A DNA stretch of 64,000 nucleotides from Pseudobdellovibrionaceae bacterium (GCA_013359135.1 JABWCN010000015.1:1-64000), one strand, 5' to 3'; positions 1-64,000 are shown, counted from the first letter of the stretch. Made by a program: numbers and translations. Notes: a model not told the origin generated them from the sequence alone.

Positions 1-78
1 AACACGACGACCGGGGATGCAAGCCTCAGGTCTCGACTTAGCTTGGGAAACCAAGTGAACGGAAATCTTTTATCTTAG
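1..78 (+). CDS. C-terminal end of an unidentified protein (5' truncated)
   Basis: Frame 1 is open from the first base to a TAG at 76-78 and encodes 25 residues ending in GNQVNGNLLS. Composition is protein-like (Gly, Asn, Ser and Leu with no rare-codon run), which is why I read it as the tail of a gene entering from the left. No domain can be recognised from so short a piece. GC here is slightly above the surrounding AT-rich DNA. The alternative is chance open frame. Confidence 0.35.
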   Translation, partial: NTTTGDASLRSRLSLGNQVNGNLLS

Positions 79-274
79 AGGCTTGCTTTCTTACAGAAGT
101 AAATAAATTACCTGTGGTTTTAGTTTTTTACACCTGTCACAAATAGGGAACGTTTTTGCGCATACCTACCAAGATAACTCCACGAGTGTAATTCTATTTG
201 ATATAATCATCAGGGTTTTGACTTTAAAGTTGCAATTGAAAAAACTGTAAGAGGTATGGAAAAGGAGTGTTGGT

Positions 275-580
275 ATGGTAACTCAAAAAATCATAGGTCT
301 GATCATTCTAGCACTTATTATGGAATCAGCTTCTTTAGCTCAACGGACGAGACATCGATGCTCGCCTCCAGCAGCTGCGTAAGACCTGAGTGTATCATAC
401 CAGGCCCTCAAAAAGGAAAGTATGAACCTAGAAGATGAAATTGGAATTTCGATTTATCCACCAACTGCAATACACATTGATAACCGTACGACAAAAAATA
501 GAATGGGTTATACTTTGTACGTTAATATTATATACAATCTGAAGTTAAAATGGTGGTCTCTACTGGGCTCGAACCAGTGA
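275..580 (+). pseudogene. Decayed small secreted-protein gene (in-frame stop)
   Basis: An ATG at 275 follows an AAGGAG-type ribosome site (262-267) and opens a 35-residue peptide with a signal-like start (MVTQKIIGLIILALIMESA, then SLAQ). It stops at a TAA at 380-382. The same frame then continues open for about 65 more codons, through NLEDEIGISIYPPTAIHI, to a TGA at 578-580 inside the tRNA on the other strand. Either the gene carries an in-frame stop and has run into the tRNA, or only the short peptide (275-382) is made. No family recognised. The overlapping 60-residue frame beginning at 256 is Ser/Cys-rich and looks like a shadow. Confidence 0.35.
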
Positions 581-626
581 CCTCTTCCATGTCAAGGAAA
601 CGCGCTACCAACTGCGCCAAGAGACC
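551..626 (-). tRNA. tRNA-Val (anticodon GAC)
   Basis: The minus strand folds into a complete 76-nt cloverleaf. The acceptor stem is GGTCTCT with AGAGACC, the D stem GCGC/GCGC, and the anticodon stem TTTCC/GGAAG encloses loop TTGACAT with GAC at positions 34-36. The T arm is ACTGG-TTCGAGC-CCAGT, and the discriminator A is followed by an encoded CCA (551-553). GAC reads valine GUC/GUU codons. It stands alone; no other tRNA is nearby. tRNA 3' ends are common integration targets, but I see no integrase next to this one. Confidence 0.96.
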
Positions 627-1178
627 ATAATTTAAGATGTGGTTCCAACCTATACTTTTACAAGTGGAAAATCAAGGAGATTTTCCAACCAAAGTACTCC
701 TATTAGGAACTGATTTAAAGCACACACAGAGTGTGATCTATTTCTGTATTCTAGATAACTTAAACAACACCAGCAATTGAGATAATCAGTAATAATGTTT
801 TTTGCAAGAAGAGTGTTTTTTGGGATTAATTCCAAGCGGAGCTAAAAACCCTATTTTAGATGGACTATTTAACTCCATCTTTATGGCTCGTTGTCTTATA
901 CCTTCTTCTTGAGCCACAAGGCTATTTATAAGTAATTCAGCTAGATTTTGGTTAAATGGACTTATCCTCACTTCGTTCATGTTGTAATCAGAAGTAACAA
1001 AGCTAGGGGTTTTTTTGTTCAAAGAAAAAATAATAGTTTTTCCTGAGTTAGAAAAAAAACAAGAGTACTTATAATCAAAGAAAGTCCTACTTTTTGAGTC
1101 TTAGAAAGTAATTGAATAGATTCATTTGAGGTAGTTTCTGAAATCAGCTCATTTTAAAGACGTAAAAAAAATTACAAA
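627..1178. other. Mostly non-coding stretch beside the tRNA
   Basis: About 550 bases between the tRNA and the first long minus-strand gene. The only ORF worth listing is the short one at 786-980. The rest is AT-rich with A/T runs; I see no rRNA, no further tRNA and no clear terminator. The upstream region of the tRNA (above 627) shows no convincing -35/-10 pair. Confidence 0.5.
786..980 (-). CDS. Hypothetical short protein (64 aa)
   Basis: Starting from the ATG at 980 this gives 64 residues ending PKKHSSCKKHYY; a TTG at 1022 would extend it to 78. There is no clear ribosome site before either start. The middle (LAELLINSLVAQEEGIRQRAIK) could be one amphipathic helix. It is not recognised, may be a remnant, and overlaps another open frame at 650-835, so at most one of the two is real. 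Weak call. Confidence 0.22.
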   Translation of the reverse strand: MNEVRISPFNQNLAELLINSLVAQEEGIRQRAIKMELNSPSKIGFLAPLGINPKKHSSCKKHYY

Positions 1179-2483
1179 CTAATTAAAAAAAGAATCTGAT
1201 TCATTAAGTTTATTCCAAACAGGATAATGATCTGATGGAGTGAGGCACATGATAGCATTCCTGAAGTAGGGGTTGCGCCATTGTTCGTTAGTAAAATCAT
1301 AGACGCTCGTAATAGAGAATTGGTAGTCGTAGCTACAAACTTTTAGTGAATCCTCTTTTGTAAAGTTGGTATTATTTAAATTTAAAATAGAATACACTTT
1401 GAAATCAATTTCTTTGAGAGTTAACCATTGAAGAGCTTTCATAAAAGATAAAATATCTAGCTTTGATCTTTCTAACCATAGAGCTTTTGAGTTAAGTAAG
1501 TTTAATAGTTCTTCCTTGAGAACTTCATTATATTTAATTCTTAAAAAAACTTGAGTTTCTTCTTTACTCCATCTTTTTTGCTTGATCTCATTGTTAATAA
1601 AATCTGTAACATACATTAGGAGTTCAAGCCCAAGTCCTTTGGAAAAAAGTTTTTCAATCCAAAGCAATTTATCAAGTCTTGAGTTTTTTTTATTATTAGA
1701 ACTTAAGAAACAAACGGGGGAATTTGTATTAGACTGGTCTATATTGGTAATAGAAAAATTAATACCTTCAACTTGAACTAGAGAGGTGGTTTTGAAAACA
1801 GTAAGTAAGTTTTTATTTTGGGCTTGGGATGCTTTATCAAGATCATAAAAATAATCATTTTTAATTTTTTTTAAATAGTTAGAGACTAACGGTCCAGAAT
1901 ATTTTCCTAGTGGAGAAATACTATTAAAGCCATAGATTCTAGGTGATTGATTAAAAACATTACGCATCCGAGTAGAAAAAGATCCACCTAAGGGACTATA
2001 GCGAAAAGCCACCACTTGCTGTGCTTGACTTAGGCTAAAACCATCATTTAGCAAAACTTGCAGATACTGTTCAGGTGTTCTAGAATCTTTTTGTTTTCCC
2101 GCTAAAGTATTGCACCCAAACAAAAAAACTTCTTTTGGTTTTTTTAAAATGCCAGAGCACTCATCTGAACATGAAGAGTTTTCTAGTTCTTTCAGACTCA
2201 ATGTTTTTTTTGAACTCCCAAAAAAAGTTCCAGCAAAATGTCCTGAAATAACTAAAACATCACATTGAATTCCACTTTCACATGATTTTTTTAACCAACC
2301 GGTTTGTGGGTCTTTGTCATTCGCTGTTAATTCAATAAAATCAAAATCATTTGCAGATAGATTATTTTTAAACGCTTGGATTTCATCCTCAGAATTAATA
2401 GTCATCGCACAAATAGTTTTTTTATTAGCAAATGCTGAAATTGAAAATAAACAGAGTGTGAAAAAAAAAGCTCTAAATTTCAT
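1179..2483 (-). CDS. Predicted secreted caspase-fold (clan CD-like) cysteine peptidase
   Basis: This 434-residue protein has a clear signal peptide (residues 1-19, ending SAFA). The next 130 residues carry the pattern of clan CD peptidases: a hydrophobic strand followed by Ser-Gly-His (VLVISGHFAG, His82), then a second strand followed by Cys (VFLFGCNTLAG, Cys124). That is the caspase/CHAT/gingipain His-Cys dyad arrangement. The 250-residue C-terminal part is unrecognised. A good Shine-Dalgarno (AGGAG, 6 nt before the ATG) supports the start at 2483, and the gene follows the SpoU methyltransferase gene by 2 nt, so they are probably co-transcribed. Function is inferred from motif order only; it could instead be a non-catalytic member of the fold. 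Confidence 0.6.
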   Translation of the reverse strand: MKFRAFFFTLCLFSISAFANKKTICAMTINSEDEIQAFKNNLSANDFDFIELTANDKDPQTGWLKKSCESGIQCDVLVISGHFAGTFFGSSKKTLSLKELENSSCSDECSGILKKPKEVFLFGCNTLAGKQKDSRTPEQYLQVLLNDGFSLSQAQQVVAFRYSPLGGSFSTRMRNVFNQSPRIYGFNSISPLGKYSGPLVSNYLKKIKNDYFYDLDKASQAQNKNLLTVFKTTSLVQVEGINFSITNIDQSNTNSPVCFLSSNNKKNSRLDKLLWIEKLFSKGLGLELLMYVTDFINNEIKQKRWSKEETQVFLRIKYNEVLKEELLNLLNSKALWLERSKLDILSFMKALQWLTLKEIDFKVYSILNLNNTNFTKEDSLKVCSYDYQFSITSVYDFTNEQWRNPYFRNAIMCLTPSDHYPVWNKLNESDSFFN

Positions 2484-2485
2484 GA

Positions 2486-3346
2486 TTAACTCCTAACCAT
2501 GTGTTTTTGAAAGTAAGAATAAATAGCTAGACTTCCAGCCACGGTAACATTTAAGGATTCTACTTGTTTTATAGGGATAGATAAAATTTGTTTTTTAGGA
2601 AATGTAATTAACCCTGGTCCTTCTTCGCCTAGCCAAAGTCTTATGTTTTCTGGCCATAAAAATTTTTCTAGAGAAATTCCGCCGAAATCCAAGCCAAAGT
2701 TATTTTCATCAAGCTCACTAATTGTAATGTCATTGAGATTTTTATCTAAGTAGATTAGGTGATTTTTTAAAATAGCGCCACTGGAACTTTTAAGACATTT
2801 TGGGTGGAATGGATCACAAGAGTTTTTAGTTAAAATAATTTTTTTCACTCCAAAAGCAAGTGCTGTCCTAGCAAGAGAACCTAAATTACCTGGATCTCCT
2901 ATAGGACATAATATTTCTAAGCCCTCAGGCTTAGCTAAGTCTTGAAGAGTGAGGACTCTCTGTAAATCTTCAAAGTGAATAACAAGTATTGGAAAGTGAG
3001 ACCCAATAATATCTAATTCAGAAAAGAGAGACGTTTCGAGTGAAAAAAAAATTAATTTTTTACTCGAATTAAAACTATTTAATGGAAGACTATTTAAACT
3101 TTTTAGAAGATTTTGAGTTTTTTCATCTGAGTTTTTTTTAGGAATAAGTATAGTTTCAATTTTAAAGGTCGAGGAAATGGAGTTTTCCTTAAGATCGTTA
3201 ACAAAGTCAGTAATAACTTTTTCACCAGAAAGTAAAAATAAATTTTCTTTTTTTCTTCCTTTGGATTGAAGTAGGGACTTCCAAATTTTGAATTTGGGGT
3301 TTTGTTCCGAACTGATTATCTCGTTAAGAAAAAAAGAAGAATTCAT
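2486..3346 (-). CDS. SpoU/TrmH-family RNA 2'-O-ribose methyltransferase
   Basis: 286 residues with the three SPOUT motifs in the C-terminal half: GDPGNLGSLARTALAFG (motif 1, near residue 150), IRLWLGEEGPGL (motif 2) and LSIPIKQVESLNVTVAGSLA (motif 3). The N-terminal 100 residues resemble the substrate-binding region of RlmB/TrmH-type enzymes, beginning with the short element KIWKSLLQSKGRKKENLFLL. Family members methylate ribose in 23S rRNA or tRNA with SAM. The exact target cannot be decided here. It lies 12 nt after rsmG, so two RNA methyltransferases share an operon. Confidence 0.88.
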   Translation of the reverse strand: MNSSFFLNEIISSEQNPKFKIWKSLLQSKGRKKENLFLLSGEKVITDFVNDLKENSISSTFKIETILIPKKNSDEKTQNLLKSLNSLPLNSFNSSKKLIFFSLETSLFSELDIIGSHFPILVIHFEDLQRVLTLQDLAKPEGLEILCPIGDPGNLGSLARTALAFGVKKIILTKNSCDPFHPKCLKSSSGAILKNHLIYLDKNLNDITISELDENNFGLDFGGISLEKFLWPENIRLWLGEEGPGLITFPKKQILSIPIKQVESLNVTVAGSLAIYSYFQKHMVRS

Positions 3347-3358
3347 ATATGGCTCATC

Positions 3359-4207
3359 CTAAAATTCATTTTCTTGAGGAAAATCTTCCTCTGAATCAAT
3401 GAGTTCTTTACTTTTAATTTTCTTAAAAATTACTAATCTTCTTTGGTTAGGGGTATGTGGAATATCATAAGCTATATCTTGTTCCAAAGTGTAGAACTCA
3501 GACATTTCTTGAGTTGCTTTAGTAATTTCAGGGTCTACACCTGGTCCTTTCATAAAAAATATTTTTCCACCTACCTGTAAACAACCCATAACATTATTCA
3601 TTGTGTTGCTTATATCCTCTACGGCACGAGTGATAACTCCATAAACAGGGTAAACGAAGTCGGGAAAAATATTTTTCCCAATAATTTCTAAATGGTTTAA
3701 TTGCAGCTCTTCTCGACAATGTTTTAAAAAATTAACTCTGCGCTGAACTCCTTCGGCTAGAAGAATTTTCTCATTGGGATAAAAAATTTTGAGTGGAATG
3801 CCAGGTAGTCCAGGTCCCGTTCCAAGATCCATGAGTGGAAATGAAAGTTGAGTGTGCTTGAGGATAATTAAAGAGTCTATAAAGTGTTTGATAGCGATAT
3901 CTTTTAGGCTCAATAAGCGTGTGAAGTTTTCTTTTTCCTGATTTAACATGAGTAAGCGGTAATAATGAGCCAATTGCTTTCTTTGTTCATGTGAGACAAG
4001 ATCAAATTCATGATTTTTAAAAACGTCATACAGACGGTCATTAGCCTCTTCTAAAGAAAACACCTCGTTGGGTTTTCTATGTTTTCCTTTTAAATCTTGA
4101 GGTGCAAGAGTTTGATTTTGATGTTTAGCCGGATGTTTTTTCTCTTGCCGTGTTTTTTCTTGTCGGGCTTTATAAGGAGAGTAATTAGTTTTATTTTTAT
4201 GAGCCAT
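3359..4207 (-). CDS. rsmG: 16S rRNA (guanine527-N7)-methyltransferase RsmG
   Basis: The Rossmann SAM site MDLGTGPGLPGIPL is followed by the RsmG signatures RRVNFL, VITRAVE and GGKIFFMKGP. The core plus tail are as in GidB proteins, but the first ~45 residues are a highly basic, Lys/Gln-rich extension (KARQEKTRQEKKHPAKHQNQ) not usual for the family, giving 282 residues instead of about 210. It methylates G527 of 16S rRNA. In many bacteria rsmG sits by mnmG and parAB near the origin; here it follows the motility cluster (37 nt after the vWA gene) and precedes a SpoU methyltransferase. Confidence 0.92.
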   Translation of the reverse strand: MAHKNKTNYSPYKARQEKTRQEKKHPAKHQNQTLAPQDLKGKHRKPNEVFSLEEANDRLYDVFKNHEFDLVSHEQRKQLAHYYRLLMLNQEKENFTRLLSLKDIAIKHFIDSLIILKHTQLSFPLMDLGTGPGLPGIPLKIFYPNEKILLAEGVQRRVNFLKHCREELQLNHLEIIGKNIFPDFVYPVYGVITRAVEDISNTMNNVMGCLQVGGKIFFMKGPGVDPEITKATQEMSEFYTLEQDIAYDIPHTPNQRRLVIFKKIKSKELIDSEEDFPQENEF

Positions 4208-4244
4208 GGATCGCGAGTATCAGGTGAAAGTTAAAAAAAGTCAA

Positions 4245-5384
4245 TTAAAGTCTTTTGTAACGATCATTCTTATAGTTCCCTAAGCTCAAGGGTTTTGCGC
4301 TTATATGTATTTTTTCTATTCCAGATTTAGAATTTAAAGTTAATAGTGGATTTATAAGAATCTCATTTGTTTCCTGAAGAAAAATATAATCATTTGGCCT
4401 TTGTAATTCTTGATAGTTTTCCTGATTTTTTTCCCCAACGAAAACTTTTAAAGTAGTAATGTCTGGCGTAAAACTAAGCTGTGTCCTGTGGGTGTTTACT
4501 CGAGTTAAAATTAAATCTCCAAGCTCTGCAAGACTACTACCAAAATTTGAACATAAATCAACATGAATTCCAGAGGAAATTGACAGTAAGGAAGGTAAAG
4601 CCTGAATAGGACCAAGTCCATCTTTAGAGCAGTCTTTTGATTGATTATTAAGATCAGGTGTTGCTGCCGCAATTATAATTTTTGATGGATCTCCATTCTT
4701 TAAATTAACTAGCTCATTATAAAAACTTTCTGCTGACAATCCTGGAGTGACATCGTCAGCATCCGTTAAAAATATGATAGCAAGATATGCATCCGACTGA
4801 TAAAAGTTTTCATTTTTTTTAGAGTTGATCTCGTCATTTGTTACAGCTAAAACGGGAGAAAATGACTCTTCGGCTTCTGGACCCCATTGAACTCCCATCA
4901 GAACAGTTTCCTTAAGTACTTTCGCTGCATTTGGAGTTGCTGGAGTAATAAAAAGTTTTTCTGGAGCTGATAAATGCTGATTTTCTTCTTCTGAGAATCC
5001 CTTCAACAGGGTGAGTTCTCCTAGAGCATTCATTTTTCTTTTGCCAACCCTAGGATAAACTTTAGTGTCATTTAGGTATTTTGAATCATAAACAGGTACT
5101 ACGCCAATACGGTAATCAATTCTAGAGTTAGAAAAAAATTTCTCAGCGAATAGTCCGATGTTTTGTGCCATTTTTTCTTGATAAGGTTTCATTGATCCTG
5201 AGTTGTCTACAACGAATAGTATATTTAATTTAGGTTTTTTTATTTCAGTGCCAAAACTAACAATATCTGTAATATCACTAAAAGTCTCTGAGCTAGCTTG
5301 AAGTTGTGGAGACTTTTTTCCACAGCTAATTACTGTCACTAAAATTGAAATAGCTAAAAATGAATACAAAATTTTATTTTTCAT
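4245..5384 (-). CDS. vWA-domain lipoprotein at the end of the motility-like operon
   Basis: I place the start at 5384, giving 379 residues, because it begins a good lipoprotein signal (lipobox VISC at about residue 21); an in-frame start 32 codons earlier would bury it. A von Willebrand factor A domain follows, with an intact MIDAS start DNSGSM near residue 60 and IIFLTDADDV further on. The vWA fold binds a divalent metal and a protein partner. The C-terminal 100 residues are beta-rich and unrecognised. The start overlaps the preceding TPR gene by 11 nt, implying translational coupling and a shared role at the inner face of the outer membrane. The binding partner is unknown. Confidence 0.8.
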   Translation of the reverse strand: MKNKILYSFLAISILVTVISCGKKSPQLQASSETFSDITDIVSFGTEIKKPKLNILFVVDNSGSMKPYQEKMAQNIGLFAEKFFSNSRIDYRIGVVPVYDSKYLNDTKVYPRVGKRKMNALGELTLLKGFSEEENQHLSAPEKLFITPATPNAAKVLKETVLMGVQWGPEAEESFSPVLAVTNDEINSKKNENFYQSDAYLAIIFLTDADDVTPGLSAESFYNELVNLKNGDPSKIIIAAATPDLNNQSKDCSKDGLGPIQALPSLLSISSGIHVDLCSNFGSSLAELGDLILTRVNTHRTQLSFTPDITTLKVFVGEKNQENYQELQRPNDYIFLQETNEILINPLLTLNSKSGIEKIHISAKPLSLGNYKNDRYKRL

Positions 5385-6237
5385 AAGCAACTCTTTTCTC
5401 GTTGTGACATAAGTTGGCTTTAACTTCATAGTGTCCAACCTCATCGATCCACACTTCATCATCAGTGATTGGAAAAACAATTTGGTCTTTTCTATTTTCT
5501 TTTGAGAAAGTTAATTTGGAATTAGAGATTGACGGTTTTTCACCACCAAGAACTGTTTGGGTAAGTTCTACATCCATTATTTTCATTTTATTTAGATTTA
5601 GTAAAATTTCATCTAAATCTGCTTTTGCTAAAACTTGATATCGTTTAGCTAATTTTATCTTGTCTTTAGCTTTAAAGGCTTTCATTAAAAGCTGGTCTCT
5701 ATAGAAAAATTTAGGAAATTTTTCAGCTTCTTTCCCCAGAGCAGCTAGAGTCCAATTTTTAGAGAGAAGTATTTCTACTTCTTGGGCTAATTGTTTTATA
5801 TCTTTAGTCTTAGTAATGCTCTCCATAGCTTCCGCCCGAGGTAACATAATAGTTTTAAATCGATTCATTTTTTTTATTACATCTTTATAGGCGCAAATCT
5901 TTAATGACAAAAATGTTGAAAGCATCAAAGTTTCTGGTCCAATTTGAGCTGACCAAACAGGAGAGGATAAAGAGTGGATATCGCCAAGAGCTTTTTCTAC
6001 CTGACCCATACGAGTATAAGACCAGGCTCTTTCTTCAATAGCCTCAAACCAAAAGTCTGATTTTACAGATATTTGCGAGTAGAGAGAAATTGCTTTAGTA
6101 TAATTACTATTTTCGAAGTTTTTTCTGGCTGCTGAAATAATTTCCTTTTCACCGGCAAGGCAAGTTGAGCCCATCAAAAGGTTTAAGTTAATGGAAAGTA
6201 GAATAAATTTTAATTTCAACCAGAGCTGCTTTTTCAT
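5374..6237 (-). CDS. Exported TPR-like protein
   Basis: 287 residues with a signal peptide (ends about TCLA). Residues 30-130 read like helical TPR pairs (NFENSNYTKAISLYSQI, then AWSYTRMGQVEKALGDI). The last 60 residues switch to a beta-rich segment. It overlaps the barrel gene upstream by 4 nt and the vWA lipoprotein gene downstream by 11 nt, so three envelope proteins are translationally coupled. By position and composition it may be the periplasmic scaffold of this machinery, similar in kind to GltC/GltE of Myxococcus. That equivalence is inference. Confidence 0.7.
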   Translation of the reverse strand: MKKQLWLKLKFILLSINLNLLMGSTCLAGEKEIISAARKNFENSNYTKAISLYSQISVKSDFWFEAIEERAWSYTRMGQVEKALGDIHSLSSPVWSAQIGPETLMLSTFLSLKICAYKDVIKKMNRFKTIMLPRAEAMESITKTKDIKQLAQEVEILLSKNWTLAALGKEAEKFPKFFYRDQLLMKAFKAKDKIKLAKRYQVLAKADLDEILLNLNKMKIMDVELTQTVLGGEKPSISNSKLTFSKENRKDQIVFPITDDEVWIDEVGHYEVKANLCHNEKRVAYEK

Positions 6238-6980
6238 AACAGCACTCCTAGGCTTATAAGTGCTTGAATTTGATTTTGATCACGCTTTAGAGTTTGATTC
6301 AGGTCAGTGTATTTTTGATAGAACACTTCTAATCTTGTTGAAAAATGTGAATTAATCCATACTCCAGAGCCAACCCCTAGTGAATATAAGTTGCTTGATC
6401 CTGAGTTTAAATTTATGACACCATAACCAAGTTGAGTGTAGAGATCAAATTGCGAAATCCAATTGTCAAAAAGGTTTAATTTTCCATAGATAGGAAAAAA
6501 GCTTAATGTGACAAACTGTGAGTCTAAAATGTAATCTATTTGTGGAAATCTTTCGTTACTTGCTGGATCAATTAGTTGTTGTTGATAAGCTCTTTCGAAT
6601 TGTGCTTCAGCTTCTGCTGACAACTTATTATAAGCCTTCTGATATCTTGCACCAATAGACCACCTGGGATTGATATGAAAATCAATTATAGCACCTAGAT
6701 TTTGTGTATTGATATAAGAATCCCCACCAGAAGTAAAACCATAGTTTAGGCCTAACTCCCAACGTAAATTGCGATCAACCAAGCGATTTTGAACAACTCT
6801 GATTTTTTGTTCAGAGTCCATGTTTTTGATTCTTTCAAGCATTTCCGTGTTATCAGCTAATCCCGTAAATTGTTTTTTTAATTGTGAACTTGATTTTGCG
6901 TTTTCTATAGCTTTAGCTTTACCACAAATAAAACCGATAGCGAGAGAAAGAACTAATAATTTCAATTTCATGGTTTTCAT
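6234..6980 (-). CDS. Outer-membrane beta-barrel protein of the motility-like cluster
   Basis: 248 residues with a signal peptide, then alternating aromatic/polar strands (LRWELGLNYGFTSGGDSYI, WSIGARYQKAYNKLSAEAEA, HFSTRLEVFYQKYTDL) and a terminal hydrophobic strand ending SLGVLL. That pattern fits an OmpA/OmpW-sized transmembrane barrel of 8-10 strands. GltA, GltB and GltH in the Myxococcus system are barrels of this kind. The start has an AAGGAC site 6 nt upstream. No specific family can be named. Confidence 0.7.
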   Translation of the reverse strand: MKTMKLKLLVLSLAIGFICGKAKAIENAKSSSQLKKQFTGLADNTEMLERIKNMDSEQKIRVVQNRLVDRNLRWELGLNYGFTSGGDSYINTQNLGAIIDFHINPRWSIGARYQKAYNKLSAEAEAQFERAYQQQLIDPASNERFPQIDYILDSQFVTLSFFPIYGKLNLFDNWISQFDLYTQLGYGVINLNSGSSNLYSLGVGSGVWINSHFSTRLEVFYQKYTDLNQTLKRDQNQIQALISLGVLL

Positions 6981-6989
6981 AATGTGTCC

Positions 6990-8393
6990 TTATTGTTTTG
7001 TCACTTTTTGAGGGGTTGTTTTTAGCTTTTCACTAGTAGTACAAAGACTTGGATTCTCTTTGATTTTAAAATTCACTTCAAGATCCTTGCTTTTAACTTT
7101 AAAACCCATTTTATTTTCGAATTTAAGTGTGATTTTTTTATCTTGATCCTTTTTGACACAACTAGGTTTGAAACTTATTTCACAAATTTTTATAGCTAAA
7201 TCTTTTTCAGTATTGGCTTTATCTTCGTTGTAACATGAGACTTCTTTTGATCCAAATAATGAATTAACTTGCTTTTGAGGATCTTTGAAATCAACTTCTC
7301 CAAAAGGGTTTTCACTACTAATTTTGAATTTAATTTTACCAGTCTCTTGAGCTATAAATTCTGCTAAAGGATTTTCGATGATTTCCACTTCTGGCGATTT
7401 AGCTTGAAATTGAGCTTGTACGCAGACTTGTTGTTGCTCGGAGAGGGTAGTAATAGAGCTAATAAAACGCATATAAAAACAAACACCCACAGAGTTGGAG
7501 TTTGTATCTTCTTTTCCTTTATTTGTACGATCGTAAGGTAATTGATTTAAGTCCATTTCGAAGTAAAATCGCCAAAGTCCTTTTTGCGAGTTTAATCTTT
7601 CAGGATTTAAATTTTTTGAAGCATCTAGACGAACAAAACTTGATCCATCAGCTCTAAAAGCTTCTGGATTTGATGATTTATATGGAGTTATTAATGCTTC
7701 AGGAAATTTTTCATTAACTAGTGAGGCTTTATCTTCAATATCTACAGTGAATTTTACAATAGTTCCTTCATCAACATTTGGTCCAAGTTTGGATTTTCCA
7801 ACAATTATAGGTACCGAGTTGTCTCTAGTGATAATAATGTTAATAACATCTATTTTAGCTAAACCTTTAAGGTTATTATCAGAAGCAGCAGTAACTGTTG
7901 TCTGTAGCCTCATGGTTGCTATTTGATATAGTTCTCCTGCAGGAATAAGTCCTTTAGGGGCCTTCCAGCGTATAGAAAACATTCCAGGGCGTGAACTGTT
8001 TTCAATTCGAGCTTTTTCAGAAACTAATCCCAGAGGTGAACTAATGTCTAAAATTTCTACTTTAAAATCAGAAATTTTCTGACTTTTTGGAAAAATTTTG
8101 AAGTAGAAACGGCTTTCAACAGCTTCTAAAAAGTGGGGTTGATTGATTTCATTGGTTCCGTCAACTTTAAGACTTAGAAGTTCTGTTTTATCCAAAGCCG
8201 AAATACTTGTGAAAACTTCAGGTGCAGCGAATTGAGATTCTGAATCTTTGGCTTGATCAACTGGAATAGCACTAAGCTCTGCATATTTACCTCTTGGATC
8301 TGAGGATTGCCCCATACAAGAAGTTAGAGCTAGAGCCAAAATAAAAGCCAAAATGGAATAAGTTAATTTGATGGTTAAAAATATTTTTTTCAT
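6990..8393 (-). CDS. Large lipoprotein in motility-like operon
   Basis: 467 residues starting with a lipoprotein signal (lipobox ALTSC at about residue 26) and a strong ribosome site (AGGAGA). The mature part is beta-rich with Ig-like segments, such as LKVEI and FSIRWKAPKGL, and a region of paired cysteines towards the end. No domain is recognised. It sits between the TonB-like transducer and the barrel gene, so it is probably an outer-membrane component of the same complex. GltK is the lipoprotein of the Myxococcus apparatus; similarity is by position only. Confidence 0.6.
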   Translation of the reverse strand: MKKIFLTIKLTYSILAFILALALTSCMGQSSDPRGKYAELSAIPVDQAKDSESQFAAPEVFTSISALDKTELLSLKVDGTNEINQPHFLEAVESRFYFKIFPKSQKISDFKVEILDISSPLGLVSEKARIENSSRPGMFSIRWKAPKGLIPAGELYQIATMRLQTTVTAASDNNLKGLAKIDVINIIITRDNSVPIIVGKSKLGPNVDEGTIVKFTVDIEDKASLVNEKFPEALITPYKSSNPEAFRADGSSFVRLDASKNLNPERLNSQKGLWRFYFEMDLNQLPYDRTNKGKEDTNSNSVGVCFYMRFISSITTLSEQQQVCVQAQFQAKSPEVEIIENPLAEFIAQETGKIKFKISSENPFGEVDFKDPQKQVNSLFGSKEVSCYNEDKANTEKDLAIKICEISFKPSCVKKDQDKKITLKFENKMGFKVKSKDLEVNFKIKENPSLCTTSEKLKTTPQKVTKQ

Positions 8394-8408
8394 CTTCTCT
8401 CCTGACTC

Positions 8409-9623
8409 TTAAGAATCACTCACGCGTTTAAGAACAAATGGATAACTAACTTTAACGTTGACTCCACCCTGTGGCTGTGGAAACTTCCAGGACTTTAGTT
8501 TTTCACGAATACAGCCCTCAACTTGAGGATGAGCTAAGCTTGAGCTTCCCACCTGAGCAGTCGCGACATCACCTCTGGGGTTAATTATAAACTTCATGGA
8601 AACACGGCCATTGAGATTAGGCTTTTGCTGAAGGGCTGATTCATAACAAAATCGAACTTCACTAAGGTGACGAGCAATAACGGCCGCAATTGCGTTTCTA
8701 TCTAAGCCTCCTTCTGAAAAAGCTTCTTCATAAAGGGGCGTAATAGATGAACCGTAATTTCCAGTGATAGTCATTTTTCCATAACCAGCTTGTCCTCCAC
8801 CTTTTCCCTTGGTTCCATAGCCTCCGGCACCCTCAGCTTTATTACCTACACCTAAAGGTGCTGCAAATAAACCTTTAGCATAGTTAGTTGTTTGCACTCC
8901 ACCACTACCTAGAGAGCCACCCATCCCAATTCCTTTTGATGTGTTAATTCGATTCAGGTTAAGACCACCATTCTGGTTAGATTTTTTTAAACTTCCCAGC
9001 ACTCCAAGAGCGCCAAGTTGACTGATTTGAATAGTTTTTCTTGGAGAAGGTGAAGTTCTAAGCGCAATAGCTGTTTTGATTTTCTTTTTTATTTGAATTT
9101 TATTTACTCTCTTATTGGGAAGAGAGACTGTTTTGTTTGAAGCTATAACGGTTGGAATTTTCTCGATTTGCTTTCTGTCCATCACAGTGATAACTTCAAG
9201 CTCTTTAACTTTTGTTACCACAGGCACAAAAAATTTTCTATAAACCATATCGACACTGAATATTAATAAAGCCAAGCCTATAGCTATAGTCATCGTTTGT
9301 TTTAATATTTTTTGAAATCTTCCTGGATCATCTTCTGGTAGGTTTACATTTTCAAGGATATCTACTGATTCAAATACAAGAGTTAATTCGTTGTTGGTAA
9401 AATCAAGAGGGATAGACTTTTTATTTTGAATGTCGGCTTTATTAATTGATTTTAAAAGATGGTAATTAATATCAATTTGTTCCAACTCTGCAAGGTTATC
9501 AGTTACTTCTATTCTCTTAGTTTTAGGTATGAAAATAAAGTGAATCATTTCAGCTTCAGATTCAATAGATCTGACTGTTTCCCCTTGACGATTAATTAAG
9601 TATAATATTTTTTTCGCTGTCAT
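8409..9623 (-). CDS. TonB-like transducer with AgmX/PglI-type C-terminal domain (GltG/GltJ-like)
   Basis: 404 residues: a cytoplasmic N-terminal domain (1-105), one transmembrane helix (about 112-132, MTIAIGLALLIFSVDMVY), a Gly-rich periplasmic linker (about 210-285), and a C-terminal domain (about 300-404) with the AgmX/PglI signature: RHLSEVRFCYESALQQKP, NGRVSMKFIINPRG, then GCIREKLKSWKFP. This layout is that of Myxococcus GltG and GltJ, which couple the AglRQS proton motor to periplasmic parts. The N-terminal domain is not an obvious FHA or zinc-ribbon/GYF domain, unlike the Myxococcus proteins. It is the strongest marker that this operon is Glt-like. Confidence 0.85.
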   Translation of the reverse strand: MTAKKILYLINRQGETVRSIESEAEMIHFIFIPKTKRIEVTDNLAELEQIDINYHLLKSINKADIQNKKSIPLDFTNNELTLVFESVDILENVNLPEDDPGRFQKILKQTMTIAIGLALLIFSVDMVYRKFFVPVVTKVKELEVITVMDRKQIEKIPTVIASNKTVSLPNKRVNKIQIKKKIKTAIALRTSPSPRKTIQISQLGALGVLGSLKKSNQNGGLNLNRINTSKGIGMGGSLGSGGVQTTNYAKGLFAAPLGVGNKAEGAGGYGTKGKGGGQAGYGKMTITGNYGSSITPLYEEAFSEGGLDRNAIAAVIARHLSEVRFCYESALQQKPNLNGRVSMKFIINPRGDVATAQVGSSSLAHPQVEGCIREKLKSWKFPQPQGGVNVKVSYPFVLKRVSDS

Positions 9624-9627
9624 GGTC

Positions 9628-9942
9628 TTACTTTAACTCCTTCATTTTTTTTTCACGGTCTTTAAAGTTTTTGCGCATGCCTATCAGTGACTCTAATGAT
9701 TTATCATCCTCTACAACAGTTAAAGCTTCTAACGGCTTTTGATAAGTGCCACCAACCAGATGGTCGTTGAAATCAACTTGAGTAGAAAGTTTTTTATCTT
9801 TATTAAGCGTTGATTTATTTGCAGTTGAAATTGGAGTCTTCTTTACTGTTTTTGATGTGGAAGTTGATAAATTAACGGCTAGAGCTTTTGGTTGATAACC
9901 AAAAATACAAGCGATCATTAAAAGTAATAAAAGTTTAATCAT
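9628..9942 (-). CDS. Small exported protein of the motility-like operon
   Basis: 104 residues: a signal peptide (ends KALA, residue ~22), then a Ser/Thr/Lys-rich low-complexity stretch and a charged tail (MRKNFKDREKKMKELK) that may be helical. Its start overlaps the stop of the TPR gene (9939-9942), so it is translationally coupled. No family recognised. Possibly a small adaptor between the TPR protein and the transducer encoded next, but that rests on position alone. Confidence 0.55.
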   Translation of the reverse strand: MIKLLLLLMIACIFGYQPKALAVNLSTSTSKTVKKTPISTANKSTLNKDKKLSTQVDFNDHLVGGTYQKPLEALTVVEDDKSLESLIGMRKNFKDREKKMKELK

Positions 9943-12914
9943 TTGTATTCCCCCATAGTCGTACGGTTATCTAAGTAAGCAAGCAGAGTGCCATTACCAA
10001 GTTTGCGAGTAATAACCTGGTATTTCTCTAACTCTTTGAAATTAAAAGGATCTTTTTTTAAGTTCTCTTCAATGTTTTTTGCTTCAGACAGCAAATGACG
10101 TCTCTCCTGTGAATATTTTTTAAAAGGATCGTCTGAAAATTTAACGATTCTAGCAGAGAGAGATAGGTTAGTTATCACGATTTGACTTAGCTTGTGGCCT
10201 GGCACATTAACTTGTTCAGAGGATTGATAAAGATCTTTAAAAAGATCTTTATCAATAGCTTCTTGCCATAAGGCTAGAGCTTTTTTGTTGATTTCTATGG
10301 CCTTATTTTGAAATGGTTTCACTTGAATTTCTAATTGCTTTTTGTATTCAGTTTTTTCAGATTCATTTAATGTACTAGGAATTGGAAGCTTTACTATATC
10401 ATTTGCAAGTTTTGAATTTTCAAAGGAAAGAAATGAAAGTGCAATTAAACTTAGGCTTAAATTATTGTGTTTGAGTGCTTGGTTGGTTTTAATTTCGAAT
10501 TTATTAAGTAAAGCTACTTTTTTTAAAATCGAAGAATTTAATTTTTTCCCAAGATTTGAAGCTAATTTAACACTTCTTATTTGATTGTGAGTCTTAGCTA
10601 TTTCTTTAAGGTCAAGATTAGCTTTTATAAGTAGACTCGCTTGAGACTTTTTGAATTTAGTGTCGTTTATAAAGTATTTTAAAAGTGAGTCATCTTTGGT
10701 TTTTTCATAAGTGAAAAGAATAGCATTACCAAAGAGTTCGGTATTCTCACGAAGATCTTTTTTGAATTTAAAAAGATCTTTTGTGGGATTGTCACCTTTG
10801 GTTATTATTTGATATATAGCCGTTTGTCTTTTTTGTTTATTTTTACCAAGCTCAATATATTTCTGAAAGTACCAGAGTGACTTTTTTGACAATTTAATAT
10901 CAGAGTTTTCTGCGTTAGCTAATTGGCTTAAAATAGCCGCTTTAAAAACAAAATCAGCATTGTTTTGATTTTCTGTTTTTAAATGAAAATCTAATGCTTT
11001 GTCCCACTCTAAAGTTGTTTCTTTAACCCAACAAAGATAAGCATACATTTCTGACTTTTCCTTTGATGTTAACGAAACTTGTCTTAAGAAATCTTCAGCA
11101 GCTTGTATCATATAATTTGAATTTTTAATTTTAGTGGCTAATACTTGTCGATTTTTTAAAATCAACTTCTTATCATTGGCTGGCCATAGAGAGTAATCAT
11201 AAAGAGATAATTTTTGCCATAGTTTTTCAAGCATTGTTTCACTAACGAAATGATCATTTATAATCGAGGAAGAATGGTTAATAATTGCTTTTCGCCAAAT
11301 TAATAAAAAGTCATTTTTTCTATTTGGTATTAGATTCGCATAATTAAGCGATTTTTTCTCTAAAAGTTCATTGTCTTTTTTTTGTATAAAAATCTCAGTA
11401 TTTAAATCCGCTGCTTTGCTTTTAAGATCAATGGGAGCTTTAGTAGCCAAAATAATTTCCTCAAAAAGTTCAACAGCTTCAGATTTTTGGTCGTACTCAT
11501 AGTACCAATGTGCAAGTTGGTACTTTATAAAGTAAAGCTGATCTTTCTTTAATGAATGATTAAGATATTTTTGATAGGATTGTAATTTATTACTTTTGTC
11601 ATTTTCTCGTTCAGCACTTTCAATAGTACCAACTAAAGCTATTTCAAGTTTTTCTGAGTTAGTAGTTTGGATTAGAATATCAACAGCGCGGTTAAATGAG
11701 TTAAAGGCCTGAGAGTATTTTTTTTGTTGTAGTGATTTCTCGGCTGCCCAAAGGCTAAAGTCAGCATCTCTAAAGGCGTCAGCATATAAATCAAAGGATG
11801 TGATAAGTTCAAAACTTGGTTTTTTTTCTTCCGCTTTGAACCATTCGGTGAGTATGAATTTAAGTTTTTTTTGTGCTTCTTCGCAGGTAATGTTGCTTTT
11901 ACATGAATTTGTTTTTAAAAATTCAACGAGTTGCGAAATTTCTTTTGTTAATTGTTTTTTTTGATTTAAATCGTAAAGGATTTTAGTTGTTTTGATTGAT
12001 TTTTCAATTTTATCTTCAAACGATAGCTCTTTTTTTTCTAAATAAGACCAAACCAAAAGAGAACTTTGTTTTTTTGATGTTCTTTCAAGTTCTGTAGCTA
12101 AAAAAATAAGATTTGTTTTTTTTGTATTTTCAGGACTTAAAATAGATAATAATTCAATGTCACTTTGTTGGATATCATTGGCAGCCATAAAAAGCGCCAA
12201 GTCGTGGGAAATCATTTCGATTAGAGCTGTGTCTTGCTGTTGAGTCAAAGGATGAGATAGAATTTTCTTATTTCTTAGTAAAGAAATAAGCTGTTGCTCT
12301 GCTTTTTTGGTTTGACCTAGATTAAAATCACACCAAGCGATTTTGTAAAGTGAGTAAGCTTTCTTAGGATTTTGCGGTAGTTTACTGGCTTTTTCATAAT
12401 TGTCTTTAGCAAAGACCAAAGTGCCTTTAAAAAAAGCAGTGTCTGCTAGTTGTATATACGATAGTGCCAAAGTTTCTTGTTTAAAAAAAGACTTATTATT
12501 AATAATAAATTTTAGTTTTTGTTGAGCTTTATCTTCTTTTGAAGTTAACAAATATAAATTAATAACTTGTAAATAAATACGATCTCTTTCAGAAGTAAAT
12601 AGAGAGGAAAGTTGTTTCTCATATATCTGCAGAGCTTTTTCTCTGTCGGATTGAATTGCTGACTTAAATAAAATTTCACCTTTCCCTTCATTTTCAATAG
12701 AAAGTAGACGAGCTCTTTCAGAGTATAAATCGGCTAATCTAAGCTCAATTTTTTTTGATGAAACCATTCCATCGCTAGTGTTTGATGACTTACTAATAGC
12801 TTCCAGTTTTCCAATTAATTGATTGTGGGTGGTAAGCGATAGTTTCTCAGCTGTAACTGTTATTGTTAGAGACGAGATAACTAATAAAATAAGTATCATT
12901 TTGAAGTGTATCAT
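9939..12914 (-). CDS. Giant exported TPR-repeat protein (991 aa)
   Basis: A signal peptide (about 1-22, ending VTA) is followed by almost continuous helical repeats with TPR character: ALSYIQLADTAFFKGTLVFA, AYSLYKIAWCDFNLGQTKKA and FIKYQLAHWYYEYDQKSEAV. The large periplasmic or surface TPR scaffold fits the role of the Glt TPR proteins. It follows the ExbD-like gene by 16 nt and has a strong AAGGAGA site. Odd point: a perfect 16-bp inverted repeat with a 2-nt centre (10223-10256) falls inside the coding sequence near the C terminus, encoding KDLFKDLYQ. Confidence 0.75.
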   Translation of the reverse strand: MIHFKMILILLVISSLTITVTAEKLSLTTHNQLIGKLEAISKSSNTSDGMVSSKKIELRLADLYSERARLLSIENEGKGEILFKSAIQSDREKALQIYEKQLSSLFTSERDRIYLQVINLYLLTSKEDKAQQKLKFIINNKSFFKQETLALSYIQLADTAFFKGTLVFAKDNYEKASKLPQNPKKAYSLYKIAWCDFNLGQTKKAEQQLISLLRNKKILSHPLTQQQDTALIEMISHDLALFMAANDIQQSDIELLSILSPENTKKTNLIFLATELERTSKKQSSLLVWSYLEKKELSFEDKIEKSIKTTKILYDLNQKKQLTKEISQLVEFLKTNSCKSNITCEEAQKKLKFILTEWFKAEEKKPSFELITSFDLYADAFRDADFSLWAAEKSLQQKKYSQAFNSFNRAVDILIQTTNSEKLEIALVGTIESAERENDKSNKLQSYQKYLNHSLKKDQLYFIKYQLAHWYYEYDQKSEAVELFEEIILATKAPIDLKSKAADLNTEIFIQKKDNELLEKKSLNYANLIPNRKNDFLLIWRKAIINHSSSIINDHFVSETMLEKLWQKLSLYDYSLWPANDKKLILKNRQVLATKIKNSNYMIQAAEDFLRQVSLTSKEKSEMYAYLCWVKETTLEWDKALDFHLKTENQNNADFVFKAAILSQLANAENSDIKLSKKSLWYFQKYIELGKNKQKRQTAIYQIITKGDNPTKDLFKFKKDLRENTELFGNAILFTYEKTKDDSLLKYFINDTKFKKSQASLLIKANLDLKEIAKTHNQIRSVKLASNLGKKLNSSILKKVALLNKFEIKTNQALKHNNLSLSLIALSFLSFENSKLANDIVKLPIPSTLNESEKTEYKKQLEIQVKPFQNKAIEINKKALALWQEAIDKDLFKDLYQSSEQVNVPGHKLSQIVITNLSLSARIVKFSDDPFKKYSQERRHLLSEAKNIEENLKKDPFNFKELEKYQVITRKLGNGTLLAYLDNRTTMGEYK

Positions 12915-12930
12915 AAGACTTCTCCTTATT

Positions 12931-13413
12931 TTATTTCACCTTTCCCGGTAAAACAGCAAATGCATATTTTTCATATCCAGCTTGACTTCCAGCTCTTAAA
13001 GCATAGCTTAATTGCTCAAAATCTGAATCTTTGTCTGCTTGAATTATAAGTGATTTTGGTCCTTTGTTTTTGAGTTGAATTAACTTGTTGGTAAGTTCTT
13101 CCATGCTGATTTTAGTCTCATCAAGATAAAGAGAATCTTTTTCTATTCGTAATGTGATACCTGTATTAAGAATTTCTGTTTTCTCAGCGATAGGTAATTT
13201 TATATCCTTACCAATATTAACGTTTTGTAGTTGACCATTCATATTTGAAAGTAAAAAAATTACAAGAATACAGAATGCATCAATTAATGTTGTTAGATTC
13301 ATAGAGAAATACAAGTTTTTGGATTTTTGATCAGATGACGAAGGTTTTATTAATCCTTGCGCTAATATTGGGCTTTTAAACATTTGTCTTTGAAGTACAC
13401 TTAAATTTCTCAT
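12931..13413 (-). CDS. ExbD/TolR-family motor stator protein (second copy)
   Basis: 160 residues: a short cytoplasmic N terminus, one transmembrane helix around 38-57 with the family aspartate in TTLIDAFCILVIFLL, and a periplasmic domain (LIIQADKDSDFEQLSYAL). ExbD/TolR/MotB-like proteins use this membrane Asp in proton conduction with an ExbB/TolQ partner. Together with the next gene and the ExbB-like protein it gives one TolQ-type and two TolR-type subunits, the AglR-AglQ-AglS arrangement (AglQ and AglS are the TolR-type partners in Myxococcus). The N-terminal region is longer than usual. Confidence 0.85.
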   Translation of the reverse strand: MRNLSVLQRQMFKSPILAQGLIKPSSSDQKSKNLYFSMNLTTLIDAFCILVIFLLSNMNGQLQNVNIGKDIKLPIAEKTEILNTGITLRIEKDSLYLDETKISMEELTNKLIQLKNKGPKSLIIQADKDSDFEQLSYALRAGSQAGYEKYAFAVLPGKVK

Positions 13414-13449
13414 ACATAATCCCCGGTAAGAATTTAATTCTTTGTAAAT

Positions 13450-13905
13450 TTAGATGGGTGATAGGCCGACATTTTGAAAACCATTTTGTTTTAATAAATC
13501 CATTAACCTAATAATTTCATCATATTTGGTATTTTTACTTGGGAGTAAATGGGCTAAACTAACCTTGCTTTTTTGAGCCATAATAAAGCGATTTACTTCT
13601 TTCCAATTGATAGTACTTTCTTTAGCTTTAATAGAAATACGAGTATCAGTTTTTTGCTGAGAATCGTTAAAAGATAAATCTAAGTTTTGAGCGTCATCAA
13701 TTTTTATCCATAGACTTTTCTCTGGCTTTGTCTCTGCTAATGATTGCCCTCCAACGGCTTGAGATGTCTCTATGCTTCTTACTTCCACCCATACAACTGT
13801 CATCAGTAGGAAACAAATACAAACAGAGAGTATATCAAAGACGGGCATTAAGTTGAGTTCAAAATTTAGGTCTTTTTTGTTTGAAATTCCACCAAAGCTT
13901 GCCAT
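13450..13905 (-). CDS. ExbD/TolR-family motor stator protein (first copy)
   Basis: 151 residues from the ATG at 13905, which begins MASFGGISNKKDLNFELN; it sits 5 nt past the stop of the ExbB-like gene. An ATG 16 codons upstream lies inside that gene and lacks a ribosome site. One transmembrane helix with the conserved Asp (LMPVFDILSVCICFLLM), then a periplasmic domain. It is expected to pair with the ExbB-like channel in a proton-driven motor. Distinct in sequence from its neighbour, so this is not a recent duplication. Confidence 0.84.
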   Translation of the reverse strand: MASFGGISNKKDLNFELNLMPVFDILSVCICFLLMTVVWVEVRSIETSQAVGGQSLAETKPEKSLWIKIDDAQNLDLSFNDSQQKTDTRISIKAKESTINWKEVNRFIMAQKSKVSLAHLLPSKNTKYDEIIRLMDLLKQNGFQNVGLSPI

Positions 13906-13910
13906 AAATC

Positions 13911-14612
13911 TTACTCTCGTACTTGATTTGTTGAAGATTGTCGTTGTTGCCATTTTTTTGTAGCGGGTTCATAACTATAGGTTAACCAGTTGTAAACCAT
14001 AAGAGCAGTGTGATTAATATCTTCACTCAGTGAGTGAGCTCTGTTTTGTAAAACAGCAAACATTACTAATGCAGGTATAGCAACTAGTAGTCCATAAGCT
14101 GTAGCGTACATAGCCATTGAAATACCATTTGAAAGAAGAGCTGCCTTTTCTACAGGATTACTATTAGCAACAGCTGCAAAAGAGTCAATTAAACCAATGA
14201 TTGTTCCAAGAAGTCCCGCTAGGGTGCCAATATTACCAATAGCTGAAAGAAATCCAGTTCGTTTTTCTAGGGCAGAGGCTTCAGAAAGAAGCACTTCGTC
14301 CATTTTGGATTGAATTTCTTCCTTACCACCGTGATTAAGCGCAGCTTGCGTTCCTGCTACAATGGCATTACCCAGAGCAGAGTTGAACTTAGAAAGCTCT
14401 TGGGCTTTAGTTACGACAATATCTAGTTTTCCTTTTTTTATGTCTTCTTCAAATTGTTTCGCTAATTTTTTATTATTTAAAGAACGAGAGATATATAATG
14501 CATAAATCCTCTCAATAATAATAGCGATGGAAAAAATCTGGCCAAAGAAAATGATCCACATTACAAAACCACCATGACCAAATGCTTGAATAATATTTGA
14601 TAAAAACCCCAT
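13911..14612 (-). CDS. MotA/TolQ/ExbB-family proton channel (AglR-like)
   Basis: The ATG at 14612 has an AAAGGAC site 5 nt upstream and starts MGFLSNIIQAFGHGGFVMWI; an upstream TTG start lacks support. The 233 residues show three membrane helices in the TolQ pattern: one N-terminal helix, then a loop of about 100 residues, then TGFLSAIGNIGTLAGLLGTI and MAMYATAYGLLVAIPALVMF. These last two helices form the proton pathway with ExbD partners. First gene of the long minus-strand operon; AglR is the Myxococcus counterpart. General TolQ/ExbB function is secure, motility role inferred from neighbours. Confidence 0.88.
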   Translation of the reverse strand: MGFLSNIIQAFGHGGFVMWIIFFGQIFSIAIIIERIYALYISRSLNNKKLAKQFEEDIKKGKLDIVVTKAQELSKFNSALGNAIVAGTQAALNHGGKEEIQSKMDEVLLSEASALEKRTGFLSAIGNIGTLAGLLGTIIGLIDSFAAVANSNPVEKAALLSNGISMAMYATAYGLLVAIPALVMFAVLQNRAHSLSEDINHTALMVYNWLTYSYEPATKKWQQRQSSTNQVRE

Positions 14613-14746
14613 AAACGTCCTTTGTGTAAAATTTATTTTCAAATCAATTGCACTGCTTATCCAAGACTAGCAAGTTCTGGGCCGCTAGTTTTTTCTCTCT
14701 AAAGAGAATTAAATAGATAAGGGGAGGCAACACTTTAGAAAATCTT

Positions 14747-14803
14747 CTTTGTTGTCAACAAAGGTCTACAACGGGGCCACTTTTGGTCACTTGTGACCAA
14801 AAG
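14747..14803. promoter_or_regulatory. Two adjacent palindromes upstream of the motility-like operon
   Basis: A 17-bp palindrome CTTTGTTG-T-CAACAAAG (14747-14763) and a 24-bp one with arms CTTTTGGTCAC and GTGACCAAAAG around TT (14780-14803) lie 135-190 bases before the start at 14612. The first contains TTGACA on the minus strand, a possible -35, but no good -10 lies 16-18 bases on. Neither is followed by a T run, so they look like protein-binding sites more than terminators. They also lie 43-99 bases upstream of position 14846, where the minus-strand peptidase gene ends. Confidence 0.45.
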
Positions 14804-14845
14804 ATCTACAGCAAAATTATTTAAAAAAAGAGGAAGTTTTTAATT

Positions 14846-16945
14846 CTAAAAGATTTTAGCTTTTATACCAAAAGCATCAAATAAGTAAGTCCATTTGTAA
14901 CTTAGAGCTCTCCAAGCGATGACGTTTTGATACACTGGACTTGTCATCCAATGGCCTGAGTTAGCAATGGAAAGTAAGTGAATATTTTCTGGTGTACTGG
15001 AGTGTTCTTTCAAGGCATAAGCTAATTTCCAGGAATGCGAGGGGTTAACCCGAGAATCTACTTTTCCATTAAGGATTAAGAAGTGGGGAGTGTTTCTTTT
15101 TATCTGAGCTTGGTATACAGGACTCCACCCTATAAGATAATCTAAAACAGGTTTGGACTGACTGTTACCATACTCATAGGACCAACCTAGTCCAAACTTG
15201 GTATCAAGGAATTCTTTTCTTAGTAAATCATCAACTCCATTACCTGAGATTACATGGCCAATTTTATCAGGATATAAAAGCCCTGTAGCAGCAACAACCA
15301 TTCCACCATTAGACCACCCTTCAATGGCTGTATAGTCTGGCGATGATAACTTTAACTCTTTCAACAAATCGGCTGCGGCTGTGAAGTCTTCAAATGTTTT
15401 ACTTTTATTTCTGAATGTTGCACTTTGGTGCCAGGGTTCTCCAAATTCATTGCCGCCACGTAAGGCTGGGGCAACTATGATTCCACCATTTTGCATAAAA
15501 AAAGAATCCATTCCTTGATTGAAAGATCTCAGATAACCTTCAAGGCCAAAACCTCCGTAACCATAGATTAAGGCTCCATTTTTGCTGTTTAATGGTAGAT
15601 TTTCTTTGTGGGTAATACGTGTAGGGATTAAGGTACCATCCTGGCTTTTTGCAAAGTGCACATAACTTTGAAAGCGGATATCGTTGTAGGTTAGCATTTC
15701 TTTTGCAAACTCGGGATTAACAAATTCATTTTTCTGTAAATCGTAGATGTAGGGGATTTGAGTTTTAAAATAACTTTGAAGCCAAACTTTAGCTTGATTT
15801 TGATCTTGGTTAATTTCAACTTTTTGAATTTTACAACAGGAAGGGGTTTTAATAGTTGCTAGAGTTTGACCTTGATAGTTTAAAATATCATGCTGTATAT
15901 CACTTCCCCAGTAAGAACTACTTATGATATATTTTTGTTGATAAATAACTTCATCAGCAACTCTTTGGCTTGGGGTTTGGTAAATACGATTCCAACGAAC
16001 CTTGTGAGTTCTATTATTAATCTGAGCGTGTAATAACTCTATTTTGTGATTTTGATAATCCTTACTATGTAAATAAACATCCGTATGCGAAGAGTTTGTT
16101 GATTGAGTAGTGAAAACTCCCAAGATAGAGTAGGTGGGGTCTTTAACTATTTTTGGTAAATGTAGACTAAGACCTTGAGCTGTTTTTAAGACAGAGTGAG
16201 ATTTGTCTGTTTCTACATAGAATTGAGAATCTATAATACTAATTAGAGATTTTTTTATCGGTTCAGATTTTAGATTTTGTAGATTAAATGATTTTAAGAT
16301 CGTTGACTCATTAGTGGAGACTTCATTGAAGTAAAATTCATTGTTGTTTTTCCAACTAATTTTTTGATCATTTGATGCTTTTAATCTTTGAGCTACTTTT
16401 TTGCTTAGTGTATCGTATATAATTAAATCAAAAGTATCAATATTTCCATTATCTGAAGCCATAAGTATGACATAGCGATCATTTGGAGAAGCCCACATTT
16501 TTATTAAGCTAAAAGAGGCATCTTTAACGATATCAGAAGTTTTTAAAAGAATTTCTGATTCTCCATTTTTTTGATGGATTCGACGTACGGTCTGATTTTC
16601 CCCGATGCCATTAAATTTAAGCTCATAGTTGTATTTAGTGGTTTTGTCTGTTGAGATTGTTTTTGGTGTTGAGTTTGTCATTAACACAGCATTGGAAACT
16701 GTTTCAAAGTTTGCTGAGCTGTGAAGTAAGTCTTTAGTTTCTTTAGAGGCAGCTTTAACCCAACTTATCGTTTCAAGTTGTTTTTGATTTTCAAGCCACA
16801 TAGCATATTTTACCTCTCCTTGGGAGGTGAGTTTGGCTTGATAGATTTGAATACAGGAAGTTTTTACATCTTTGGCTAGAGAAAAAGAGAAAGAAAACAA
16901 GACGCTTAAAACTAAAATTTCTTTTGGTATTGATAATTTTGTCAT
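14846..16945 (-). CDS. Exported prolyl oligopeptidase-family serine peptidase (S9)
   Basis: 699 residues: a signal peptide (ends SLAK), a beta-propeller region (to about residue 420), then an alpha/beta-hydrolase domain. The catalytic triad is visible: Ser in EGWSNGGMVVAATG (about 544), Asp in LNGKVDSRVNPSHS (about 628), His in ANSGHWMTSP (about 664). The oxyanion-site region GYGGFGLEGY and the block APALRGGNEFGEPWHQSA are typical S9A. It should cleave proline-containing peptides in the periplasm or outside the cell, perhaps on prey peptides. Single gene. Confidence 0.92.
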   Translation of the reverse strand: MTKLSIPKEILVLSVLFSFSFSLAKDVKTSCIQIYQAKLTSQGEVKYAMWLENQKQLETISWVKAASKETKDLLHSSANFETVSNAVLMTNSTPKTISTDKTTKYNYELKFNGIGENQTVRRIHQKNGESEILLKTSDIVKDASFSLIKMWASPNDRYVILMASDNGNIDTFDLIIYDTLSKKVAQRLKASNDQKISWKNNNEFYFNEVSTNESTILKSFNLQNLKSEPIKKSLISIIDSQFYVETDKSHSVLKTAQGLSLHLPKIVKDPTYSILGVFTTQSTNSSHTDVYLHSKDYQNHKIELLHAQINNRTHKVRWNRIYQTPSQRVADEVIYQQKYIISSSYWGSDIQHDILNYQGQTLATIKTPSCCKIQKVEINQDQNQAKVWLQSYFKTQIPYIYDLQKNEFVNPEFAKEMLTYNDIRFQSYVHFAKSQDGTLIPTRITHKENLPLNSKNGALIYGYGGFGLEGYLRSFNQGMDSFFMQNGGIIVAPALRGGNEFGEPWHQSATFRNKSKTFEDFTAAADLLKELKLSSPDYTAIEGWSNGGMVVAATGLLYPDKIGHVISGNGVDDLLRKEFLDTKFGLGWSYEYGNSQSKPVLDYLIGWSPVYQAQIKRNTPHFLILNGKVDSRVNPSHSWKLAYALKEHSSTPENIHLLSIANSGHWMTSPVYQNVIAWRALSYKWTYLFDAFGIKAKIF

Positions 16946-17034
16946 AGATCAAAAATCATTCACATTAGATGCCAAAAGAAATTACGTCAGTTATGTTTTA
17001 ATGATTTTAATACTAAAAAAAATAGTTTCGCTGT

Positions 17035-17095
17035 TAACAAGTTTTTCATAGTGACAAAATTTAAATTCTATTTTGTCACTATGAAAAACTTGTTA
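17035..17095. repeat. 61-bp perfect inverted repeat (26-bp arms)
   Basis: Arms 17035-17060 and 17070-17095 are exact reverse complements around a 9-nt centre (TTAAATTCT). Each arm starts TAACAAGTTTTTCATAGTGA and ends CAAAAT. It lies between the pseudouridine synthase stop (17157) and the peptidase start (16945). On the minus strand a run of eight T follows 10 nt after the hairpin, so it may end the upstream operon; the length and perfection also fit an operator pair or a small mobile-element remnant. Confidence 0.7.
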
Positions 17096-17156
17096 TGTAA
17101 TTTAAGAACGTAATTCTTTAGCGGAAAAATTATCACAACTGATGATGTAAATTAAT

Positions 17157-17972
17157 TTAAAATAGTTTTTTTTCTTCGTCGGTCATTGGTCGCCAAAAAC
17201 CTTCAGGTAGTGAGCCTAATTTCAGTTTTCCAATGCGAACTCGCTTAAGTCCTAAGACTTGTAAACCAACCGCCTCACACATTCTTCGGATTTGTCTTTT
17301 TTTGCCTTCTTTTAAAATAAAACGAAGTTGATCTTGATTCAGCCACTCGACTTCAGCGCGTTTTAATTTTTTCCCATCAAGCTCAAGTCCTTCACGGAGG
17401 AGATTTAAATTCGTTTCAGTGAGATTCCCTCGTACTCTGACAAGATATTCTTTTTCTATCTCACTATCTTCTCCAATAATAGATTTAACAAGTCGACCGT
17501 CTTGAGTTAAAATCAACAAACCTTGCGATTCAATATCTAGCCTTCCAACAACAGCTAAATTTTTCTCACCGGAATCTATGTTACGCCAGAAGCTTGCTGG
17601 TAAATTTTTATGAGAGTTTAAAAAAGCTCTCTCGGGAACGATCAAATCAATTGCAGCTTGGTAGCCTTTTTCTGGAAGGTTAGAAACGATCCCAATTGGC
17701 TTGTTTAAGATAATAGAAATTTGTGATTTTTGGGTTTTAAGGGCTTCGGCGTCTAGTGTGACTCGTACTGTTGGTTCTACTTTGTGCCCAAGAGTCGAAA
17801 TTCTTTCTCCATTTACAAAAACAAGTCCTTTTTCTATCATCTGATCTGCTTCGCGACGAGAGCAGATTCCCTTCTCTGTCATTAATTTGGAAAGTCGAAT
17901 CAGTTGGTGATTATCTGTATTAGAAGTACCTTGTTGTTTTGATCTTAGTTTAACAGTTTGATTTGAGCTCAT
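17157..17972 (-). CDS. RsuA/RluB-family pseudouridine synthase
   Basis: 271 residues: an S4 RNA-binding domain (about 25-75, [20 protein letters not shown]), then the catalytic domain with the family motif [18 protein letters not shown] (catalytic Asp in GRLD) and the C-terminal block [20 protein letters not shown]. It makes pseudouridine in rRNA; RluB/RluF (23S) is more likely than RsuA (16S) on overall feel, but not decidable by eye. In related genomes rluB often follows scpB; here it is about 12 kb from scpB and on the other strand. Confidence 0.9.
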
Positions 17973-17981
17973 GAAGCGAGT

Positions 17982-18380
17982 TTATATCTTAATTTCCACC
18001 CAAAGAGAATTCATTTCCTTCAAAATAAGAGAGGTTACTTTAACATGAGGATATATTTTCAGTTTGTTTAATAAATAGACAGCAATATTTTCAGTAGTTG
18101 GAACTTTATTTTTAAATTCATTAACTTCAAAATTCAAATGGTGGTGTTCTAGTTCTGAAGTTACCTCTACAAGTAATTGTTGGCATTCTAACTGAAATTG
18201 ATACAAAGAACTCATGGATTTTTGAGCCGAACTTTCAAAATTCACTGATAAATAGTAATTATGACCGTGGCCATAAGGTGTATGACATCGACCAAATTTC
18301 TCTAAATTGGTTTTAAGGTCCCAATTTTTATTTTCATAGAGATGTGCCGATGAAAACTCGATAGAGGCTGTAATTATCAT
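17982..18380 (-). CDS. queD: 6-carboxytetrahydropterin synthase family protein (QueD-like)
   Basis: 132 residues with the PTPS/QueD pattern: zinc ligand His in FSSAHLYE, CHTPYGHGHNY supplying the HxH zinc ligands and the upstream catalytic Cys, then LEHHHLNFE and PTTENIAVYLLNKL. QueD makes 6-carboxytetrahydropterin from dihydroneopterin triphosphate in queuosine synthesis. No queC, queE or queF is nearby, so the pathway must be completed elsewhere. Its start overlaps the stop of the SDR gene by 4 nt (18377-18380), so the two are coupled. Confidence 0.88.
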   Translation of the reverse strand: MIITASIEFSSAHLYENKNWDLKTNLEKFGRCHTPYGHGHNYYLSVNFESSAQKSMSSLYQFQLECQQLLVEVTSELEHHHLNFEVNEFKNKVPTTENIAVYLLNKLKIYPHVKVTSLILKEMNSLWVEIKI

Positions 18381-19117
18381 AGGAGGTTAATCCCTCCATC
18401 AACAGAAAGAATCGCTCCTGTGGTCCAAGAGCTTTGTTCAGAACACAAGAAGTATATGGAATCAGCAATTTCGGCTGCTTGGCCAACACGTCCTAGAGGT
18501 TGCAGGGTATTGTATAGCTCTAGGGTTTGTCTTTTTTGATCTGGTGACATTTGATCAAATCCATGAATTGGAGTTTCAACGATGCCAGGAGCCAACGTGT
18601 TACAACGAATTTTGAAAGGAGCTAACTCAAGGGCTAAAGTTTGTGTTAGATTAATCATAGCTGCTTTTGAGGCCGAATAGGCAGACGTGTTTGTAGAGGT
18701 TTTAATTCCAAGGGTTGAACTAACCATGCAGATGGAAGTATTAGATGTTTTCTTTAAGAGGGGAATCATTTTCTGCGTTAAGTATGCGGGGCCATGAAGA
18801 TTCACTTTAAACATCATTTCCCATTCGGACATAACTACTTTAGCAAATTCGCGTCGTTCAAAAATCCCAGCGTTATTAACTAAACTAGATAATGGAAACT
18901 TGATTACAGATTTAATTTGTTCGACGGCGTTATCGATACTTTGGTAGTCAGCAAGATCACAGATGACAGGATGGGAATTGTCTAATTTTTGGTGTAAAGT
19001 TTTTAGGTTTTCCAGGTTACGAGCTAAAAGAAAACAAAAATAACCCATTTGATGGAATTTTTCAGCAGTTTTAAGGCCTATGCCACTTGTGGCTCCAGTA
19101 ATAACAACACTTTTCAT
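18377..19117 (-). CDS. Short-chain dehydrogenase/reductase
   Basis: 246 residues of a classical SDR: cofactor loop TGATSGIGLKTAE, NNAG in SLVNNAGIF, catalytic Ser in CMVSSTLG and YxxxK in SAYSASKAAM, and the C-terminal ILSVDGGINLL. NAD(P)-dependent oxidoreductase; the substrate is not predictable. Being coupled to the queD-like gene hints at a pterin-related step (some SDRs are pteridine or sepiapterin reductases), but this is inference only. Confidence 0.88.
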   Translation of the reverse strand: MKSVVITGATSGIGLKTAEKFHQMGYFCFLLARNLENLKTLHQKLDNSHPVICDLADYQSIDNAVEQIKSVIKFPLSSLVNNAGIFERREFAKVVMSEWEMMFKVNLHGPAYLTQKMIPLLKKTSNTSICMVSSTLGIKTSTNTSAYSASKAAMINLTQTLALELAPFKIRCNTLAPGIVETPIHGFDQMSPDQKRQTLELYNTLQPLGRVGQAAEIADSIYFLCSEQSSWTTGAILSVDGGINLL

Positions 19118-19179
19118 GATATGTCTTCCTTTGGATATTAGCGAGATGAGTTTAGGTTAGCTGAATAAATTAAGGATGA

Positions 19180-19212
19180 AAATAAAAAAAGGACTACTGC
19201 TATGTAGTCCTT
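19180..19212 (-). terminator. Intrinsic terminator after the small Cys/His protein gene
   Basis: A perfect 9-bp stem AAGGACTAC/GTAGTCCTT (19189-19197 and 19204-19212) with a 6-nt loop is followed on the minus strand by TTTTTTTATTTT. It lies 40 bases past the stop of the minus-strand gene at 19254 and separates it from the SDR gene. Confidence 0.85.
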
Positions 19213-19253
19213 CAACGCTTGCGTTAAAATACATTCAATCGTGGTATTTACAA

Positions 19254-19481
19254 TTAAGCCACTTTTTTGCTAGCTAAATAGTGTTGATATTTTTTTTCAA
19301 AATCAATCACGTATTTTCCTTCTTTCGTGATCAATCCAGCTTTGAACCAATTAAAATGCTCTTCGCAAAACTCAGCTTTTTTGCTTTTTGATTTGCATCC
19401 TTCAGCTTTGCAGCGATTGTCAGTAAGTGAAACCACGTTATTAGGAACTAATTGAGTTTTTTCTTGTTTTTTTTCTGCCAT
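19254..19481 (-). CDS. Small Cys/His-rich protein (75 aa), possible zinc-binding
   Basis: The start at 19481 (MAEKKQEKTQ) is chosen because an excellent AGGAGG site stands 6-7 nt upstream; a longer frame has no such site. The centre has CKAEGC then, after a Lys/Ser-rich stretch, CEEHFNWFKAGLI: a C-x4-C-x10-C-x2-H pattern that could bind one zinc ion. The rest is helical. Its own terminator and strong ribosome site suggest a well-expressed single gene. Unknown function; regulator or ribosome/RNA-associated protein are possible. Confidence 0.75.
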   Translation of the reverse strand: MAEKKQEKTQLVPNNVVSLTDNRCKAEGCKSKSKKAEFCEEHFNWFKAGLITKEGKYVIDFEKKYQHYLASKKVA

Positions 19482-19576
19482 ATGTCCTCCTAGGATACTG
19501 ATAAAATCATCGGAGATTGAGTTGATTCCTTTAGCAGAATGTAAAAGTGTCAATTTTTATTACAAAAAAACAAGAA

Positions 19577-21139
19577 TTAATGAGCATCAACAACTTTAAT
19601 TCCACCTCGTTGGAGTTTTAGCCTATAAAGAGGGACAATGGCCACAAGCAGGGTTATCATCATGATGCTAATTAGTTGTAAATAAGTCATCATGAAAACC
19701 TGATTTTGCACTTTAAAGTACAAAGCTTTCAATGCAGCATCATGGCTCATTGAAAAACCAATTTCATTGGGAAGTTTAGTGAGCATTCCCGAGGTCGATT
19801 GGTTTAAGAATTGATAAGCATTAGTATTAAACGCAGTTACTTTAGAGCTTAAATCCAAATAATTCTGATGTGTTTTCACATTTAACAGTGTCGCAACCAT
19901 AGCAATCCCTATGCTGCCACCAATTTGTCTAAATAAATTGAGTAATCCCGCGACTTGTCCCAAACTTTGACCAGTAAATTGACTTAGGATGGAGGAGTTT
20001 ATAGGTACAAATAAAAAAGACAGAGCAAATCCTCTGATGTATAGTGACAGAAGGACGTCTGATTTTGACGAGAGAGGAGAGAATCCTGACATTGTATATA
20101 AGCATAACTCTAAGCCGAGGAACCCAATAATAATAAGTACTTTAGGGTTTTTCCCTGATTGCATCATTTTTCCAATAAAAGGCATCATGGCCATAGTTAC
20201 CAAGGAACCAGGAATAAACATTTCTCCAATTTGAGTGGCGTCGTAGTGGTAAGCTCGTCCTAGAAAGATTGGAATTAAAAAAACAACTCCATAAAGAAAA
20301 AAACCAAGTAGGCTCATTAACATAACTCCACTTTGAACAATAGCCTCTTTAAACAAGCGAATGTTAATAATTGGATTTTCAACTTTTAGTTCCCACCAAA
20401 CAAATGCAGGCAAAGCAATAATGGAAATCAAGGTATTAATAAGAATTAGTCGAGAGGAAAACCAATCTTCAGATTCTCCTCTTTCAAGAACGTATTGCAA
20501 GCAACCAATTCCTAAAACTAAAAGAGTCAGCCCTACTGTATCAAGTTTTATTTTTTCATGATTGGGTTTGTTTTGTTGATGAGCTGGATTTCTAATAACC
20601 ATTAAGCCGACAAATAAAGCTAGTAAACCAAGAGGCAAATTAATATTGAAAATTGACCGCCAACCAAAATTATCTGTGAGATAGCCTCCCATTACAGGCC
20701 CAAGAGTTGGGCCAATCATAACACTCATCCCAAAAATGGCACCCGCCATACCAGCCTTCTCTTTAGGAAACTGCTCATAGATTAAAGTTTGTGATGTGGG
20801 AAGTAAAGCCCCGCCGACGAGCCCTTGTAGAATTCTAAAGATAGTTAAAAAAAACAAATTTGGAGCTAGTCCGCAGGCAACAGAAGTAATAGTAAATAAG
20901 ATAATACAGCCAAGATAATACTTTCTTCTGCCTATCCGATCACTCAGCCAGGCTGAGGCTGGGAGGACTATCGCATTTGCAATTGCGTAGCCTGTAATGA
21001 CCATCGAAATATCTTCTAATGTAGCGCCAAGATTTCCCATCATAGTAGGTAATGCAACATTGACAATAGATGTATCAATGATCTCTAGAAGCGAGGCTAA
21101 AACAGCTACAAAGATGATCAGTTTAGAATCGCGATTCAT
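19577..21139 (-). CDS. DHA2-family (EmrB/QacA-type) multidrug MFS transporter
   Basis: 520 residues with about 14 membrane helices. Typical motifs: SAWLSDRIGRRKYYLGC (motif A, loop 2-3) and FGMSVMIGPTLGPVMGGYL (motif C of antiporters). It exports drugs or other toxic small molecules with proton uptake. Downstream of an EmrA-like adaptor (8-nt gap) and a TolC-like channel gene, making a complete tripartite pump across both membranes. Confidence 0.93.
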   Translation of the reverse strand: MNRDSKLIIFVAVLASLLEIIDTSIVNVALPTMMGNLGATLEDISMVITGYAIANAIVLPASAWLSDRIGRRKYYLGCIILFTITSVACGLAPNLFFLTIFRILQGLVGGALLPTSQTLIYEQFPKEKAGMAGAIFGMSVMIGPTLGPVMGGYLTDNFGWRSIFNINLPLGLLALFVGLMVIRNPAHQQNKPNHEKIKLDTVGLTLLVLGIGCLQYVLERGESEDWFSSRLILINTLISIIALPAFVWWELKVENPIINIRLFKEAIVQSGVMLMSLLGFFLYGVVFLIPIFLGRAYHYDATQIGEMFIPGSLVTMAMMPFIGKMMQSGKNPKVLIIIGFLGLELCLYTMSGFSPLSSKSDVLLSLYIRGFALSFLFVPINSSILSQFTGQSLGQVAGLLNLFRQIGGSIGIAMVATLLNVKTHQNYLDLSSKVTAFNTNAYQFLNQSTSGMLTKLPNEIGFSMSHDAALKALYFKVQNQVFMMTYLQLISIMMITLLVAIVPLYRLKLQRGGIKVVDAH

Positions 21140-21146
21140 TTGACTC

Positions 21147-21998
21147 CTAATGGATATGAACTTTAACTACCGCAGATAAACCTGCCTGGATTGTTTCAAT
21201 ATCTTCTATGGATAAGTTTTTGAACTTGATTTTAACAGGAACTCTTTGGACTACTTTTGTAAAATTACCAGTAGCATTATCTGGTGGTAGCAAAGTGAAT
21301 GTAGCGCCCGTGGCAGAGCTAATACTCTCAATTTCGCCAGAATATTTTTTGCCTGGTAGAGCATCAATTTTAATATCTACAGTTTTACCGACTTTAATAT
21401 TAGCTATTTCTGTCTCTTTAAAATTAGCTGTTATCCAACGCCTTTCAAGAGAAACAAAGCCTATAAGAGGTGACCCGGGAGCCGCCAGTTGTCCAACTTC
21501 TGCGGATTTTCGAGCAATAAAACCGTCAGAAGGAGCTTTGATAGTCGTGTTTTCTAAATTAAGTTGAGCCTGGACTAGCTTTGCGGATGTTGAGTCATAA
21601 CGTGCCTTAATTTCATTATAATTCGCAGTTACGGTGTCATATTGCTGAGAGGAAACTACGGATTGAGCATAAAGCTCCTTTAACCGCCTATAGTTCTTCT
21701 CAGCATCATTTTTTCTTGCTTCTAAAGAAAGGAGGTCACTTTTGACGGCGTCATAAGCTGATTGATAATCTCTATTATCAATTTGAATTAAGACCTCATC
21801 TTTTTTTACTTTTTGTCCTTCGACTATTTTTACTTCTTTTAAGTAGCCAGAGATTTTTGCAGCCAACATGACGGTAGGAGCTTCTACTTGGGCATTATCA
21901 GTTTCAACAAACATTATGTGTTCATAGATGAAGTAACCTGTCATTAGGAGTGCGATACTAGCAATTCCATAAATAATTTGTTTTTTTTTATTTTTCAT
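21147..21998 (-). CDS. HlyD/EmrA-family membrane fusion (periplasmic adaptor) protein
   Basis: 283 residues: an N-terminal membrane anchor (about 7-27), a biotinyl-lipoyl-like half (VMLAAKISGYLKEVKIVEGQ), a helical hairpin (about 80-140) and the second lipoyl half (NTTIKAPSDGFIARKSAEVG), then a beta-barrel domain (RRWITANFKETEIANIKVG). It links the MFS pump to the outer-membrane channel. Somewhat short for EmrA (about 390), mainly in the hairpin. Genes for all three pump parts are spaced by 7-16 nt. Confidence 0.92.
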   Translation of the reverse strand: MKNKKKQIIYGIASIALLMTGYFIYEHIMFVETDNAQVEAPTVMLAAKISGYLKEVKIVEGQKVKKDEVLIQIDNRDYQSAYDAVKSDLLSLEARKNDAEKNYRRLKELYAQSVVSSQQYDTVTANYNEIKARYDSTSAKLVQAQLNLENTTIKAPSDGFIARKSAEVGQLAAPGSPLIGFVSLERRWITANFKETEIANIKVGKTVDIKIDALPGKKYSGEIESISSATGATFTLLPPDNATGNFTKVVQRVPVKIKFKNLSIEDIETIQAGLSAVVKVHIH

Positions 21999-22014
21999 TT
22001 GATTCCTATGTAAT

Positions 22015-23328
22015 TTAATTAAAATCGTAAATTTTTTGTCCAGAAACTAATTCTAAATTAATTAAAGCTTCAATAGCTCCGATCTGAGCCGTTACTTGCC
22101 CAGCTCTTGATCTGAATAAATCAGACTCAGCATCTAGTAGGTCGGTACTTGTTCTTAGTCCTGCTTTTCTACCTTCTTTTGCTAGTCTTACAGCTTCTTC
22201 TGAACGAATCACATCATTACTTCGAGATTTATAAACGGAACAAAAATATTTGAATTTTCTTTTCCAAAATTCGAAATCTTGCTTTGCTTTAATCTCTGTC
22301 ATTTTAAGTGTTTTCTGAGTTTGAATTACTTGCTGTTCAGCCTGAGCACTTCTAGAGATGGAATTCATACCATCAAAAATATTCCAAGAAAGATTTAAAC
22401 CAACAAGGTAGCCATTTCTAAAAGATTCAGAGTCATCAAAGCGATCATTCTTGTTATTATAATACTGGGCCTCGCCAAAAATAGAAATTCTAGGAATCCA
22501 GTAGCGACTAAGTCCTTCATAGTTTTTTTCTTGGGCTTGAGTTTTTAGTTTAAGTGCTAGAATATCAGTTCGTTTTTCTAAAATATTTTGGTCTATGTGA
22601 TTAATTATAGACTCATTAAGAATTGGAAGCTTGCCATTCAATAGTCTTATTTCCTGTTCTTTACCTAAAATTTCACCTAATTTGTATTTTGCGATTTCAA
22701 CGTTATCTTGGCTGTTAAGCCATTCTGAACTAGCCTCAGAAACTTGAACTTCTACTCGAAGGACGTCATAGTTGGTTGAAACTCCAACTTTTTTGAAGGC
22801 TTTGATGTCTTTAAGATGATCTTGAAGAGTTTTTAAATTTTGTTCAGCTACCTCAGATAAAACTTGAGTTGAAAGGGATTTATAAAATTGTAATATGGTT
22901 TGGCGGTGAATAGAGAAAACAGTCCACTCTAGGTCTTTTGATGAGGCCTCTTCCAGCAGAGCTCCCGCTTGATATCTCTTAATATTTACCAAGCCGTCAA
23001 ATAAAGGTAAAGTGGCTCGCAAAGTATACTGAGTTGTTGGTACTACTTGTGGAATAGTTAAGTTGTTGCCTCCTAATGTCGTATCTAAAAGCATATATTT
23101 TTTGTCAGTTAAATAGTTAAGGCCAGCTGTAAATACAGGTAAATATCCTGAAGAAGTTTCTCTTTTTTTCCATTTCATTTCCTCCATGGAGGCCTGCGCT
23201 TTTTGAACTAACAACGAGTTTTGATTTGCTTCCTTAAGAGCCCCTTCAAGAGTTAAAACCTCTATTCCAAAAACTTTAAAAGAAATGAAATAAATTGATG
23301 CAAATAAAATAACACGAAAAAAGACCAT
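22015..23328 (-). CDS. TolC-family outer-membrane efflux protein
   Basis: 437 residues from the ATG at 23328, which has GAGGT 5 nt upstream and starts the signal peptide MVFFRVILFASIYFISF; an earlier start would lie within the palindromic operator. Two repeats of long coiled helices with TolC signature stretches (ATLPLFDGLVNIKRYQAG, LVGLNLSWNIFDGMNSIS) support the call. First gene of the pump operon, transcribed away from the MarR gene across the 53-bp palindrome, which is the likely control site. Confidence 0.92.
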   Translation of the reverse strand: MVFFRVILFASIYFISFKVFGIEVLTLEGALKEANQNSLLVQKAQASMEEMKWKKRETSSGYLPVFTAGLNYLTDKKYMLLDTTLGGNNLTIPQVVPTTQYTLRATLPLFDGLVNIKRYQAGALLEEASSKDLEWTVFSIHRQTILQFYKSLSTQVLSEVAEQNLKTLQDHLKDIKAFKKVGVSTNYDVLRVEVQVSEASSEWLNSQDNVEIAKYKLGEILGKEQEIRLLNGKLPILNESIINHIDQNILEKRTDILALKLKTQAQEKNYEGLSRYWIPRISIFGEAQYYNNKNDRFDDSESFRNGYLVGLNLSWNIFDGMNSISRSAQAEQQVIQTQKTLKMTEIKAKQDFEFWKRKFKYFCSVYKSRSNDVIRSEEAVRLAKEGRKAGLRTSTDLLDAESDLFRSRAGQVTAQIGAIEALINLELVSGQKIYDFN

Positions 23329-23344
23329 TTGAACCTCAACAAGG

Positions 23345-23397
23345 ATGATTGTATTATAAAATAGTTTGCAATGCAAACTATTTTATAATACAATCAT
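23345..23397. promoter_or_regulatory. 53-bp perfect palindrome, likely MarR operator and divergent promoter
   Basis: Arms 23345-23370 and 23372-23397 are exact reverse complements around one A. Each arm contains a TATAAT-like -10 element facing outward (TATAAT at 23384-23389 on the plus strand), so the divergent promoters of the efflux operon and of marR probably lie inside. The centre reads TTTGCAATGCAAA. MarR dimers bind such palindromes; binding here would repress both directions at once. No good -35 is seen. Confidence 0.75.
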
Positions 23398-23429
23398 ATT
23401 TAAATCAAACTATCCATGTGGGAGACTTG

Positions 23430-23966
23430 ATGTCAGAGCTTAAGAAAAAAAGAACAAGGTCACAGCGAGGGAAGCTTATTGTCGAGTTGGAGACTTGTTC
23501 AGCAAACGGAATTAGCTTTACTAATGTAACGAAGTTTCACCCTGCCTTAAGGGAATACACTGGATATTGTTTTCATAAGTTAACAAGCATATTAAAGAGT
23601 CATGTAAATAAATCCTTAGCAGATCTAGATATTCAAGTGCATCATCTTGCTATTTTATCAATTATAGCTTCTTCTTCGGATATGAATCAAATGCAGCTTA
23701 GCGAAGAAACTGGAATTGATAAGGCTAGTATGGTTAAAGTTGTGGACCACTTAGAAAAGGCAAAACTTATAGAGCGAGTTGGTTCTAAGATAGATAGAAG
23801 AGTGAAAAAGCTCCTGATGACTCAAAAAGGTATAGAAATATTAAAAAAAGCAAATGCGGCTCGACATCAAGTGGAACTTAGCTTTTTGTCTCCTTTAAAT
23901 AGTTCTCAGTCTGAGGTTTTTAGAAGTTTAATTTTGAAGCTTTTGGATCATCATAAGTCTTTATAG
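23430..23966 (+). CDS. MarR-family transcriptional regulator of the efflux operon
   Basis: 178 residues from the ATG at 23430, preceded by GGGAG 5 nt upstream; an upstream TTG start would put coding sequence into the palindrome. Winged-helix MarR pattern: QVHHLAILSIIASSSDMNQM, SEETGIDKASMVKVVDHLEK (recognition helix) and the wing GSKIDRRVKKLLMTQKG. The first 40 residues are a basic extension. Divergent from the pump genes and next to a perfect palindrome, so autoregulation and ligand-released repression of efflux are likely. Converges with the next gene, stops 2 nt apart. Confidence 0.92.
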   Translation: MSELKKKRTRSQRGKLIVELETCSANGISFTNVTKFHPALREYTGYCFHKLTSILKSHVNKSLADLDIQVHHLAILSIIASSSDMNQMQLSEETGIDKASMVKVVDHLEKAKLIERVGSKIDRRVKKLLMTQKGIEILKKANAARHQVELSFLSPLNSSQSEVFRSLILKLLDHHKSL

Positions 23967-23968
23967 AA

Positions 23969-25498
23969 TTAAGGATTTTTAATTTTTATAATTTCAAGAT
24001 CTCTGAGGGAAAGATAGTTTAGCTTGTTAAATTCATAACCTACAAAGTTAGGATTGATAAGATAAGCTAAATCGAATTTTCCTGTAGGAACCAAATAGAA
24101 CTCTTTCATTATAATTTTCAATCCTTCTGAGCAGAGCTTCCTTTTCTTCTCTTCTGAAATTTCTTTTTTTAGTTTTTTAATAATTTGATTGAGATCTTTA
24201 TTGTCGATGTGATTTAAATTTTCCGGAGAGTCTACTTCAAAAATTTTTAAAGCGGCCAAACAGCTGGCTGTTTCCATTGGTACTCCTTTCCTGTATATCA
24301 AGGGTAAATGTTGCTTCAAGTTTTGCATAAAGATTTTATTTTCTAGTATTTTTATATTTATTGAAAAATTTAGTTTCTTTTGCCATTGGTTTTGAAGCCA
24401 TTCGGCTACCTTTTGGTGATCTTCTCCTCCTGCTTGTGATAAAGTTAGGTCCCCCTTTAGATCAATAAAGATTGTTTTGGATGTTGGTTGAGTGGAAGAA
24501 ATTATTGGATAACATAATTCTTTTTCGATAATTAGTTCTTGATCAAATTGAAAACAGCCTGGTCTACCTCTTGATGATAAAATACTCTTTAGCTCATCTA
24601 GAGGTAGACTCGAAAATAAAAGTTCTCGTTGATATTTAGTCGTTTGACTTAAGTTAAAACCAAAGTAATCAAATCTTAAAATTTCCTGTAAAATAAAATC
24701 TTTTTTATTTTTCCAGTCCTTAAAGGCTGAAGTTGGTAGGCGTCTTACGATATCTAGCTCTTTCTTTTCATACAGTGGTAACTGTAAAGAATCTTCTGTT
24801 AAATAGATCCATTCAATTTCTATGTCACGCTTACTAGCTTGTGTCGATAAACGATGATAAAAAGGATTTATTTCAAAAACAATTTTTTGATCTGAAAAAG
24901 AAAAACTCTTAATGCGATAAGCTCCTGATGAAATGAGTTCTTTGGCTTTATTTATCGAAGGTAAGTTTTTAATTGGCACAGTCATTGCTTGAATAAGGGC
25001 ATAGGGAAAATCCACAGTTTCTTGATTTAAGAAAAAATCGATAGTATTTTTTTTTGCATTTGTTTTTATTCCAACTTTTTCCCAAGAAACTTTTCCTTCA
25101 GAAAAGTTTTGCGCGTTGATGATGGGAAAAAGAAAATCTTTTCTTGGGTAGTTATTGTTTTTTTTTAGGAATTCAATATATGATTTTTTAAAATCATCTA
25201 CAGAGATTGGACTTCCATCGCTCCATTTTGCTTTTGGATCAAGTAGGCAAGAGTAGGTTTTTTTTTCTTTCCAGAAGCATTTTTCTGCTAAGTCTGGAAT
25301 TAATCCTCTTTGATTATTGTAACGCAACAGATTTGCATAAAGATTTTGATAGAAATATTGTCCACTTGAGGATTTTAGTACTTGGGGATTTAAATCGAAA
25401 AATTGTTGATAGTAGGGAATTTTAAAACTAGTTACGGCATTTAATTTTGTGATGGAAAAAAAAAGAAAAATGATAATTATGTAATGAAGGTTTTGCAT
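23969..25498 (-). CDS. Exported solute-binding protein of the oligopeptide (SBP_bac_5) type
   Basis: 509 residues with a signal peptide (ends LNAV). Family features: SSSGQYFYQNLYANLLRYNN near the N terminus, then DPKAKWSDGSPISVDDFKKS, the standard peptide-binding block, and a long mixed alpha/beta body. Such proteins usually deliver peptides to an Opp/Dpp permease, but none is adjacent, so it is an orphan. It may use a permease elsewhere or have another role. Lacks a lipobox, so probably a free periplasmic protein. Confidence 0.8.
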   Translation of the reverse strand: MQNLHYIIIIFLFFSITKLNAVTSFKIPYYQQFFDLNPQVLKSSSGQYFYQNLYANLLRYNNQRGLIPDLAEKCFWKEKKTYSCLLDPKAKWSDGSPISVDDFKKSYIEFLKKNNNYPRKDFLFPIINAQNFSEGKVSWEKVGIKTNAKKNTIDFFLNQETVDFPYALIQAMTVPIKNLPSINKAKELISSGAYRIKSFSFSDQKIVFEINPFYHRLSTQASKRDIEIEWIYLTEDSLQLPLYEKKELDIVRRLPTSAFKDWKNKKDFILQEILRFDYFGFNLSQTTKYQRELLFSSLPLDELKSILSSRGRPGCFQFDQELIIEKELCYPIISSTQPTSKTIFIDLKGDLTLSQAGGEDHQKVAEWLQNQWQKKLNFSINIKILENKIFMQNLKQHLPLIYRKGVPMETASCLAALKIFEVDSPENLNHIDNKDLNQIIKKLKKEISEEKKRKLCSEGLKIIMKEFYLVPTGKFDLAYLINPNFVGYEFNKLNYLSLRDLEIIKIKNP

Positions 25499-25573
25499 GT
25501 TTTTAATATTGAACGAGAATAAACTCTATTATCAAGAATTTATTTTTTTGATCTGCGCAATATAAGAGTCCAC

Positions 25574-25603
25574 AAAAAAAGGGACATTCAATGTCCCTTT
25601 TTT
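25574..25603. terminator. Bidirectional intrinsic terminator
   Basis: GGGACATT-C-AATGTCCC (25581-25597) flanked by seven A on the left and a run of T on the right, so it has a T tail in both directions. On the minus strand it lies 50 bases after the acyl-CoA dehydrogenase stop, which it should terminate. Confidence 0.85.
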
Positions 25604-25652
25604 GGAAACGCTTACTTATGTTTAAAGGTAAGAGAAAGTTAAAGAAAGAAAA

Positions 25653-26813
25653 TTACTTTGCTAATTCCATTTTTGCAACGGTTTGAAGCTGCATATTGCT
25701 AGTGCCTTCGTAAATTTGACCAATCTTTGCATCTCTCCAAAATTTTTCTACTGGATATTCTTTTGTGAAACCATTGCCGCCATAAAGATCAATAGCCATT
25801 GAAGAAATTTTTTCGGCCGCTTTTGAAGCGTAAAATTTTGCCATAGCTGCGGATTCAACAAAATCAGCTCCGGCATCTTTTAAACGAGCTGCGTTGTAAA
25901 CCATAAGGCGGGCTGCCTCTAGGGATATTCTCATGTCAGCTAATTGAAATTGGATGGCTTGAAACTCGCTGATGGGTTTGCCAAATTGTTCTCTTGTTTT
26001 AATATAACTTAAAGTCGCCTCGTAGGCACCTTGTGCAATACCAACCATTTGAGCACCGATACCAATACGACCTTCATTTAGGGTCTCGATCGCAATTTTA
26101 TATCCTTTTCCAACTTCACCCAGAACATTTTCTACAGGAACTTCGCAATCTTCAAATAGTAATTCACAAGTAGAGCTTGCTCTGATTCCTAGTTTGTCTT
26201 CTTTTTTGCCAACTTTAAAACCCTTGAAGGATTTTTCGACAACAAATGCGGTGATGCCTTTATAGCCTTTGCTTAAGTCTACATTCGCAAACACGATAAA
26301 CACATCAGCAACACCCGCATTGGTGATCCAAAGTTTAGAGCCATTTAAAATATACTTATCGCCTTTAAGATCAGCTTTTAATTTTAATGCGAAAGCATCA
26401 GAACCACTTGAACTTTCAGAAAGTGCATAGGCGCCAACCCACTGAGAAGCCATTTTAGGAAGATATTTTGATTTCAGAGCTTCGTTACCCCATTTCAAAA
26501 AGGCATTAGTCGTAAGAGTGTTTTGTACGTCTACAAGGACAGATACTGAGCCATCGACACGACCAATTTCTTCAACAGCTAAGCAAGCCATAAAAAAGCT
26601 AGAAGCGGAACCGCCCCATTTCTCAGGAGTTTCGATGCCCATTAATCCCATTTCAAAAAGTTTTTTGATAAGACTATCAGGCATGTGGGCTTCATGGTCC
26701 ATTTGGTTTACAAGGGGTTTAATTTCACTTTCTGCGAAAGCTCTTATGGCTTCTCTGAATGCGTTTTCATCTTCAGTTAAAAGGGTGAGGGGAGATTGTT
26801 TTATTTCAGACAT
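25653..26813 (-). CDS. Acyl-CoA dehydrogenase
   Basis: 386 residues with the full ACAD layout: GSASSFFMACLAVEEIGRVD (N-terminal helices), ALSESSSGSDAFALKLKA (FAD/substrate loop), LWITNAGVADVFIVFA, and C-terminal QIYEGTSNMQLQTVAK, where the Glu of YEGTSN is the usual catalytic base of short-chain dehydrogenases. It oxidises acyl-CoA to 2-enoyl-CoA with FAD, passing electrons to ETF. Stand-alone gene; chain-length preference is unclear but short/medium is likely. Confidence 0.95.
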   Translation of the reverse strand: MSEIKQSPLTLLTEDENAFREAIRAFAESEIKPLVNQMDHEAHMPDSLIKKLFEMGLMGIETPEKWGGSASSFFMACLAVEEIGRVDGSVSVLVDVQNTLTTNAFLKWGNEALKSKYLPKMASQWVGAYALSESSSGSDAFALKLKADLKGDKYILNGSKLWITNAGVADVFIVFANVDLSKGYKGITAFVVEKSFKGFKVGKKEDKLGIRASSTCELLFEDCEVPVENVLGEVGKGYKIAIETLNEGRIGIGAQMVGIAQGAYEATLSYIKTREQFGKPISEFQAIQFQLADMRISLEAARLMVYNAARLKDAGADFVESAAMAKFYASKAAEKISSMAIDLYGGNGFTKEYPVEKFWRDAKIGQIYEGTSNMQLQTVAKMELAK

Positions 26814-26985
26814 TGTATTTACCTTTCGTTTGTTTGTACTTATTGGTTAGCATCTTGTCTCAGTTGTCCACTGAAAAATATGATTTTCCTCATGGATTTT
26901 TACTATATTTTATTTAAGTCAAGACTCTAGTTTAATCAAATTGAAATTAACGCCTATTACGCGGGCTTTTTTTTATATTTTTTCC

Positions 26986-27693
26986 ATGGACAGAAAAGAC
27001 TCAGCTAAAGTAGAGTCTGAACTCATGGACGTTATGCAGATTATAGCTAATATTTTTTTGATTTTCTTTCCTTTTCTTTTTGCTTTGTGCTTTCACGAGT
27101 TTTCTCACGGTTTTGTGGCGAAACTTAAAGGTGATAATACTGCGGAAGTAATGGGAAGGCTGACTTTAAACCCTTTGGTTCATATGGATTTTATAGGAAC
27201 ATTGGTGCTTCCTTTGATTTCGATTGTTTCAATCACTCAAGGTGGCCCTTCTTTCTTTTTTGGATGGGCAAAACCAGTTCCCGTTTCTGTTCGTAATTTA
27301 AAAAATCCAAGGAATGATATGTTTTGGATCGCATTGGCGGGTCCTTTATCAAATATTTTATTAGGTTTTATAGCTGCTTTTGTTTATGTTTTTGTCATGA
27401 CAAAAGTAGGTGCTAGTGCTCAGGATGCGGTTAAGAAATTATTTTCCATGTTCATCATTACAAATGTTTCATTAGCTGTATTTAACATGATTCCCTTACA
27501 TCCTTTGGATGGTGGTAAAGTGTTGGCCAGGTTTCTACCAGCGAGTATCAATTATAAGCTGGAGCAAAATGAGCATATCACAAGTCTTATTTTATTATTT
27601 ATTTTTATCACTGGATTGGGGGCTTTGATTTCCTTTCCTGTGAGATGGATTACTGAGTGGCTTATAAGTTTGGCTGTGTTGGTAATTTTGTAG
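26986..27693 (+). CDS. Site-2 protease (M50) family membrane metallopeptidase
   Basis: The zinc-binding motif is HEFSH in the first membrane helix (FALCFHEFSHGFVAKL) and the second metal site is NMIPLHPLDGGKVLARFL, both characteristic of M50B enzymes (SpoIVFB/RseP relatives without PDZ). Four to six helices in 235 residues. The start is uncertain: ATG at 26986, 27025 or 27034, none with a strong ribosome site. It likely cleaves membrane-bound substrates. It stands before trpS-scpA-scpB, an arrangement often seen in other bacteria. Confidence 0.9.
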   Translation: MDRKDSAKVESELMDVMQIIANIFLIFFPFLFALCFHEFSHGFVAKLKGDNTAEVMGRLTLNPLVHMDFIGTLVLPLISIVSITQGGPSFFFGWAKPVPVSVRNLKNPRNDMFWIALAGPLSNILLGFIAAFVYVFVMTKVGASAQDAVKKLFSMFIITNVSLAVFNMIPLHPLDGGKVLARFLPASINYKLEQNEHITSLILLFIFITGLGALISFPVRWITEWLISLAVLVIL

Positions 27694-27798
27694 TTTTAAT
27701 GGAAATTCTTTCGATCGAAATTTGAATTTTAAAATCAAAAAAATAAATCTGTCACTAATAAGGATTTAACCTAAATCTAACTTAATTAGGGGAATATT

Positions 27799-28794
27799 AT
27801 GGAAGCGAAAAAACAAAAAGTCATGAGCGGTATTCGCGTCACTGGAGATCTTCATATTGGTCATTATTGGGGGGCTTTGAAAAATTGGTTGAGTCTTCAG
27901 GATCAATATGAATGTTTTTTTGGGGTGATGGATTGGCACGGACAAACGACCATTTATAAAAGAGCCAGTGAGATATCTGCTTTATCTCGAGAGATGTTTG
28001 CTGAAATGGTAGCGTGGGGAGTTGACCCTAAGAAAAGTACTATGTTTATTCAAAGTAAGGTGCCTGAACATTTAGAGTTGTTTATGATTTTTGCTAATTT
28101 AACTCCACTTGGATGGTTAGAGAGAGTTCCAACATGGAAAGATGCTGAGGAGGAAGCAAAACAATCTGATACTCATAATTTGGGGCGATTTGCTTATCCT
28201 GTACTTCAAGCGGCTGATATTGCTATTTATCAGGGTGCCTTGGTTCCTGTAGGTCAGGACCAAATAGCTCATCTGGAATTAACTCGTGAGATCATTCGCC
28301 GGTTCAATCATCTTTATAAAGCAAAACTTCCAGAACCAAGGCCTTTATTGACAGAGGTTCCGGCTTTGCCTGGATTAGATGGTCGGAAAATGTCAAAAAG
28401 TTATGGTAATTCTATCTTACTTACAGAGAAAGATGAAAAATCTTTAAGGAAAAAAGTTAATATGATGGTTACTGATCCTCAAAGAGTTCGTCGTGAGGAC
28501 CCAGGGGAACCAGAGGTTTGTTCTGTTTATGCTTACCATAAACTGTATTCTTCAGCGGATGATTTAGATTGGGTCGTTAAGGGTTGTAGGTCTGCAGGCA
28601 TCGGTTGCGGAGATTGTAAAGGTCGACTTGCTGAAAATATGGAGAAGTTGTGTCAAGGACCAAGAACTATCAAAGCTCAGTTGTTAAGCAATACTGATGA
28701 GTTAGATAAATCTATTGAAGAAAATTGTGAAAGGGCGCGCCAAATAGCTAAGAAAACACTTGAAACGATTCGTTATAACATGAAATGGTTGTAA
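27799..28794 (+). CDS. trpS: Tryptophanyl-tRNA synthetase
   Basis: 331 residues of a class I synthetase: HIGH motif in VTGDLHIGHYWGALKNW (about residue 18), KMSKS in GLDGRKMSKSYGN (about 199), and the TrpRS region PVGQDQIAHLELTREI. It charges tRNA-Trp. The C-terminal part carries a C-x3-C-x2-C type cluster (GIGCGDCKGRLAENM, with an earlier Cys in KGCRSAG), as in some TrpRS. The ribosome site is AGGGG, 7-8 nt upstream. Only 1 nt separates its stop from scpA. Confidence 0.97.
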   Translation: MEAKKQKVMSGIRVTGDLHIGHYWGALKNWLSLQDQYECFFGVMDWHGQTTIYKRASEISALSREMFAEMVAWGVDPKKSTMFIQSKVPEHLELFMIFANLTPLGWLERVPTWKDAEEEAKQSDTHNLGRFAYPVLQAADIAIYQGALVPVGQDQIAHLELTREIIRRFNHLYKAKLPEPRPLLTEVPALPGLDGRKMSKSYGNSILLTEKDEKSLRKKVNMMVTDPQRVRREDPGEPEVCSVYAYHKLYSSADDLDWVVKGCRSAGIGCGDCKGRLAENMEKLCQGPRTIKAQLLSNTDELDKSIEENCERARQIAKKTLETIRYNMKWL

Positions 28795-28795
28795 C

Positions 28796-29950
28796 ATGAG
28801 TCTAGTTGTTCAGCTGCCTAAATTTGAAGGTCCATTAGCATTGTTGCTCTATCTTATCCGTAAGGAAGAGATGGATATTTTTGATATTAAAATTCACGAA
28901 ATTACTCATCAGTATCTTGAATATATCAAGATTATGAAAGAACTTGATTTGGAGTTGGCTGGAGAATTTGTGGCTATGGCCGCCACTTTGATCCAAATTA
29001 AATCCAGAATGCTGCTTCCTCAATATGATGAAAAAGGGGAAGTTATTGAGAATGAGGATCCAAGGAAAGAACTAGTGCAAAAGCTTTTGGAGTATCAAAA
29101 ATACCAAGAAGCAGCTCGTTTGCTCTATGAAAGACCTTTAGTTGGTCGTGAAATGTGGACTCGTGGAATTAGAGAAAGTCTTGATGAACCACCAGAGGAA
29201 ATTGAGGTAGAAGATAATGGTCTTTTTTCTTTAATTTCAATGTATCGCTTAATTATGCGTTCTGCTAAAAAGCGAGTTCATCAAGTGACGGCCAAGGCTC
29301 AAAGTATTGCTAGTCGTATTTTAGAAATTAAAGAGCTGTTAGTTATGGGACAAAGAAAAACCCTGAATGAGTTGATTGTTAGTATGGATGACAAAGCAAG
29401 ACAGCTCTTAATAACTTTTTTAAGTCTTTTAGAGTTGGGTAAGCTTGGATTTGTTTCTTTGTATCAAAGCGAAACCTATGGCGATATTTGGGTTGATTTA
29501 AGAAAACCCATTGAAGGTGATGCCGTCTCTAGGGTTGAGGAGTATGATACGGTTCATTCGGAAGAAGTTGCTAATAAGCTTTTTCAAACTCAAGGCGAGG
29601 GAACTTCTGTGGATGGAAAGATCCACGATGTGGATCACACAAAGGATTCAGCTGAAGAATTTGTGCTCAAGGATAATGAAGATTTTGAAGAGATAAAAGT
29701 TGAAGATCCTCTCTATTCTGAAGAGGAAATGGCAAGTGACGATGAAATTCTAGAGGCAGAGCGTGAACTTGCTGGGGTTGACAATTCAGCAGCAGAGGAA
29801 GTGTTTTTAGATGCAGATATACAAGCGGAAGAGACTTTAGAGACTTTGATGCAAGTTGTAGATATAGCACAAGAATCTCCACAGGAGATTGCTGTTGATG
29901 AAAACGTTGAAGAAAAAATAAATGAAGGACAGGAAGACGTTCATGGCTAA
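28796..29950 (+). CDS. scpA: Segregation and condensation protein A, with acidic C-terminal extension
   Basis: The first 250 residues are ScpA: QLPKFEGPLALLLYLIRKEE, ELDLELAGEFVAMAATLIQI, QKLLEYQKYQEAARLL and the kleisin C-terminal wing (ELIVSMDDKARQLLITFLSL, then LELGKLGFVSLYQS). ScpA bridges the SMC heads. The last ~130 residues are strongly acidic and low in complexity (DNEDFEEIKVEDPLYSEEEM), which ordinary ScpA (about 250 aa) lacks. The start lies 1 nt past the trpS stop; the end overlaps scpB. Confidence 0.94.
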   Translation: MSLVVQLPKFEGPLALLLYLIRKEEMDIFDIKIHEITHQYLEYIKIMKELDLELAGEFVAMAATLIQIKSRMLLPQYDEKGEVIENEDPRKELVQKLLEYQKYQEAARLLYERPLVGREMWTRGIRESLDEPPEEIEVEDNGLFSLISMYRLIMRSAKKRVHQVTAKAQSIASRILEIKELLVMGQRKTLNELIVSMDDKARQLLITFLSLLELGKLGFVSLYQSETYGDIWVDLRKPIEGDAVSRVEEYDTVHSEEVANKLFQTQGEGTSVDGKIHDVDHTKDSAEEFVLKDNEDFEEIKVEDPLYSEEEMASDDEILEAERELAGVDNSAAEEVFLDADIQAEETLETLMQVVDIAQESPQEIAVDENVEEKINEGQEDVHG

Positions 29951-31472
29951 GAAAAAAAAGATAGAATCTGAAAAAATAGAAACTCTTCAAGACACCTCCT
30001 CAGAAGGTCTTGAAACTGTGAGTATCAAAGATCTAGAAAATCTTGATATTTTTACAGAAGAGTCTGCTTTTCTTAATGACCATGTCAAAAGTGAGTTTGA
30101 AGCTCTTTTCGAACCAAAAATTAGTGACGTGGAGGTCATCACCAATGAGAACATTGATGCTTTTGAAGTCGTTGAGGGTATCGATGATGTTGAAATTTTA
30201 GAAGAGGATATGAATTCAGAGAAACTCTCTTCATTGGAAGTCAGTGAAGAGTCGTCTTCTGTTGAAGACAAAGAGGCTTTGCAGCGAGCCAAGCAAATGT
30301 CATTTCAATCTGATGACGAAAATAAAGCGGCTAACTTAGAAGGTACAGAGCTTGATGAGTATGAGTCAGTAAATATTGAAGATCTAGAATTTGTTGATGA
30401 TTTGAGGGCTGAGTCGATTATAGAGTCTATTTTATTCGCCACGGATAAACCTGTTAGTGTTAATTCTATTAAACTTGTTTTTAAAGGAACTAACATTAAG
30501 GGTGATAAAATTAGGAAAATTATTAACAAGTTAACTTTGGATTATTCAAGTGGTCAGCGAGGGATATATATCGAAGAAGTCACTGGCGGTTATCAACTCA
30601 GAACTAAACTCGAAAATATGAATTTTCTAAAAAGAACTTTAAAAGCTAGACCATTTAAATTGTCGGGTCCGGCTTTGGAAGTGTTAGCTATTGTTGCTTA
30701 TAAACAGCCCGTAGTGAAACATGAGTTGGATGAAATTCGCGGGGTAGAGTCAGGACACTTATTAAGAGCTTTAATGGAAAAAGGAATCGTGACATTTGCT
30801 GGTAAAAGTGACTTACCAGGAAAACCTATGCAATACATCACTACAAAAAAGTTTTTAGAGATTTTTGGTCTCAGAAATCTCAAGGAATTACCTACTTTAA
30901 GTCAAATTGATGAACTTTTACCAGAAGGAATCAATGAAGATGATGAAATTAAAAATTCTAAACTAAGCTCGATCACTGATTCTATGTCGCAAAGTGTAGG
31001 GGATGGGTCCTATTCTCAGGGTGAGGATGAGTTAATAAAGATCTCTGAACAATTGGATGATATTTCAACCTCTTCAGATTTTTTTGAACAAGAAAAACAA
31101 CGGCAAAAAGAAAAGAAAGAGTTTGAAAAAGCACAGAACATTCGTGAGGCCTTAGAGCTTGGCGAGGCTGTACCAACTCGAGATAAAAACTGGTTGATAA
31201 AATATGATGAAGCTTTAGCTGCTGGTTACAAGACGATAGAGGCTTATGAAAGTTTTAAGCTGGAGCAAAAACAGCAGCAAATGCAACCAGAACAGGCTCT
31301 TTCGGAGGCAGATATTGCTAGTGCTTCTGAAACAGTAATTGAGGAGTCTAGTGAATTAAATGCTCATCGAGCTGAGGAAGATTACCAGTCAGATGCTGAC
31401 TCAATTGATTTTGAAGAAAAAGAAGATGAGCTTCCCTACATAGCAACAGATGAAGAGCTAGAAGGTTTATAA
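29943..31472 (+). CDS. scpB: Segregation and condensation protein B, with acidic N- and C-terminal extensions
   Basis: The ATG at 29943 has AGGA about 9 nt upstream and opens MAKKKKIESEKIETL; it overlaps the end of scpA by 8 nt. The ScpB winged-helix core lies at about residues 150-320: ESIIESILFATDKPVSVNSI, SGPALEVLAIVAYKQPVVKH, IRGVESGHLLRALMEKGIV. ScpB dimers bind ScpA in the SMC complex. A 150-residue acidic N-terminal tail and a 190-residue Glu/Gln/Ser-rich tail bring it to 509 residues against about 190 for most ScpB. Confidence 0.94.
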   Translation: MAKKKKIESEKIETLQDTSSEGLETVSIKDLENLDIFTEESAFLNDHVKSEFEALFEPKISDVEVITNENIDAFEVVEGIDDVEILEEDMNSEKLSSLEVSEESSSVEDKEALQRAKQMSFQSDDENKAANLEGTELDEYESVNIEDLEFVDDLRAESIIESILFATDKPVSVNSIKLVFKGTNIKGDKIRKIINKLTLDYSSGQRGIYIEEVTGGYQLRTKLENMNFLKRTLKARPFKLSGPALEVLAIVAYKQPVVKHELDEIRGVESGHLLRALMEKGIVTFAGKSDLPGKPMQYITTKKFLEIFGLRNLKELPTLSQIDELLPEGINEDDEIKNSKLSSITDSMSQSVGDGSYSQGEDELIKISEQLDDISTSSDFFEQEKQRQKEKKEFEKAQNIREALELGEAVPTRDKNWLIKYDEALAAGYKTIEAYESFKLEQKQQQMQPEQALSEADIASASETVIEESSELNAHRAEEDYQSDADSIDFEEKEDELPYIATDEELEGL

Positions 31473-31731
31473 TATCGTTATAAACCTTTAAAGGGTTTGT
31501 TGAATGACTAAGTCCTAAAAAAGAAAAAGAGTTAAGCTCAAGCTTTAAAATGTCCTACATCTGTCTTAAAATTTAACAATTATAACTGCTATTAGTTTTT
31601 TTTATTAAAAGCTATGTTCTAAGTATTTGAAGTTATAAGACAAAAAATAAAAATAAATTTTCTCAAGAAAAGTTTCTATGGCATGACTAGTGCTATCTAT
31701 TTATTAAAATTCCTTGTGGAGGTTTTTTTCT

Positions 31732-34700
31732 ATGCCAAGAAGAATTGTCTTTATACTTCTTAGTTTATTGATTCATGTTGTGGTTTTTGCTGAGGAAATT
31801 CTAGAGTATAGTCTAGGCGAAAAGTATAAACTTATTCTTGAAGAAACACGAGGTGAACAGGATCGTTTAGAGATTAGTTTATTAAATAAAGCCACTCATC
31901 AAAAGTATCCTATCTCTGGTGCTTTTTTGAATCAAATGACAGGCCCAAGAATACAAGTACCTAAGGGAGACATTAAAAGTCATGATTTGGCTGCGGCCCT
32001 TTTTGCTTATGATCATCCTGAGCTTCAAGAGTTATTTAAAGCACAAAAGTTGTTTGTTGTTGCGATTCCTCAAGAAAAAACTCATCAGTTATTAATAGTT
32101 CCTATAGAGAGTGTTATAAATGAAATTGAAAATAAATTGCCAGCGAGTGCTTATCTTCTTGAAAATCCAAGAAACAAAAATTTTCAAAAAACTACTTTTT
32201 TCCTTAAAGAAATTAACTTAGGAACTGAAACAACGACAAGTTCTATGCCTGGTGCAATGAAAGGACTTTTATTTACGTCGGCTTATTTTAATCCAGAGCA
32301 AGATAGATTTGCACATTCTAGTTTAACAATTTCAAGAGTTATCAATGGATCTACCAAAACAGCTATAATTACAGAAGGATTTATTCCAGTAGGTGAGAAC
32401 TCTGTATATACCGTTTCTAAAAAAACTAATCCTATTTCAAATGAGTTATTAATTAACATTACAAATCAGACTTCAGGCGTAGTGTCTGATAAAACTGTTT
32501 CTTTTTCAAACCTTAGATGGAAAGATTTTGGGGAGTTGACAAACCCTCAAAACTTGGTGAATGCAGAGTTTAAGTTGTCGAATTATACTATTTCAAAAGA
32601 ACCAAAAAAGCCAACTAATACAGATTCTACAGAGCCTAAGGCTGCAAAAGTATCTTCATCAACCCAGGTAGTTCTTTATGATTCTGCTAAAAGTTACTTA
32701 AATATTTCAAGTGAACATATGCTAGGAAAATCTGAAGCTGAGACTGACGCTTCGATAGAAAAAGAGTGGGTCCCTGCTAAGTGGCCTCGAGGAATTGATG
32801 AGGAAAATGAGTTTAATAAAAAGTTAGTAAAAGGAATATCCAGAGTGTTAAAGGGGCAACCGGAAGTGTTGGATTTTGTAAAGCGTATGGAGAAAGGGTT
32901 TCAAAGCTCTGGACGGATTTATAAAGATCCAAACATTTCCTGGTTAGCGGGAATGCCAGGAGTGGGTAAAGACACTTTTGTTGAAACTTACATATTAGTT
33001 AAGCATCAATTACTATACCCAGGGAAAGAGATTGATATTGAGAAGCATATCTTCAGGCTTCCAATAGTTAAAACTGACCACGATTTATGGGACTTAGTAG
33101 GTTCAAGAAAGGGACACGTAGGAGAGGGCGAATTAACTGCATTTATAAAATGGATAGTTCTGCACTCAGGTGGTAAGTATAAAATTGTCAAAGAGAATGC
33201 GGATAAAGGAAAATCTGCTAAAGAAAGAGTTGAGCTTAATAGTGAATGGAAACCAGGTATAGTTTTGCCTGGTTATCATAGTCCAGAGGAAGGAGTTCTT
33301 TTTGTTAATGAATTCCATGACTGGGGACGTATGGGTATAAATTTGTTTTTAAAAGAGGCCCTTGAAAAGGGCATCTTTCCAGTTTCAGGAGGATCAGGTC
33401 TTGGAAAAATTCAGGTTCCTATCAATACAGTTATTGCTTCAAATCACGGAATTAGTAAAATAAGCTCCTTAGATATTACTGGAAAAAGAGTTGGGCCTGA
33501 ACTTAGTTATGAGCAGTTAATGGAAAATTGGCAAAGACACTCTCAAAATTTAGAAGATCTAATTGAAGAGATAAAAAGCCCCACTCCTGCAAATAAAGAA
33601 GGTGGGCTTTCTCCTGAGATGGTAACTCGCATCCCAAAATCTAATTTTATTTTGCTGCGTCCACTTAATAAAGAAGCACTATTATCAATTTCTAGTTTTC
33701 AATTAAGTCAGTTAGAAAAAAAGTTTCAGAGAAAGAAACTAAACGGTTATCCAAGCTTTAACTTTAAATTTGATAATTCAGTAGTTGAATTTTTGGCAGT
33801 TTACGGACAGTCTCCAGAGGAAAGTTCTAGATTAATAAAAGACAAAGTTAACTCATTAATTGAAGCAACTTTGAGCGATGCCATTTCAAATAAAAAAATA
33901 ACCGATGAAAAACAAAATTACTTAATCTCTATTCGAAAAAATAAAGATGGGACTCATTCTTTGTTATTGAAAGATAAGCATTCAGAACAAAGTCTATTTG
34001 TTCAACTTACTAAAAAAGATAAGTACAAACAACCTATCTCTGATCAGGAACTAGAGGGGATTAACCAGTTGGAAGGAAAGTTAAATCTAAGGGTTCGTGG
34101 AGTATCGCATATTGTAAAAAAAATGGTCTCAGATATCAGAACGGCAAGAAATTCCGATGGTAGTGGAAAAGCTATGATTTTTGGTTTCTTTGGACTTTCT
34201 TCAACAGGAAAAACAGAACTAGGACGAGCTTTACATCAAGAGCTTTTTAAAACGGATACAGAACCTTTTAAAATTGATTTTAATCAAGTCAAATCACCTT
34301 ACGATTTAAAAGAATTATTGTTTGGATCAAAAAACTTAAACTCAGTAAGTGGTGAAGTTTATCGATCTCCTTTTATGAATCGGTATGACCAGTCAGATGG
34401 CAAGCTAGTTATAATATTCGATGAGATGACTAATGCTTCAACTGAAATTTTAAATATTCTTTATGATTTTTTAGATAAATCAAAAGTCGAGGGGTTTTCT
34501 GATAACAAAGCTAGATCTATGGCGAATGTAAATGTGATTATAAACGGTAACTTAGGAGAAAATTGGTACAATGCTATCAGAGGTATGGATATACCAGAAA
34601 CAGAACAGTACGAAGCTGCAAGAAAAATTTATCATTCATCCATAGCTAATGAAAATTTTAAAAGAGCTACTTTGTTGGAGAAATTCACAGAGGCTTTTGT

Positions 34701-36084
34701 AAACCGAGTAGGTTTAGATCGATTTTACTTTTTTGGTCCCCATGAGTACAAAACAATCAGAGAGCTGATTCAAGATAAGCTCCTTGTATCTCTTAAGGAG
34801 CTTTCTGCTCCTAAGGAAGGTGTTAGGACTTGGGATGTAAGATTCGCTACTATTAAGGATTATGAACAGACTGTTTTTGCAATTGAAAAGTATGGTTTTC
34901 GCCTTTGGTCCCAAGGTAGATCAGTAAATACTTTTATTAATGATCAGTTTAAAAAGGAAATTCAGGACTTACTTTTAAAATATCACTTGCCTAATGGCGC
35001 AAAAATATTGATTAAAAAAGTTAAGGATAAAGTTGTCTCAAATCCTAAAGGATTTGAGGAACCTTCGACTCAAGTTAATTTCGAGCTTGAATTTAAAAAT
35101 CGGGATAATAAGTCGGTGAGCTTGCCGCTGTCATTAAGAGGAAAATTTATTGAAAAACCAGTGGCCGAATCAGAAAAAGCTTTTATCCTAACGGCTTTTC
35201 ATGAGGCAGCTCATTCTTTTTTGAATGTTGCTTTGTTGGGGGATAAGATACGGCCAGTATCAGTTAAAATAACTCCAGGGGTTACTATGATTAACAATAA
35301 ATGGATTAGATATGGAGGGGTAGCAGAAAGTGAAAACATCGAACGGTTAGAGTACACAAGAGAGGCTGTTGTTGCTCGATTAGCAGTTTTGCTTGGAGGT
35401 GGAGTTGCTGAAGGATTAGCCACGAAAAATAAAGTGGTTACTGCAGGACATAGCAATGATTTAGAACGGGTGACAGAGTTTGCTAGAAAGGCTGTAGTTC
35501 ATCTTGGAGTGGGAAACTGGAAAGGAGTTACCCAATCTTCTGAAAAACCGTTTGAAGAATATTTTATAGGATTATCTGAAGATCAAAAGCTAATAGTAAC
35601 TCAAGAGGTTGATAAATTAATTGAAGAAGCTCGTGGTGTGGCTTCAAATATGTTAATGGCACACTTTGACTCGATTATTATTCCCCTTGCTAAAAATCTT
35701 TCTGAACAAGCAGAGTTGGATGAAAAGGATCTAAAAAAGTTTTATAGTCAGAAATCATCGTCGCTTATTTCATTTTATAACCAAGAGGCAATTAATAAAG
35801 GAGTTTTGAGTTATAAAGATCAAATTTCAAAAAGTTCACCGATATCGAACTATTTAGCGATGAGAGATTTTGAGTTTCATGATTTCATAAAAGCTTCTGA
35901 CTTTAAGGTTTTTAACCTAGAGAAGCGTTTAGAGCAAAAGAGAAGGAAGGATCTTAAAGATGTTGATCTTTCTTTAGGTCATCAATTCGTTGAAATGATG
36001 AGTAATTTTAAGGAAGCTCTTTTAGCTAAATATTCTGGATCGAAAGCACATTCCAGGACTTGCTTAAAGTATTATAACAGGTGA
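31732..36084 (+). CDS. Giant protein: signal peptide, two ClpB-like AAA+ modules and an FtsH-like M41 metallopeptidase domain
   Basis: 1,450 residues from the ATG at 31732, 9 nt after GGAGG; an upstream TTG is less likely. Order: signal peptide or anchor (1-20, MPRRIVFILLSLLIHVVVFA); an unrecognised domain (20-360); AAA+ 1 with Walker A WLAGMPGVGKDTF (about 405), the ClpB-like VGSRKGHVGEGEL and a Walker B variant VLFVNEFHD (about 521); AAA+ 2 with GFFGLSSTGKTELGRAL (about 820) and KLVIIFDEMTNAS (about 890), both related to ClpB D2; then a zinc peptidase, FHEAAHSFL (His1157-Glu-x2-His) with the FtsH-type third-ligand block TAGHSNDLERVTEFARKA (Asp about 1242). AAA+ and M41 occur together in FtsH, but FtsH has one different AAA module. 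ATP is absent from the periplasm, so export would be odd unless it acts in a prey cell or stays anchored with its body inside. Domain calls are firm; location and role are inferred. Confidence 0.88.
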   Translation: MPRRIVFILLSLLIHVVVFAEEILEYSLGEKYKLILEETRGEQDRLEISLLNKATHQKYPISGAFLNQMTGPRIQVPKGDIKSHDLAAALFAYDHPELQELFKAQKLFVVAIPQEKTHQLLIVPIESVINEIENKLPASAYLLENPRNKNFQKTTFFLKEINLGTETTTSSMPGAMKGLLFTSAYFNPEQDRFAHSSLTISRVINGSTKTAIITEGFIPVGENSVYTVSKKTNPISNELLINITNQTSGVVSDKTVSFSNLRWKDFGELTNPQNLVNAEFKLSNYTISKEPKKPTNTDSTEPKAAKVSSSTQVVLYDSAKSYLNISSEHMLGKSEAETDASIEKEWVPAKWPRGIDEENEFNKKLVKGISRVLKGQPEVLDFVKRMEKGFQSSGRIYKDPNISWLAGMPGVGKDTFVETYILVKHQLLYPGKEIDIEKHIFRLPIVKTDHDLWDLVGSRKGHVGEGELTAFIKWIVLHSGGKYKIVKENADKGKSAKERVELNSEWKPGIVLPGYHSPEEGVLFVNEFHDWGRMGINLFLKEALEKGIFPVSGGSGLGKIQVPINTVIASNHGISKISSLDITGKRVGPELSYEQLMENWQRHSQNLEDLIEEIKSPTPANKEGGLSPEMVTRIPKSNFILLRPLNKEALLSISSFQLSQLEKKFQRKKLNGYPSFNFKFDNSVVEFLAVYGQSPEESSRLIKDKVNSLIEATLSDAISNKKITDEKQNYLISIRKNKDGTHSLLLKDKHSEQSLFVQLTKKDKYKQPISDQELEGINQLEGKLNLRVRGVSHIVKKMVSDIRTARNSDGSGKAMIFGFFGLSSTGKTELGRALHQELFKTDTEPFKIDFNQVKSPYDLKELLFGSKNLNSVSGEVYRSPFMNRYDQSDGKLVIIFDEMTNASTEILNILYDFLDKSKVEGFSDNKARSMANVNVIINGNLGENWYNAIRGMDIPETEQYEAARKIYHSSIANENFKRATLLEKFTEAFVNRVGLDRFYFFGPHEYKTIRELIQDKLLVSLKELSAPKEGVRTWDVRFATIKDYEQTVFAIEKYGFRLWSQGRSVNTFINDQFKKEIQDLLLKYHLPNGAKILIKKVKDKVVSNPKGFEEPSTQVNFELEFKNRDNKSVSLPLSLRGKFIEKPVAESEKAFILTAFHEAAHSFLNVALLGDKIRPVSVKITPGVTMINNKWIRYGGVAESENIERLEYTREAVVARLAVLLGGGVAEGLATKNKVVTAGHSNDLERVTEFARKAVVHLGVGNWKGVTQSSEKPFEEYFIGLSEDQKLIVTQEVDKLIEEARGVASNMLMAHFDSIIIPLAKNLSEQAELDEKDLKKFYSQKSSSLISFYNQEAINKGVLSYKDQISKSSPISNYLAMRDFEFHDFIKASDFKVFNLEKRLEQKRRKDLKDVDLSLGHQFVEMMSNFKEALLAKYSGSKAHSRTCLKYYNR

Positions 36085-36209
36085 GAACTCCTGTATCAAA
36101 ATGAGAGGGAAATTCTTTTAGTGATCCAGAGCGAGACAAATAGCTAGGGTTACAGCAAAGATTTTTTATTTTATTAAAATAATGGGTTATCCTAAAGCAA
36201 AGGTAATCC

Positions 36210-36812
36210 ATGAAATTTAAAGCACTGCTTATATTTACTTTATCAGTTTTCTTTTTACAGATCTCCTGTAGTAACACCCAGACAAATCCTATGTTTGGAG
36301 ATTACAAATCAGCTTGCTCAGATTCTAGTATTTCAAGTTCTTCTTCATCTACTGACACTACATCTGGCTCTTCTTCAAGTGCTGTTGTTAACTGTGATAG
36401 TTCTACAAATATTCCTATGCCTTCGATAGAGCGTTATGAGAACTCAGATGTGATTGCGACAAAGCTAGATACCATGGTCGAACTGAGTGGAAATTGTGAT
36501 ATTAAGCAAAATTCAGACAGCGAAATTGCTGTGTCTATTACCCCTCAGGGTTATTCGTCTGTTAAACTGTCTTCAGGTTATGTTCCTATTATTGGTATTA
36601 CCACCTATGGTTCGACTCAACAGCAACCTGTTGCTCGGTGTGAAAAAGGCAAATGGGCTATCGCCATCAATGCTTGTGTTAATGGTTTACAAGCTGTTGG
36701 TGTACACCAAATTGATTTAGTTTTGAGTGGTGTAGATAGTAGTGGTAGAAAAGTTTCTATCTCTGATGGGGCTATTGCAATCAATTTAAATCGAACAGAA
36801 TCTTGCTTATAA
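36210..36812 (+). CDS. Serine-rich lipoprotein after the giant AAA+/M41 gene
   Basis: 200 residues: a lipoprotein signal (lipobox LQISC at about residue 20), a Ser-rich linker (SISSSSSSTDTTSGSSSS), and a beta-rich domain with a few cysteines (CDSS, SGNCDIK, VARCEKGKW, INACVNG, ESCL), possibly two or three disulfides. No family recognised. It follows the AAA+/M41 gene by 125 nt on the same strand, so a shared transcript is possible, but the gap is long. Probably exposed at the outer membrane. Confidence 0.72.
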   Translation: MKFKALLIFTLSVFFLQISCSNTQTNPMFGDYKSACSDSSISSSSSSTDTTSGSSSSAVVNCDSSTNIPMPSIERYENSDVIATKLDTMVELSGNCDIKQNSDSEIAVSITPQGYSSVKLSSGYVPIIGITTYGSTQQQPVARCEKGKWAIAINACVNGLQAVGVHQIDLVLSGVDSSGRKVSISDGAIAINLNRTESCL

Positions 36813-36822
36813 CAATGTTAGA

Positions 36823-37755
36823 TTAATGCCAAAGCTTTTCGTCAAATTTACTAAAGTTGGATGAAAAACTGTTTAAGTTTATGTTCCTAAGACTGTCTGG
36901 ATTATAAATAAGACCTAGGTTGCTAAAACTTAAATTTTTCCATGTGTAACCCATATTAGCATTCATAAATGTTTTTTTTACTATATCTTCATTAAGAATT
37001 AAAGTTAATATTTTTATTGATAATTCTTTATTTGGGGTATTGTTCGGAATAATTAGTGAATTGACCATAAGCTGACTCCACTGAGTATTAATCTCATAAG
37101 GAATATGAAAAGCAACAGCTTGCTGTAAACTGACCTCGGTAAGAGCTTCTTTATTGAAGCTCTTAATAGAAAAATCTTGAATATAGTGTGTGTTAACTTC
37201 CGATTTCTCTATTAATCCCCATTGAGGATAATAAGCTTTAATATTTTTTAAAAAAGTATTTCCAATAAGATGAAATTTTTGAATTTTTTTGTTCTTTGGA
37301 ATGAAGAAGGTATTGACGTACCAATTTATTGGCAGTGAATATATCTTATCGTCAAATTTTTTTGGTAAAAAATCTTTATGAATTTGATTTTCTATAAGAT
37401 CTTTTAAATTCTCTATATTCTTTATGCGATTGTCTTTAAATAAGGGTTCTATGAAGTTCTCTGGTAAAAATGCTATTATTACATTTTTGTTAATTATAAG
37501 TTCAGTCCTTAGATCGTCATAGTTTTTCTTTGAAATTGTTTTAATAAGAGTGTGTGTCTCTTTTTCAATATAACTCAAAAACTCGGGGTTAAACGGTTGA
37601 TCTGCTAAATGAACCATATCAATAACCGTTGGTTCGCTATAATGATAACTTAACTGGACCTCAGGTTGGCTACCGTGAAAATAACCAACCCCAAAGGTAA
37701 CGATAAAAAAGAAAAACCAAAGAACTATTTCTTTCTTAGAACTAAAAAACTTCAT
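36823..37755 (-). CDS. PotD-like extracellular solute-binding protein, overlapping nrdB
   Basis: 310 residues from MKFFSSKKEI at 37755 (an upstream TTG gives 319). It has an N-terminal anchor or signal (EIVLWFFFFIVTFGVGYF) with no lipobox. The body resembles spermidine/putrescine-type binding proteins: DDKIYSLPINWYVNTFFIPK, then AVAFHIPYEINTQWSQLMVN. No permease or ATPase is adjacent. The start lies 14 nt inside nrdB, so translation is probably coupled to ribonucleotide reductase expression, an unexpected pairing. Family call from overall pattern, moderate certainty. Confidence 0.55.
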   Translation of the reverse strand: MKFFSSKKEIVLWFFFFIVTFGVGYFHGSQPEVQLSYHYSEPTVIDMVHLADQPFNPEFLSYIEKETHTLIKTISKKNYDDLRTELIINKNVIIAFLPENFIEPLFKDNRIKNIENLKDLIENQIHKDFLPKKFDDKIYSLPINWYVNTFFIPKNKKIQKFHLIGNTFLKNIKAYYPQWGLIEKSEVNTHYIQDFSIKSFNKEALTEVSLQQAVAFHIPYEINTQWSQLMVNSLIIPNNTPNKELSIKILTLILNEDIVKKTFMNANMGYTWKNLSFSNLGLIYNPDSLRNINLNSFSSNFSKFDEKLWH

Positions 37756-38740
37756 CAAAGGCAACTTGTCCAGAAACTCCAATTTGATAAGCTGAAACTC
37801 TTCTTTCGAAAAAATTAGTCAGCTCTTGAGTGTCTTGTAACTCCATAAATGGAAATGGATTTTTAGCATTAAATCTTGGAGCAATATGTAAAGCTTCAAG
37901 GCGCTGATCAGCTACAAATTCAAGATATTGACGCATGTCTTTTAAGGAAAGACCTGCTATCCCGTTAGTTAAAATATCTTCGGCAAAGGTCATTTCGCAC
38001 TCAATGGCCTCCTCAATCATCTGGACAATCATTTCATTCATTTGCTCATTAAACAAAGAAGGATCTTCCTTACGAGCCGTCGCAATCACTTCATTAGCAA
38101 ATTGAATATGCATACTTTCATCGCGAAAAACCCAGTTAGTTCCAGATGCTAGACCCGCAAGTAAACCTTTTGATCTTAGGAAGTAAACGTAAGCAAAAGC
38201 AGCAAAGAAAAATAAACCTTCAATACAAGAGGAGAAGCAAGCCAAGTTCATAAGAAACTTTCTACGGTCCTCTTTAGTCTCAATTTTGTCCAAGTTGTTA
38301 ATTGAATCCATCCATTTGAAGCAAAACTGTGCCTTTTTTTGGATCGATGGAATATTGTGAACGGCGGCAAAGGCTTTTTCTCTTTCAGCATGGTCTGGTA
38401 TGTAGTTATCTAATAAAGTTAAGTAAAATTGAACATGTAGCGCTTCTTCATAAAGCTGTCTAGAAAGATATAATCTAGCCTCTGGTGAGTTAATATGTTT
38501 GTACAAATTTAACACTAAATTATTTCCAACAATAGAATCTCCCGTTGCGAAAAATGCTACTAATCGATTGATTAAGTGTTTTTCACTTGAGGTGAGCTTA
38601 GAATGTAAATCTACAAGATCAGTTGAAAAGTCTACTTCATCTACAGTCCATGTATTTTTAATGGCATTTTTATACATTTCAAAAAAAAGTGGGTACTTCA
38701 TTGGCCTTAGGGTTAGATCAAATCCAGGATCTAAAATCAT
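37742..38740 (-). CDS. nrdB: Class I ribonucleotide reductase small subunit
   Basis: 332 residues from the ATG at 38740, which has AAGGAGA 7 nt upstream. Metal ligands in the R2 order: an Asp/Glu in DEVDFSTDL, E-x2-H with the radical Tyr four residues on (EEALHVQFY), then ECEMTF and DESMHIQFA. It holds the diferric/tyrosyl-radical cofactor for dNTP synthesis with NrdA. The Tyr being present suggests the classical class Ia type. Gene order nrdA-nrdB on the minus strand, 62 nt apart. Confidence 0.95.
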   Translation of the reverse strand: MILDPGFDLTLRPMKYPLFFEMYKNAIKNTWTVDEVDFSTDLVDLHSKLTSSEKHLINRLVAFFATGDSIVGNNLVLNLYKHINSPEARLYLSRQLYEEALHVQFYLTLLDNYIPDHAEREKAFAAVHNIPSIQKKAQFCFKWMDSINNLDKIETKEDRRKFLMNLACFSSCIEGLFFFAAFAYVYFLRSKGLLAGLASGTNWVFRDESMHIQFANEVIATARKEDPSLFNEQMNEMIVQMIEEAIECEMTFAEDILTNGIAGLSLKDMRQYLEFVADQRLEALHIAPRFNAKNPFPFMELQDTQELTNFFERRVSAYQIGVSGQVAFDEVF

Positions 38741-38802
38741 AATTTTCTCCTTCAAATTAATAACTTAAATATAAATAATAATCTCTTTTACAAAGCTTGT
38801 CT

Positions 38803-41340
38803 TTATTGACAAGCTTCGCAAGCTTCTGGGTTATCCAAACTACAAGTAATCACTTCAGAATCAGAGTAGATCTTAGTTTCTGCTGCGTTAGATTGCGTTT
38901 GATTTTCCGTAGTAGCATCAGTGTCACTCATTCCTATTCTGTCTTGAGAAGAGGAACTGCTTTTTCTAACCGTGGTTTTAGCTATTGAGGTCGCTGGCCT
39001 AGAACGTAAGTAGTAGGTCGTTTTAACCCCCTGTTTCCAAGTGTACATATACATACTTGAAAGCTTACCAATAGTAGGACTTTCTATGAATAGGTTCAAA
39101 CTTTGACTTTGATCTATGTAGGCACCTCGAGCTGCTGCCATATCGATGAGAGCCTTCATTGGTAATTCCCAAACTGTTCTGTAAATATTTTTTATATCAG
39201 CCGGTATGGAAGCTATATCTTGAATAGAACCTTCATTTATTTTGATTTCATTCCTGAGGTCTTCATTCCATAAACCTTTTACTTTTAACTCTGTTACTAA
39301 GTAGCGATTAATTTGCAGAAATTCTCCACTTAAAGTTTCGCGTTTAAAAAGATTTGAAAGTTGTGGTTCTATGGCTTCATAACACCCAACAATAGAGGCG
39401 ATCGTCGCGGTTGGAGCAATGGCAATAACCAGAGAGTTTCTTAGTCCTACTTGTTGAATTCTAGTTTTCAAACTATCCCATTTAGCCGTCATCGTTGGTT
39501 TTACATTCCAAAGATCGAATTGCAAAAGGCCTTTTGCGGCTTTTGTTTCAGCAAAGTTTTGATGAGGACCAAGCTTCTCTGCTAAATCTGCACTTGTAGA
39601 AAGGGCGTTGTAGTAGATTACTTCCTGGATCAAAGTAGAAAGAGTTTTTGCTTCTTCGCTGTCATAGGCAATTCTTAATTGAAAGAATACATCCTGTAAC
39701 CCCATTACACCAAGACCTACAGGTCTCCATTTATGATTTGAAGCCTCTGCGCTAGGAATAGGATAAAAGTTTATATCAATAACTCTATCTAAATATTTAA
39801 CAGCCGTTTTCACAGTTTGAGCTAGTTTATCAAAGTCAAAGGCTCCATTGACTACATGGCGACCTAAATTGACAGATCCAAGGTTACACACAGCTGTTTC
39901 TTGAGATGAGGTTACCTCTAGTATTTCGGTGCAAAGATTTGAGAGGTGAATCACATTTTGAGGAAGTCCTGTTTGATTTGACTTTAAATTACATGCGTCC
40001 TTAAATGTCATCCATCCGTTACCAGTTTGCGCCAAAGTTTTCATCATACGCGCATAAAGATCTCTTGCTTTAACTTGCTTAGTATAAAGTTGTTTTTCTT
40101 CGGCTTCAGTATAAGCTTTTTCAAACTCTTCACCCGCTAAATCTACAAGATAAGGTGTCCTGTTAGGATCAAACAGAGACCACATTTTATCTGTTTCTAC
40201 GCGCTTCATAAACAAATCGGGTACCCAGTTAGCTAGATTTAAGTTGTGAGTTCTTTTGGCTTCATCGCCAGTATTATCTCTAAGCTCAAGAAATTCTTCA
40301 ATATCTGCGTGCCAGCTTTCAAGATAAACACACGCAGCACCTTTGCGCTTTCCGCCTTGGTTCACTGCCGCCACAGAGCTATCCATGGTTTTTAACCATG
40401 GGATAATTCCATTGGAGTGACCATTCGTTCCTTTAATTAGGCTTCCACGAGATCGAACGCGATGGTAAGCAACCCCGATACCACCAGCAAATTTAGAAAG
40501 TAGAGCAATATCAGTGTATTTGTTGTAGATGGATCGTAAATCATCTTCTGGTGACTCTAGCAAATAACACGAACTCATTTGAGGTCTTAACGTGCCACTG
40601 TTAAATAATGTGGGTGTTGAAGCCATATATTCAAGAGAAGAAATCAGCCGGTAGAACTCAACAGCTTCTTCAATAGTTTGTGCTAAACCACAGGCTACAC
40701 GCATAAAAAAGTATTGAGGTGTTTCAAAAACTTGGCGTGTTTGAGGGTTTTTCAGTAAATAACGATCGTAAATAGTTCTAAGTCCAAAGTACTCAAAACG
40801 ATCTGTTCTGAAAGGTTCTATAGCTGCCGAAAGAGCTGCTTTATTATTAGTAACAAATTTGTAAAGACTTTCATTAAGAAGGCCATTTTGAAAACCAAAA
40901 GTCACGCAGTCAGCAAAGGTTTTGATTTTTTGAGAACGAACTTCTTCATCAACGTAAGTAGATAAAAGTCTTGCTGCTAATCTTGAATATTCTGGTTCTT
41001 CTCCAATGAGTAAAGAGGCTGTAGAAATACATAGGTTGTCTAGCTCCTTAGTCGTAGCTCCATCATAAAGACCACTGATGGCTTTTGTAGCCACCCGCAA
41101 TGGATCTACATGGGCTAAACCCTGGCAAAGTCTAGTGACTCGTTCAACAATTTTTGTGACGTCAACGGGTTCCAATGAACCGTCTCTTTTTTTAACACGC
41201 ATGATATGGGGAGAGGCGATGCTGTCAAATGTGTTAGTACTAACTTCGTTGATAGTATCTTTGTTTATCAATGAAGATTCCGTCCTTAAAATTTCTTTTT
41301 TCATTTCTGTCCTGTTGTTGATGATGTTGTTTGTTTTCAT
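38803..41340 (-). CDS. nrdA: Class I ribonucleotide reductase large subunit
   Basis: 845 residues from the ATG at 41340 (AAGGA is close upstream); ATG 41304 is an alternative with AGGA 5 nt away. An ATP-cone regulatory domain comes first (VKKRDGSLEPVDVTKIVERV), then the catalytic barrel with the radical-site cysteines: FNSGTLRPQMSSCYLL, VIHLSNLCTEILEV and AVCNLGSVNLGRH. The tail ends CEACQ, the redox Cys pair reduced by thioredoxin. It makes deoxyribonucleotides. The gene is preceded by NrdR-type boxes and a hairpin about 100-280 nt upstream. Confidence 0.96.
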   Translation of the reverse strand: MKTNNIINNRTEMKKEILRTESSLINKDTINEVSTNTFDSIASPHIMRVKKRDGSLEPVDVTKIVERVTRLCQGLAHVDPLRVATKAISGLYDGATTKELDNLCISTASLLIGEEPEYSRLAARLLSTYVDEEVRSQKIKTFADCVTFGFQNGLLNESLYKFVTNNKAALSAAIEPFRTDRFEYFGLRTIYDRYLLKNPQTRQVFETPQYFFMRVACGLAQTIEEAVEFYRLISSLEYMASTPTLFNSGTLRPQMSSCYLLESPEDDLRSIYNKYTDIALLSKFAGGIGVAYHRVRSRGSLIKGTNGHSNGIIPWLKTMDSSVAAVNQGGKRKGAACVYLESWHADIEEFLELRDNTGDEAKRTHNLNLANWVPDLFMKRVETDKMWSLFDPNRTPYLVDLAGEEFEKAYTEAEEKQLYTKQVKARDLYARMMKTLAQTGNGWMTFKDACNLKSNQTGLPQNVIHLSNLCTEILEVTSSQETAVCNLGSVNLGRHVVNGAFDFDKLAQTVKTAVKYLDRVIDINFYPIPSAEASNHKWRPVGLGVMGLQDVFFQLRIAYDSEEAKTLSTLIQEVIYYNALSTSADLAEKLGPHQNFAETKAAKGLLQFDLWNVKPTMTAKWDSLKTRIQQVGLRNSLVIAIAPTATIASIVGCYEAIEPQLSNLFKRETLSGEFLQINRYLVTELKVKGLWNEDLRNEIKINEGSIQDIASIPADIKNIYRTVWELPMKALIDMAAARGAYIDQSQSLNLFIESPTIGKLSSMYMYTWKQGVKTTYYLRSRPATSIAKTTVRKSSSSSQDRIGMSDTDATTENQTQSNAAETKIYSDSEVITCSLDNPEACEACQ

Positions 41341-41470
41341 TTTCCTTTTCAATCCTTTGAGAAAAAAAATCCATTTTGCAAAAATAAAAAACCACTCAAG
41401 GTTTTAGTTTGAGTTGAAATTAGTTTTTCACTTCTCCAAATTTGAAAGTTGTTAAGTATTTTACTTTCTT

Positions 41471-41513
41471 ACATCGAAAGTCTAGTTTGGACTTTCGATG
41501 TTATTTTTTTATT
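41471..41513 (+). terminator. Hairpin with a T tail in the nrdA upstream region
   Basis: 12-bp perfect stem ACATCGAAAGTC/GACTTTCGATGT (41471-41482 and 41490-41501), 7-nt loop, followed on the plus strand by TTATTTTTTTATT: an intrinsic terminator by form, but oriented opposite to nrdA. On the minus strand it would be a leader hairpin of the nrdA transcript without a T run. No plus-strand gene that it could end is visible. Confidence 0.6.
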
Positions 41514-41567
41514 GTTATTTTTTTTAAATTTCAGCTAAAGAAAGCCAATTTTTTGTTTTTTAAAAAT

Positions 41568-41623
41568 GACTATCCCTAGTATGCACCACGCCGCATCCAG
41601 ACTATCATCACTATATATAGTGT
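41568..41623 (-). promoter_or_regulatory. Probable NrdR boxes upstream of nrdAB
   Basis: CACTATATATAGTG (41609-41622) is a perfect palindrome matching the NrdR-box core CWATATATWG. A weaker match, CTATCCCTAG (41570-41579), is centred 41 bp away, about four helical turns; NrdR binds paired boxes on one face of DNA. NrdR represses ribonucleotide reductase genes when dATP/ATP is high. The matching promoter elements could not be fixed by eye. The rest of 41624-41857 shows nothing recognisable. Confidence 0.7.
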
Positions 41624-41857
41624 TTGATTGTTTTTTAAACTCTACCAGTTGCGTACAAGTTAAGGTTGCAAGCAGCAAACCTAATTGTCAAAACTATTTC
41701 AAAAAAAATTTATTTTTAGCTAATGCTGAATATCAAAATAGCAAAAAAATAAGTTTAAAACTGTCGCATAGTCTAGTTTTTTAAAAATATTATTTGCATT
41801 ATTTGAAAATATTGATTGCAAATACAATTTGCTTAAAAAGTAGCTCTAATTTTATTT

Positions 41858-42856
41858 TTATATGAGAACTGGCGAAGCTTGGAGCTTTAGAAGACTCTTT
41901 AATCGTTCTTCTTCTGGGGTTGAAGCTATAAAATCTCTTCCTTGGAAAATTTGATTTTCTCTTAAAAAGTCGATGATTTTTTGATGAGTTCCCATCTTAT
42001 CAGCAGTCCAAGCAGGAGCGATCAGTTCATCCCAGCGTGAAGCAAAAGCGCTTAACCGATGAAGCGCGAATTTTGGTGACAGCTCAGAAAGAAACGCTCC
42101 TACATAATCACAGTACAAAGGTAAATCAATAGGAGAAAATTCATTTTTTAGGAAAATTTTTTCTAGATGAGTATTCTTAAGAATATGCAGATTGTGAAGT
42201 TTGACATTAGTTATAGGTAAGGAGTTTACAATATGGGCCGTTTTTTTTATTCTTTCTATGTTTTCATTAGGATTACCGAAGATCAAATGAATGCCAAGAT
42301 CTACACTTGTGTTATCGTTGATTTTTTTTATTGCTTCCAGCGAAGCTTCACTAGAGTGGCCTCTTTTCATAAAGATCAAATCATCGTTAAAAAAGCTTTG
42401 AACCCCTAACTCTACAAATACTTTAGCTTGCTGGTTGAATTTTTCCCAAAGTTTTAAAACGGCAGGAGAAAGGCAGTCAGGTCTTGTTCCGATGACAAAA
42501 CCAACAACATCTTCAGTCTCTAAAGCTAAGTTAAAATTCTTTTCTAGCTCGCTTACTTTTGTAAAAGTGTTGGTATAAGCTTGAAAATAGACTAAAAACT
42601 TTTTAGCTTTAAATTTTTTTTGAATATGGGTTTTATATTTTTGAATTTGAACGGGAAGCTCTAAGGAAAAAGCCTCAGACCTTGCAGCTGAGCCCCAGAC
42701 ATCACAGAAAGCACAGGTTTCCATGCCCTTTAATCCCATGCGATTAGGACAATCATCTACTACTGCGACTGGTATTTTGTAAACCTTTGTTCCAAATATT
42801 TGATCGTAATGTTGAGCAATTGTTTTGTAGGGAAGTCCCTTCCAACCTTTTTCCAT
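41858..42856 (-). CDS. Radical SAM protein of the YhcC/TIGR01212 type
   Basis: 332 residues from MEKGWKGLPYKTI (42856); a TTG 12 codons upstream is an alternative. The iron-sulfur site is in CPNRMGLKGMETCAFC, corresponding to the CPNRDGTxGxGGCxFC pattern of this family, followed by the radical SAM barrel (FLVYFQAYTNTF, VGFVIGTRPDCLS, VFVELGVQS, DLGIHLIFGNP). The substrate is unknown; relatives are suggested to act in tRNA or heme metabolism, not settled. Divergent from the MnmC-like gene, which acts on tRNA. Confidence 0.9.
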   Translation of the reverse strand: MEKGWKGLPYKTIAQHYDQIFGTKVYKIPVAVVDDCPNRMGLKGMETCAFCDVWGSAARSEAFSLELPVQIQKYKTHIQKKFKAKKFLVYFQAYTNTFTKVSELEKNFNLALETEDVVGFVIGTRPDCLSPAVLKLWEKFNQQAKVFVELGVQSFFNDDLIFMKRGHSSEASLEAIKKINDNTSVDLGIHLIFGNPNENIERIKKTAHIVNSLPITNVKLHNLHILKNTHLEKIFLKNEFSPIDLPLYCDYVGAFLSELSPKFALHRLSAFASRWDELIAPAWTADKMGTHQKIIDFLRENQIFQGRDFIASTPEEERLKSLLKLQASPVLI

Positions 42857-42987
42857 GCTAATCTTTATGGAGATAAAAAAAGAGTCCGTCAAGAAGGTAG
42901 GGGGCTTTTTTTATCTCTGATTTAAAACTAAAGCCTAATTTGTGAATTATACATGACTAATTCTTAGGTGATTGCTAAAACCACGCT

Positions 42988-43773
42988 ATGGATAATGATC
43001 TTAAAAGACTAAAATCAACAAATTACTTAGAGTCTAAGGGCTTTTCTTTAGAAGTCACTAAGGATGGTTCTCCTACTTTGCGTTGGGGGCAAGGGGAAAG
43101 TATGCATCATAGTGGTGGAGCTGCTTCTGAAACAGTATATATATATGGCTATGCTTTGGAGAAGTATCTTAAATTACAAATGCCTTCGAATGAATTGGTC
43201 GTGATGTCAATGGGTTTTGGCTTAGGATATAACGAGATTCTTACGGTCGTATGGTACTTATTAAATCAAGATCAACTCCCTAAGATCAAGATTGTGAGTT
43301 ATGAAAAAGAAGCCTTTTTATACCATGAGTTTGGATTGTGGCTTGAAAATAGAGATACTCCACTATATGAAATTTATGAAGAGGTTTTAAAGTCAGTTAC
43401 TAAGCTTCTTTCAAGCTCAGACTCAAGAATTTCTGATGATCTGACTTTTCAAAAACACATAAAAAAAAATTTGTTGGACTTTAGAAAACAACAGCAGTGG
43501 ATACAAGAGGATGCTGTGACTTCACAGACTAATTTTGTAGATCAATTTAATATATTTCTTTTTGATGCCTTTTCAAATAAAAGTACGCCAGATTTATGGA
43601 GTACTGATTTTTTAGTAAAACTTTTAAGTGGACATTCCAAAAAGCCATGTGTGTTTGCAACTTATGCTTGTCGAGGTGAGCTTAAGAGAGTTCTTATTTC
43701 CTGTGGTTTTGCTTTTGAAAAACGTAAGGGTTTTCTGGGGAAAAGAGATGCAACTTGCGCTGTTTTAATTTAA
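42988..43773 (+). CDS. MnmC-like SAM-dependent methyltransferase (DUF752 type)
   Basis: 261 residues with the MnmC methyltransferase pattern: HHSGGAASETVYIYG near the N terminus, VVMSMGFGLGYNE (SAM loop), IFLFDAFSNKSTPDLWSTDF, and VFATYACRGELKRVLISCGF followed by GFLGKRDATCAVLI. In MnmC this domain methylates the wobble uridine (nm5s2U to mnm5s2U) in tRNA; stand-alone forms without the oxidase domain are common. Its stop overlaps that of the convergent GYF-PilZ gene in a shared TTAA. Confidence 0.82.
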   Translation: MDNDLKRLKSTNYLESKGFSLEVTKDGSPTLRWGQGESMHHSGGAASETVYIYGYALEKYLKLQMPSNELVVMSMGFGLGYNEILTVVWYLLNQDQLPKIKIVSYEKEAFLYHEFGLWLENRDTPLYEIYEEVLKSVTKLLSSSDSRISDDLTFQKHIKKNLLDFRKQQQWIQEDAVTSQTNFVDQFNIFLFDAFSNKSTPDLWSTDFLVKLLSGHSKKPCVFATYACRGELKRVLISCGFAFEKRKGFLGKRDATCAVLI

Positions 43774-44462
43774 CTTTTATCATCGCTAAATTTATTAACA
43801 TACTCTATGATTTGACTTTTAGCTTCAGGTGAAATTGATGTGAACTTGAGGCCAACATAATTATCATTTCCCATGTAAACCACTGCCGCATGTACATGAA
43901 TATCCGAGTTTAGATTTGGGCTTTTTATGAGCCCCTTGATGTATATCCCTTGGGAGAAACCGACAGCATCGGTAAGACCAATTCCTCCTTCTGAAATAGT
44001 GATAACTTTGGCTTTTACAGGAACATGTGTATCTACTCTTTCTCCATCAAAAAAGCCAAGGATGGGAACTCTTGGAGTATTTCTCCGAGTGATTCCTAAT
44101 TCATCAGCGATGACCACTGAAGAAAATATACTAGTCCACTTAGGTTGTTCTTTATTTTTGAAGTAGATCAAATCAAATTCTTTTTGCTTTTTGAGCTCAT
44201 TGATCAGCTCTTTGAATGTTAAGTCTTGAGATTCGGTATCGTTGATTCGGAATTTCCATGAAGGTATTTCTCTTTGGGAATCATTTACCTTTTGTTTTTC
44301 ACTTAAAAAAACTTTCCAATCGTTTGGAGTTAGCCATTCCGCCATTCCCTGACCCCAAATAAGAATATCATCTTGAGAGTTCTCAATAAGAGCCTCTATT
44401 TGATTCAAGTTATAAGGGCCATTGATTTTGTTTTTTTTTTGAGTAAACCATTTATGAGTCAT
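43770..44462 (-). CDS. GYF-domain and PilZ-domain protein
   Basis: 230 residues: the first ~50 (KWFTQKKNKINGPYNLNQIE, then WGQGMAEWLTPNDW) form a GYF_2-type fold that binds proline-rich or linear peptides. After a linker, a PilZ domain starts at RRNTPRVPILGFFDGERVD and continues with the ISEGGIGLTDAVGF loop and NYVGLKFTSISPEA. Canonical PilZ c-di-GMP sites are RxxxR and (D/N)xSxxG. Here RRNTPR and ISEGG are near matches with a substituted D/N, so binding is uncertain. GltJ carries a GYF domain, so a link to the motility-like motor is possible but inferred. Confidence 0.78.
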   Translation of the reverse strand: MTHKWFTQKKNKINGPYNLNQIEALIENSQDDILIWGQGMAEWLTPNDWKVFLSEKQKVNDSQREIPSWKFRINDTESQDLTFKELINELKKQKEFDLIYFKNKEQPKWTSIFSSVVIADELGITRRNTPRVPILGFFDGERVDTHVPVKAKVITISEGGIGLTDAVGFSQGIYIKGLIKSPNLNSDIHVHAAVVYMGNDNYVGLKFTSISPEAKSQIIEYVNKFSDDKS

Positions 44463-44768
44463 TATAAATAAATTGACTTAAATGCTTTTGATTGCCCAGA
44501 ACTTTTTTCTTTTGTTTAGGTTCCTAGACTTCTATCGAGTTTTGTAATAAAAAAATTAATTAAGAACCAACCAGTCAATTAAAAGAATTAAAATCATTAA
44601 AAGACAAGAGCTGATTAACATTTTATGAGAGCCTTTTTTCATAGACCTATTAGATTCCTTTACTATCGCCATACTTAAACGGTAGTCTTGTTGGTCTGAT
44701 TTTTACAATCAAATTATCTTTAATATAAATTTGCGTTAATTTTATAATCTCTATAACAAAAAATAATT
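44463..44768. other. 306-base gap with a possible small membrane-protein ORF
   Basis: AT-rich spacer between the GYF-PilZ gene and the patatin gene, both minus-strand. The only thing I find is the short ORF at 44556-44672. No tRNA, no strong hairpin. Confidence 0.5.
44556..44672 (-). CDS. Possible 38-residue single-TM protein
   Basis: From the ATG at 44672 this reads MAIVKESNRSMKKGSHKM, then a hydrophobic helix (LISSCLLMILILLIDWLVLN) ending at TAA 44556. A second ATG at 44642 (MKKGSHKM) would give 28 residues and has AGG a few nt before it. Basic N terminus plus one helix is typical of small inner-membrane proteins; without conservation data it could be chance in AT-rich DNA. Confidence 0.35.
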   Translation of the reverse strand: MAIVKESNRSMKKGSHKMLISSCLLMILILLIDWLVLN

Positions 44769-45899
44769 CTACGATTGATAGAGTTTTAAAAGGTCGTCCT
44801 TATGATTAAGAGCATCTTGAAAACCGACTTCAATCAGTTCGGAGCAAAAATCAGACTCAAACAATAAATAGCTAATAAGTTCATTAGCTTCGTTAATATT
44901 CCCTAGACCCTTAATTAGGTAACGAATGATTTTTGGAATCTTTCTAGAGTGTTTTGAGGCTATTTCCCCTAGGTCCCTGGATGGTGAGATAAAAACATAG
45001 TCCAATTTTCTGTAATTAATCTTATTTTTATCATCAACATAAGTAACAAGGTCGTTCATGCGATCAATTCTTTCAACATCATGCTCAACATTATCCAGTA
45101 AAACGGCATTTAGCAGTACATTAATAACTCTGGCCACAGAAGGTGGAGACTTTATTCCATGGAGTTGTGAATTGTATGGAGTGTAGGATTTTCCTTTAAC
45201 TCCAATAACTATAAGTTTTTCAGCTCCAGCATAAATGCTTGGTCCACAGGGGTGAGAGTTACGTACGCAACCATCACCAAAAAAACGTTCACCGATAGGT
45301 CGGGGAGGAAATAGAAGCGGAATTGCACTTGATCCAAGAATATGATCATGAGTGATCTCACTGAGCTCTGATACTCGTCTTTGTTTTTGCCAGGTTTTAA
45401 TTTCTTTGCCAGCTTGTATAAAAGAAACGGCTGTAGAATCCGAATAATCAACAGCCGTAATTATTAAAGATTCAAAATGTTTTTCATGAATATTTTGTTT
45501 TACTTGGGAGATTTTCAGGTGGGTATTTAGAAAGGCTTTTAGTGGATCTGTATCAAGAAGAGCTCTTCCAGGAGTTGTTGATCCAGTTAATCCCCCAAGG
45601 GAAAGTTCACCAAACCATTTAAGTCCTATTTTTCCTAAAGAGACGACATCGGTATTATAGACGTTTTCACTTTGTAAGTTTGCCCAGAAATCAACAAGCT
45701 TTTTGATAGCATTTTCTGGTTCATGCCACCCTGATGCTAAAAAACTAGCATTTATAGCTCCAGCACTAACACCTGAAAAGTGATCAATTTTAAATGGTAG
45801 GCTTTCTTTTCTTAAAACCTCATAAATTCCTTGAACAACACCTGCTTGATATGCACCACGAGCACCACCGCCAGATAAAATGAGTCCTAATTGCTTCAT
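44769..45899 (-). CDS. Patatin-like phospholipase
   Basis: 376 residues with the full patatin set: GGGARGAYQAGV (oxyanion hole, near residue 10), nucleophile Ser in FSGVSAGAINASF (GxSxG), and the catalytic Asp in FFGDGCVRNSHP. The enzyme hydrolyses lipid acyl esters. No signal peptide, so cytoplasmic or exported by another route. The C-terminal 130 residues contain charged helical segments. Single gene. In predators such enzymes could attack prey lipids; that is speculation here. Confidence 0.92.
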   Translation of the reverse strand: MKQLGLILSGGGARGAYQAGVVQGIYEVLRKESLPFKIDHFSGVSAGAINASFLASGWHEPENAIKKLVDFWANLQSENVYNTDVVSLGKIGLKWFGELSLGGLTGSTTPGRALLDTDPLKAFLNTHLKISQVKQNIHEKHFESLIITAVDYSDSTAVSFIQAGKEIKTWQKQRRVSELSEITHDHILGSSAIPLLFPPRPIGERFFGDGCVRNSHPCGPSIYAGAEKLIVIGVKGKSYTPYNSQLHGIKSPPSVARVINVLLNAVLLDNVEHDVERIDRMNDLVTYVDDKNKINYRKLDYVFISPSRDLGEIASKHSRKIPKIIRYLIKGLGNINEANELISYLLFESDFCSELIEVGFQDALNHKDDLLKLYQS

Positions 45900-45999
45900 C
45901 TAATAATTGTTAAAAAAAAACAACATTATTGCAAATGAAATCAGCAAACACCGACTTTTGATTGCTTGTTTTTAAGCTTATGGTAGTTAAAAAAGAATT

Positions 46000-46659
46000 A
46001 TGGAACAAATCTTAGATATTTTTCTTCATTTAGATGTGCATTTGGTGGTTCTTTCTCAAACTTATGGTTTATGGATTTATGGGATACTGTTTTTGATTAT
46101 TTTTTGTGAAACAGGATTAGTGGTTACCCCTTTTTTACCTGGAGATAGTTTATTGTTTGCGACAGGAGCTCTAGCAGCACTTCCCGGATCTGGAGTAAAT
46201 GGTTTGTTGATATGGGGATTGTTGATTATAGCTGCTTTTTTGGGTGATAACGTTAATTATCATATTGGAAAGTGGATTGGCCCAAAGGTTTTTAATCAAA
46301 AAAAATCTCTATTTTTTGATCCAAACCATCTTCAAAGAACTCAAAACTTTTACAAAACCTACGGTGCTAGGACTGTTATTTTTGCAAGGTTTTTACCTAT
46401 ATTTAGAACTTTTGCCCCTTTTGTTGCGGGCATAGGGTCTATGGATATCAGAAAGTACATGGGCTTAAGCCTTTTTGGTTCCACTCTTTGGATGAGTCTT
46501 TTTATTGGAGCTGGATACTTTTTTGGAAATCTTCCCAGTGTAAAAAAACAATTTCATGTTGTTATTTTGGCAGTGATTGGTATCTCTGTATTGCCAATAT
46601 TAATCACGGCATTTAAATCTTTTCTAGCGAATAAATCCAAGTCAAAGGCCTCTTTGTAG
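46000..46659 (+). CDS. DedA-family membrane protein
   Basis: 219 residues and about five membrane segments. Family motifs: FCETGLVVTPFLPGDSLLFA, GDNVNYHIGKWIGPKVF and the conserved basic stretch VIFARFLPIFRTFAPFVAGI. DedA proteins are proposed lipid (undecaprenyl-phosphate or PE) flippases needed for membrane integrity. A short tail of positively charged residues ends the protein. Starts 100 nt from the patatin gene, divergent. Confidence 0.93.
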   Translation: MEQILDIFLHLDVHLVVLSQTYGLWIYGILFLIIFCETGLVVTPFLPGDSLLFATGALAALPGSGVNGLLIWGLLIIAAFLGDNVNYHIGKWIGPKVFNQKKSLFFDPNHLQRTQNFYKTYGARTVIFARFLPIFRTFAPFVAGIGSMDIRKYMGLSLFGSTLWMSLFIGAGYFFGNLPSVKKQFHVVILAVIGISVLPILITAFKSFLANKSKSKASL

Positions 46660-46794
46660 AGTTTAAAAAGAAATAATATAAGTTATAATGAAGCGTTGCG
46701 ATAGAAAAAAAGTAATGGCTGACGTTTTTTCTTTATCTTTTTGTTTTCCTTAGTGAACATCAAAGTTATTACAATTTCTAAGGAGGGGATTAAA

Positions 46795-47739
46795 ATGACA
46801 AAAAATAAAGGGATTTTTTTTACATTAGCTTCTGGTTTTTTATTGAAGACAGTTATTCTTTGTGGAATTAGCTCGCTAGCTTTGGCACAAGAAAATACTT
46901 CTTCTCAAAGTAAAATGAAAGCCACTGATCTTGGTGTTAAAACTCAAGAACTCAAAGATATCGATGAAGAAATAACCAATGCACGTTTGCGCGCATCCAC
47001 GGGTTCTAAATCTAAATTTTCAATTCAGACTGAGTTTGGCTATAGTGGTGGTAGTGTAGGTTCTCCTATTGGTAAAACTAGACCTAAGCTTGATGCTGGG
47101 CCTATTGTTCCGGACTACACAGCAGCTTATGGCAGTATTTCTGGTAAATACAGAATCAATGAAAGAAATAATATTAATTTAGGATCAGGAATCGGTTTAA
47201 CAACTCCTGGTTTTGAAGGGCAAAGAAGTGAGTTACAAGATCCGTATCTATCTTTTTCTCATTTAATAGCCATTAATGGTTATCAAAATGTTTTATTAGC
47301 TCAGATTACAGCGCATAGCTCAAAATCTAATTTGGATGCTAAAAACGAATATGGGATAGATTTTACTCATACAATCTTAACAAACATTGGAAAATCTAAA
47401 TGGCAAGCAGGACTTTCAACAGCCCTATCTTATGAAGGGTATTCTGGATTTGTTTCTAAAAATGCTCAAGCGGCTCAATCCGTGATAGGTTTTTATCCCT
47501 TTGCTGAATATGCTTTTTCAGATAACTACTCTTTTAGAACAGTTTACAGAGGATCTACTTTTGTGGCACTTCGCTCAGCTACGGAGAAACTTTTATGGTC
47601 TGAAGCTACTCAATCTATGGGTGTTGGTATGACTATCACTAGAGATATTTATCTTTATCCAAATATCCAATGGGTTTGGAGAGATCTGAGAAGCGATAAA
47701 ACTAATGTAGCTCTTTCTGCTAACATCAATTTCTTCTAA
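46795..47739 (+). CDS. Outer-membrane beta-barrel protein
   Basis: 314 residues from the ATG at 46795, with AAGGAGGGG 6 nt upstream; an earlier start 18 codons up would spoil the signal peptide (KTVILCGISSLALA, ending ALAQ). After a short helical segment (about 25-60) alternating strands begin (FSIQTEFGYSGGSVGSP), and the protein ends with the barrel signature ALSANINFF (terminal Phe). Likely about 12 strands. Family not identified. It is followed by a good terminator. Confidence 0.75.
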   Translation: MTKNKGIFFTLASGFLLKTVILCGISSLALAQENTSSQSKMKATDLGVKTQELKDIDEEITNARLRASTGSKSKFSIQTEFGYSGGSVGSPIGKTRPKLDAGPIVPDYTAAYGSISGKYRINERNNINLGSGIGLTTPGFEGQRSELQDPYLSFSHLIAINGYQNVLLAQITAHSSKSNLDAKNEYGIDFTHTILTNIGKSKWQAGLSTALSYEGYSGFVSKNAQAAQSVIGFYPFAEYAFSDNYSFRTVYRGSTFVALRSATEKLLWSEATQSMGVGMTITRDIYLYPNIQWVWRDLRSDKTNVALSANINFF

Positions 47740-47780
47740 ATTTTTGGAGTGAAATGTTGATGTAGAATCGCAAGATACTA

Positions 47781-47806
47781 AAAAGGGCCTCAAAAGGGGC
47801 CCTTTT
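47781..47806. terminator. Intrinsic terminator after the barrel gene
   Basis: Stem AAAAGGGCC/GGCCCTTTT (47781-47789 and 47798-47806) with an 8-nt loop. It is followed on the plus strand by CTATTT, and the stem itself ends in T4. It lies 40 bases after the barrel stop and 52 before the M23 gene stop (converging), so it may serve both. Confidence 0.8.
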
Positions 47807-47858
47807 CTATTTAGAATAATGAATAGAAACTGTTTCTTAAATTAAGTTAAAAAAGAGT

Positions 47859-48527
47859 TTAGTTTTTTGCAGAGAGTTGCTCTAAAACCTTTTCTCCGTT
47901 TGGAAGGAATAATAGAGGGTCATAAGCATCTTTATTTTGACGAATTTCAAAGTGTAAATGAACACCAGTTACTCGGCCCGTTTTGCCCATAAGCCCTAAT
48001 AGATCACCTTGCCTTAGAGTTTGTTTTTCTTTAACGATGATTTTATCAAGATGGGCGTATATTGTTGCCCAACCATTTTCACCTTCAACAAGGACCATTT
48101 TGCCATAACCTTTAAAATCTTTACCTGCGTACACAACCATACCATTGTGACTTGAGTAAATAGGAGTTCCTTTCTGTGCTGCTAAATCAATCCCCCAATG
48201 AGAGCGTTTTTTTCTTTTTTTGGGGTGAGGGACGGGGTCTGAACTATAACCACGTGTAAGTCTTGCCTCGTCTATCGGCCAATCAAAATATTTATGTTTA
48301 ACAATAGATTGTGGTGCTCTGGAAAGCTCTGTTTTAATAACAGAGTTGTCTGTTTTGTCTATAAGCGTTTTATCTATTGTTTGTAGTGAGCCAATTTCTC
48401 TTGAAATTTCAGTTGGAGATGTGGAACAAGAGTTCAGAAAAGAAAGCCCAATGGTTAAAGATAAAAGTTCTTTAAAAAAGAACTTTTTTGAATATTTTTT
48501 GTTTTTTTTAAATCCATTTAAATTCAT
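47859..48527 (-). CDS. M23-family peptidase lipoprotein
   Basis: 222 residues from the ATG at 48527, with AGGGTG upstream. A basic N terminus, hydrophobic stretch and lipobox FLNSC (about residue 34) indicate a lipoprotein. The M23 domain contains HWGIDLAAQKGTPIYSS (first His and Asp), then ATIYAHLDKI and GVHLHFEIR (catalytic and zinc His). M23 peptidases cut peptidoglycan cross-links or act as activators such as EnvC/NlpD; all zinc ligands are present here, so enzymatic activity is plausible. Confidence 0.92.
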   Translation of the reverse strand: MNLNGFKKNKKYSKKFFFKELLSLTIGLSFLNSCSTSPTEISREIGSLQTIDKTLIDKTDNSVIKTELSRAPQSIVKHKYFDWPIDEARLTRGYSSDPVPHPKKRKKRSHWGIDLAAQKGTPIYSSHNGMVVYAGKDFKGYGKMVLVEGENGWATIYAHLDKIIVKEKQTLRQGDLLGLMGKTGRVTGVHLHFEIRQNKDAYDPLLFLPNGEKVLEQLSAKN

Positions 48528-48553
48528 CAATTTACACCCTAATTTTTATTATC

Positions 48554-48582
48554 GAAACAACCTTGTTTAACTAGGTTGTTTC
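48554..48582. repeat. Hairpin between glyA and the M23 gene
   Basis: GAAACAACCT and AGGTTGTTTC (48554-48563, 48573-48582) form a perfect 10-bp stem with a 9-nt loop. No T run follows on the minus strand, so it is either a weak terminator for glyA (78 nt downstream of its stop) or a leader structure of the M23 gene starting 26 nt on. Confidence 0.55.
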
Positions 48583-48660
48583 CATAGTACTGAACACCTA
48601 TCGGTAAAAAAACCAATTTCTTAATTTTCACGAGTCCTTAGTCTTGAAAATAGAAAGAAA

Positions 48661-49908
48661 TTAATAGGGTAGAGGAAATTTTTGACATAATTTTTTAACG
48701 TCTTCCTTGATGTTAGCTTTGAGTTTTGTGTTATCGATCTCACTGATGATGTCAGCGATCCAATTGCCAATGACTTGCATTTCGTTTTTGCCCATACCTC
48801 TTGTTGTTAGAGCTGGCGTTCCAATTCGAATACCGCTCGTAACAAATGGAGAGCGTTTTTCATTGGGAACAGTATTTTTGTTTACAGTGATGCCTGCCTC
48901 GTCTAGAGCTATTTCAGCTTGTTTACCTGTTACAGGAAGCGAACTAAGATCTAACAACAGTAAATGGTTATCTGTTCCTCCGGTGACTAAGGGTATTCTT
49001 CTCTCTGTTAAGACTTCAGCTAATACTTTAGCATTTTCTATTACATTGCCAATATAACCTTTAAAATCACTTTTTAGGACTTCTCCAAAGGCCACAGCTT
49101 TAGCTGCAATAACATGTTCAAGAGGGCCGCCTTGGATACCTGGAAAAATTCTAGAATTCATAGTTTTAGCAAACTCCTCATTGTTTGTCAGGATAAGGCC
49201 TCCCCTTGGTCCTCTAAGAGTTTTATGAGTGGTAGATGTCACATAATCAGCGTAGGGAAAAGGAGATGGATGATGACCACTAGCAACTAAACCTGCAAAG
49301 TGGGCCATGTCTACAAGGAGTTTTGCACCTACGGAATCTGCAATTTCTTTGAACTTAGCAAAATCTAAAAAACGAGAATAAGCGCTGTATCCTGCAATAA
49401 TTAACTTTGGTTTATGGATCTGAGCTTCTGCGTAAATACTGTCATAATTAAGTCTTCCAGTCTCTGAATCTAATTTATAAGAAACGGGATTAAACAAAAG
49501 ACCAGAGAAGTTAACAGGACTTCCATGCGTTAAGTGTCCACCATGCGATAAATCCATGCCCATAATCGTATCACCAGCTTTAACTGAAGCCAGGTATACG
49601 GCCATGTTTGCTTGTGATCCTGAATGGGGCTGAACATTAGCAAAGTCACATTTGAAAATTTTCTTTGCGCGATCTATAGCAATAGCTTCAATTTGATCGA
49701 CATTATGACAACCACCATAATAGCGTTTGTTTGGATAACCTTCAGCGTATTTATTTGTCAAAACTGATCCCTGAGCCTCCATTACTGACTGAGAAGTATA
49801 GTTTTCTGATGCAATCATTTCTAAGCCATACTGTTGACGTTCTTCTTCAGCTTTTATCCACTGAGCGATTTGGGGATCACTTTCAAATAATTTTGTTTTT
49901 TCTATCAT
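48661..49908 (-). CDS. glyA: Serine hydroxymethyltransferase
   Basis: 415 residues, the usual length. Signature blocks: [36 protein letters not shown], the PLP lysine in [16 protein letters not shown], and the C-terminal [13 protein letters not shown]. It interconverts serine and glycine, charging tetrahydrofolate with a one-carbon unit. AGGT-type ribosome site (GGAGGTAACC upstream). rpiB lies 75 nt upstream on the same strand; the rpiB-glyA order is common in bacteria. Confidence 0.97.
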
Positions 49909-49983
49909 AGGTTACCTCCAAAGGTTAAAAAAAGACTTTAGAGGAAAAATAAAAGGAATCAATACGTACTACAGCATAATCTA

Positions 49984-50556
49984 TCAGTTGATTTTTTTAA
50001 CTCTGTCGCTGTGTCTTCCTTGAGCAAAAGGTGTGTTTAAAAACTTAAGTAAACACTTAAAAGCTGTGGTTTGATCCATAAAGCGGCCAGGTAAGCACAA
50101 TATATTGGCATTATTGTGCTCTCTGGAGAGAGCAGATATGGTTTCGTTCCATACTAGGGCAGCTCTAATTCCTGAGTACTTATTAGCTTTCATTGCCATT
50201 CCTTGACCACTACCACATATTAGTAATCCTAAGGAAGGAAGTTGAAGGCAATCAATAGTAGAAACAGCTTGTAAGTTATTCAGATTAGTTTCTTTTGTGT
50301 TTTCTTCGATTAAATTTTTGCAAACTTTTTCCGCAATATCAGTGTAGTTAACAGAATCTAGAGAAAAACACCCAAGATCGATTGGCTTCCATTCAGATAA
50401 ACTTAAAAACTCGTTTTCTGTGGTGTTATTTTCGTACTGGGGGTGCTGTTTTACAAAACTACTAGTAGAACAAGTAACTTCATTTATTAGGTTTAGGAGT
50501 TGAAGTTTTAAATCAAAGCCTCCATGGTCAGAGCCAATAAATAAATTCTTTATCAT
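49984..50556 (-). CDS. rpiB: Ribose-5-phosphate isomerase B with two insertions
   Basis: 190 residues against about 150 for RpiB. Core motifs: LFIGSDHGGFDLKLQL (N-terminal phosphate/substrate site), DIAEKVCKNL, LLICGSGQGMAMKANKYSGI (the GTGxG-type loop, here GSGQG) and AREHNNAN-like EHNNANILCLPGR, then GRHSDRVKKI. The catalytic Cys is present in the LICGSG loop. Two insertions, about 30 residues after the first helix and about 15 before the LLICGSG strand, are Asn/Thr-rich and unusual. It interconverts ribose-5-P and ribulose-5-P. Confidence 0.92.
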   Translation of the reverse strand: MIKNLFIGSDHGGFDLKLQLLNLINEVTCSTSSFVKQHPQYENNTTENEFLSLSEWKPIDLGCFSLDSVNYTDIAEKVCKNLIEENTKETNLNNLQAVSTIDCLQLPSLGLLICGSGQGMAMKANKYSGIRAALVWNETISALSREHNNANILCLPGRFMDQTTAFKCLLKFLNTPFAQGRHSDRVKKIN

Positions 50557-50720
50557 AAAGATACCCCTTATTTGAAGTCACGTGTTCATACTAATTTACG
50601 CCTATAAGATAAAAGCTAATGATATTTTTGTACAGTAGGTTTTGTGTTATAGGCTTTGGGTGGCTATTTTTTATTCAAAGTGACAGTTTTTGATTTAGAC
50701 ATTTTTTTATTTTTAGGGGG

Positions 50721-50755
50721 TTTCATATAAAATCCCATAGAGATTTTATATGAAA
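50721..50755. promoter_or_regulatory. Inverted repeat in the rpiB / exported-protein divergent region
   Basis: TTTCATATAAAATC (50721-50734) and GATTTTATATGAAA (50742-50755) are exact reverse complements with a 7-nt centre. It lies 165 bases from rpiB and 77 from the plus-strand gene. No T tail on either side, so an operator or leader hairpin is more likely than a terminator. Confidence 0.5.
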
Positions 50756-50831
50756 TTTGCTATAAGATAACAAAAGATTTTGATAGGACTAAATCCTGTA
50801 GATAGTAATTCCAGTGGAGTGAGTAAAGGCT

Positions 50832-51494
50832 ATGAGAACAATGATCTTATCTAGTAAAATGGTTTTAAAAATAATCTTTTTGGTTATTGCGTTGTTGACT
50901 GCTTCGGTTACAAGTTGGGCGCAAAAAACAATTGAAAATAGTAAAAAAGTTAATAGTAATAAAATTAGTTTTCCTAAGTTTACCAACAGTATCACAGATG
51001 AACAAATTCAAAGTGTATATTCAATTAAAGGTCCAGATAATTTTGATTTTGTAAATGTTTTAGTGTTAAAAAAAGACCCTAGTGAAAAGGATAAGAAATA
51101 TAATCTGTTATTCTTGGGGTCAAAAGGAAGTACGAATTTTAAAATTGCTGAGATTGGTTTTCTTGATTTAGACATGATGGTAGAAACAGATCGTCCAGAA
51201 ATTACAGTCAATCACAAAGGTGAGCTGTTAATTAAAGAACTCCGCTCTAAACAGAACCAGGGACTTTGGGAGCGTATTTTAGTTTTTCGTTTTATAAAAG
51301 ATGAATTGCGACTTACTGGTCTTACATTTTTTTTATATGTTGATGCTGACTCAAATGATGAAATCCAGTCTTGTGACTATGACTTTTCCACAGGAAAAGG
51401 GATAAGAGATAATAGAGTTAAAACCATTAAAACTACACCAATAGCTATTAAAGATCTAACCTATAAGCAACTTCTTAGTTGCGATTGGAAATAA
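50832..51494 (+). CDS. Exported hypothetical protein (220 aa)
   Basis: A signal peptide (about 1-30, ending TSWAQ), then 190 residues with several beta strands (NVLVLKKDPS, YNLLFLGSKGSTNF, PEITVNHKGELLIKEL, WERILVFRFIKDELRLTGLT). The later part (DADSNDEIQSCDYDFSTGKG) matches a pattern seen in exported proteins that report numerical or enzyme-readout style beta-sandwich folds, but I do not recognise a family. An ATG closer to the signal core (MVLKIIFL) is a possible alternative start. It is a single gene. Confidence 0.6.
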   Translation: MRTMILSSKMVLKIIFLVIALLTASVTSWAQKTIENSKKVNSNKISFPKFTNSITDEQIQSVYSIKGPDNFDFVNVLVLKKDPSEKDKKYNLLFLGSKGSTNFKIAEIGFLDLDMMVETDRPEITVNHKGELLIKELRSKQNQGLWERILVFRFIKDELRLTGLTFFLYVDADSNDEIQSCDYDFSTGKGIRDNRVKTIKTTPIAIKDLTYKQLLSCDWK

Positions 51495-51526
51495 CCATAG
51501 CGAAAAGTGCCGGTTTTTTTGTTTTT
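51493..51526 (+). terminator. Possible weak terminator after the exported hypothetical
   Basis: An imperfect stem AACC...GGTT with an inner GC/GC pair encloses GAAAAGT, followed by TTTTTTTGTTTTT. It overlaps the stop codon. The weak stem makes the call tentative, but the T tail is long. Confidence 0.4.
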
Positions 51527-51578
51527 AATAAACAGAAAGTATAAGTACTTTTTGAATAATCAAATAATCTCTTTGAAT

Positions 51579-52850
51579 TTAAAGAGTAACTTTAGAGAAA
51601 ATCAAACACCCATTAGTTCCACCAAAACCAAAGCTGTTGTTTAAAGCATGAGTGATTTTGCCTTCACGAGCATGATCAGGTATATAGTCTAAGTCACATT
51701 CTTCACTAAGGTTTTCGATATTAATTGTTGGTGGTGCAATCTGATCTCTAAGAGACATAATACAAATAGCACTTTCTAAAGCACCTGCAGCTCCTAAGAG
51801 ATGTCCAGTCATAGATTTAGTGCCAGAAACCCAAAGTTTCTTGGAGTGATCTTTAAAGAGATTCTTAATTGCAAGAGTTTCCAAGCCATCACCAACAGGA
51901 GTTGATGTTGCGTGGGCGTTAACATAGTCAATTTGTTCTGGACTCAAACCAGAATCTTTAAGTGCTAGGAACATCGCTCTACGACCGCCTTCTCCTTCTG
52001 GAGCGGGTGTTGTAAAGTGACTCGCATCTGAACTAGCGCCGTAACCAGAAATTTCGCAAAGTATATTGGCTCCTCTTTTAATAGCACCTTCCATACTTTC
52101 TAGAACGAATACGGCTCCCCCCTCTGAAAGAACAAATCCATCTCTATCTTTATCGAAAGGTCTTGATGCTTTTTCGGGACTATCGTTTCTAGTAGACAAG
52201 GCCCTCATAGCTCCAAAACCACCAATTGCAGAAGGACAAACTGTGGCTTCAACTCCACCAGCAAGCATATATTCGCATTTTCCGTATCTTATGTAATTAT
52301 AAGCTTCACCGATTGAATGAACACCTGTGGCGCAAGCACTTGTTATAGAGTAATTTGGCCCTTTAGCTCCTACGGCTATAGAAACCTGTCCTGAAGCTAG
52401 ATTTGTGATAACACCAGGAATAAAGAAGGGAGAAATTCTCCCTGGACCTCTAGTTCTTAGTCTTTCAAGCTGTTCTTCGATCATGGGTAGACCACCCATT
52501 CCCGTACTTACAAAAACGCCAGTTGATAACAACTGTTCGTCATTAAGCTTTAAATTTGCCATTTCTAGAGCCATCTTGGTGCAGGCAATCCCATAATGGA
52601 TAAAGGTATCCATTTTTTTTTGTTCTTTTTTTTCAATGTAAAGATCAGGATTAAAACCTTTAACCTCACCAGCAATTTGAGTATCAAAACCAGTAGTATC
52701 AAACTTAGTGATTTTACTGATTCCAGATTTCCCTTTAAGGAGATGACTCCAAGTTTCTTCGATATTAAGTCCTAAAGGACTAATAGCACCGATTCCTGTT
52801 ATAACAACTCTTCTTACTGGTTGAGATGGCTTTTCGAAACGTGAGTTCAT
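51579..52850 (-). CDS. fabF: 3-oxoacyl-[ACP] synthase II
   Basis: 423 residues. Active-site Cys in ITSACATGVHSIG, first His in VNAHATSTPVGDGLETLA, second His in KSMTGHLLGAAGALE, and the C-terminal NNSFGFGGTNGCLIF. It elongates acyl-ACP with malonyl-ACP. About 10 extra residues precede the usual start. Last gene of a fatty-acid block, 5 nt after acpP. Confidence 0.97.
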   Translation of the reverse strand: MNSRFEKPSQPVRRVVITGIGAISPLGLNIEETWSHLLKGKSGISKITKFDTTGFDTQIAGEVKGFNPDLYIEKKEQKKMDTFIHYGIACTKMALEMANLKLNDEQLLSTGVFVSTGMGGLPMIEEQLERLRTRGPGRISPFFIPGVITNLASGQVSIAVGAKGPNYSITSACATGVHSIGEAYNYIRYGKCEYMLAGGVEATVCPSAIGGFGAMRALSTRNDSPEKASRPFDKDRDGFVLSEGGAVFVLESMEGAIKRGANILCEISGYGASSDASHFTTPAPEGEGGRRAMFLALKDSGLSPEQIDYVNAHATSTPVGDGLETLAIKNLFKDHSKKLWVSGTKSMTGHLLGAAGALESAICIMSLRDQIAPPTINIENLSEECDLDYIPDHAREGKITHALNNSFGFGGTNGCLIFSKVTL

Positions 52851-52855
52851 AAATA

Positions 52856-53092
52856 TTATAACTTACCTTTAGTTTCTAAGTACTTAGTAACATCTTGAAC
52901 TGTTTTTAATTTTTCAGCATCTTCATCAGGAATTTCAATGTCAAATTCTTCTTCCATTGCCATAACTAATTCTACGATGTCTAAGCTGTCTGCGCCTAAA
53001 TCATCGATAAAAGATGCTTCTGGCTTTACCTTTTCAGGATCCACACTTAATTGCTCAACGATAATATCTTTGATTTTAGGATTTAATGACAT
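52856..53092 (-). CDS. acpP: Acyl carrier protein
   Basis: 78 residues from the ATG at 53092, preceded by the strong site AAGGAGG; an upstream frame start is less likely. The phosphopantetheine Ser is in [13 protein letters not shown], and the C terminus [15 protein letters not shown] is typical. It carries the growing acyl chain as a 4'-phosphopantetheine thioester. Placed between fabG and fabF as in most bacteria. Confidence 0.97.
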
Positions 53093-53186
53093 ATTTGCCT
53101 CCTTAGTAGTTTCGATATCCATAATTATACCTCTTTTGTTTTAAATTCATTTTTTAGAAAAATATCATAACAAAATAAACAATTTA

Positions 53187-53220
53187 CCAAAAGGATCAAT
53201 AAAAAAATTGATTCTTTTGG
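53187..53220 (-). other. Hairpin between fabG and acpP
   Basis: The minus strand reads CCAAAAGAATCAAT, then a T7 loop, then ATTGATCCTTTTGG: a 14-bp stem with one G-T-type mismatch. It begins 2 nt after the fabG stop. Followed by a T-rich but interrupted run. It may partly terminate the operon before acpP, which usually needs more transcript, so it may be an RNA-processing or attenuation site. Confidence 0.5.
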
Positions 53221-53221
53221 C

Positions 53222-53962
53222 TCACTCCATAAACATTCCACCATTAATGCTTAATGTGTGGCCTGTGATGTATGAACTTTCATCACTCAATAAAAATTTT
53301 ACAGCGTTAGCAACATCTTTAGCGTCACCCATTCTTTGTAAAGGAATTTTATCCATGATCTTAGCTTTTACTTCATCATTTAGAACATGGGTCATTTCTG
53401 TCGCAATAAAGCCTGGAGCAACACAATTCACTCTGATGTTTCTGGCGGCTAATTCTTGAGCTACAGATTTACTAAAACCAATAAGACCAGCTTTTGAGGC
53501 GGCATAGTTCGACTGACCAGCATTTCCAGTCTGTCCAATTACGCTGGTTATATTAACGATAGAGCCTTTTCTAGACTTCATCATTACTTTAGAGAGAGCC
53601 TTAGTTAGTAAAAAAGCCCCTTTAAGATTGGTATTAATAACATTTTCAAAATCCTCTGACTTCATTCTTAAAAGCAGTCCGTCTTTGGTGATTCCTGCAT
53701 TATTAACTAAGCCATCGATCTCTGGCCATTTAGAAAAAATCAGTTCAAGCCCTTTATTGATAGAGTTTTCGTTTGAAATGTCCATTTGAACTGTGAAATG
53801 TCCTTCGCCTCTCAATCCAGAAAGAACTTTTTTGGCAGAGTCTTCATTTGAACTATAAGTAAAAGCAACTTGAGCACCACTGTCAGCAAGGACTTGCACT
53901 ATAGAGGCTCCAATGCCACGACTTCCACCAGTAACTATAATTTTTTTTCCAGATAGTAACAT
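53222..53962 (-). CDS. fabG: 3-oxoacyl-[ACP] reductase
   Basis: 246 residues of a classical SDR: VTGGSRGIGASIVQV, NNAGITKDGLLLRMK, catalytic Ser in VNITSVIGQTGN, Tyr and Lys in NYAASKAGLIGF, and C-terminal TLSINGGMFME. NADPH-dependent reduction in fatty-acid elongation. Located between fabD and acpP. Confidence 0.97.
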   Translation of the reverse strand: MLLSGKKIIVTGGSRGIGASIVQVLADSGAQVAFTYSSNEDSAKKVLSGLRGEGHFTVQMDISNENSINKGLELIFSKWPEIDGLVNNAGITKDGLLLRMKSEDFENVINTNLKGAFLLTKALSKVMMKSRKGSIVNITSVIGQTGNAGQSNYAASKAGLIGFSKSVAQELAARNIRVNCVAPGFIATEMTHVLNDEVKAKIMDKIPLQRMGDAKDVANAVKFLLSDESSYITGHTLSINGGMFME

Positions 53963-53990
53963 AACATTCCTTTTTAATTTTCTAGTGATC

Positions 53991-54962
53991 CTAATTTTTC
54001 CTAAAATCCAAATGATTTTTAATAAGCTCTAAATCATCAAGGGATTGAGTTGTAAAAATATGAAATTTCTCGCTATCCATTTTTTTAAATAAACCTTTAA
54101 GTACTTGACCATGACCACATTCAATTCCAAATGTTAAGTTTTTCTCAAGTAATAAGGACATAGTTTGCGTCCATAGAACAGGAGCTGAAACTTGAGAGAT
54201 TAAATTTTGTCTTAGCGTATTAGGATCACTAACAAAAGTGGCGTTAAAATTTTGAATAATAGGAAATGTTGGTTTGTTAAATGAAATAGCACTAAGAACC
54301 TCTTTCATTTTTTCTTGAGCAGAATTCATCATTTGACAGTGAAAAGGCGCAGAAACATTCAAAGGGATTAGCTTAGCTCTTTTAGGTGAGCCTGGAATTA
54401 ACTCAGCATTGAAGTTTTCTTTTAGCCATTTCAAACACTCACTAGAGCCACTAATAACAATTTGGCCAGGGGAGTTAAAATTAGCTGGAGAAATTGGTGT
54501 ATGTTTTGAGTTTTTTTCTGTCCATTCACACAACCATTTAACTTGGTCGTTATCGAGGCCAAGTACGGCCATCATTCCACCTTGCCCCAATGGAACTGCA
54601 GATTGCATTGCTTGACCTCTGATTCTAACAGCCCTCATAGCGTCAGAGAACGAAACAGATCCAGCGGCAACTAAGGCCGCGTACTCTCCAATAGAATGCC
54701 CAGCGGCAGCCTCTGCATTAATGCCAAACTCTTTAATTAGAACTCTTTGAGAGGCAGTTGAAACACAAAGCAGAGCGGGTTGAGTGTTTTCAGTAAGAGC
54801 GAGTTCTGCCTCAGTGCCTTGGAAACAGAGCTTTGTCATATCAATCTTGAGAGCTTCACTTGCTTCAGCAAAAGTTTCTTTAGCAATAGAGAAGTTTTCA
54901 AATAAAAATTCGCCCATTTTTGGCGACTGACTACCTTGTCCGGGAAACAATAAAACAGCCAT
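53991..54962 (-). CDS. fabD: Malonyl-CoA-[ACP] transacylase
   Basis: 323 residues. FPGQGSQSPKMGEFLF at the start, nucleophile Ser in AAGHSIGEYAALVA, the Arg-Gly-Gln RIRGQAMQSAVPLGQG, and the catalytic His in NVSAPFHCQMMNSA. It loads malonyl groups onto ACP. Follows fabH with a 25-nt gap. Confidence 0.96.
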   Translation of the reverse strand: MAVLLFPGQGSQSPKMGEFLFENFSIAKETFAEASEALKIDMTKLCFQGTEAELALTENTQPALLCVSTASQRVLIKEFGINAEAAAGHSIGEYAALVAAGSVSFSDAMRAVRIRGQAMQSAVPLGQGGMMAVLGLDNDQVKWLCEWTEKNSKHTPISPANFNSPGQIVISGSSECLKWLKENFNAELIPGSPKRAKLIPLNVSAPFHCQMMNSAQEKMKEVLSAISFNKPTFPIIQNFNATFVSDPNTLRQNLISQVSAPVLWTQTMSLLLEKNLTFGIECGHGQVLKGLFKKMDSEKFHIFTTQSLDDLELIKNHLDFRKN

Positions 54963-54987
54963 AAAATCCTTTTAATTATTTCAAAGT

Positions 54988-55983
54988 TTAAAATCTAAGA
55001 AGTATGCTTCCAGAGGTTAATCCAGCACCGAAAGCTGCGAGTAAGATCAGTTGTCCTCTTTTGATTTTCCCCTCTTGATAAGCAAGATCGAAAGCTAACG
55101 GAATACTTGCGGCTGAAGTATTGCCTGTTTCATTTAAACTGACTATTACCTTTTCCTTAGGAAATTCAAAATGATCCGCAACGCTTTCAAGAATACGCAG
55201 ATTAGCTTGGTGAGGAACCAGCCAGTCAACCTGATTAGGGTTAACATTATTAGCGGCAAGGGCTTCATGACAGCAGTCGGTAAGTGTTCTAACTGCATTT
55301 TTGAAAATTTCACGTCCCTTCATTTTTACATATTGGGACTCGGCCTTCAGAACAGCTTCGGAGAATGGTATTTTTGATCCTCCGGCTGGCAAAACAAAAA
55401 GATCCCCCAAATTGCCATCAGCATGAAGGTGAGAACTGAAAATAATATTTTCGTCTTGATTGCTTGTTCTAGATAAAATCCAGGCACCAGCACCATCACC
55501 AAATAGTATACAAGTTTCTCTATCTTTATAGTTTACAAAACGATGTAAGACTTCAGCTCCTACAACAAGTACATTTTTATAAACACCAGTTCTGATAAAC
55601 TGATCAGCTACGGAAAGAGCGTAGACAAAACCAGAACAAGCAGCAGATAGATCGAATGAAAAAATATTTCTACAGCCTAGTTTACTTTGCAAAACACAAG
55701 CTGTAGACGGCATAATTTGATCAGGACTTACAGTTGCAACTATTATCATGTCCAAATCTTCAGCCTTAAGATTGGCCATGTCTAAAGCTTTCAGAGTCGC
55801 TTTGTAAGCAAGGTCAGAGGTTGCCTCTTCGGGGCTAGCCATATGACGACGTTCAATACCAGTTCTTTCCACAATCCATTGATTGTTAGTTTCAACTAAT
55901 TTTTCCAAATCAAAGTTTGTAAGAACCTTTTCTGGAAGATAAGAACCAATACCAGAAACTTTAGATCTAAATTCACTAGCCAT
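54988..55983 (-). CDS. fabH: 3-oxoacyl-[ACP] synthase III
   Basis: 331 residues. Active-site Cys in FDLSAACSGFVYALS, the His of LVPHQANLRI and Asn of NETGNTSAASIPLAFD complete the Cys-His-Asn triad, and the protein starts with the usual GIGSYLPEKVLTNFDLEK. It starts fatty-acid synthesis from acetyl-CoA and malonyl-ACP. Directly downstream of rpmF (17 nt) with no plsX in between. Confidence 0.96.
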   Translation of the reverse strand: MASEFRSKVSGIGSYLPEKVLTNFDLEKLVETNNQWIVERTGIERRHMASPEEATSDLAYKATLKALDMANLKAEDLDMIIVATVSPDQIMPSTACVLQSKLGCRNIFSFDLSAACSGFVYALSVADQFIRTGVYKNVLVVGAEVLHRFVNYKDRETCILFGDGAGAWILSRTSNQDENIIFSSHLHADGNLGDLFVLPAGGSKIPFSEAVLKAESQYVKMKGREIFKNAVRTLTDCCHEALAANNVNPNQVDWLVPHQANLRILESVADHFEFPKEKVIVSLNETGNTSAASIPLAFDLAYQEGKIKRGQLILLAAFGAGLTSGSILLRF

Positions 55984-56000
55984 AGATTAAAGCTCTCTAT

Positions 56001-56225
56001 CTATTCGTTAGTTGCTGTTTCTTCTTTTGCTTCTTTTTTCACTTTAGGAGGAAGAATTTGCTTTCCTTTGTAATAATAAGCGCCATCAGCAGTTTTATGA
56101 GCGTGATGAGGTTTATGAAACTCACCAGTTTTTTTGTCAAATCCAACCGCTGGCATTTCTAAGCCGTCATGAGATCGTCTCATATCACGTTTACTTCTTG
56201 AGGTCTTTTTCTTTGGTGTAGGCAT
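56001..56225 (-). CDS. rpmF: 50S ribosomal protein L32
   Basis: 74 residues with the L32 start MPTPKKKTSRSKRDMRRSHD and the rest PHHAHKTADGAYYYKGKQIL. Zinc-binding Cys pairs are absent (a C-minus form). The C terminus (KVKKEAKEETATNE) is longer and more acidic than usual. Standard position before the fatty-acid genes and after a DUF177 gene. Confidence 0.95.
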   Translation of the reverse strand: MPTPKKKTSRSKRDMRRSHDGLEMPAVGFDKKTGEFHKPHHAHKTADGAYYYKGKQILPPKVKKEAKEETATNE

Positions 56226-56374
56226 TGTAGCTCCTTAATAATTTCTAAAGGTTGAATTAATGTCTTAATTTCTTAAATAAATCAATATTGTAGATCATTT
56301 CTTATCGCTTTGTGTTATTTTTTCTATAAAAGCTGCATTTAAAGTTGGCAGTTATTGAAAAACCCACAAGGAAA

Positions 56375-56944
56375 TTAGTGTTTTTCAATTTTAATGGACT
56401 TTAAACTAGCAAATGGATTGTTTTCCTTAAGATCTTGATGAGAGGTTTTTTCCTCAATATTACCTAAAAAATCCTTTATATTTAGTCCACAGTCACTACA
56501 CTCATTTTTCTCATTTACTGTGGGTGATGGATTATAAGGAACTATTAAAGCAATGGCTTCATGAAGGTATTCACCTATATCAAATTTCATTTGTTCAGAA
56601 TACTCTAAAGAATCAGGACCTGAGATGTCTAATTCAGAAAAATGATTTGCTTTACTGTATTTACCATCTCTTGTCAGCTCTTGAGGAGGAATTAAAATTT
56701 CATGGAAACGACTTTGAACAGGAAACTGAATGTTTTGACCACAGTAAGAACAAATCTCTTTGGTTCTTGTTTTAATCCAACCTTTGAGCTCAAAATCTCT
56801 TGAGTTTAGGGGTCTTATTGAAAATTCAGCCTGGTACTTATTAGTCCCGATTAAATCACTAATAGCTGTAGTGATTTCAGCAGTTTCGTCACTATATTTA
56901 AAGTTTTTACCATCTTCATTAATTTCAAATAAATTTATTATCAT
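56375..56944 (-). CDS. yceD: DUF177 (YceD) family protein
   Basis: 189 residues matching the family that precedes rpmF: the middle cysteine pair CSYCG (about 68-71), a SELDISGPDSLEYSEQMKFD linker, DIGEYLHEAIALIVPYNPS, and a second pair CSDCG near the end. DUF177/YceD supports 23S rRNA accumulation or processing in other organisms. The neighbour rpmF (149 nt downstream) supports the call. Confidence 0.88.
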   Translation of the reverse strand: MIINLFEINEDGKNFKYSDETAEITTAISDLIGTNKYQAEFSIRPLNSRDFELKGWIKTRTKEICSYCGQNIQFPVQSRFHEILIPPQELTRDGKYSKANHFSELDISGPDSLEYSEQMKFDIGEYLHEAIALIVPYNPSPTVNEKNECSDCGLNIKDFLGNIEEKTSHQDLKENNPFASLKSIKIEKH

Positions 56945-57106
56945 AATAGGTCCTTCTAAGAGTTTTCAAACAAGAAGAGTATTCGTAATATCAGAAGAAA
57001 GACACGTAAGCTAAATAACATGCAAAGTCAAACTTAAAGAATGAACTTGTGTCTAACTTTGCATTGTAGGCTTTTCTTAAGCTCAGATAGCGCTGAATAA
57101 AATTCA

Positions 57107-58045
57107 CTATGGCAAAAACTGATCCTCTGCTTTAAGATTTCGCTTAATTAATGCAAGAGTTTTCATCTGTTGAATCAACTCTTGCCATCGTTGCAGAGTC
57201 ATTGAACCAACACCTTTATCCGTTTTAATTAAATTAACTTGAGCTTTAGCGCTGAGGTTAAAAGTTTCCAAATCCATAGAGGTATTGAGTTCATGCATTT
57301 TTTGATTGGTTGATTGAAAATCTAAAAGATATTGCTCCCAACCTTCACGCACTGATTTTAGCATTTTTTCAGTTAATTCTTTGTTATTCTTTAAAAAGTC
57401 TTTTCTTACAGCAAGTACTGTCGTGTAGGGATTGAACCCCTCATCAGCAACAAGGTAACTGGAGACTTTAACTCCCAGTTTTTCGGCTGCAATAGGTTCA
57501 CTAGTTATAAAACCTTGCTGAGAGAGTTGTTGATCTTTTTGAAATTGAGTTAGCCCTCCTAAGTAGGGAACCATTTTGACTTTAGACTGAGGGTATTTTT
57601 TTCTAAGGAACAATGAATAACTTAAACCCGACTGCCAGGCCAAATAGCCATCATTCTGTAAAATATCGGCTATCGATTTTAATCCTCTAGACTTATGTGA
57701 CATTAGCATTTGAGGGTTTGTTTGAAAGGTGGCAAATAGAGCTACAATTTGGTTTTTTGCATTTTTGTCATTAGAAATTAATATTTCTTCTGCGGAAACA
57801 ATCGCAAAATCAACTACCCCTTTAGATAACATTTGAATCGTAGGGGTTCCAGAACCCCCTTTTAAAATCTCGACATTGAGTGTATTTTTTTTGAATATCC
57901 CATGAAACTGAGCCTGATAAAAACCGCCAAATTGTGGTTCTGGAACCCAATTTAAGGCTAAAGAAATGGGTTTTGATTCCTGCGCATAAGTTTGAATTAC
58001 AAACAAAAAAACAAATGTCATTGACTTGATCATTTTTAGTATCAT
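57107..58045 (-). CDS. NMT1/THI5-like ABC importer substrate-binding protein
   Basis: 312 residues with a signal peptide (ends TYAQ), then the NMT1/THI5 pattern: SLALNWVPEPQFGGFYQAQF, LKGGSGTPTIQMLSKGVVDF, VSAEEILISNDK, EPIAAEKLGVKVS and NPYTTVLAVRKDF. Relatives bind pyrimidine-type thiamin precursors or similar small molecules. Last gene of a four-gene minus-strand operon; the permease gene is 27 nt upstream. No TPP riboswitch was found upstream of the operon. Confidence 0.85.
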   Translation of the reverse strand: MILKMIKSMTFVFLFVIQTYAQESKPISLALNWVPEPQFGGFYQAQFHGIFKKNTLNVEILKGGSGTPTIQMLSKGVVDFAIVSAEEILISNDKNAKNQIVALFATFQTNPQMLMSHKSRGLKSIADILQNDGYLAWQSGLSYSLFLRKKYPQSKVKMVPYLGGLTQFQKDQQLSQQGFITSEPIAAEKLGVKVSSYLVADEGFNPYTTVLAVRKDFLKNNKELTEKMLKSVREGWEQYLLDFQSTNQKMHELNTSMDLETFNLSAKAQVNLIKTDKGVGSMTLQRWQELIQQMKTLALIKRNLKAEDQFLP

Positions 58046-58072
58046 TTAAATTATCCCTTCTTAGGTTTAAAA

Positions 58073-58834
58073 TTATTCCTTGTAATCTAAATTAAAAGGT
58101 CTCTTTAGATGAATAATAAAATTTATAAAACGCAAAACAAGTAAAAAAAATAGTCCAATACCTGCTAATAAAATTAAACAAACATAAACCATATCTATAC
58201 GTTGTTGCGTTCTTGCTGTATCAATCAAATTACCTAAACCAGAACCAGCCACGAATTCACCGGCAACCACGCCAATAACAGCAAGTCCTGAGCTGATTTT
58301 AAGACCTGCGTAAATGTAAGGATAAGCCGCCGGTAGTTTTAAATAAAAAAGGGTTTTTGCGGCGGAAACATCATAAACTTTAAAAAGATCCAGCAGTTCC
58401 TTTTTTGTACTATCAAGGCCAATAAGAGAATTTGCAATTATAGGGAAAATACTTACGAATATAGCTGACGATAGGATGGTAGGTGTTCCATAACCCAGAT
58501 AAATTACCAATAAAGGAGCAATTGCGATAATGGGAACTGTTTGAAAAAAGATAGCATAAGGAAAAATCATTCTTTTTAAATAACTAAAAAGCGAAAACAA
58601 TAAAGAGAGACTAAGTCCCAACGTGAAACTCGCAACAAGGCTTAAAGCACTATGAATAAAAGTTTCCTTTAGGGCAATTTGGAAAGTATTTTCCTCAGAA
58701 AAAAAAGTCTGAATTAAGAGACTTAAGGGGGGAAATAACTGAGTATCTATAATTCCTTTGAACGCCAAAAATTCCAACCCAAAAAAGTAAACTATGAAAG
58801 CCAGCAAAGGTGGAAAAATACGATTGAAAAACAT
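58073..58834 (-). CDS. ABC importer permease (ThiX/SsuC-like)
   Basis: 253 residues with about six membrane helices and the EAA loop (YDVSAAKTLFYLKLPAAYPY). It is the membrane channel of the importer. The start overlaps the ATPase stop by one nucleotide. Family features fit the aliphatic sulfonate/nitrate/thiamin-precursor class; the substrate is not given by sequence alone. Confidence 0.88.
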   Translation of the reverse strand: MFFNRIFPPLLAFIVYFFGLEFLAFKGIIDTQLFPPLSLLIQTFFSEENTFQIALKETFIHSALSLVASFTLGLSLSLLFSLFSYLKRMIFPYAIFFQTVPIIAIAPLLVIYLGYGTPTILSSAIFVSIFPIIANSLIGLDSTKKELLDLFKVYDVSAAKTLFYLKLPAAYPYIYAGLKISSGLAVIGVVAGEFVAGSGLGNLIDTARTQQRIDMVYVCLILLAGIGLFFLLVLRFINFIIHLKRPFNLDYKE

Positions 58835-59604
58835 TAACTGCTCCCTAAATCCGCTAGTTGATCTATAGTGTCCAAAAAGTCTTTAGTTTTCCTGAGTGAT
58901 CTATGTCGATTAGTAGGTAGTGAAACATTTAGGAATTCCAATTGAGTTGACTTGTCGGGATTGTTTTCAGAACTGATAAACTTTAAGACCCTTTGACTTA
59001 AAAAGACAGCCTCACTTTGGGAATGTGTAACAAAAACGATATTCATTCTTTGTTTATCTTTGGAAGAGTTTTTACTGTTTTCCCAAATTTCCAACAGCTC
59101 TTCTTGTAGCTCAAAACGAATGGTCTCGTCTAGGGCCGCAAAAGGTTCATCCATGAGTAGTAGATCTGGTGTATTAAGTAGGGCTCTAGCTATAGACACA
59201 CGCATTTTCATTCCTCCGGAAAGCTGATGTGGAAAAGACTTTGCGTAGGGAGTTAGTTTTACCAGACTCAAGGTTTCTTGAATCTTTTTGTCCTGTGTTT
59301 TTAAGTTGGATGAGCCAAGAATTGAAATCTTTATATTTTCGGTAACATTAAGCCAGGGCAGCAATGCTGGATCTTGAAAAACATAGGAAACTCGACAGGG
59401 GTCTGAAAGTTGAATTTGTCCGCTAGACAAACTCTCTATTTGAGCCAGGCATTTTAGCAGGGTTGATTTGCCACAACCAGAGGGGCCAACAATAGATAAA
59501 AACTCACCCTTTTGGGAGGTTAAATTAAGATCTTTGAAAAGGAATTTTTGGTTATACCTTTTACTAACGTTAATCAGAGAAAAGCGATCCACCCCTATAT
59601 CCAA
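58834..59604 (-). CDS. ABC importer ATP-binding protein
   Basis: 256 residues. Walker A GPSGCGKSTLLKC, Q loop FQDPALLPW, signature LSGGMKMRVSIARAL, Walker B LLMDEPFAALDE and H loop FVTHSQSEAVFLS: all intact. NtrD/SsuB/TauB class. It overlaps the oxygenase-like gene by 10 nt and the permease gene by 1 nt, so the four genes form a tight operon. Confidence 0.92.
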   Translation of the reverse strand: MDIGVDRFSLINVSKRYNQKFLFKDLNLTSQKGEFLSIVGPSGCGKSTLLKCLAQIESLSSGQIQLSDPCRVSYVFQDPALLPWLNVTENIKISILGSSNLKTQDKKIQETLSLVKLTPYAKSFPHQLSGGMKMRVSIARALLNTPDLLLMDEPFAALDETIRFELQEELLEIWENSKNSSKDKQRMNIVFVTHSQSEAVFLSQRVLKFISSENNPDKSTQLEFLNVSLPTNRHRSLRKTKDFLDTIDQLADLGSS

Positions 59605-60236
59605 TCATAATTGAAGCTAACACTGATTCTAGGTTTAGAGTGAGTGTTTTGATTTACTTCATGTCTGAGCCAGCTTTCAAAGAGAACCAGCTTCCCAGGA
59701 GTTGGGATAAAATTGTAAAAATTAAGATTATCTTTTTTGGGGTTTTCTTTTTTTGGAGGTACGGCCATCATCATAGGAAAACGAGGGTCTTCGAACTTTA
59801 AAGCTGGACCATTTTTACCTGGAATATCAACGTAAAATGTACCGGAAATCACGCTAAGCGGGTGAATATGTCCGGTGTGAATTACAGAGTTTGGCATGAT
59901 ATTAATCCATAACTTTGAAATAACTAAGGATTTATTAGGGATGTTGAAATCCAATTCCTTGGAAAAAAGGTAGATATGCTTGTCTATTTTTTGTTTAAGC
60001 TCAAAAAAGGAAGATGAAAAATGGTGAAGCTGGTCTAATCCTTCTTTAGTAGAGCCGTAAGAGGTGTAACCCTTATAATAGTTTTTTTGACTCCACTTCT
60101 GACCCTCTTTATCGTACGCTGAAATTCTTAAAATTTCTTTTTTTAAAGAAGACAAGTAAGAGTTTTTTTCTTTTTTAAGCAAATCAACAGAATAAATTTT
60201 TGTTGGGAATAAGTAATCAATCATATGAGAATTCAA
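59595..60236 (-). CDS. 2OG-Fe(II) oxygenase-like protein (TIGR02466 type), first gene of the importer operon
   Basis: 213 residues. The iron-site pattern is visible: HTGHIHPLSVISGTFYVDIP, then FEDPRF, and near the end LVLFESWLRHEV followed by PRISVSFNYDW, matching the HxH...H...R of TIGR02466. Such proteins are putative oxygenases, often on phosphonates or other small metabolites. An alternative start at MIDYLF (60224) has no better ribosome site. Being the first gene of the importer operon suggests the enzyme acts on the imported substrate or makes it from a precursor. Confidence 0.72.
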   Translation of the reverse strand: MNSHMIDYLFPTKIYSVDLLKKEKNSYLSSLKKEILRISAYDKEGQKWSQKNYYKGYTSYGSTKEGLDQLHHFSSSFFELKQKIDKHIYLFSKELDFNIPNKSLVISKLWINIMPNSVIHTGHIHPLSVISGTFYVDIPGKNGPALKFEDPRFPMMMAVPPKKENPKKDNLNFYNFIPTPGKLVLFESWLRHEVNQNTHSKPRISVSFNYDWI

Positions 60237-60243
60237 TATAAAG

Positions 60244-60259
60244 TTGACTTTAAAGTCAA
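60244..60259. promoter_or_regulatory. 16-bp palindrome just before the importer operon
   Basis: TTGACTTT/AAAGTCAA is a perfect palindrome 8 bases upstream of the ATG at 60236. TTGACT resembles a -35 in both directions. It overlaps the likely ribosome-binding area, so a repressor bound here would block the operon. No regulator gene is adjacent. Confidence 0.45.
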
Positions 60260-60423
60260 TGTCTCATGATGAATGTCTAATAATTTGACAGCTGTATTGC
60301 CCCAAAAGATCTATGATGAAATAATCAAAGAAAAATCTCTTTATAAGCAAATCTAGGTTTCATTTCAATGGTTAGGTTTTTGCAGTTGTATAAAAGTAAG
60401 GAATAAAGCAAAAGAGGGAATTT

Positions 60424-60768
60424 ATGAAACATATCATTTTAATATTAACATTTTTAAGTTTTGCTCAAGCTAAAGTTGAAGATTTTAATTCAATAATTAA
60501 TGAAGATATTAAAGCTCAAAAAGAATTACATAAAGAATTTAAGAAAAACATAGCGCACGAGAATAAAGAGGTTTCTCGTCAGTTCAATGAGGAATTAGAC
60601 TCTGCGAGAAAGAAAGAAGTAATTGTTTTAGAAAACACTCAAAGTGAGTATATTGCTCCTTCTAGTAATCAATTTTTAAAATTTAAAAAAGAAATAAAAC
60701 AAAAAGCTCCTAACTTAAGAAAAAACCAACATCGCGTTGCTAAAGAAATTAAAGAATTAGATATCTAA
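60424..60768 (+). CDS. Small exported helical protein (114 aa)
   Basis: A signal peptide (LTFLSFAQA) with a GAGGG site before it, followed by a Lys/Glu-rich, probably coiled-coil body (NEDIKAQKELHKEFKKNIAH) and a basic tail. No family recognised. It converges with the recombinase gene, overlapping by 4 nt (60765-60768). Possibly a periplasmic charged protein; could also be chance, but the signal peptide and ribosome site favour a real gene. Confidence 0.65.
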   Translation: MKHIILILTFLSFAQAKVEDFNSIINEDIKAQKELHKEFKKNIAHENKEVSRQFNEELDSARKKEVIVLENTQSEYIAPSSNQFLKFKKEIKQKAPNLRKNQHRVAKEIKELDI

Positions 60769-61286
60769 AGAATCAACTTTTTTAGTTCTTCTTGGGAGTA
60801 AACATAGTCTGCATAGATCATTGTGTTTGTTATATTTCGATGTCCCAAGGCTACCTGGACTAATCGAATATCTTTTGTTTTTTTATAGAGTTGAATAGCA
60901 AAGGTATGTCTCAGGCAGTGAAACTTTTTCTCTACTGGTCTATAGTGAAGCCAAATCTGATAAAGTCTATCGTAAGTAATATCAAAAATCCTAGTCCCTG
61001 AAATCCCCCCAAGATATCGTTGCAAATCTAAGGCTAAAATACTAGGTAATGGAATTTCCCTGTCATTGCTGCCTTTGATCCCGCGAATAAACAGAGATTG
61101 GTCGTAGGAATTGAAGTCTGTTTTTTGTAAATTCAAAAGTTCTTGAGCTCTTCCTCCGGTTCTAAGGGCCAATCTTAATATTAGACAGTTTCTAACGTCA
61201 GAGTCCTTGTAGGTGTCTAAAATCTTATTCAAACGCTCTAGCTCTGGGGTCAATAAGTATTTATTTTTGTTTAACTGATATCTCAT
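60765..61286 (-). CDS. Stand-alone tyrosine recombinase catalytic domain
   Basis: 173 residues, only the catalytic part of a phage-integrase/Xer family enzyme. Catalytic set: Arg46 in RTGGRAQELLNL, Lys71 in IKGSNDREIPL, His-x-x-Arg in FHCLRHTFA (123-126), His149-Arg150 in ALGHRNITNT, and Tyr158 in TMIYADY. No N-terminal core-binding (SAM-like) domain is present, so it would depend on a partner or act as a minimal recombinase. It sits about 300 bases before the GC step near 61.6 kb, and may be a remnant or an active element of a mobile segment. Confidence 0.8.
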   Translation of the reverse strand: MRYQLNKNKYLLTPELERLNKILDTYKDSDVRNCLILRLALRTGGRAQELLNLQKTDFNSYDQSLFIRGIKGSNDREIPLPSILALDLQRYLGGISGTRIFDITYDRLYQIWLHYRPVEKKFHCLRHTFAIQLYKKTKDIRLVQVALGHRNITNTMIYADYVYSQEELKKLIL

Positions 61287-61717
61287 TCTTGATTCTTAAA
61301 TCCTTATCTCGTGATTCAACAATTAAAGAGCAATTTAAGCAAACAAATATAAGCGAATATTTATCACATAAACAACGCAACGCATATGCGGCACGAGCGC
61401 AAATCTATCATTCTCGGATAAATAACAATGCGACGCGTAATTTTTTTGAAAGGCAGATTTTGTTTAAACACTTAAATATCAATAATTAAAATACTTAATA
61501 AAATTATATATTTAACACTAAAGCTTATAACTATAAGCTTAAGTCTGAATCGAAAAAGGGGGTATACGGGTATCCCTCAAGTGATTCTTTTGTGGTTTCA
61601 ATAACTTAGCTTGACCCTCCAAAGACCCTTCTGGAATCATATCTGTATTATACAACGCTATTTATTGTGAATAACAACACTAATGTTGTGAAAAGGAATA
61701 GTCCAGACGGGGTTTGA
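61287..61717. other. Non-coding junction where base composition changes
   Basis: 431 bases without a good gene. 61287-61550 is AT-rich like the DNA to the left; from about 61690 onwards GC is clearly higher and codon use changes. Inside is a 20-bp palindrome AAGCTTATA-AC-TATAAGCTT (61521-61540) and a G-rich stretch (about 61556-61570). The one open frame, from a TTG at 61289, has no support. This is the likely place of an insertion edge, or of an assembly join. Confidence 0.6.
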
Positions 61718-62308
61718 ATGGAATTGGAAGGTCAGGGGTTAGGTCCAGAAGGGTTTGAAAAGGGGGCATTTGACGAGGGGTTTTTAGGCGATGATTTAGG
61801 TCCTCGTTCAAAGACATCTTTAAGGATGCATTATGAAGCCCAGGTTCAAGTCGTTCGAAATCAGATCGGCAATCTCGAAGAAATTCGCGGGAATTTAGGC
61901 CTTTCTCAACGCAAAATGGCCCAACTTCTTTTGGTCGATCCCTCCACTTGGACTCGTTGGACAAAGCATGGTGATGAAGCGCCCCCACATATTTGGCGCG
62001 CTTTGCAGTGGTATTTGGCTTTGAAAGAGAAAATCCCTGGTTTAACTCCGCAATATTTCATTTCAACCAGTCCGCAGGTTTTGCATCAAAAAGCCTTGAA
62101 AGAATTGGATCTTGAGCGCCAAGAACGCATCGAAAATATGGGGAATTTGTCGTTACAGCTGCAAAATTTGACTCGCGAACGCACGGATTTAAATCAGGAG
62201 CTTTTAAAGCTGAAAAAAGACCTGAATTTTCACAAGAAGATGAGTATAGTCATCCTTCTTATTAGTTTTTCTTGGGCAGCCGTCTTTTGGTTTTGGAAAG
62301 GTCTATGA
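61718..62308 (+). CDS. HTH-domain protein with coiled coil and C-terminal membrane helix
   Basis: 196 residues: an acidic/Gly-rich start (1-36), an XRE-type HTH (about 45-75, RGNLGLSQRKMAQLLLVDPS, then WTRWTKHG), a coiled coil (about 130-170, LQNLTRERTDLNQELLKLKK), and a C-terminal helix (SIVILLISFSWAAVFWFWKG) that would anchor it to the membrane. A membrane-tethered DNA-binding protein is unusual. Its TGA overlaps the argS ATG (ATGA). GC is higher than to the left. ATG at 61826 is an alternative start. Confidence 0.78.
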   Translation: MELEGQGLGPEGFEKGAFDEGFLGDDLGPRSKTSLRMHYEAQVQVVRNQIGNLEEIRGNLGLSQRKMAQLLLVDPSTWTRWTKHGDEAPPHIWRALQWYLALKEKIPGLTPQYFISTSPQVLHQKALKELDLERQERIENMGNLSLQLQNLTRERTDLNQELLKLKKDLNFHKKMSIVILLISFSWAAVFWFWKGL

Positions 62309-64000
62309 TTAAGCACGATTCAATCCGACATTTAGTAACGCAGACAATTTTAAACGTCGTTTCTTCGACCTATCCTGAATTAATCCCCCAAGTTCTTGCC
62401 AAAGAAGCCCTTGAAGATGAAATCTATAAAGCTCTTGTGTTAGCTCCCCAATCTGAATTGGGTGATTTGGCATTTGGCTGTTTTATTCTGGCGAAAAACT
62501 TGAAAAAATCCCCGGCGGATGTGGCGAAAGCTATTGCCGCGGGAATTATGGATACCGACCTCAAAGCAGTTGCTGCAGGTCCTTATGTGAATATCACTGT
62601 TGCCTCCGCAATCCACGGCGAACAAGTGATCAGGAAAATTTTAGATGGCAGCTACTTTAAAAAGCAGCTTGTTGAAAAATCACCTAAGACCATGATCGAG
62701 TACTCGCAGCCCAATACTCATAAAGAATTGCACGTGGGTCACATGCGCAATCTTTGTTTGGGTGATGCTTTAGTACGCATGCTTCGTTATTCAGGGCGCG
62801 AGATCGTTTCTTCAACTTTCCCAGGCGATATGGGGACTCACGTGGCAAAGTGCTTGTGGTACATGAAGAAGCACAATCAAGAGCCAGAGCCAGAAACGGG
62901 TAAAGGTGAATGGTTGGGGCGCATGTATTCAAAAGCGAATCTTTTGCTTGAAGATCAGAACGGAACCCCGCAGGAAGCTATTAATAGACAAGAATTAACG
63001 GCCATTCTGCACGAGCTTGAATCTAAATCAGGACCTTATTTTGAATTGTGGAAAACCACGCGGGAGTGGTCGATCGAATTGATGAAGAAGGTCTATAAAT
63101 GGGCCGACGTCACTTTCGACGAGTGGTATTTTGAATCCACCATGGACACGCCTTCTGCGCAATGGGTGAAAGAGCTTTATGCGGAAGGAAAGCTTGAGCT
63201 TTCTGAAGGAGCCATCGGGAAAAACCTAGAATCTGAAAATCTAGGTTTCTGTATGCTTTTAAAATCAGACGGCACGGGTTTGTACGCGACTAAGGATTTG
63301 TTGTTAGCAAAACATAAATTCGAAGACGTGAAGATTGAAAAAAGCGTTTATGTCGTAGATATGCGCCAAGCTTTGCATTTCAAACAGGTCTTTCGTGTTT
63401 TAGAAATCTTAGGTTTTGAACAAGCAAAGAATTGCTTCCACTTACAGTATAATTACGTCGAACTTCCAGATGGCGCGATGAGTTCGCGCAAAGGCAATAT
63501 CGTACCTTTAACGGATCTTGTGCATCGTATGGAAGATCATGTGAAGACAACATATCTTGCTCGTTACACAAATGAATGGACGGCGGAAGAAATTCAAAAA
63601 ACCGCAGAGCAAGTGGCAAAGGGTGCAATCTTTTACGGTATGCTTCGCATGGATACTAATAAGAAGATCGTCTTTGATATGAATGAATGGCTAAAACTAG
63701 ACGGGGAGTCTGGTCCGTTTATTCAATATTCGCACGCACGTATTTCAAGTTTGGCGCGTAAGTTCCCACGCACGAGCCAACAAGTTAAATGGGATGTCTT
63801 AACTCACCCAGCTGAAAGACAGCTATTGCAAGCGCTTTTCGGATTTAATTCTTCTGTGGCTCAGGCCGCGGAAAACTTTAAGCCGGCTGCGATCTGTACT
63901 TATTTGTATGAGTTAGCGAAAAAGTTTAACGTCTTTTATCATGAGTGTGCGATCGGCACAGAAAAAGATGAAGCTCTTCGTGAAGCTCGCTTGGCTTTAA
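62305..64000 (+). CDS. argS: Arginyl-tRNA synthetase (3' end beyond the window)
   Basis: 565 residues are visible, with the window ending before the stop. ArgRS N-terminal additional domain (about 1-110), the HIGH-type motif HVGHMRNLCLGDALVR (about residue 142), WEF-like GPYFELWKTTREWS, and KMSKS-type AMSSRKGNIVPLTDL, all of class I ArgRS, then the anticodon-binding DALR region beginning. It charges tRNA-Arg. The start is the ATG at 62305, overlapping the HTH gene's stop. Codon use is clearly richer in GC than the genes to the left of 61.5 kb. Confidence 0.96.
   Translation, partial: MIKHDSIRHLVTQTILNVVSSTYPELIPQVLAKEALEDEIYKALVLAPQSELGDLAFGCFILAKNLKKSPADVAKAIAAGIMDTDLKAVAAGPYVNITVASAIHGEQVIRKILDGSYFKKQLVEKSPKTMIEYSQPNTHKELHVGHMRNLCLGDALVRMLRYSGREIVSSTFPGDMGTHVAKCLWYMKKHNQEPEPETGKGEWLGRMYSKANLLLEDQNGTPQEAINRQELTAILHELESKSGPYFELWKTTREWSIELMKKVYKWADVTFDEWYFESTMDTPSAQWVKELYAEGKLELSEGAIGKNLESENLGFCMLLKSDGTGLYATKDLLLAKHKFEDVKIEKSVYVVDMRQALHFKQVFRVLEILGFEQAKNCFHLQYNYVELPDGAMSSRKGNIVPLTDLVHRMEDHVKTTYLARYTNEWTAEEIQKTAEQVAKGAIFYGMLRMDTNKKIVFDMNEWLKLDGESGPFIQYSHARISSLARKFPRTSQQVKWDVLTHPAERQLLQALFGFNSSVAQAAENFKPAAICTYLYELAKKFNVFYHECAIGTEKDEALREARLAL

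Follow-up and report, generated by a model that had tools for sequence, protein, structure and literature searches.

We show here that a single open reading frame in the window (the whole 64,000-nucleotide stretch of Pseudobdellovibrionaceae DNA that was analysed) joins two ClpB-D2-type AAA modules to a C-terminal Peptidase_M41 domain behind a signal-peptide-like N-terminus, and that it belongs to a real family, so far undescribed. The usual list of bacterial AAA+ proteases comprises FtsH, Lon, Clp, HslUV and the Mpa-proteasome. The best reading of the family, as a self-contained exported unfoldase-protease, adds to these a sixth and distinct architecture, in which Clp-class motors are covalently linked to an M41 peptidase and which is conserved phylum-wide. 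Such an AAA-M41 fusion is represented by none of the curated models of Pfam, NCBIfam and PADLOC, and we found no description of it in the open-access literature, in keeping with the original prediction that this is not a standard family.

Architecture of the fusion protein and its family

The proposal of a signal-peptide-bearing chain linking two Clp-type AAA modules to M41 is confirmed by the agreement of Pfam profiles, fold and N-terminus (Table 1). All three profiles singled out for the check score over their curated cut-offs: Peptidase_M41 (PF01434) at residues 1152-1336 (1.6e-16, 61 bits against 29.9), AAA_2 at 817-992 (1.4e-8, 35.4 bits against 27) and, marginally, ClpB_D2-small at 645-727 (1.6e-4, 22.1 against 21.9 bits). 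In this protein, Pfam does not match the first AAA core, for which AlphaFold and Foldseek give the fold of a Clp D2 module and whose motifs are conserved. There is also a weak match to the Torsin HMM. The NCBIfam models for ClpB (TIGR03346, 62.8 bits where 1232 are required) and FtsH (TIGR01241, 61 bits where 600 are required) both remain below threshold, and sequence matches in the PDB are to Hsp104/ClpB for residues 767-958 and to FtsH for 1142-1336. An AlphaFold model of residues 770-1450, made with 25 family rows, has a pLDDT of 88 and a pTM of 0.84, with low confidence in the position of the Cys tail; mitochondrial CLPB/Skd3 and ClpC rank top among its Foldseek matches, and apo-FtsH and AFG3L2 align over ~595 columns, covering AAA plus M41, at high rmsd. 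In the model of residues 21-770, the first AAA module is confident and matches ClpC, ClpB and Skd3, and residues 21-344 have no reliable prediction (pLDDT ~30).

Table 1. Coordinates of the fusion gene and its features in the window.
Feature	Position	Strand	Basis or remark
Fusion gene	31732..36084	+	ORF, 1450 aa + stop; intact; homologues across phylum
GGAGG, ribosome-binding-site-like	31718..31722	+	9 nt 5' of ATG 31732; read in sequence
Signal peptide (predicted), residues 1-20 (MPRRIVFILLSLLIHVVVFA, then EE)	31732..31791	+	Hydropathy and charge; same N-terminus type in nearly all 5'-complete Bdellovibrionota members
Lineage-specific N-terminal region, residues 21-345	31792..32766	+	Pfam: nothing; pLDDT ~30; no second transmembrane segment (no hydrophobic peak)
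AAA module 1 (Clp D2-type), residues 346-770, including ClpB_D2-small 645-727	32767..34041	+	Pfam, fold
Walker A, module 1, GMPGVGKD 407-414	32950..32973	+	D replaces T/S, as in most of subfamily A
Walker B, module 1, VLFVNE, ends N526-E527	33292..33312	+	Family conservation
AAA module 2 (Clp D2-type, AAA_2), residues 771-1101	34042..35034	+	Pfam, NCBIfam, PDB sequence matches, AlphaFold/Foldseek
Walker A, module 2, GLSSTGKT 821-828	34192..34215	+	Family conservation
Walker B, module 2, IIFDE, ends E898 (~894-898)	34408..34425	+	Family conservation
Arg finger, module 2, R992	34705..34707	+	Invariant
Peptidase_M41 domain, residues 1152-1336	35185..35739	+	Pfam, AlphaFold
HEAAH zinc motif, residues 1157-1161	35200..35214	+	Family conservation
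Asp1243, predicted third zinc ligand (GHSNDLER)	35458..35460	+	Family conservation
Cys1444, sole cysteine of the protein, 7 residues from the C-terminus (TCLKYYNR)	36061..36063	+	Sequence

With FtsH and the m-AAA and i-AAA proteases, the fusion proteins share a C-terminal M41 domain with HExxH and a third-ligand Asp, and an AAA motor in the same chain; FtsH, however, has a single AAA of the classic type and two N-terminal transmembrane segments, whereas the fusion proteins have two to three modules of the Clp D2 type, by HMM and fold, and one signal-peptide segment. Their D2-type modules with D2-small, and the D1-D2-like tandem of the B-long members, recall ClpB, ClpC and ClpA (Hsp100), but the fusion proteins carry the protease in-chain, with no ClpP partner implied, are predicted to be exported and, in subfamily A, have two D2-type modules in tandem. 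Skd3/mitochondrial CLPB, the best Foldseek match of the second AAA module, and the torsins likewise have a Clp D2-type AAA outside the main cytosol, but lack a protease domain and sit in eukaryotic compartments that contain ATP. In torsins, too, Walker A is altered. The family is thus neither FtsH, from which motor class, transmembrane segments and score separate it, nor ClpB, from which it is set apart by score and by the added protease. Since an ordinary FtsH is present elsewhere in the same genome, the fusion gene is an extra gene.

Homologues were sought among relatives, the class, the phylum and a set of named genomes, giving 73 fusion ORFs (63 once duplicate loci were removed, a few of them fragments) and ~60 distinct homologues from Bdellovibrionota plus Rhodoblastus and Roseiarcus. 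The window protein alone as query gave no match in the named genomes; those obtained there with an alignment of the B subfamily include Bdellovibrio sp. 28-41-41, Bdellovibrionaceae UBA2351, Rhodoblastus acidophilus DSM 137 and Roseiarcus fermentans DSM 24875. Identity across the family is 17-45%. The M41 tree has a clade A of 26 rows, including the window protein (support 99/99), and a remaining, weakly supported clade B of 35 rows, in many of which M41 is preceded by three AAA modules, first a D1-D2 pair resembling that of ClpA/B and then another D2.

As the original prediction would have it, the HEAAH and Walker motifs are conserved in the homologues; the conserved columns include the Walker A Gly and Lys, the module-2 Walker B Glu, the sensor-1 Asn, the Arg finger, HExxH and the third-ligand Asp (~60 homologues). 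Both of the anticipated Walker A/B sets are present, but the second Walker B had to be placed at ~894-898, and the first motor is non-canonical: nearly all members of subfamily A have GKD for GKT/S and NE for DE in module 1, which, to judge from these motifs, may hydrolyse no ATP. Degenerate sites occur in a few members (L047, L213 and L216), and L213 is the single one in which HExxH has been lost, with REAGR instead.

Predicted export and a model for the enzyme

Signal peptides were scored by a permissive hydropathy rule, charge and cleavage pattern rather than by SignalP. The rule found a signal-peptide-like start in 44/47 5'-complete fusion members, the exceptions being L189, which is signal-like by eye, and the versions from Rhodoblastus and Roseiarcus, two phototroph-group alphaproteobacteria, which have no signal peptide. 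As it also calls many ordinary ORFs positive, we rest the case for export on the combination of conservation, charge and Cys content. Among the 44 members called, charge averages +1.98 ahead of the hydrophobic segment and -0.48 behind it, the charge rule gives an N-in, C-out orientation in 36/44, and the N-terminal segment has cleavage-like ends; in none of the 47 does a further hydrophobic segment precede the first Walker A. By hydropathy, charge and cleavage pattern, the proteins thus look Sec-exported, with an n/h/c-region signal peptide and no further transmembrane segments. The bodies of the proteins contain only 34 Cys in ~67,500 residues (0.05%), compared to ~1% in cytosolic ORFs of the sampled genomes. 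Signal peptide, charge bias and low Cys content are independent lines that support export of the Bdellovibrionota members. Export is not essential to the chemistry of the family, since the Rhodoblastus and Roseiarcus versions lack the signal peptide.

These data bear directly on the idea, part of the original prediction, of an FtsH-like inner-membrane protease, in which the N-terminal segment would be an uncleaved anchor and AAA-M41 would face the cytoplasm. The homology of the M41 domain to that of FtsH, the availability of ATP on the cytoplasmic side and the presumably cytoplasmic location of the signal-less alphaproteobacterial versions are all in its favour, but FtsH requires two segments to keep its AAA inside, and a single segment, positive before and acidic after, predicts a C-terminal domain on the outside. 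Together with the cleavage-like ends and the near absence of Cys, this makes a cytoplasm-facing anchor improbable.

The reading that we favour, with moderate confidence, is a self-contained AAA+ protease in which a Clp-type double ring would feed an M41 chamber, the enzyme being exported and using ATP outside its own cytoplasm. We infer, by analogy with Clp and FtsH, that six copies would form a double-ring motor, with altered nucleotide chemistry in the AAA1 ring and canonical motifs in the AAA2 ring; substrates would be unfolded by this motor and passed on to a zinc-protease chamber to which each chain contributes its own M41 domain. Because the Sec-type signal peptide of the Bdellovibrionota members comes without a second membrane segment, we predict that the enzyme is exported from the cytoplasm in its entirety. 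ATP is not expected in the periplasm, but is expected inside another cell; if the enzyme uses ATP, it should work beyond the cytoplasm of its producer, the most plausible site being the interior of a cell preyed on or associated with. The predicted export makes it testable whether a bacterium uses an ATP-driven unfoldase outside its cytoplasm and, if true, there would be an ATP-driven secreted protease in Bdellovibrionota.

The lack of ATP in the periplasm also lends itself to another explanation, namely a periplasmic or surface protein whose AAA rings, as a scaffold or by nucleotide binding, would regulate the M41 peptidase without ATP-driven unfolding. The non-canonical GKD and NE of motor 1 and the degenerate sites mentioned above would fit with such a role. 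Nevertheless, module 2 retains its Walker A Lys, Walker B Glu, sensor Asn and Arg finger in both clades, which implies selection for hydrolysis, and we consider non-unfolding rings unlikely.

C-terminal cysteine motif and operon partners

The cysteines of the family, a feature absent from the original prediction, are concentrated at the C-terminus. A Cys lies within 30 residues of the end in 59 of the 60 3'-complete members, and at 31 in the remaining one, giving a C-terminal Cys density 65x that of the body. The motif reads [S]-C-x-x-L-[LF], and the operon partners of the B-long members have the same CxxL[LF] right behind their own signal peptides; in L053, the protease ends in NRCADLLSGKL and the partner starts with NRCADLLSGRD, and partner motifs elsewhere include SLCRDLF, NQCVDLF and LNCADLL. 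The motif is more than an export signal, since it is also present in the Rhodoblastus version, which lacks a signal peptide. The invariant Cys probably serves for tethering, modification or auto-regulation, and its motif, common to protease and operon partners, points to a putative tagging or tethering mechanism. In small samples, some further exported proteins from carriers also had the motif and no convincing CxxL[LF] exported protein was found in a Bdellovibrio-like control; when whole genomes were scanned with a DNA pattern for the Cys tag, the signal did not exceed that of the control.

The operon partners have signal peptides and an FGE/C-type-lectin-like C-terminal domain, whose nearest relative is Treponema variable protein 1, and some show weak ankyrin similarity. 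In G300 (L207), protease and partner form one ORF with no such Cys at the junction: L207:4742-11731 encodes, in a single 2330-aa frame, three AAA modules, M41 and an NTase-like/FGE partner; upstream, an in-frame stop separates the signal peptide from the remainder. The Ser-rich lipoprotein at 36210-36812, put forward as a partner of the window protein, was dropped as a candidate, its adjoining position not being conserved at homologues.

Several other exported-looking proteins were noted in these genomes. Three unrelated ones with one or two Cys and no Pfam match (L228:3839-5038, minus strand; L232:12038-13246, plus strand; L241:9485-10135, plus strand) have CxxLF at the C-terminus or directly behind the signal peptide. 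L188:6401-9601 (minus strand), which adjoins two fusion-protease genes, encodes a seemingly exported protein whose ATP-grasp domain is circularly permuted (PF14403, 7e-19), a further ATP-dependent enzyme that bears a signal peptide. At L188:13650-15989 (plus strand), 3' of a fusion protease, are two neighbouring, mutually similar signal-peptide proteins with amidoligase-like motifs by eye (GGGHxNxD) and no Pfam match. Another type of Clp-like AAA that looks exported lies ~4 kb from a subfamily A gene (L039:15699-18524, minus strand), a 942-aa ORF with a signal peptide and AAA_2 (PF07724, 1.2e-14) and without HExxH.

Distribution, descent and the question of prey

A large genus, g6, which by inference we read as Bdellovibrio, has no fusion family member in its ~25 sampled genomes, many of them closed; matches there cover the ClpB part of the query only. 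This distribution bears on the possibility of a predation effector, exported into the prey cytoplasm to degrade prey proteins on prey ATP. The combination of a signal peptide with ATP-requiring domains, the effector-like features of some partners (the FGE/C-type-lectin fold and weak ankyrin similarity) and the presence of a mevalonate gene, as in predators, would all agree with it. The mevalonate gene proved not to discriminate as a marker of predation, being absent from only two of the genomes tested, and two free-living alphaproteobacteria also carry the fusion protease. With the Bdellovibrio-like genus lacking the family and the phototroph versions lacking a signal peptide, prey delivery, as originally suggested, is not established and finds no support as a general rule; a dedicated predation effector is in our view doubtful. 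The broader form of the favoured reading, that Bdellovibrionota possess an exported system for ATP-dependent unfolding and proteolysis, with Cys-tagged partners, acting outside the producer's cytoplasm and probably inside other cells, is put forward tentatively.

As to descent, trpS sits near several subfamily A genes, which suggests vertical inheritance. The Rhodoblastus and Roseiarcus rows cluster with G274 in the M41 tree (support 99/98), and a C-terminal stretch, recognised by eye, is common to the Rhodoblastus upstream gene and the G274 downstream gene, suggesting transfer of a gene pair. A mobile or viral origin of the fusion gene was rejected, there being no plasmid match and ten viral-contig matches that span Clp-like AAA positions only. 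A defence system was also set aside: PADLOC has no match for the window protein and, for the two other members tested, lists AAA-containing models only. In Rhodoblastus acidophilus, the fusion protease lies in a tightly spaced operon (L083:1993-4866 and 8719-10203) with genes for a 958-aa protein and an RPE65-type carotenoid oxygenase, all of whose products are without signal peptides.
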